Assembly (NCBI GenBank): GCA_014384545.1
Contig: JACNFQ010000047.1
Coordinates: 1-22,757 of the forward strand
Direction: 5' to 3'
From: a bacterium
GTDB taxonomy: Bacteria; UBP7; UBA6624
Length of the DNA: 22,757 nucleotides
Position 1 is the stretch's first letter. The number at the start of each line of letters is the position of its first letter. Under the pieces are notes generated by a model that ran no database searches, had not been told where the DNA came from, and saw nothing but the letters and a program-made list of their open reading frames with translations. The position numbers and the translations under genes were made by a program. Shown here piece by piece: positions 1-22,757 of this stretch.

Positions 1-2296
1 TTGAACAACCAGGCATAAGGGGATCGTTATAGGGTAGGCAGCGACCCAACTGCAACGTTCCACTCGCTGATAGCCCCGAGCCTGCCGTAGCAAACTTGAC
101 CACTGTACCTGGATCGAACGAAAGGGTAGCACCCGCTTCCACCGTAACGACCCCATCCACAACATAGGAGCCCGTAACAGGGGGCCAACGAACGACACCA
201 ACGGCTTGGGGGATACTCCCCGACTCTATCTGTACCGCATCAAACCCCTTCCCAATAAACTCTATCGTAGAGCCCAGTCCGGCATAGGCAGGTTGCATGA
301 CCAAAGCGAAACTTTCGGCATTCTTCACCTTCAAGTTGTCCACCAAGGGCTGAGTGGTCAAGGGGCTACCGGTAATCGTCAACCCATCTCCTCTTACATC
401 CTCAATCGTTAGTCCATCAAAGACCAGAGGATTCGTCGTGGTCCCTGCCGACTCAATAATGACACCACCTTCACGGACTGGCGTCACTAAGTCGCTAAGT
501 GCTCCCCCAAACCGAACCCACACATTCTCCATAGAACCCTCGGCACCAGCCGAGAATTTGACCTGACCGAATGAACCAGCACTGGCTGTCTCGGGGGTTG
601 CTGGTTGCCCTGGGCAGAACCCATTCGTCGTCCGATCAGGGTTAGAGGGGTCGTCTCCGTCCACTTTCGTTCCCACCGTCACGGGCTCAATCACAAAGAG
701 ATTGCCCCCCGTCACATTCAAGGAACCCCTTACATCAATACCAATAGGTGAAAAACCTTCCGATTGGCGGTCAATAGCCTTGAGGAAAACGATGCCTCCA
801 AGGGTATCAACAGTCAAATCTGAAGAGATGGTCAAATCCGTTGGGAAGAAATAGGGCGAACCCGAATCGTCCCAAGAAGTCGGCGTTGTGAGGTCAGAAC
901 CAAGAAGGGTCCCACAGTTGAGCAGTGTAACACCCACCTTGTCCGATTTTTTGGGGTTTTGATCGCCTTCAAGGAAAGCCCAAGCTTCAACCTCAACACC
1001 ACCAGCAATAGGGTTCCATAAGCCCTGTTTATTGGGAGGATCCCATGTGGATTCGGCCGAACAAGACCATCCATCTGTGCCATCAGTATCCGAGCAAACG
1101 AACTGTAGATCCACGAAGAACTGTACCTCGTTGACACTTAGAGAGGCATTGACAACCGCTGAGAAATCAACCATCCGACCCTCTCCGACCTGTGGGTTGA
1201 TATCGGGGGCAGGGGCAACGACTTCGTTTGCGGATGGTGTTGTAACCATAATCAAGGCGTTTCCACCACTTTGGTCATTCTTGATCGTTACAGTCTCGGT
1301 TGCCAAGCTGGTATGAGGAGGAGAAGCGGAATCGGTGGCAACGATATCTAGACTATAGGAACCATCACCAGCCGTAGGTACCGTGTTGGTATCCCACCCC
1401 GACAATGTCCAAGGTTGCAGTTGCCATACATCAGCATGACTATCCGCTGATATGGCAACACTCAAAGGTGTTTCTAGCTCGATTGCCGCACCACCAAAAC
1501 AGAGCGGTTCGGAAAGGATTGTGCTCTTGATGATGAGAGAAACACCAGCTTGGCTACTGTTCCGAATCCGCACCCTGTTCCCCGCACCAAATCCAGTCGC
1601 ATCCGCGACACAAAGTAGCGTAGCATCCTTCAAAGCATCTTGAGATAGTTTTGTCGCTACCAAAACACCCACAGAAACAGAGGGGAGATTCTCTCCATCA
1701 ACTTTGAGGGAGATCGTCGCGGGTAGTCCCGCACGATGACCCTCAAGTGTTCCCGAAACCTGAGCAGTGCCTTGAAGGGTTGCTGGAATCGCATTCACCA
1801 AGAGATTCATATCCACCGTAAAAGGCTTGGGTGCAGTTACAGCGTGCCGCGTTGAATCAGCCAAATCGGCCGAACCACAATCATTCGCACAAGCCCAAAC
1901 GCGCATATTTACGGTCTTTGCCTCAAGAGGAGCATTCCAAATAGAGACTGTTCCTGCTACCCCACCAGAAAGATATGTTCCTGGCACACCATTCACCTTA
2001 CAGTCGTTGGGAATATTGGCGATATTCGTTTCTTCTCCTACAAAATACCCAGCATCCGAGCCATCAGGACTCGTTGCACACCACGCCCACGCTACTGCAG
2101 AAGAAGTTGATACCGTCAAGTTGACCTGTGAACCTGGAAGAATCACTCCCGAAGTGGAACTCGGACCCGAAGAAATAGTAGGCTGACTTACGCCATCATC
2201 TTCATTGGTCCCTGACTGGGACGAAGTTGTACTTCCTCCTCCCCCACAAGAAACCACTCCCAGAACGAGAATCCAGAATATCGCTAGTCGTCTCAT
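1..2296 (-). CDS. Large secreted lipoprotein with beta-helix-like C-terminal part (3' end beyond window)
   Basis: This frame stays open from an ATG at 2296 to the window edge, about 765 codons with no stop, so the C-terminus is missing. The N-terminus is a lipoprotein signal: MRR, a hydrophobic stretch, then the lipobox VVSC with Cys17. After the cysteine comes a Gly/Ser/Thr-rich linker. The body is rich in Thr, Ser, Val, Gly and Asp, as in extracellular beta-sandwich proteins, with scattered cysteines. Near residues 705-740 a stretch reading YVVDGVVTVEAGATLSF, then DPGTVVKF, resembles the repeats of right-handed beta-helix surface proteins. A GGAGG ribosome binding site lies 10 bases before the ATG and a TATAAT box 76 bases upstream. 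I see no catalytic motif and do not recognise the family. It probably sits on the outer membrane surface as an adhesin or structural protein; that role is inferred. Confidence 0.85.
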   Translation of the reverse strand, partial: MRRLAIFWILVLGVVSCGGGGSTTSSQSGTNEDDGVSQPTISSGPSSTSGVILPGSQVNLTVSTSSAVAWAWCATSPDGSDAGYFVGEETNIANIPNDCKVNGVPGTYLSGGVAGTVSIWNAPLEAKTVNMRVWACANDCGSADLADSTRHAVTAPKPFTVDMNLLVNAIPATLQGTAQVSGTLEGHRAGLPATISLKVDGENLPSVSVGVLVATKLSQDALKDATLLCVADATGFGAGNRVRIRNSSQAGVSLIIKSTILSEPLCFGGAAIELETPLSVAISADSHADVWQLQPWTLSGWDTNTVPTAGDGSYSLDIVATDSASPPHTSLATETVTIKNDQSGGNALIMVTTPSANEVVAPAPDINPQVGEGRMVDFSAVVNASLSVNEVQFFVDLQFVCSDTDGTDGWSCSAESTWDPPNKQGLWNPIAGGVEVEAWAFLEGDQNPKKSDKVGVTLLNCGTLLGSDLTTPTSWDDSGSPYFFPTDLTISSDLTVDTLGGIVFLKAIDRQSEGFSPIGIDVRGSLNVTGGNLFVIEPVTVGTKVDGDDPSNPDRTTNGFCPGQPATPETASAGSFGQVKFSAGAEGSMENVWVRFGGALSDLVTPVREGGVIIESAGTTTNPLVFDGLTIEDVRGDGLTITGSPLTTQPLVDNLKVKNAESFALVMQPAYAGLGSTIEFIGKGFDAVQIESGSIPQAVGVVRWPPVTGSYVVDGVVTVEAGATLSFDPGTVVKFATAGSGLSASGTLQLGRCLPYNDPLMPGCS

Positions 2297-2306
2297 ATCA
2301 ATCACG

Positions 2307-2311
2307 CCTCC
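2307..2311 (-). promoter_or_regulatory. Ribosome binding site of the lipoprotein gene
   Basis: The minus strand reads GGAGG ten bases before the ATG at 2296. This fixes the start of the lipoprotein and contrasts with neighbouring genes that have no such site. Confidence 0.7.
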
Positions 2312-2372
2312 AATAATCTCAACAGAGGGAACCCCCTCCATTACCCGACCACCCATAAAAGGTAAACCATAC

Positions 2373-2378
2373 ATTATA
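2373..2378 (-). promoter_or_regulatory. -10 box of the lipoprotein gene
   Basis: The minus strand reads a perfect TATAAT in the 137-base gap after trpS. No convincing -35 TTGACA is present at 16-18 bases. The box predicts a leader of roughly 70 bases containing the GGAGG site, so the lipoprotein is probably transcribed separately from trpS. Confidence 0.55.
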
Positions 2379-2406
2379 GACCACAAGAACAGAAAATGGA
2401 GATTCA

Positions 2407-2421
2407 CCCCCCACAGGGGGG
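2407..2421. terminator. Small perfect hairpin after trpS (weak terminator candidate)
   Basis: Six C, a three-base loop and six G form a perfect 6-bp hairpin 12 bases past the trpS stop. The T run (TTTT at 2422-2425) lies on the plus-strand side, the wrong side for terminating trpS. Termination of trpS here is therefore uncertain, and no plus-strand gene precedes it. Confidence 0.3.
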
Positions 2422-2433
2422 TTTTCCAGTTCA

Positions 2434-3426
2434 CTATCTTGGGTATCCCTTCAGACCAACAACATCTCGTATCGCTGCCAACCGGGGTTGGGCAATTCGC
2501 CTTGCTGCCTTTGCCCCCTCTTGGAGAATCTCCTCCACACGGTCTGGGCGATTCAACCATGCCCTCTTTTCTTCACGAATACCACTTAGTGCGTCCTCAA
2601 GTACGCCAGCGACGGCCACTTTGAGGTCCCCATACCGCAACTGCCCCCCTTCTGCTTCCTTGTGAGCCTTCTTCCCTTCCTCAGCATTGAAAGACGCCAA
2701 TATGCCCAATAGATTCAACACACCAGGAGAGAGAGCGCCCTGCCCCGAATCGGTTACAGCGCGCTTTACTTTCTTGAGTAGACTCTCTGCCTCTTCATCA
2801 ATAAAGACGCACCCAGTAGGATCACTCTTGCTCATCTTCCTAGAAGGCTGATTCAACGAGAGCACTTTGCCTACTTGGGGGATATGTGCTCTTACTTCCT
2901 GAAATAGAGGAGTATAACGCTTGTTGAATCGGCGAAGGAGTTCGCGCGTCAGTTCCAGATGTTGTGCTTGATCTTCGCCTACAGGGACCTTATTGGGTCC
3001 ATATAGGAGAATATCTGCGGCTTGGAGAACCGGATAGTTCAGTACGCCCAACCCGACTGACTCTGTATCTGTCCCTCCCCCCTTGTCCTTGAACTGAGTC
3101 ATGCGCGCCATCTCTCCGAACCGAGCAACGCAAGAAAGAATCCAAAACAACTCAATATGCTCGGGAAGATCACTTTGGCAGAAGAGAACCGATTCTTCTG
3201 GGTCTAGACCACAAGCTAGAAGATCCACGAGGAGTGAGCGTGTTTGAGCACGGAGTGAATCTGGCAGTGGCGCCGCCGTTAGGGCATGGTAGTCCACCAG
3301 ACAGACAAAGAGATTCTCATTCTCCTGAATCTTGACCCATTCCCGAACCGCTCCTAAATAGTTGCCCAGATGGAGTCGTCCCGTCGGTTGAATCCCTGAG
3401 AGCATATCAACTGAGGGGAGGTTCAT
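2434..3426 (-). CDS. trpS: Tryptophanyl-tRNA synthetase
   Basis: This cytoplasmic class I aminoacyl-tRNA synthetase charges tRNA-Trp with tryptophan using ATP. At 330 residues it has the normal bacterial length. SGIQPTGRLHLGNYLG at 10-25 contains the HIGH-type signature HLGN. GEDQ at 150-153 is the conserved tryptophan-site region, and KMSKS at 197-201 is the second ATP signature. The ATG at 3426 has no ribosome binding site, but a TAGAAT box ends 6 bases upstream, suggesting a leaderless message. Met8 is an alternative start, since many homologues begin just before SGIQPTG, but it has no ribosome binding site either. It lies downstream of the M50 protease gene, a pairing seen in many bacteria. 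The identification is secure. Confidence 0.97.
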   Translation of the reverse strand: MNLPSVDMLSGIQPTGRLHLGNYLGAVREWVKIQENENLFVCLVDYHALTAAPLPDSLRAQTRSLLVDLLACGLDPEESVLFCQSDLPEHIELFWILSCVARFGEMARMTQFKDKGGGTDTESVGLGVLNYPVLQAADILLYGPNKVPVGEDQAQHLELTRELLRRFNKRYTPLFQEVRAHIPQVGKVLSLNQPSRKMSKSDPTGCVFIDEEAESLLKKVKRAVTDSGQGALSPGVLNLLGILASFNAEEGKKAHKEAEGGQLRYGDLKVAVAGVLEDALSGIREEKRAWLNRPDRVEEILQEGAKAARRIAQPRLAAIRDVVGLKGYPR

Positions 3427-3432
3427 GAGGGG

Positions 3433-3438
3433 ATTCTA
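3433..3438 (-). promoter_or_regulatory. -10 box for leaderless trpS message
   Basis: The minus strand reads TAGAAT, then six bases, then the trpS ATG, so a transcript starting at the usual distance would begin at or next to the start codon. No -35 consensus is visible. The site is within the 130-base gap between the M50 gene and trpS. Confidence 0.4.
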
Positions 3439-3446
3439 GCCCTTTC

Positions 3447-3463
3447 CATTCCCCAAGGGAATG
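3447..3463. other. Perfect 7-bp hairpin upstream of trpS
   Basis: CATTCCC, loop CAA, GGGAATG form a perfect inverted repeat just upstream of the TAGAAT box. There is no T run, so it is a poor terminator. It could be an operator or chance; nothing here resembles a T-box leader. Confidence 0.3.
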
Positions 3464-3556
3464 AGACAAGGTTGAGGGATTTATCAGTCCTAAGGAGTAC
3501 CCTGCCCCTTTGGGGGGTGGTGGTGCCCGGGGTGAAATGAGGAAAGAAGAACGGAT

Positions 3557-4171
3557 CTATCCTCCGAGCAGGAAGATCGTTACACCTCTTGCCCACGAAG
3601 CCAACCCATCCAGCACGCTTGGAAAGAACCAGAAAAGTCCAATGACCACAGCAAACCCCCACTTCCCTCCACTCAAGAATGCCGATGCCAATCGAGCAGG
3701 GAGAATCGCTTGGATAATCTTCGAACCGTCTAGGGGCGGTAAAGGTATTAGGTTGAATAATGCCAGGATAATATTGACATATACGAGGAGCGCCACCACC
3801 AAAGAGAAGATACCTTCGGGAGGAAAGAGGGAAATGAGAACTGACAAGAGGAGAGCTAAGATGAGATTAGAGAGGGGTCCAGCAAATGCCACAAGTGCTA
3901 AGTCCCGTTGGGGATGGCGATAATAGGCGATGTTGATCGGTACAGGGCGTGCCCAACCGAAAAGAAAAGGGCTGTTGGTCAGAATCAACAGGAGCGGAAC
4001 GATGAAAGAGCCGACCCACTCCAAGTGTCGAAGAGGATTCAGAGAAAGGCGTCCTTCATTCTTGGGAGTGGGGTCGCCCAAGAGATGGCTTGCCCATCCA
4101 TGTGCCGCCTCGTGACAAGAGATGGAGAGAATGAGCCCTACGACCGTAAGGGTCAGAGTAAGGGGCTCTAT
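3557..4171 (-). CDS. Site-2 protease, M50 family (probable AUA start)
   Basis: This is a zinc metalloprotease embedded in the inner membrane, of the small bacterial M50 group that cleaves substrates within the membrane. The HEAAH zinc motif sits at residues 20-24, and the second motif is LFNLIPLPPLDG. LGDPTPKNEGRLSLNPLRH after the first motif is typical of the group. Several hydrophobic spans cover most of about 204 residues. No ATG, GTG or TTG lies upstream of HEAAH in this frame: a start at TTG 4081 would lose the active site. The best start is ATA at 4171, which overlaps the cca stop as ATAG, with a GGGGG tract 8 bases upstream. CTG at 4156 is a poorer alternative. The substrate is unknown. 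Family assignment is secure; the exact start is inferred. Confidence 0.9.
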   Translation of the reverse strand: MEPLTLTLTVVGLILSISCHEAAHGWASHLLGDPTPKNEGRLSLNPLRHLEWVGSFIVPLLLILTNSPFLFGWARPVPINIAYYRHPQRDLALVAFAGPLSNLILALLLSVLISLFPPEGIFSLVVALLVYVNIILALFNLIPLPPLDGSKIIQAILPARLASAFLSGGKWGFAVVIGLFWFFPSVLDGLASWARGVTIFLLGG

Positions 4172-5337
4172 TTGTCACACCCCCTACTCTTTTCTAGGGC
4201 GGTTTCTATCCACCCCAAGATACTCTCTTTGTCCGGCTGGCAGGCACCTCGAAAAACGGCGTCTCTTCCCGCTTCAAGCCATCGGCCCACTCCCTTGCCT
4301 GAAGGTACACCCTTGAAAGGTAAGAGGTCAACCCCTGATGGCATTTCTAGGTGAGATTCAATTCCTTCCCACTCCTCAACAAGTCCTTGGGGAGATTCTC
4401 TGGATGCGAGAACCCTCACCACGCCCGTCCAAGATCGCGCTACCTTATCTACATCCGCCAAAGAAAACCCCTCCTCAATAAAGGGGAATCCCTCTTCTGC
4501 CAAGGGTGCCATTGCCTTTCGTTCCTTCTTCCGGCTACCCATCCGCACCCAAACTGAAGGAGCCTCCCCCCCACGACAACCCGCCAAGAACCCTTCTACC
4601 GAACCCATAACCCCCTTGCTCCATCTTCCCCCAAATAGGGTCTGTAGGAGCTTGCCCTCCTCTCCCTCCCCCCAAAGGGGTGGTCCTCCACTTTCAACCC
4701 AACGAACGATTTCATGGCGCCATCGCTCGGGGGCAACCTGACAAAACGCATCACCTAAACGAGGGTTCTCCATCGCCTGAATCGTCTCAGGTGCCAAATC
4801 CCCGCCCAACCGAAACCGATACCTCATGAGACGGAAAAGACGAGTGGGATCGTCCACAAAACTCTCCCGATGAAAAACCCGCCACCGGGTAGCCGCAAGA
4901 TCTTCTTTAGCTTGGTCGGGTCCCTCCACATCCCCCAAGTCTCCACCGTTATCAATCCGAGCAATAAGTGCATTCAAAGTAAAATCTCTACGACTAAAAT
5001 CCTCCTCCCATGTCGCTGGAAAGAAGACTTTGGGGAGTTTGCCCTGTTGAGGATATGCCTCTTTCCGGCGTGTTGACAGACCCACCGAGTAGGGTGGGTT
5101 TTCTAGGGAAACCGTCTGAAATCTAGGGTGAAACTGGAATGTCCAGTCTTCGCGATCCAAGACACCCTCCGAAAAGAGGGCTTCCCCTTTCTCCTTGGCT
5201 CCGTCCAGAAGAAGGATATCCAAGTCTGTGGCGTGGAGCCCCATTGCCGTATCACGCACCCATCCACCCACAACCCAAGCCTCGCCCTGTGAAGCAAGGA
5301 AAGCAGCTATTCTCTTGAGTGGATTAGGTAGATTCAT
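4168..5337 (-). CDS. CCA-adding tRNA nucleotidyltransferase / poly(A) polymerase family
   Basis: This enzyme probably builds or repairs the 3' CCA end of tRNAs from CTP and ATP. The head is a class II nucleotidyltransferase: GGWVRD at 24-29, the metal-binding DLD at 38-40, RRDFTLNAL at 116-124, and DDPTRLFRLMRY at 162-173 in the nucleotide-selecting neck. After residue about 230 the sequence is divergent and I see no HD domain. At 389 residues it is near the usual length. I chose the ATG at 5337 because it overlaps the upstream stop as ATGA and is preceded by GAAGAGGG. An in-frame start at 5376 would run further into the upstream gene. Poly(A) polymerase activity cannot be excluded from sequence alone, but the tRNA-gene neighbourhood favours CCA addition. 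Confidence 0.9.
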   Translation of the reverse strand: MNLPNPLKRIAAFLASQGEAWVVGGWVRDTAMGLHATDLDILLLDGAKEKGEALFSEGVLDREDWTFQFHPRFQTVSLENPPYSVGLSTRRKEAYPQQGKLPKVFFPATWEEDFSRRDFTLNALIARIDNGGDLGDVEGPDQAKEDLAATRWRVFHRESFVDDPTRLFRLMRYRFRLGGDLAPETIQAMENPRLGDAFCQVAPERWRHEIVRWVESGGPPLWGEGEEGKLLQTLFGGRWSKGVMGSVEGFLAGCRGGEAPSVWVRMGSRKKERKAMAPLAEEGFPFIEEGFSLADVDKVARSWTGVVRVLASRESPQGLVEEWEGIESHLEMPSGVDLLPFKGVPSGKGVGRWLEAGRDAVFRGACQPDKESILGWIETALEKSRGCDK

Positions 5338-6134
5338 AACGCCCTCTTCTCCATCCACCGTTTCCCCTCCTGACACCGATCATTGAACCCGCACCAGTGG
5401 CAGAGCACGGTAGGACTGGCCTTCCACGTCGAGGATCGTATCTCCTTGAGCAACTCCAGGGCCCTCTCCTTGACTTCGTTGGTTTGGTCTTGGGTAACCT
5501 CAGCACGGACTTCTTCTTTGTAAAGAAGAAAGTGCCAGTGGCATGTAATCGTCGCCTTTGGAAAGATCGTTGACAATCCCAAAGAATACAACCCACTCTG
5601 CAAGTCTCCTCCTAATCCCCTAGGCAACATCTTCTTAGCGCGTCGCATACCCGTCTTGTAGTCATGGATTTCAACATCTCCATTGGGTCTAACAACCAGC
5701 TTATCAATGAATCCTCTGACCGATACATCATCTACCAACTCAAAGAGTATCTCTTTCTCGTAAACCTCTTCTCCCACAGGTTTGAACGGTCTGTTTGCCC
5801 AATAGTAGTTCTCCAACGCTCTTGATGCACGAGCCAAGTACTTTCGAGGGTGGTCTCGCCGAACAACTCTGATACTTTGCCCCTTTCGCAAGCCATCAGC
5901 CCAACGCCTTTGGAGCTCTTCTAAGACAGCCATCAGGCGAGGTGGTCGTTCGCCCTCACGCCCTCTAAGAGAGATCTCTGAGATGATCTCATGGACCAAT
6001 CGCCCCGCAAAGGCTTCGATCGAAAGGAAAGCTTCGGGCAAGCGATCCTTATACCGATACCGAAACGCCTTGGGGCAGTTCAAATAGGATTTCAACCTAG
6101 AAGCGCTCAGGGGCAAGAACGAATCCATACTCAT
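5334..6134 (-). CDS. PD-(D/E)XK nuclease of the RecB/Cas4 type with iron-sulfur cysteines
   Basis: This is a stand-alone nuclease-domain protein of 266 residues. SASRLKSYLNCPKAF near residues 10-24 has the first cysteine (Cys20). GRLVHEI has the conserved His48. GFIDKL and VEIHDYKTG carry the metal-binding Asp and the catalytic D-x-K. The C-terminus has CHWCGFNDRC (Cys245, 248, 254). One early plus three late cysteines is the 4Fe-4S arrangement of Cas4 and AddB-like nucleases. No cas genes or repeats are nearby and no helicase is fused, so a Cas4 role is unlikely; DNA repair is a reasonable inference. The ATG at 6134 overlaps the trmL stop as ATGA. An ATG at 6128 is possible, with GGGGG eight bases upstream. 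Confidence 0.88.
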   Translation of the reverse strand: MSMDSFLPLSASRLKSYLNCPKAFRYRYKDRLPEAFLSIEAFAGRLVHEIISEISLRGREGERPPRLMAVLEELQRRWADGLRKGQSIRVVRRDHPRKYLARASRALENYYWANRPFKPVGEEVYEKEILFELVDDVSVRGFIDKLVVRPNGDVEIHDYKTGMRRAKKMLPRGLGGDLQSGLYSLGLSTIFPKATITCHWHFLLYKEEVRAEVTQDQTNEVKERALELLKEIRSSTWKASPTVLCHWCGFNDRCQEGKRWMEKRAL

Positions 6135-6601
6135 CGCCCCCAATCGGTACGCCTCAAGGCTTCAAAGAGAGCGATCGCGACCGCCATTGCTAGATTCAAA
6201 GAACGCTCCCCTTCCCTTATGGGGAGAGAAACGACTTCGTCTGCATCCTCCATGATTTCGGCGGACAAACCGTTGTCTTCGGGACCAAAAAGTAAGTAAT
6301 CTCCACATCCCAAACCGACATCCCAATAGGGTGTCTTGCTCCGTGACGAAAATGCGACAAGACGACCACCAGAAGGCTTGGGGGGGATTTCATCATGGAG
6401 ATGGAGGTCCAATCGGGGCCAATAGTCCAAACCTGCTCGCTTCAATCTTGAACTCTCCAAAGAGAACCCCAAAGGGCGCACTAGGTGAAGAGGGGTATCT
6501 GTAGCTACAGCTAGCCTACCCACCGAACCTGTATTCCCAGGGATTAGGGGTTGATAGGGTACGACCGCTGGTCGTGGCAATAGGGGAGTCAACCCTTTCA
6601 C
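6131..6601 (-). CDS. trmL: tRNA (cytidine/uridine-2'-O-)-methyltransferase, TrmL type
   Basis: This SPOUT-fold enzyme methylates the wobble ribose (position 34), typically of tRNA-Leu, using S-adenosylmethionine. At 156 residues it matches the usual TrmL length. IPGNTGSVGRLA at about 20-31 is motif 1. HLVRPLGFSLESSRLKRAGLDYW is replaced here in description by its key parts: HLVRPLGF and RAGLDYW. LFGPEDNGL is the cofactor-loop motif, and LPIREGERSLNLAMAVAIAL is the C-terminal knot motif. The GTG at 6601 overlaps the preceding stop as GTGA and leaves the correct N-terminus. An in-frame start at 6706 would add residues unlike the family. TTG at 6592 is an alternative. Whether its target is tRNA-Leu is inferred from the family. 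Confidence 0.93.
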   Translation of the reverse strand: MKGLTPLLPRPAVVPYQPLIPGNTGSVGRLAVATDTPLHLVRPLGFSLESSRLKRAGLDYWPRLDLHLHDEIPPKPSGGRLVAFSSRSKTPYWDVGLGCGDYLLFGPEDNGLSAEIMEDADEVVSLPIREGERSLNLAMAVAIALFEALRRTDWGR

Positions 6602-7257
6602 CCTTTCCGATCTGCCCAGCCCTCCACATTCTTCTGCCTTGACCGTCCCACTCCCAATGCACCAGGAGGAATGTCTCTTGTGATTACACTCCCAGCTGCG
6701 ACCCAAGCACCTTTCCCAATCCGCAAAGGCGCAACCAGAATTGAGTCGCTCCCCACAAAGGCACCCTCACCGATAAATGTGGGATGTTTGGTAGAACCAT
6801 CATAGTTACAAGTGATCGTTCCCGCACCGATATTTGCCCCTCTCTCAATCGTCGCATCTCCTAGATAAGAAAGGTGGGCTACTTTGACGCCATCCTCTAA
6901 CTTTGACGCCTTGATTTCAACGAAATTCCCCACCCGACAATGAGAACCCAATTCAGCACCCCCGCGCAAATGAGCATATGGCCCCACTGTGGAATCGTCG
7001 CCTACAACGGACTGCTCCACAACCGACCTTGAGATGCGGGCTCGTTTTCCCACTACACTATCCACCAAATCGGTTCCAGGACCAATCACAGCACCTTCTC
7101 CTACCACTGTCTTCCCTCTAAGAGTACACCCTGATTCCACACAGACCCCTTGAGCTAGCTCTACAGATGCATCAATAGAGACTGTTGAGGGTGCCCGAAT
7201 CGTTACCCCTTTCTCCATCCAATTCAATAGGATCTTCTCCTCCTCTCCAATCGACAT
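6598..7257 (-). CDS. Stand-alone GlmU-type acetyltransferase (left-handed beta-helix) domain
   Basis: This protein of 219 residues matches only the C-terminal acetyltransferase half of GlmU, which makes N-acetylglucosamine-1-phosphate from glucosamine-1-phosphate and acetyl-CoA. Hexapeptide repeats fill most of its length. GlmU catalytic-region blocks are retained: the Arg of GPYAHLRGGAEL, the Lys of VGNFVEIKASKLE, the His and Tyr of VAHLSYLGDATI, and GAGTITCNYDGSTKH. The N-terminal uridylyltransferase half is absent: upstream is the end of the 1081-residue gene, with 8 bases between. It may pair with a separate pyrophosphorylase elsewhere or modify another sugar. The ATG at 7257 has no close ribosome binding site, though a TATAAG lies seven bases upstream. 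I trimmed a longer open frame starting at 7575 because its N-terminal part is unrelated. Confidence 0.9.
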   Translation of the reverse strand: MSIGEEEKILLNWMEKGVTIRAPSTVSIDASVELAQGVCVESGCTLRGKTVVGEGAVIGPGTDLVDSVVGKRARISRSVVEQSVVGDDSTVGPYAHLRGGAELGSHCRVGNFVEIKASKLEDGVKVAHLSYLGDATIERGANIGAGTITCNYDGSTKHPTFIGEGAFVGSDSILVAPLRIGKGAWVAAGSVITRDIPPGALGVGRSRQKNVEGWADRKG

Positions 7258-7264
7258 AGGAGAA

Positions 7265-7270
7265 CTTATA
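7265..7270 (-). promoter_or_regulatory. -10-like box before glmU-type gene
   Basis: The minus strand reads TATAAG, then seven bases, then the ATG at 7257. The sixth base departs from consensus, and the box lies across the end of the preceding gene. It fits the leaderless pattern seen elsewhere here, but alone it is weak. Confidence 0.25.
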
Positions 7271-10200
7271 GAGCTCCAGAAAAACGGAGGTAATACCCCG
7301 GCTGGCTTTGAGGAGAAAGTATCAAGTCGTCTGCACCACCTACCGAATACCCACCCGTTACCCAAAGACCTTCCGTAACCAAATACCCCAATTCGAACCG
7401 TTGACCTGCTTCTTTCACATCTCCGGTCATCCTGCGCGCCTCCACCATTGCAGTCCACGAATGCCATGTAATCCCCAACCCCAAACTCCCCATTCGGAGA
7501 TTCTCTTCCCCTAAAGGTGTCACAGAGCGGCGAGACCCCATTCGAGCAGTTAGATTCCAAATCCCTGGATTCCAAGCACCTGACCAGCTTAGAACATCAT
7601 GATCTCCTGAAGCCAACCAATCCCAATCTCTCAACCTGAAAGCTGTCCCTGAAAGGGTAACATGCCTTCCGTGCCACGAAAGCCCCAATGCTTCTCGGGT
7701 ATACCTCTTGTTCACCACGAAGCCCGATAACTCGCGGTCTCGGTTTGTAGCAAGGGTCAGGGATACCCCCCCGAACTGGCGTCTCGCCTGGATTGAGAAC
7801 GCATCTCTCTTCATATCACCCCCCAGTCCCGTTAGACTTTCACGAAGAGACCAATCTACAGACCACCCACCTGCCTGATGAGACCCAGCAATCTGATAGT
7901 TTTCATCCTCGGATGACAGAGCCGAATCACCTGATACAGAGAGAGACGCTGTCAAAGTGTGGAGCGGGGAAGGCGTCCATTTGGCATTGAGATCTTGTCC
8001 CCCAGTCAATCGCCCCTCCTTCTCTTCAAGTCGGTCCGTCAGTCCAAATGTCAATCCAGGAGCGACCGTTTCTGTCGCCCGGATGGACAAGAGTTTGTGG
8101 ACGGCCGATTGCCCCACTTTCACTTCTCGAGAAAGACGCCAATCAAGGGGGTTATCCCCCCACCGTCCGTTGAAACCCATCTCAAGGAGGTGGCGTGGCT
8201 GGGATATGAAATGGCGAGCATTCCATCGTCCACCAGACCAAGCACCATCCATTCGGAATTCAGTCTCGTCCGAAAGGGAGCTCCCAATCGCCTCAAGAAC
8301 ACGAGATTGACGTGCTTGGAACCCCATTCCCGACGAGAAGGTCCCCCGCCAAGAAACTTCAACGACCTCTTCCCTAACGCCACTCTCTGTTCGGCGGTTT
8401 CCAATGAATGACAACTGCCCTCCCCCAAGTGTGCCCCCCATCTCAAAACGGCTTTTTCGCTGAGGCGACATCCATCCCTCTCTTTCCTCCACTCGGTGAG
8501 ATGCCTTGGCGTTCCATCCCAACAAGCCACCTCCCCACCCCCAATCCTGAACGACCGAATCCGCACCTACATTGATGCCTTTCGCACTATATCCATCTTC
8601 CAGTCGAGTGCGAGAAAAAGAGAATCCTCCCCATCTCCCGCCTGCCCACGCCAGTCCCAATCGATCAGAATCGTGCCACGCACCATCAGGCATTATGGAC
8701 TGGGAAAAAGTAGCTCCTCCATCCGTTGAGAGCCAACTGCCATTATCTTCCGACCGGCTTCTAGCCCATTCTGCAGTCGCCGTGAATGCCCCTCGCTGAA
8801 AGCGTACATCTTGCCCCTCTAAGGCGTAATTCCCGGTCTCTCTCGTTTGAGAGAATCCCGTTACCCCAATCTGAAGACCACCACCAATATCACGGGATAC
8901 CCTGCCACCCCAAGTCGGTGTTTCTTCTGTGCGCAAAACCATTTGGTATTGCACTTGAAGGCGAGCTTTTTCATCCAACAAAAGTATGCCATGCCACTTT
9001 GATGCCAGCTCGGTCAAGGGTGAAAGCAGGCGTATACGGTCGCCTCCTTCCCTCACGAAATCGATATGCTCTTCCAATCCCCAAGGCCCATTCTCACTTC
9101 CATCTGGTTTAACGACCAAAACAGCTGCTTTTAGGGTTTCAAACTTGCGATCAACGGGGCGCAATTGATAGAGAAACCCTCCTGTATCCTCAAAGAGATC
9201 TTCTGTGTCTTGAACCACCTCCTCCGCTACAGAAAGGTCGACGACGGTGGCACCAGACGACCAATGCCCTTCGTACCCCTGAAACTGGGTGTCAAACTTG
9301 GCAAGGGAAAGTTGGCTAGAGCTTCTTACATTTCCGAATCTGAGGCTACCCCTTTCTCCCCATAACTTCCACGTAAGCCCTTTTCCCCCTCCATTCGGGT
9401 TGTAAGCGCCCACATTTCCGGGGTTCAAATGGGCCGATGGATCCGTCAGCTGTTTCCTCATTAAGGATTGACTTGACCAATCGGTATAGCTATCTGTCCA
9501 AGCGATTTCTAAGCCGATCCCTTCCCGAGGAGACCGCCATCTCAACGAACCCACGGGTTGGCTACTTCCTGAACCCATGGCAAAAGAGCCCACAAACCCA
9601 AATCCGGCACGCGGTTCAAAAGGATTGCCCTCATCAGGAATCAAGGGCAAAGAAAGGTCAACGATTCCACCCCCCATTAAACGGAAAGAAGAGAGGGCAA
9701 CGCTTGGAGCAGGTCGCCAGCCCGAAGGGACGCCACCACCAATTTCTAAGACACGATCCCCAGGGGCTAAGCCCTCCACACGGAAGGAACCTTGGGCATC
9801 AGTAACGATCGTGGTCCCATTCCCAAACTGAAGTTGCAGACCACCAACTCCTACCTCTTCTTTGTCGAATTGACCATCCCCATCCACATCCAACCAAGAG
9901 CGACCCGAAAGAAGCCCCAATGAAAACATTCTGTCTGGGAAAATCTCCATGGAGGCTTGCGCTTCACCAGAAAGATAACTGCCCTGCTGGGTAGCTACAT
10001 GGAAGAGGAGTCCTGCCGACCCAATAAGGGTGGGGTCGGTACTCTTTACACCGAAAGTCTCTACCCAGACTTCACCAGGAGCGAGGGCAGGAATCTCAAT
10101 CTGATCCCTTTCTCCATTGACCGTCATACCCGGGGGCAGCGTAAGACGAAGAACGGAACCAAGGGGTGTGCCCTCAGGAGCGGTAATCTGAATACGCAAA

Positions 10201-10511
10201 CTCATCGGTTCACCATAGACCATTGATGCCCTATCGGGTGAGACCACCAATCCCACCGCAGCAAAAGAGAGAGCGTCCCAATCAAGAGTTGAACCCTGGG
10301 GCAAATACTGGTAAGCTAAACCTGAACTTGAGGAAATCTCAGCGATGCAGGGCACACCCGAGTCAATCTCATAATCAGTAAGCTTTACCCCCGACTTGGG
10401 ATGGAGACAAGACAGACTGGTGGACTCGGGGACAATCCCTGCTACAGTGAGTCTTCCCGCTAGCAGAGAGAGCGACAAGAAAAAGAGAAGAAAGAAAGAG
10501 TTATCCTTCAC
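7266..10511 (-). CDS. Outer-membrane beta-barrel protein with DUF11-like and SdrD-B-like domains
   Basis: This 1081-residue exported protein starts with a Sec signal peptide: MKDN, a Phe/Leu-rich core, then an Ala-Gly region near residue 25. Residues about 82-192 look like a DUF11-type beta-sandwich. Residues 200-258 resemble an SdrD-B/carboxypeptidase-regulatory domain: SWLDVDGDGQFDKEE, TDAQGSFRVEGLAPGD. DVDGDGQFDKEE (208-219) fits a calcium-binding EF-hand loop. From about 300 to the end are alternating aromatic/polar beta strands rich in Gly, Trp and Arg, ending in YYLRFSGAL, as in an outer-membrane barrel, though the last residue is Leu rather than Phe. The likely place is the outer membrane with a periplasmic or surface N-terminal part; the function is unknown. 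The GTG start has no ribosome binding site but a TATAAT box seven bases upstream. Confidence 0.85.
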   Translation of the reverse strand: MKDNSFFLLFFLSLSLLAGRLTVAGIVPESTSLSCLHPKSGVKLTDYEIDSGVPCIAEISSSSGLAYQYLPQGSTLDWDALSFAAVGLVVSPDRASMVYGEPMSLRIQITAPEGTPLGSVLRLTLPPGMTVNGERDQIEIPALAPGEVWVETFGVKSTDPTLIGSAGLLFHVATQQGSYLSGEAQASMEIFPDRMFSLGLLSGRSWLDVDGDGQFDKEEVGVGGLQLQFGNGTTIVTDAQGSFRVEGLAPGDRVLEIGGGVPSGWRPAPSVALSSFRLMGGGIVDLSLPLIPDEGNPFEPRAGFGFVGSFAMGSGSSQPVGSLRWRSPREGIGLEIAWTDSYTDWSSQSLMRKQLTDPSAHLNPGNVGAYNPNGGGKGLTWKLWGERGSLRFGNVRSSSQLSLAKFDTQFQGYEGHWSSGATVVDLSVAEEVVQDTEDLFEDTGGFLYQLRPVDRKFETLKAAVLVVKPDGSENGPWGLEEHIDFVREGGDRIRLLSPLTELASKWHGILLLDEKARLQVQYQMVLRTEETPTWGGRVSRDIGGGLQIGVTGFSQTRETGNYALEGQDVRFQRGAFTATAEWARSRSEDNGSWLSTDGGATFSQSIMPDGAWHDSDRLGLAWAGGRWGGFSFSRTRLEDGYSAKGINVGADSVVQDWGWGGGLLGWNAKASHRVEEREGWMSPQRKSRFEMGGTLGGGQLSFIGNRRTESGVREEVVEVSWRGTFSSGMGFQARQSRVLEAIGSSLSDETEFRMDGAWSGGRWNARHFISQPRHLLEMGFNGRWGDNPLDWRLSREVKVGQSAVHKLLSIRATETVAPGLTFGLTDRLEEKEGRLTGGQDLNAKWTPSPLHTLTASLSVSGDSALSSEDENYQIAGSHQAGGWSVDWSLRESLTGLGGDMKRDAFSIQARRQFGGVSLTLATNRDRELSGFVVNKRYTREALGLSWHGRHVTLSGTAFRLRDWDWLASGDHDVLSWSGAWNPGIWNLTARMGSRRSVTPLGEENLRMGSLGLGITWHSWTAMVEARRMTGDVKEAGQRFELGYLVTEGLWVTGGYSVGGADDLILSPQSQPGYYLRFSGAL

Positions 10512-10518
10512 GGAACCT

Positions 10519-10524
10519 ATTATA
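10519..10524 (-). promoter_or_regulatory. -10 box, leaderless promoter of the 1081-residue gene
   Basis: The minus strand reads TATAAT, seven bases, then GTG at 10511. This is the clearest leaderless arrangement on this strand. A recognisable -35 TTGACA is missing. Confidence 0.6.
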
Positions 10525-10571
10525 GGGCGTTTTCTGGAAAAATCAGAAGGGTAAGGGCGTTATGGGGCGTT
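10525..10571. repeat. Three GGGCGTT direct repeats and a short inverted repeat in the divergent promoter gap
   Basis: GGGCGTT occurs at 10525-10531, 10555-10561 and 10565-10571, all in the same orientation within a 105-base gap between the divergent genes. Between the first two lies an inverted repeat, TTCTG (10532-10536) and CAGAA (10544-10548), with a 7-base spacer. These could be operator sites for a regulator acting on both promoters, but short motifs can recur by chance. Confidence 0.35.
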
Positions 10572-10603
10572 TTTTACCCCAAACCCTCTCAAGTTAGATA
10601 CGA

Positions 10604-10609
10604 TACAAT
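10604..10609 (+). promoter_or_regulatory. -10 box, leaderless promoter of pyrE
   Basis: TACAAT is followed by seven bases and then the GTG start at 10617. There is no ribosome binding site between them. The spacing matches the divergent gene on the other strand exactly. Confidence 0.55.
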
Positions 10610-10616
10610 CTCCCGT

Positions 10617-11183
10617 GTGAATTCACTTCTGACTTGTTTGGCTACGAAATCTCTCTTATTTGCCCCACCAGACAGACCTTTCTTATTGGCTTCAGGCGCA
10701 ACAAGTCCCTACTATTTGGACTGTAAGGGTGTTACTCTAGACCCCAAATCTCTTCGCCTTTTGGCTCGGGTCTGTGCAGAGAGAATTGAGCAGAAAAGTT
10801 GGCTACCCATGGGTGTGGGGGGATTGACTCTAGGAGCAGACCCCATTGCCATCGCCCTTTCACTTGAGGGTGAAAAGAGAGGACATCCTTGGCTCCCTTT
10901 CATCGTTAGAAAAGAGACCAAAGGAAGAGGAACCCATAAGCGCGTTGAAGGAAACTTGCCTGTTGGATGTGACGTTGTGGTCTTAGAAGATACGACGACG
11001 ACGGGGGGTTCGGCGATGAACGCTGTAATGGTCTTGCGCGCAGAGGGTTACCAAGTGTTGGGCGTGCTGACTTTGGTCGACAGAGAAGAGGGTGGCAAAG
11101 AACGCTTTGACAAGGAGAGTGTCCCTTTTGAAGCGCTTTTCACTCTGAAAGAAGTCTTGGCACGCTCCCAAGAACTTCACTGA
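10617..11183 (+). CDS. pyrE: Orotate phosphoribosyltransferase
   Basis: PyrE joins orotate to phosphoribosyl diphosphate to give orotidine monophosphate in pyrimidine synthesis, in the cytoplasm. Of 188 residues, SGATSPYYLDCK at about 26-37 is the orotate-side motif. VRKETKGRGTHKRVEG at about 97-112 is the catalytic flexible loop with its lysines. VVVLEDTTTTGGSA at 119-132 is the PRPP-binding signature. It is the only plus-strand gene in the window. The start is GTG and the message appears leaderless, because TACAAT ends seven bases upstream and no ribosome binding site exists. Its last 44 bases overlap the end of waaA on the opposite strand. The identification is secure. Confidence 0.96.
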   Translation: MNSLLTCLATKSLLFAPPDRPFLLASGATSPYYLDCKGVTLDPKSLRLLARVCAERIEQKSWLPMGVGGLTLGADPIAIALSLEGEKRGHPWLPFIVRKETKGRGTHKRVEGNLPVGCDVVVLEDTTTTGGSAMNAVMVLRAEGYQVLGVLTLVDREEGGKERFDKESVPFEALFTLKEVLARSQELH

Positions 11184-12399
11184 CCATTCGTCGGGCAGCC
11201 CCCGACCGAACTTTCACAATCCATGGACCCAACCGACCCGCCTGTGCTGCTTCATCGGGGTGGTCCAACCAACCCTTTAGAGCAACGATGAGATCTTCTC
11301 TGTCCACGCTCCGTGCGGCTCCATGACCAAGAAGTTCTCCGGCTACATCTCTGAAGTTATCCATATAGGGACCGAAGAGGGTAGGGATACCCATTGAGGC
11401 TGGTTCCAGGGGATTGTGACCGCCACGGGGTATCCAAGACCCGCCGACCAAGGCGATTGTCGCCCAACGATACAACCCAGCAAGTACGCCGATTTCATCC
11501 ACAATAAGTACATCCCAATCTGATTGGCACCCTTCGGACCACCGAACCACTTTGAACTCTGCAGCGATATCCGCAACCCAATCCGCTCGATCCACCTGGC
11601 GAGGAGCGATGACTAACCTCAAATCTCCGTCTTTGCGCAATCGTCCAAACGCCCCAAGAATCATCTCTTCTTCCCCTTCGTGGGTACTGCCCGCGACAAG
11701 TACTCTCTCCATCGGGCCCCAATCATCACTATCGATAATCGTCGTGGGTAACTTCTTGTCAAACTTGAGGTCGCCCAAGCAGAGACCTCGACCGTCCCCA
11801 GCCAACTGCTTGGCACGGTCAAGGTCCTCTAGCCCTCTCATCAATCTCAACCTAAACTGCCGAATCATCCATCCCACCACACCCCGAAAGGGCCATGGAG
11901 TTGCCCACATACGGTCCGAGACCCTTCCATTGACCCAGAAAAGGGGAATCTCCTTCTCTCTACATGACCCCATCATCACTGGCCACAACTCGGTCTCCAC
12001 AAAGAGGGCTGCTTTAGGCATCGTCTGTTCCAGAAAAGAACCAACGGCATGAGCCACATCAAAGGGCGCGACTGCTACAAAAAGCCCCTCTCTTTGAAAT
12101 CGGGCTTTTGCCACTTTCCACCCTGCCCTTGTTCCCACTGTGATTAGGATTTTATCCTCTCCAGCATTCAAGAAAGCTTCAACCAAGGATTCTGCCGCAC
12201 CAACCTCTCCTACACTGACAGCGTGGATCCAAATCCCCCCTTGAGGAAGGTCCTTGAATCTCCCGAGGCGACCCTCGTTGAAAGAATCACGAGGAAGTAG
12301 ATGGAGGATGGGAGAGAGTGCCTTCCCCAAAGCTCGATAAATCCACCACCAAATCGGGAAGGAAGAACGCTCTACCACTTTGAGGGGACGAATCCCCAC
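11140..12399 (-). CDS. waaA: 3-deoxy-D-manno-octulosonic acid (Kdo) transferase
   Basis: WaaA adds Kdo to the lipid A precursor on the cytoplasmic face of the inner membrane, so this organism makes lipopolysaccharide. The protein is 419 residues, the usual length. A hydrophobic N-terminus (WWWIYRALGKAL) anchors it. IWIHAVSVGEVGAAE near 56-70, ETELWP at 135-140, GSTHEGEE at 237-244 and GGSWIPRGGHNPLEPA at 319-334 are all hallmarks of the GT30 family. I chose the GTG at 12399, nine bases after the gdhA stop. AGGAG lies almost directly against it, so the ATT two codons later, with better spacing, is a possible real start. The downstream end overlaps pyrE tail to tail. It is probably cotranscribed with gdhA. 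Confidence 0.94.
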   Translation of the reverse strand: MGIRPLKVVERSSFPIWWWIYRALGKALSPILHLLPRDSFNEGRLGRFKDLPQGGIWIHAVSVGEVGAAESLVEAFLNAGEDKILITVGTRAGWKVAKARFQREGLFVAVAPFDVAHAVGSFLEQTMPKAALFVETELWPVMMGSCREKEIPLFWVNGRVSDRMWATPWPFRGVVGWMIRQFRLRLMRGLEDLDRAKQLAGDGRGLCLGDLKFDKKLPTTIIDSDDWGPMERVLVAGSTHEGEEEMILGAFGRLRKDGDLRLVIAPRQVDRADWVADIAAEFKVVRWSEGCQSDWDVLIVDEIGVLAGLYRWATIALVGGSWIPRGGHNPLEPASMGIPTLFGPYMDNFRDVAGELLGHGAARSVDREDLIVALKGWLDHPDEAAQAGRLGPWIVKVRSGAARRMVSEVLGSVPRLLSE

Positions 12400-12408
12400 C
12401 TCCTAGAC

Positions 12409-15535
<3,127 letters not shown>

Positions 15536-15537
15536 AC

Positions 15538-17517
15538 CTAACTACCAGGAATGAAAAAGAGAATCTCGGAATGCGCAGCAAGCCGAAAAAAGACCGATGG
15601 TGCTAGCCCCACAAAAAGAGTAAAAAAGGTTGCAAATGCGACTCCAGTCCAGGTAAAGACCACCCCTTTGAGCTGGGCGGGTTCACCACTTTCTTCGGGT
15701 TGCTTCAGGAACATCTCTCGGGCCACCTTGAAGTAATAGTAGAGGGCAATAACGGTATTCAAACCACCCACGGCAACGAGCCAAACCAATTGAGGCGTTT
15801 CCAAGGCAGCCATAAAGACGCTCCATTTCGCCCAAGCCCCAGCTGTAGGGGGAATGCCTGCAAGGCTAGCCAAACAGATTAGCATCAAGAGCGCCATACC
15901 CGCTTCTCGCCGCCACAACCCTCGAAATCCCTGCAGTGTGGGGGGAATACCCTTAGACTCAAGATAGGAAACGACACCAAATGCCCCCACATTCATAAAG
16001 ATATAACAGAAAAGATAGAAAAGAGCTGCTTGGAATCCCAACGAATGGAAAGGGGTGATGCCCGGAGCAACGGCGGCCGCTACGATCGCCATTAGGACGA
16101 ATCCGACATGAGCTATTGAGGAAAAGGCGAGCATCCTCTTTACATTTTTCTGATGGAGTGCAGAGAGGTTACCGACAGTCATGGTGATAGCCGCCAATCC
16201 AGCGAGTATCCCCGTCCAGTGCATCGTCATCGGTGCCAATCCCAAGAGAAAGATGCGCATCCAGACACAGAACCCCGCCACCTTTGGGGCCAGAGCCAAG
16301 AACACACCTACAGGTGCAGGAGAGCCTTCTACGGCATCAGGGAACCACTGATGGAACGGGGCAACCGCAATCTTATAACCCAACCCTGCCACCATCACAG
16401 CTAATGCCAGCCCAATAAGCCCTTCGTTGGGATGCCCCTTATCCAACAACCAATAGATATCATATAGATTCGTCGTTCCCAACAATCCATAGAACAACGC
16501 CCCCGCCAAGAGAATGAGAATTCCCGAAAAGACGCCCACAAGGAAATACTTGAGCATTGCCTCTCCGCTTCGAGCCCCTTCTCGACTAAAACCGACGAGG
16601 AGATAGAGAGTGATAGAGCTAAACTCCGTCATGACATAGATAGCCAAGAGGTCGGAAGAAGCGACCATAAACATCAAACTCACACCAGCGATCATCAAGA
16701 GTGCAAAGAACTCACCCCGGTTCTTCCTGAGTTTGGGATGGTCCCATGCTAAGAGAATCGTGAAGATAACGATGATATCAATCGTCAGCTCCCAGAAAAT
16801 TGAGAAGGGATCAAAAGTCTCCATTCCTCCCCAGAATTGACCAAGGTTCCACGTGAAATGGCGACTCGTCAGCCGAATAATTGCAAAGGTAGTCGCAATA
16901 CTAAAGAGCTGGAAAAAGAGAGCAAGTGAAGGAATCCAATGGCGCTCTTTGGCAACCCGACCCAGTCCGAAGAACATGGCAAAAACGAAACCACCTAAAA
17001 CCCAAGGTTTGGGGTCACCCCAAGGTAGGTCGGCAAAGTTCAAGATTTGAGCAGCAGGTAGAGCCATAAGTAGCCCCAAGCCAGAAGCGCCCCACTTGGG
17101 TAGAGATAGACGACTTCCCTTCTGCTTGGTCAGGAAAGCAAAGAGGATTCCAAAGACCAGAAATCCAAGAACCCACGCCCAAGTCCCCCCCTTGGGAAGC
17201 CCCATTGAGATGCCGATAGATGCAGCAATAACTCCGCCAAATCCACCCACACCTGTAGCGTCCCAACTGGGCAAAAGACGATTCCCTTCTCCCCCCTTCT
17301 TCTTGAGGACAATCGCCATCCCCAAGACGAGCAAAGCCCCCACAGCGACCGCAATCTCAGGAACGAGAAGGAAATACCCTTGGTGCTTATGGAGAAGGAA
17401 CTGGAGCGCTTGGTCTAACGCGACCAAAGGATTGAGCGTATCGAATGAGAACCCAAAGACCGAAACCCCCAAAGAGGAAGAGGTCAGTGAGGACCCCAAG
17501 AGAGGAAGGTGAAACAT
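15538..17517 (-). CDS. nuoN: NADH-quinone oxidoreductase subunit N with long N-terminal extension
   Basis: NuoN is a proton-pumping membrane subunit of respiratory complex I, related to Mrp antiporters. The 659-residue protein has many membrane spans. Pumping residues are in place: Glu298 in MTEFSSITLYLLVGF, Lys382 in GYKIAVAPFHQWFPDAVEGSP (a channel motif), Lys412 in LAPKVAGF and Lys564 in PPTAGAWAKW. These correspond to the E. coli NuoN set E133, K217, K247 and K395. The key Glu is about 165 residues later than in E. coli, because the N-terminal region holds extra hydrophobic spans. In most bacteria nuoN follows nuoM; here no other nuo gene is in view. The upstream neighbour is a secreted protein, 16 bases away. 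The identification is strong; assignment as N rather than another Mrp-like subunit is by closest motif fit. Confidence 0.9.
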   Translation of the reverse strand: MFHLPLLGSSLTSSSLGVSVFGFSFDTLNPLVALDQALQFLLHKHQGYFLLVPEIAVAVGALLVLGMAIVLKKKGGEGNRLLPSWDATGVGGFGGVIAASIGISMGLPKGGTWAWVLGFLVFGILFAFLTKQKGSRLSLPKWGASGLGLLMALPAAQILNFADLPWGDPKPWVLGGFVFAMFFGLGRVAKERHWIPSLALFFQLFSIATTFAIIRLTSRHFTWNLGQFWGGMETFDPFSIFWELTIDIIVIFTILLAWDHPKLRKNRGEFFALLMIAGVSLMFMVASSDLLAIYVMTEFSSITLYLLVGFSREGARSGEAMLKYFLVGVFSGILILLAGALFYGLLGTTNLYDIYWLLDKGHPNEGLIGLALAVMVAGLGYKIAVAPFHQWFPDAVEGSPAPVGVFLALAPKVAGFCVWMRIFLLGLAPMTMHWTGILAGLAAITMTVGNLSALHQKNVKRMLAFSSIAHVGFVLMAIVAAAVAPGITPFHSLGFQAALFYLFCYIFMNVGAFGVVSYLESKGIPPTLQGFRGLWRREAGMALLMLICLASLAGIPPTAGAWAKWSVFMAALETPQLVWLVAVGGLNTVIALYYYFKVAREMFLKQPEESGEPAQLKGVVFTWTGVAFATFFTLFVGLAPSVFFRLAAHSEILFFIPGS

Positions 17518-17533
17518 ATCTCTGACTAACTAC

Positions 17534-18139
17534 TTAGGGAAGATCCGAACGGAGATAGAAGTTCTCGGTGCGCCAAACGACTTGGTTGGGATCATCCTGG
17601 AAATAAGCACCAAAGCGCATCTGCACCAACGCAGGAGCGACCGATACGACCTGTGCAACACCCATTACGATTCGGGTGGTCTTCGTTTCAGGGTTGAAAA
17701 ATCCATCCGCTTGAAAAGGTCCCAACCGAGCATCAGGGGCAAAAAGTGAAGAGAAAGGGGATCCCCTTTGTTGCAACACAGCAAAGAGCTGACCATCAAA
17801 TCCCATCACGCCCACCACATCAAACCCAGCCCGAAAACTCATAGCAACCTTAGCCACAGAAGAGGCAAGAATCGCAGAAGGTTGCGTTGTAATGCCCTGA
17901 TCGGGCAGAAGTTCGGCAGGAATCGAAGCGGGAATCACAAAGGGGTCGTACTTGAAAAAGTCCGGTTTTTCTTCACTCCGATAACTACGGAAAATATCGA
18001 ATTTGACATCCAAGACTCCTTGACGCAAATCCAGTTCGCGCAACGCTTGTGCCTGATCCCTATATTCTCCAGAATGCCCGGAAGAAGGGAAGATCGCCCA
18101 AAATAGAACAATCAAGAAAGCAGAAAGGAGCTTGTTCAA
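17534..18139 (-). CDS. Secreted protein of unknown function, possibly PilP-like
   Basis: This gene encodes a 201-residue exported protein that I do not recognise. I chose the TTG at 18139 because it gives a clean signal peptide: NKLL, a hydrophobic core AFLIVLFWAIF, then PSSGHS. A weak TAGG ribosome binding site is six bases before. A longer frame opening at 18253 would overlap the small gene upstream and lacks a reason to exist. There is no lipobox cysteine. The mature part has KYDPFVIPASIPAEL and then a beta-rich segment, FDVVGVMGFDGQLFAVLQQ, which faintly resembles the DPF/beta-strand layout of PilP. As the pilQ-pilMN-pilO cluster is just upstream and no pilP is seen, a PilP-like periplasmic role is possible, but this is inference from position and a loose pattern. 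Confidence 0.7.
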   Translation of the reverse strand: MNKLLSAFLIVLFWAIFPSSGHSGEYRDQAQALRELDLRQGVLDVKFDIFRSYRSEEKPDFFKYDPFVIPASIPAELLPDQGITTQPSAILASSVAKVAMSFRAGFDVVGVMGFDGQLFAVLQQRGSPFSSLFAPDARLGPFQADGFFNPETKTTRIVMGVAQVVSVAPALVQMRFGAYFQDDPNQVVWRTENFYLRSDLP

Positions 18140-18146
18140 AGTAAAC

Positions 18147-18293
18147 CTACGCGACCCACTCTTGGTGATAAACCAGACCAAACTGTCTAGGTGCAGGATC
18201 GCTCTTCCCTTTATTAATGAAAAAGAGAACCCCCGCCAGAACCAAACCACCAACGATTGCGACCACTAAGACCGCCTTCCAGTCGATATCCAT
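18147..18293 (-). CDS. 48-residue single-span membrane protein
   Basis: A short open frame of 48 residues lies between two other minus-strand genes, seven bases before the next start and 20 bases after the previous stop. It begins MDIDWKAVLVVAIVGG, continues as one strongly hydrophobic span to LFFINKGK, and ends in a short hydrophilic tail. The charges, acidic before and basic after the span, would place the tail in the cytoplasm. No ribosome binding site precedes the ATG, so it may be translated by coupling or from a leaderless message. The start resembles that of the neighbouring 49-residue protein (M-x-[IV]-D-x-K-[AV]). I do not recognise it. Confidence 0.65.
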   Translation of the reverse strand: MDIDWKAVLVVAIVGGLVLAGVLFFINKGKSDPAPRQFGLVYHQEWVA

Positions 18294-18313
18294 AGAGGGC
18301 TGGTACCGACTCG

Positions 18314-18463
18314 TTACTGACCGAGAGCGATGCCTGTAGGGGCCTCTCCAGCCAATGTTCCACTGGTAGAAGCCTCAGCCTTGTTGCTGTTCCAAACGAC
18401 GATACCGAGAACGGCTACGACAAGAACGATGACCAATGTGGCAACTTTGTTATCAACCTGCAT
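18314..18463 (-). CDS. 49-residue single-span membrane protein with strong expression signals
   Basis: A 49-residue protein begins MQVDNKVATLVIVLVVAVLG and continues through IVVWNSNKAEAS into a small hydrophilic tail rich in Ala, Gly, Ser and Thr. It has one N-terminal membrane span. A full AGGAGG lies eight bases before the ATG, and a perfect TATAAT lies 28 bases upstream. That is the best combination of promoter and ribosome binding site in the window, so it is likely a real and well expressed gene despite its size. It heads the run of genes that goes on to the 48-residue protein, the secreted protein and nuoN. Its function is unknown; a small pilus or complex I accessory subunit are both possible. 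Confidence 0.75.
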   Translation of the reverse strand: MQVDNKVATLVIVLVVAVLGIVVWNSNKAEASTSGTLAGEAPTGIALGQ

Positions 18464-18471
18464 AATAAAAA

Positions 18472-18477
18472 CCTCCT
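18472..18477 (-). promoter_or_regulatory. Strong ribosome binding site of the 49-residue gene
   Basis: A full AGGAGG lies eight bases upstream of the ATG at 18463. It decides that this very short frame is a gene. Confidence 0.75.
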
Positions 18478-18490
18478 AGAGTTTTGTTCC

Positions 18491-18496
18491 ATTATA
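18491..18496 (-). promoter_or_regulatory. -10 box of the small-protein/nuoN operon
   Basis: The minus strand reads a perfect TATAAT between the pilO-like stop and the 49-residue gene, giving a leader of about 20 bases. No TTGACA-type -35 is visible. No terminator hairpin follows the pilO-like gene, so read-through from the pilus genes is also possible. Confidence 0.6.
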
Positions 18497-18530
18497 AAGG
18501 GAGATTGTACGAAATAAGGGAAAACGGCAC

Positions 18531-19400
18531 CTAAAGTGACAATCCGCTCCCCCCGCCGCCACCGCCGCCCCCGCCGCCACCACCCCCAGAGGAACCAATC
18601 GATTGCCCTGAAGGAATAAAAGACTCAGGGGATGAATTGGGGGTTCCTTCTTCGTTCAACAGATAAGCAGAGCCCACAAATGCAACGATTTCCCATGTAC
18701 CCACAGGTCGTATATTGAATGTGGATGCTTCCTGGGAGAAAAAGAGAACGGAGATTTGGTACGCACCCATGAAATACTCACTTTCACGATTAAGTGCCGT
18801 TAGAAAACCCATCACCTTATCAAAACTACCGCCCACCTGCATCACAAAGGGAAGGCGATTGATGAGATTGGGCGATTCAATATAGGGGCCCGTATCACCG
18901 AACTTATAAGTCCCCAAGGAGAAATAGCGCGTGATTTGAGGAATCTCCCATGAGACAGGAATCGTATCTGTCCCTCGCACTTCCCAACCCGTAGCGACCT
19001 GCCCCATAGGGAGCAACCCGTTTTCTCGTATCATTCGATTCAAATGGGGCTGGAACTCCTCAAGGACTTCCCAACGATCTTGGAAAAACATCGGGGTTAC
19101 CTCGGTCCACTTCGCCTCCATAACTTGATTGAGTTCAATCAAGCCATGGAGCTCCTCAGACTGTTCTTTCATCGTCTTTAGGTTCTTCGTTTCTCGTGTA
19201 ATCTCTTGCTCTACTTTCTTTAGGTCATTCTTTCTGGGTTGAACCATCTGGGAAGTAAAAAGGTAGATCAAAAGAGGTATCAACAAGAGTACGACCGAAA
19301 CCATAGCAATCCACTTGACTTCTCTATTCTGTCGAGCTTGTTGTGGATTCGCTTCAATGCGAACCCCACCCACCATGCCACTGTCTTCACCCCTTGCCAT
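18531..19400 (-). CDS. PilO-like type IV pilus inner-membrane protein with polyglycine tail
   Basis: This 289-residue bitopic protein fits PilO by place and architecture. It has a short cytoplasmic N-terminus, one membrane span at about residues 30-49 (WIAMVSVVLLLIPLLIYLF), a heptad-like coiled coil at 55-92, and a periplasmic alpha/beta part. PilO pairs with PilN in the inner-membrane ring linking PilM to the secretin PilQ. Sequence similarity to textbook PilO is weak. SFDKVMGFLTALNRESEYF is the most PilO-like stretch. The C-terminus carries a run of 13 glycines (18549-18587), which is unusual. Its ATG overlaps the pilMN stop by one base (TAATG), so the two are coupled. Confidence 0.8.
   Translation of the reverse strand: MARGEDSGMVGGVRIEANPQQARQNREVKWIAMVSVVLLLIPLLIYLFTSQMVQPRKNDLKKVEQEITRETKNLKTMKEQSEELHGLIELNQVMEAKWTEVTPMFFQDRWEVLEEFQPHLNRMIRENGLLPMGQVATGWEVRGTDTIPVSWEIPQITRYFSLGTYKFGDTGPYIESPNLINRLPFVMQVGGSFDKVMGFLTALNRESEYFMGAYQISVLFFSQEASTFNIRPVGTWEIVAFVGSAYLLNEEGTPNSSPESFIPSGQSIGSSGGGGGGGGGGGGGSGLSL
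18549..18587 (-). repeat. Polyglycine-coding tract in the pilO-like gene
   Basis: This GC-rich triplet run codes for 13 consecutive glycines close to the stop codon. It uses mixed GGN codons, so it looks selected rather than a simple slippage product. It is prone to sequencing and length error. Confidence 0.8.
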
Positions 19401-21703
19401 TATTCAGAGAACCCCGGAGGACGCCCAAATCCGGCGCCTCCTCCCATTCCACCGCCCGAGGGCATCCCTCCGCCCCCCGGACCAGGATCCGCACTTGAGC
19501 TGCCACCACCGCCTCCCCCTCCACAAAGGGAAAGAGGACCAAACGCTTCCTGCATCTTCGCCCGATCATTAAGTTCAGGGTTTAGGGTTAATGTGAGGTT
19601 GAAGTTGAAGAGGGTTGTCACCTGGGGAGTTGCGCGGAAAAGTCTCACGAGGTCGTCCAAAGCACTCCCCGATGCACTCCGTTGGCGTTCGATATCACGT
19701 AGAGCAGCTTCGTCCCCCACCGCTAAGTCAATCGACCACTCAAATCCCTGCTCAAAATAGGTACTTTCTCTTAGCGCAAAAAGGAAACGATAGATATCCT
19801 CCATCGAGAGGGCTTGACCAGCCAAAGCGACCGTATCCATCCCCTCCACAGCGATTCCCATCATGTTGTTTGAATCACCAGCCCTCTGAGAAAGCCAAAT
19901 CGTTTTGGGCATCAAGGTACGAATCTCATCCAAAAGGACTTCCCAAGGAAACTGGGTTGCCGAAAGAAGAACGACAGCACATACCTTGGGTCGAAGTCCG
20001 TTGAGTCGGCTCGTTTCACCATCAAAAGCATTGGCATCAGCCTCGTAAGAATAACTCCTCTGGCAACTCCCTAAAACAGGTGGAATCTTCACCTCTCCTT
20101 CCCAAACCCCCCCATCCATCTCTTCACAAACATTCTGAAACACCACAGACTCATCACCTCGATCCCTAGTCCAGTCACGAGACCGCGACTGCTCATTTTC
20201 AACATTCCTTAGCCTCGTATTTGCTCCCGCAATCTTGTTGTCATAATCTTCCAAGACGGTATAACCGAAATAGGCAGGAGCTAATGAGAGGATCGCGACC
20301 CACTTCATGACAGCGACTGAAGTTTTCTTGACGGCATATTCTCTAGGCAAGAGGTTCAAGGGAGCCATCGATTTCATCGAGAGCGCCTGGAGCGCCAACG
20401 AAACAGGAGCTGTCAGTTCAGAAACCCGTCCACGCATCTCTTCGGGTTCCCATTCGGTGGAGCCATAATCAACAGCCTCTAAGGGATCACCAATGACCAC
20501 ATCTAATCCGGTTGATTCGGTCAAGAAAGTCTCCAAGTTAGGGAATCGTCCCAAGTTGCCCACAAGGACGATCCTCCCTAACCTCTCTCTGCGACGAGAA
20601 AAGGACTCAAAGAACCGTTTTGATTTTTCGATTTCTTGGGCAAACTGTCCAAAGACCTTTCGCAACGCCCCATTGACGCGAGACTGGGAAGGCATCCCAT
20701 CATCCTCATCCTCTCCCACTTCACTCTCTCCATCCTCGGAGAAAGACGCAAAGGGATCATCTGGGGCTTCTCCAGATATCTCTTCAGCAGAGTCTACGTC
20801 CATTAGGTCAATCTCAGTCGCTCGGAAAATATCTGCCAAGGCGGGTAGCCCCACCTCTAACTCCGCTGCCAAGGAGGTCATCACCTTCTCGTAACCAAAC
20901 TCCACGGTTCGAGACAACCTAGCCGCCGTGGCGGGCGGTTTTGCTTTCTTCTTCTTTTTCCGTCGTCGTGTCGTCTCTTCCTCTTCCTCCATCACATCAG
21001 GTTGTTGCCCCGTCAAGAAGACGATATCGGTAATGGCATTCCTAAAATCAATCAACGCAATAGACTGGGAGTAGTCTTCGTAATACCTCTTCAAGATCTC
21101 AGCTTCGGAAAGGAAACCGATATGGAGACCCACAGGGTCCATCTTTTCCTTTTGAATGGCCAAGAGAATCGGTTCAATGATGGAGTAGCGTGTGGCAAGA
21201 ATCAAAATCTCTTGCTTTTCGATTTCATCCTCCATCACCTCTCCCAAAACGACATACCTAAAAAGCGTATCTTCTGGGGGGAAGGGAACATACTGACCCA
21301 ACTGCACATTCAAAGTCTCTTTCAACAAGGCGGGTTTCATTTTGGGTAGGCGTACAACACGCACCACAGAGTTTGTTCCCGAGAGACCAACGACGACTCG
21401 GCGCCCTGTAATACCCGTCGCCACAAGCCCTTCACCGAATTGCTGGGAAAACGCATCGGGATCAACGATTCGTCCCATCCTCCATGCTGCACCGTCCACA
21501 GGGATAAAACCCGCTCTTTCCATGATGGATTCCTTCCGACGCTTCGTCAACTGAACGACCCGAATAGAGTTGTCCTGAAAATCGATGCCTACTACGCTCT
21601 TTGGTGATCTCTTCTTCTTGGGCGGGCGTACTCGCCTAGCGACAGGGACATCCCCTTCATCTCCAGTAGGAGACGCGGGAGCCCGACGCCTAAAAAGTGC
21701 CAT
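19400..21703 (-). CDS. PilM-PilN fusion protein of a type IV pilus-like system
   Basis: This 767-residue protein joins two normally separate pilus proteins. Residues about 37-445 are PilM, an actin-like ATPase-fold protein that binds the PilN tail in the cytoplasm: VGIDFQDNSIRVVQL, LNVQLGQYVPFPPEDTLFRY, IALIDFRNAITDIVFL and IVLVGNLGRFPNL are PilM landmarks. From 449, LNLLPREYAVKK is the PilN start. A membrane span follows at about 466-484, then a coiled coil and a periplasmic domain. PilM holds an extra charged segment at about 236-345: a basic RRRKKKKKAK and an acidic, disordered EDGESEVGEDEDDG. The C-terminal 41 residues are Gly-rich. The ATG at 21703 is three bases after the secretin stop. 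PilM-N fusion removes the need for the usual tail docking. Confidence 0.88.
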   Translation of the reverse strand: MALFRRRAPASPTGDEGDVPVARRVRPPKKKRSPKSVVGIDFQDNSIRVVQLTKRRKESIMERAGFIPVDGAAWRMGRIVDPDAFSQQFGEGLVATGITGRRVVVGLSGTNSVVRVVRLPKMKPALLKETLNVQLGQYVPFPPEDTLFRYVVLGEVMEDEIEKQEILILATRYSIIEPILLAIQKEKMDPVGLHIGFLSEAEILKRYYEDYSQSIALIDFRNAITDIVFLTGQQPDVMEEEEETTRRRKKKKKAKPPATAARLSRTVEFGYEKVMTSLAAELEVGLPALADIFRATEIDLMDVDSAEEISGEAPDDPFASFSEDGESEVGEDEDDGMPSQSRVNGALRKVFGQFAQEIEKSKRFFESFSRRRERLGRIVLVGNLGRFPNLETFLTESTGLDVVIGDPLEAVDYGSTEWEPEEMRGRVSELTAPVSLALQALSMKSMAPLNLLPREYAVKKTSVAVMKWVAILSLAPAYFGYTVLEDYDNKIAGANTRLRNVENEQSRSRDWTRDRGDESVVFQNVCEEMDGGVWEGEVKIPPVLGSCQRSYSYEADANAFDGETSRLNGLRPKVCAVVLLSATQFPWEVLLDEIRTLMPKTIWLSQRAGDSNNMMGIAVEGMDTVALAGQALSMEDIYRFLFALRESTYFEQGFEWSIDLAVGDEAALRDIERQRSASGSALDDLVRLFRATPQVTTLFNFNLTLTLNPELNDRAKMQEAFGPLSLCGGGGGGGSSSADPGPGGGGMPSGGGMGGGAGFGRPPGFSE
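19403..19525 (-). repeat. Glycine-rich C-terminal tail of PilM-PilN fusion
   Basis: The last 41 codons encode eight glycines in a row, then Ser/Pro/Gly/Met-rich low-complexity sequence. It echoes the tail of the pilO-like gene and the linker in the secretin. Confidence 0.75.
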
Positions 21704-21706
21704 GCG

Positions 21707-22757
<1,051 letters not shown>

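Follow-up and report, generated by a model that had tools for sequence, protein, structure and literature searches.

The type IVa pilus is usually regarded as having a fixed set of base proteins, PilMNOPQ, and a locus in which two very short open reading frames (ORFs) sit among the genes for such a base raises the question of whether the frames are genes and, if so, which membrane machinery they serve. The locus lies in a window of 22,757 nucleotides, i.e., the whole stretch of DNA that was analysed, and forms contig C36 of a 1.39 Mb genome (79% complete) of the candidate phylum UBP7, MAGs of which are reported to occur among marine picoplankton and in saline activated sludge (PMC10834958, PMC8495973). 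The two frames, smA (18314..18463, minus strand; MQVDNKVATLVIVLVVAVLGIVVWNSNKAEASTSGTLAGEAPTGIALGQ) and smB (18147..18293, minus strand; MDIDWKAVLVVAIVGGLVLAGVLFFINKGKSDPAPRQFGLVYHQEWVA), encode predicted single-span membrane proteins of 49 and 48 residues, set back to back, as an earlier, sequence-only reading of the window had described them, with a spacing of 20 nt. Each displays one strong hydrophobic segment, with a best 17-residue Kyte-Doolittle mean of 3.3 for smA and 2.95 for smB. As to topology, smA shows a weak charge bias, and that of smB slightly favours a cytoplasmic C-terminus. ATG-initiated short ORFs as hydrophobic as these number two in the window, as against 0.33 on average in its dinucleotide shuffles; in none of 30 shuffles did such an ORF have an AGGAGG site. 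Searches of Pfam, NCBIfam, and PHROGs returned nothing above cut-off or significant for either protein.

The comparison within UBP7 comprises three genomes, the window's own and two relatives of another genus that are close to each other. Orthologues of smA and smB recur in both relatives, with position and order unchanged and with sizes of 51 residues for smA and 38 residues for smB. The smA orthologues show 45-47% identity to the window's protein, the segment MQVDNKVA being invariant in all three genomes, and the smB orthologues show 36-39%, preserving M..I.WK and a PR-x-FG tail in which x is Q wherever the base is called. All length differences among the three genomes are in-frame indels, and the frameshifts or lost conservation that had been named as grounds for giving up the two frames were looked for in the relatives and not seen. 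Between the two close relatives, all six differences in smB fall at silent third positions (P=0.002 for random placement). Over the same comparison smA shows 9 differences in 151 compared bases, the amino acid replacements being mostly in the tail, and its dN/dS of 0.83 is not low, though uninformative because so few sites are involved. Synonymous divergence (pS) amounts to 0.07 in smA and to 0.30-0.45 in the pilus genes beside it, a low value of the kind that a strongly expressed gene would show. The frames conserved across genera, the in-frame indels, the entirely silent divergence of smB, and a conserved Shine-Dalgarno sequence together indicate that smA and smB are genuine genes; that they are chance ORFs, as their very short length and the absence of a database family might suggest, is scarcely credible on the same evidence.

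The resemblance of the two N-termini noticed at the outset, M-x-[IV]-D-x-K-[AV], is present in the window (MQVDNKV in smA, MDIDWKA in smB) but looser in the relatives, where smB begins MGEINWKL. When the profiles of the two proteins were compared, 1 of 100 segment shuffles scored as high, a result no more than suggestive of a common origin by duplication.

The translation signals of the two genes differ. The Shine-Dalgarno sequence of smA, AGGAGGT (18471..18477, minus strand), is found in all three UBP7 genomes 7-8 nt before the ATG and forms the strongest duplex of the window's operon; within the window only gdhA equals it, and in the relatives the pilP site is as strong. A perfect TATAAT box (18491..18496, minus strand), one of three in the window, stands further upstream and is kept in both relatives as TTATAAT, but it lacks a recognisable -35 element and a promoter scan reports no site there. 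The assertion that smA has the best promoter plus ribosome-binding site of the window is therefore borne out for the operon and for the -10 box, and falls short on the tie with gdhA and on the incomplete promoter. Conservation of the pilO-smA gap was considered as proof of a promoter and dropped, because other short intergenic stretches of the block are conserved about as well and the region ahead of smA thus does not stand out; an internal promoter before smA is possible. A Shine-Dalgarno site is lacking before smB throughout the three genomes, and its start follows the smA stop by 20 nt in the window or 6 nt in the relatives, which suggests that smB is translationally coupled to smA. Judged by the AGGAGGT site and the TATAAT box, smA is probably the more abundant of the pair.

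A strong ribosome-binding site on one of two short, single-span, tandem frames also recalls type I toxin-like hydrophobic peptides. This identity is very improbable, given that smA and smB are each present in one convincing copy per genome, occupy a fixed place within a housekeeping operon across genera, and conserve their hydrophilic tails, and that the window contains no match to an antitoxin RNA of the families known to Rfam.

The genes upstream of smA, all on the minus strand, comprise (i) the C-terminal part of a PilQ secretin (21707..22757), which runs past the window edge and is similar to the secretins of two distant genomes, G374 and G018; (ii) a PilM-PilN fusion (19400..21703; PF11104 PilM_2, E 1.4e-16, with a weak PilN match), encoded by separate pilM and pilN genes in both UBP7 relatives; and (iii) a bitopic PilO-like protein of 289 residues with a Gly-rich tail (18531..19400; weak T2SSM match), with 44% identical orthologues in the relatives. 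Together with the probable PilP described below, the locus thus groups secretin, PilM, PilN (weak), PilO-like, and PilP genes in the manner of a type IVa alignment operon, and extension/retraction ATPases (PF00437) and prepilins (PF07963) are matched in all three UBP7 genomes. Gly-rich low-complexity stretches occur within or at the end of PilO, PilN, and PilQ, in the relatives also of PilP, and largely in G018 and G374 as well; PilQ further contains long AAEEEAARI-type repeats.

The gene that follows smB (17534..18139, minus strand) starts with TTG and encodes an exported protein devoid of cysteine, described earlier as a secreted protein, that matches no Pfam or NCBIfam family; all three UBP7 genomes are without a match to the PilP profile PF04351. 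A three-sequence AlphaFold2 model (m0a1291024381) reached a pLDDT of 68, with a beta domain at ~85, compared with 37 for the single-sequence model. Re-alignment of the Foldseek matches with VIA-align placed five PilP entries of the PDB at the top (2ivw, 3jc8, 4av2, 2lc4, and 2y4x; Z 5.9-6.7), followed by lipocalins at Z <=4.9, the best PilP Z still being below 8; in Foldseek's own ranking no PilP appears among the top 50 listed. A profile comparison with nine PilPs gave a weak signal (P 0.035) and, in the absence of a profile match, the protein is called PilP-like and not filed under PF04351. Positional orthologues share a DPF...IP.EL motif, and the gene stands after pilO and the two microprotein genes in the window and directly after pilO in G374 and G018; sequence searches for homologues retrieved only the two UBP7 relatives from genome contigs and none from viral contigs. 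The middling fold match of the model, the place after pilO, and the lack of a Pfam PilP in these genomes make it probable that the gene encodes a divergent PilP, and pilus genes therefore would flank smA and smB on both sides. The earlier placement of the pair between the pilus genes and nuoN is to be revised in this sense, the order being pilQ-M-N-O-[smA-smB]-P.

Directly after pilP, at a gap of 16 nt and in the same operon, lies nuoN (15538..17517, minus strand; TIGR01770 NDH_I_N, E 8.4e-103), probably a neighbour and not part of the smA/smB finding. In all three UBP7 genomes nuoN follows the pilus operon and is separated from the other nuo genes (nuoL and nuoM lie on contig C21). At its N-terminus the NuoN protein extends ~165 residues beyond the NuoN profile.

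Outside UBP7, the search for homologues among 386 genomes returned none that was convincing for smA or smB, the weak hits being mostly stretches of longer ORFs, and viral contigs contained no smA homologue. At the PF04351 loci of other phyla with a readable upstream gene, pilP mostly stands directly after a pilO-like ORF, from a 48-nt overlap to a 40-nt gap, without a small hydrophobic ORF separating the two. The distant genomes G018 and G374, found by the PilO profile, share the order secretin, pilMN fusion, pilO, PilP-like gene, and nuoN, to which G018 adds an O-antigen-ligase-like gene. Their gap of 44 or 57 nt between pilO and the PilP-like gene cannot fit smA or smB, and the gap before nuoN contains no hydrophobic ORF. 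Gene order shared with such distant genomes indicates that the pilQ-MN-O-P-nuoN block is old and that nuoN belongs to it, and that smA-smB is an addition to the block, seen among the 386 genomes only in UBP7. The proposed test of co-occurrence with nuoN or with the pilMN fusion came out negative in both respects, since G018 and G374 keep nuoN and the fusion without the pair. A dependence of the pair on the fusion is rejected, as both UBP7 relatives, moreover, have the pair with unfused genes. G018 and G374 weaken the idea that the pair substitutes for a missing lipid anchor of PilP: their PilP-like proteins likewise have no lipobox cysteine, and no microproteins accompany them.

The distribution bears on the proposal that smA and smB, with their genes placed just ahead of nuoN, belong to complex I as small supernumerary subunits comparable to NdhP and NdhQ of cyanobacterial NDH-1, where single-span peptides < 5 kDa are true subunits (PMC4131877). 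The pair resembles these in being single-span, below ~5 kDa, and near a complex I gene, one that shares the operon and is split from nuoL and nuoM in all three UBP7 genomes. It differs in having no sequence or family match, in the pilP gene that intervenes before nuoN, and in its pilus operon context, and distant lineages keep pilP-nuoN without it. A role in complex I is accordingly unlikely: of the options that the sequence-only reading had left side by side, the pilus accessory is supported as probable by the flanking pilus genes, and the complex I part is the weaker reading because the pair does not track nuoN.

A further candidate is a membrane function separate from the pilus, the kind of role that small membrane proteins play in stress or regulation; smA would then have a promoter to itself and merely hitch-hike in the operon. 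The TATAAT box and strong ribosome site ahead of smA would agree with such a function, as would the lack of the pair where other lineages keep this operon, against which stand the tight packing with the downstream pilP in a conserved order and the missing -35 element; it is a minority possibility, albeit one to be taken more seriously than a complex I role.

The best explanation, held at a probability of about one half, is that smA and smB are lineage-specific bitopic inner-membrane accessories of the PilMNOP alignment complex, encoded in a UBP7 pilQ-M-N-O-smA-smB-P operon, with function read from position. In P. aeruginosa, PilN and PilO each combine a transmembrane segment with a periplasmic part, and the unstructured N-terminus of PilP binds the PilNO heterodimer while its beta domain meets PilQ (PMC5805733). 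Since they are encoded between pilO and pilP, smA and smB would most simply add to the PilNO/PilP inner-membrane layer. Both proteins would be inserted into the inner membrane beside PilP, packed against PilN and PilO at their transmembrane helices or short periplasmic stems, and would serve as small subunits that stabilise the alignment complex or help to assemble it. The output of smA may exceed that of its neighbours by virtue of its AGGAGGT site and TATAAT box, that of smB would be lower, through translational coupling without a ribosome-binding site, and the PR-x-FG tail of smB is a likely contact motif. The functional evidence for a pilus role is position, drawn from three genomes of one phylum in which the whole block is syntenic, and the canonical-like operons of other lineages work without the pair. 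A stronger version, in which smA and smB are new subunits integral to the type IVa pilus base and specific to UBP7, and excess smA forms an inner-membrane ring or collar round PilN and PilO, making good the contacts that the divergent PilP, having no lipobox, would have lost, is doubtful.

Within these bounds, smA and smB make up two new families of small genes, seen in UBP7 alone among the genomes searched, and are probably accessory to its pilus, a role suggested by their position. Conserved microproteins within a pilus operon would add a lineage-specific element to a machine that has been studied well, and exemplify genes below the usual size limits hidden in an uncultured phylum. The comparison also revealed the pilQ-MN-O-P-nuoN block, common to lineages far apart, and divergent proteins, probably PilP, that escape the Pfam profile.

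Compared with type IV prepilins, smA and smB are likewise small and display an N-terminal hydrophobic helix of ~20 residues, but they are absent from the PF07963 matches and show no class III cleavage site ahead of the helix, real prepilins being encoded elsewhere in the genome. A 60-residue open frame at G001:C5:151331-151411 (L080) carries a full prepilin N-terminal signal and is far shorter than most of that genome's prepilins. The closest known counterpart of the locus is the type IVa PilMNOP(Q) subcomplex, with which the UBP7 operon shares a secretin, PilM, PilN, a PilO-like protein, and a probable PilP, as well as bitopic inner-membrane parts beside PilP. In P. aeruginosa, PilP is a lipoprotein associated with the inner membrane (PMC5805733), whereas the probable PilP of UBP7 is missed by Pfam and has no lipobox cysteine. 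In addition, the UBP7 operon begins with pilQ, in place of ending with it, and adds two bitopic proteins of 38-51 residues between pilO and pilP.
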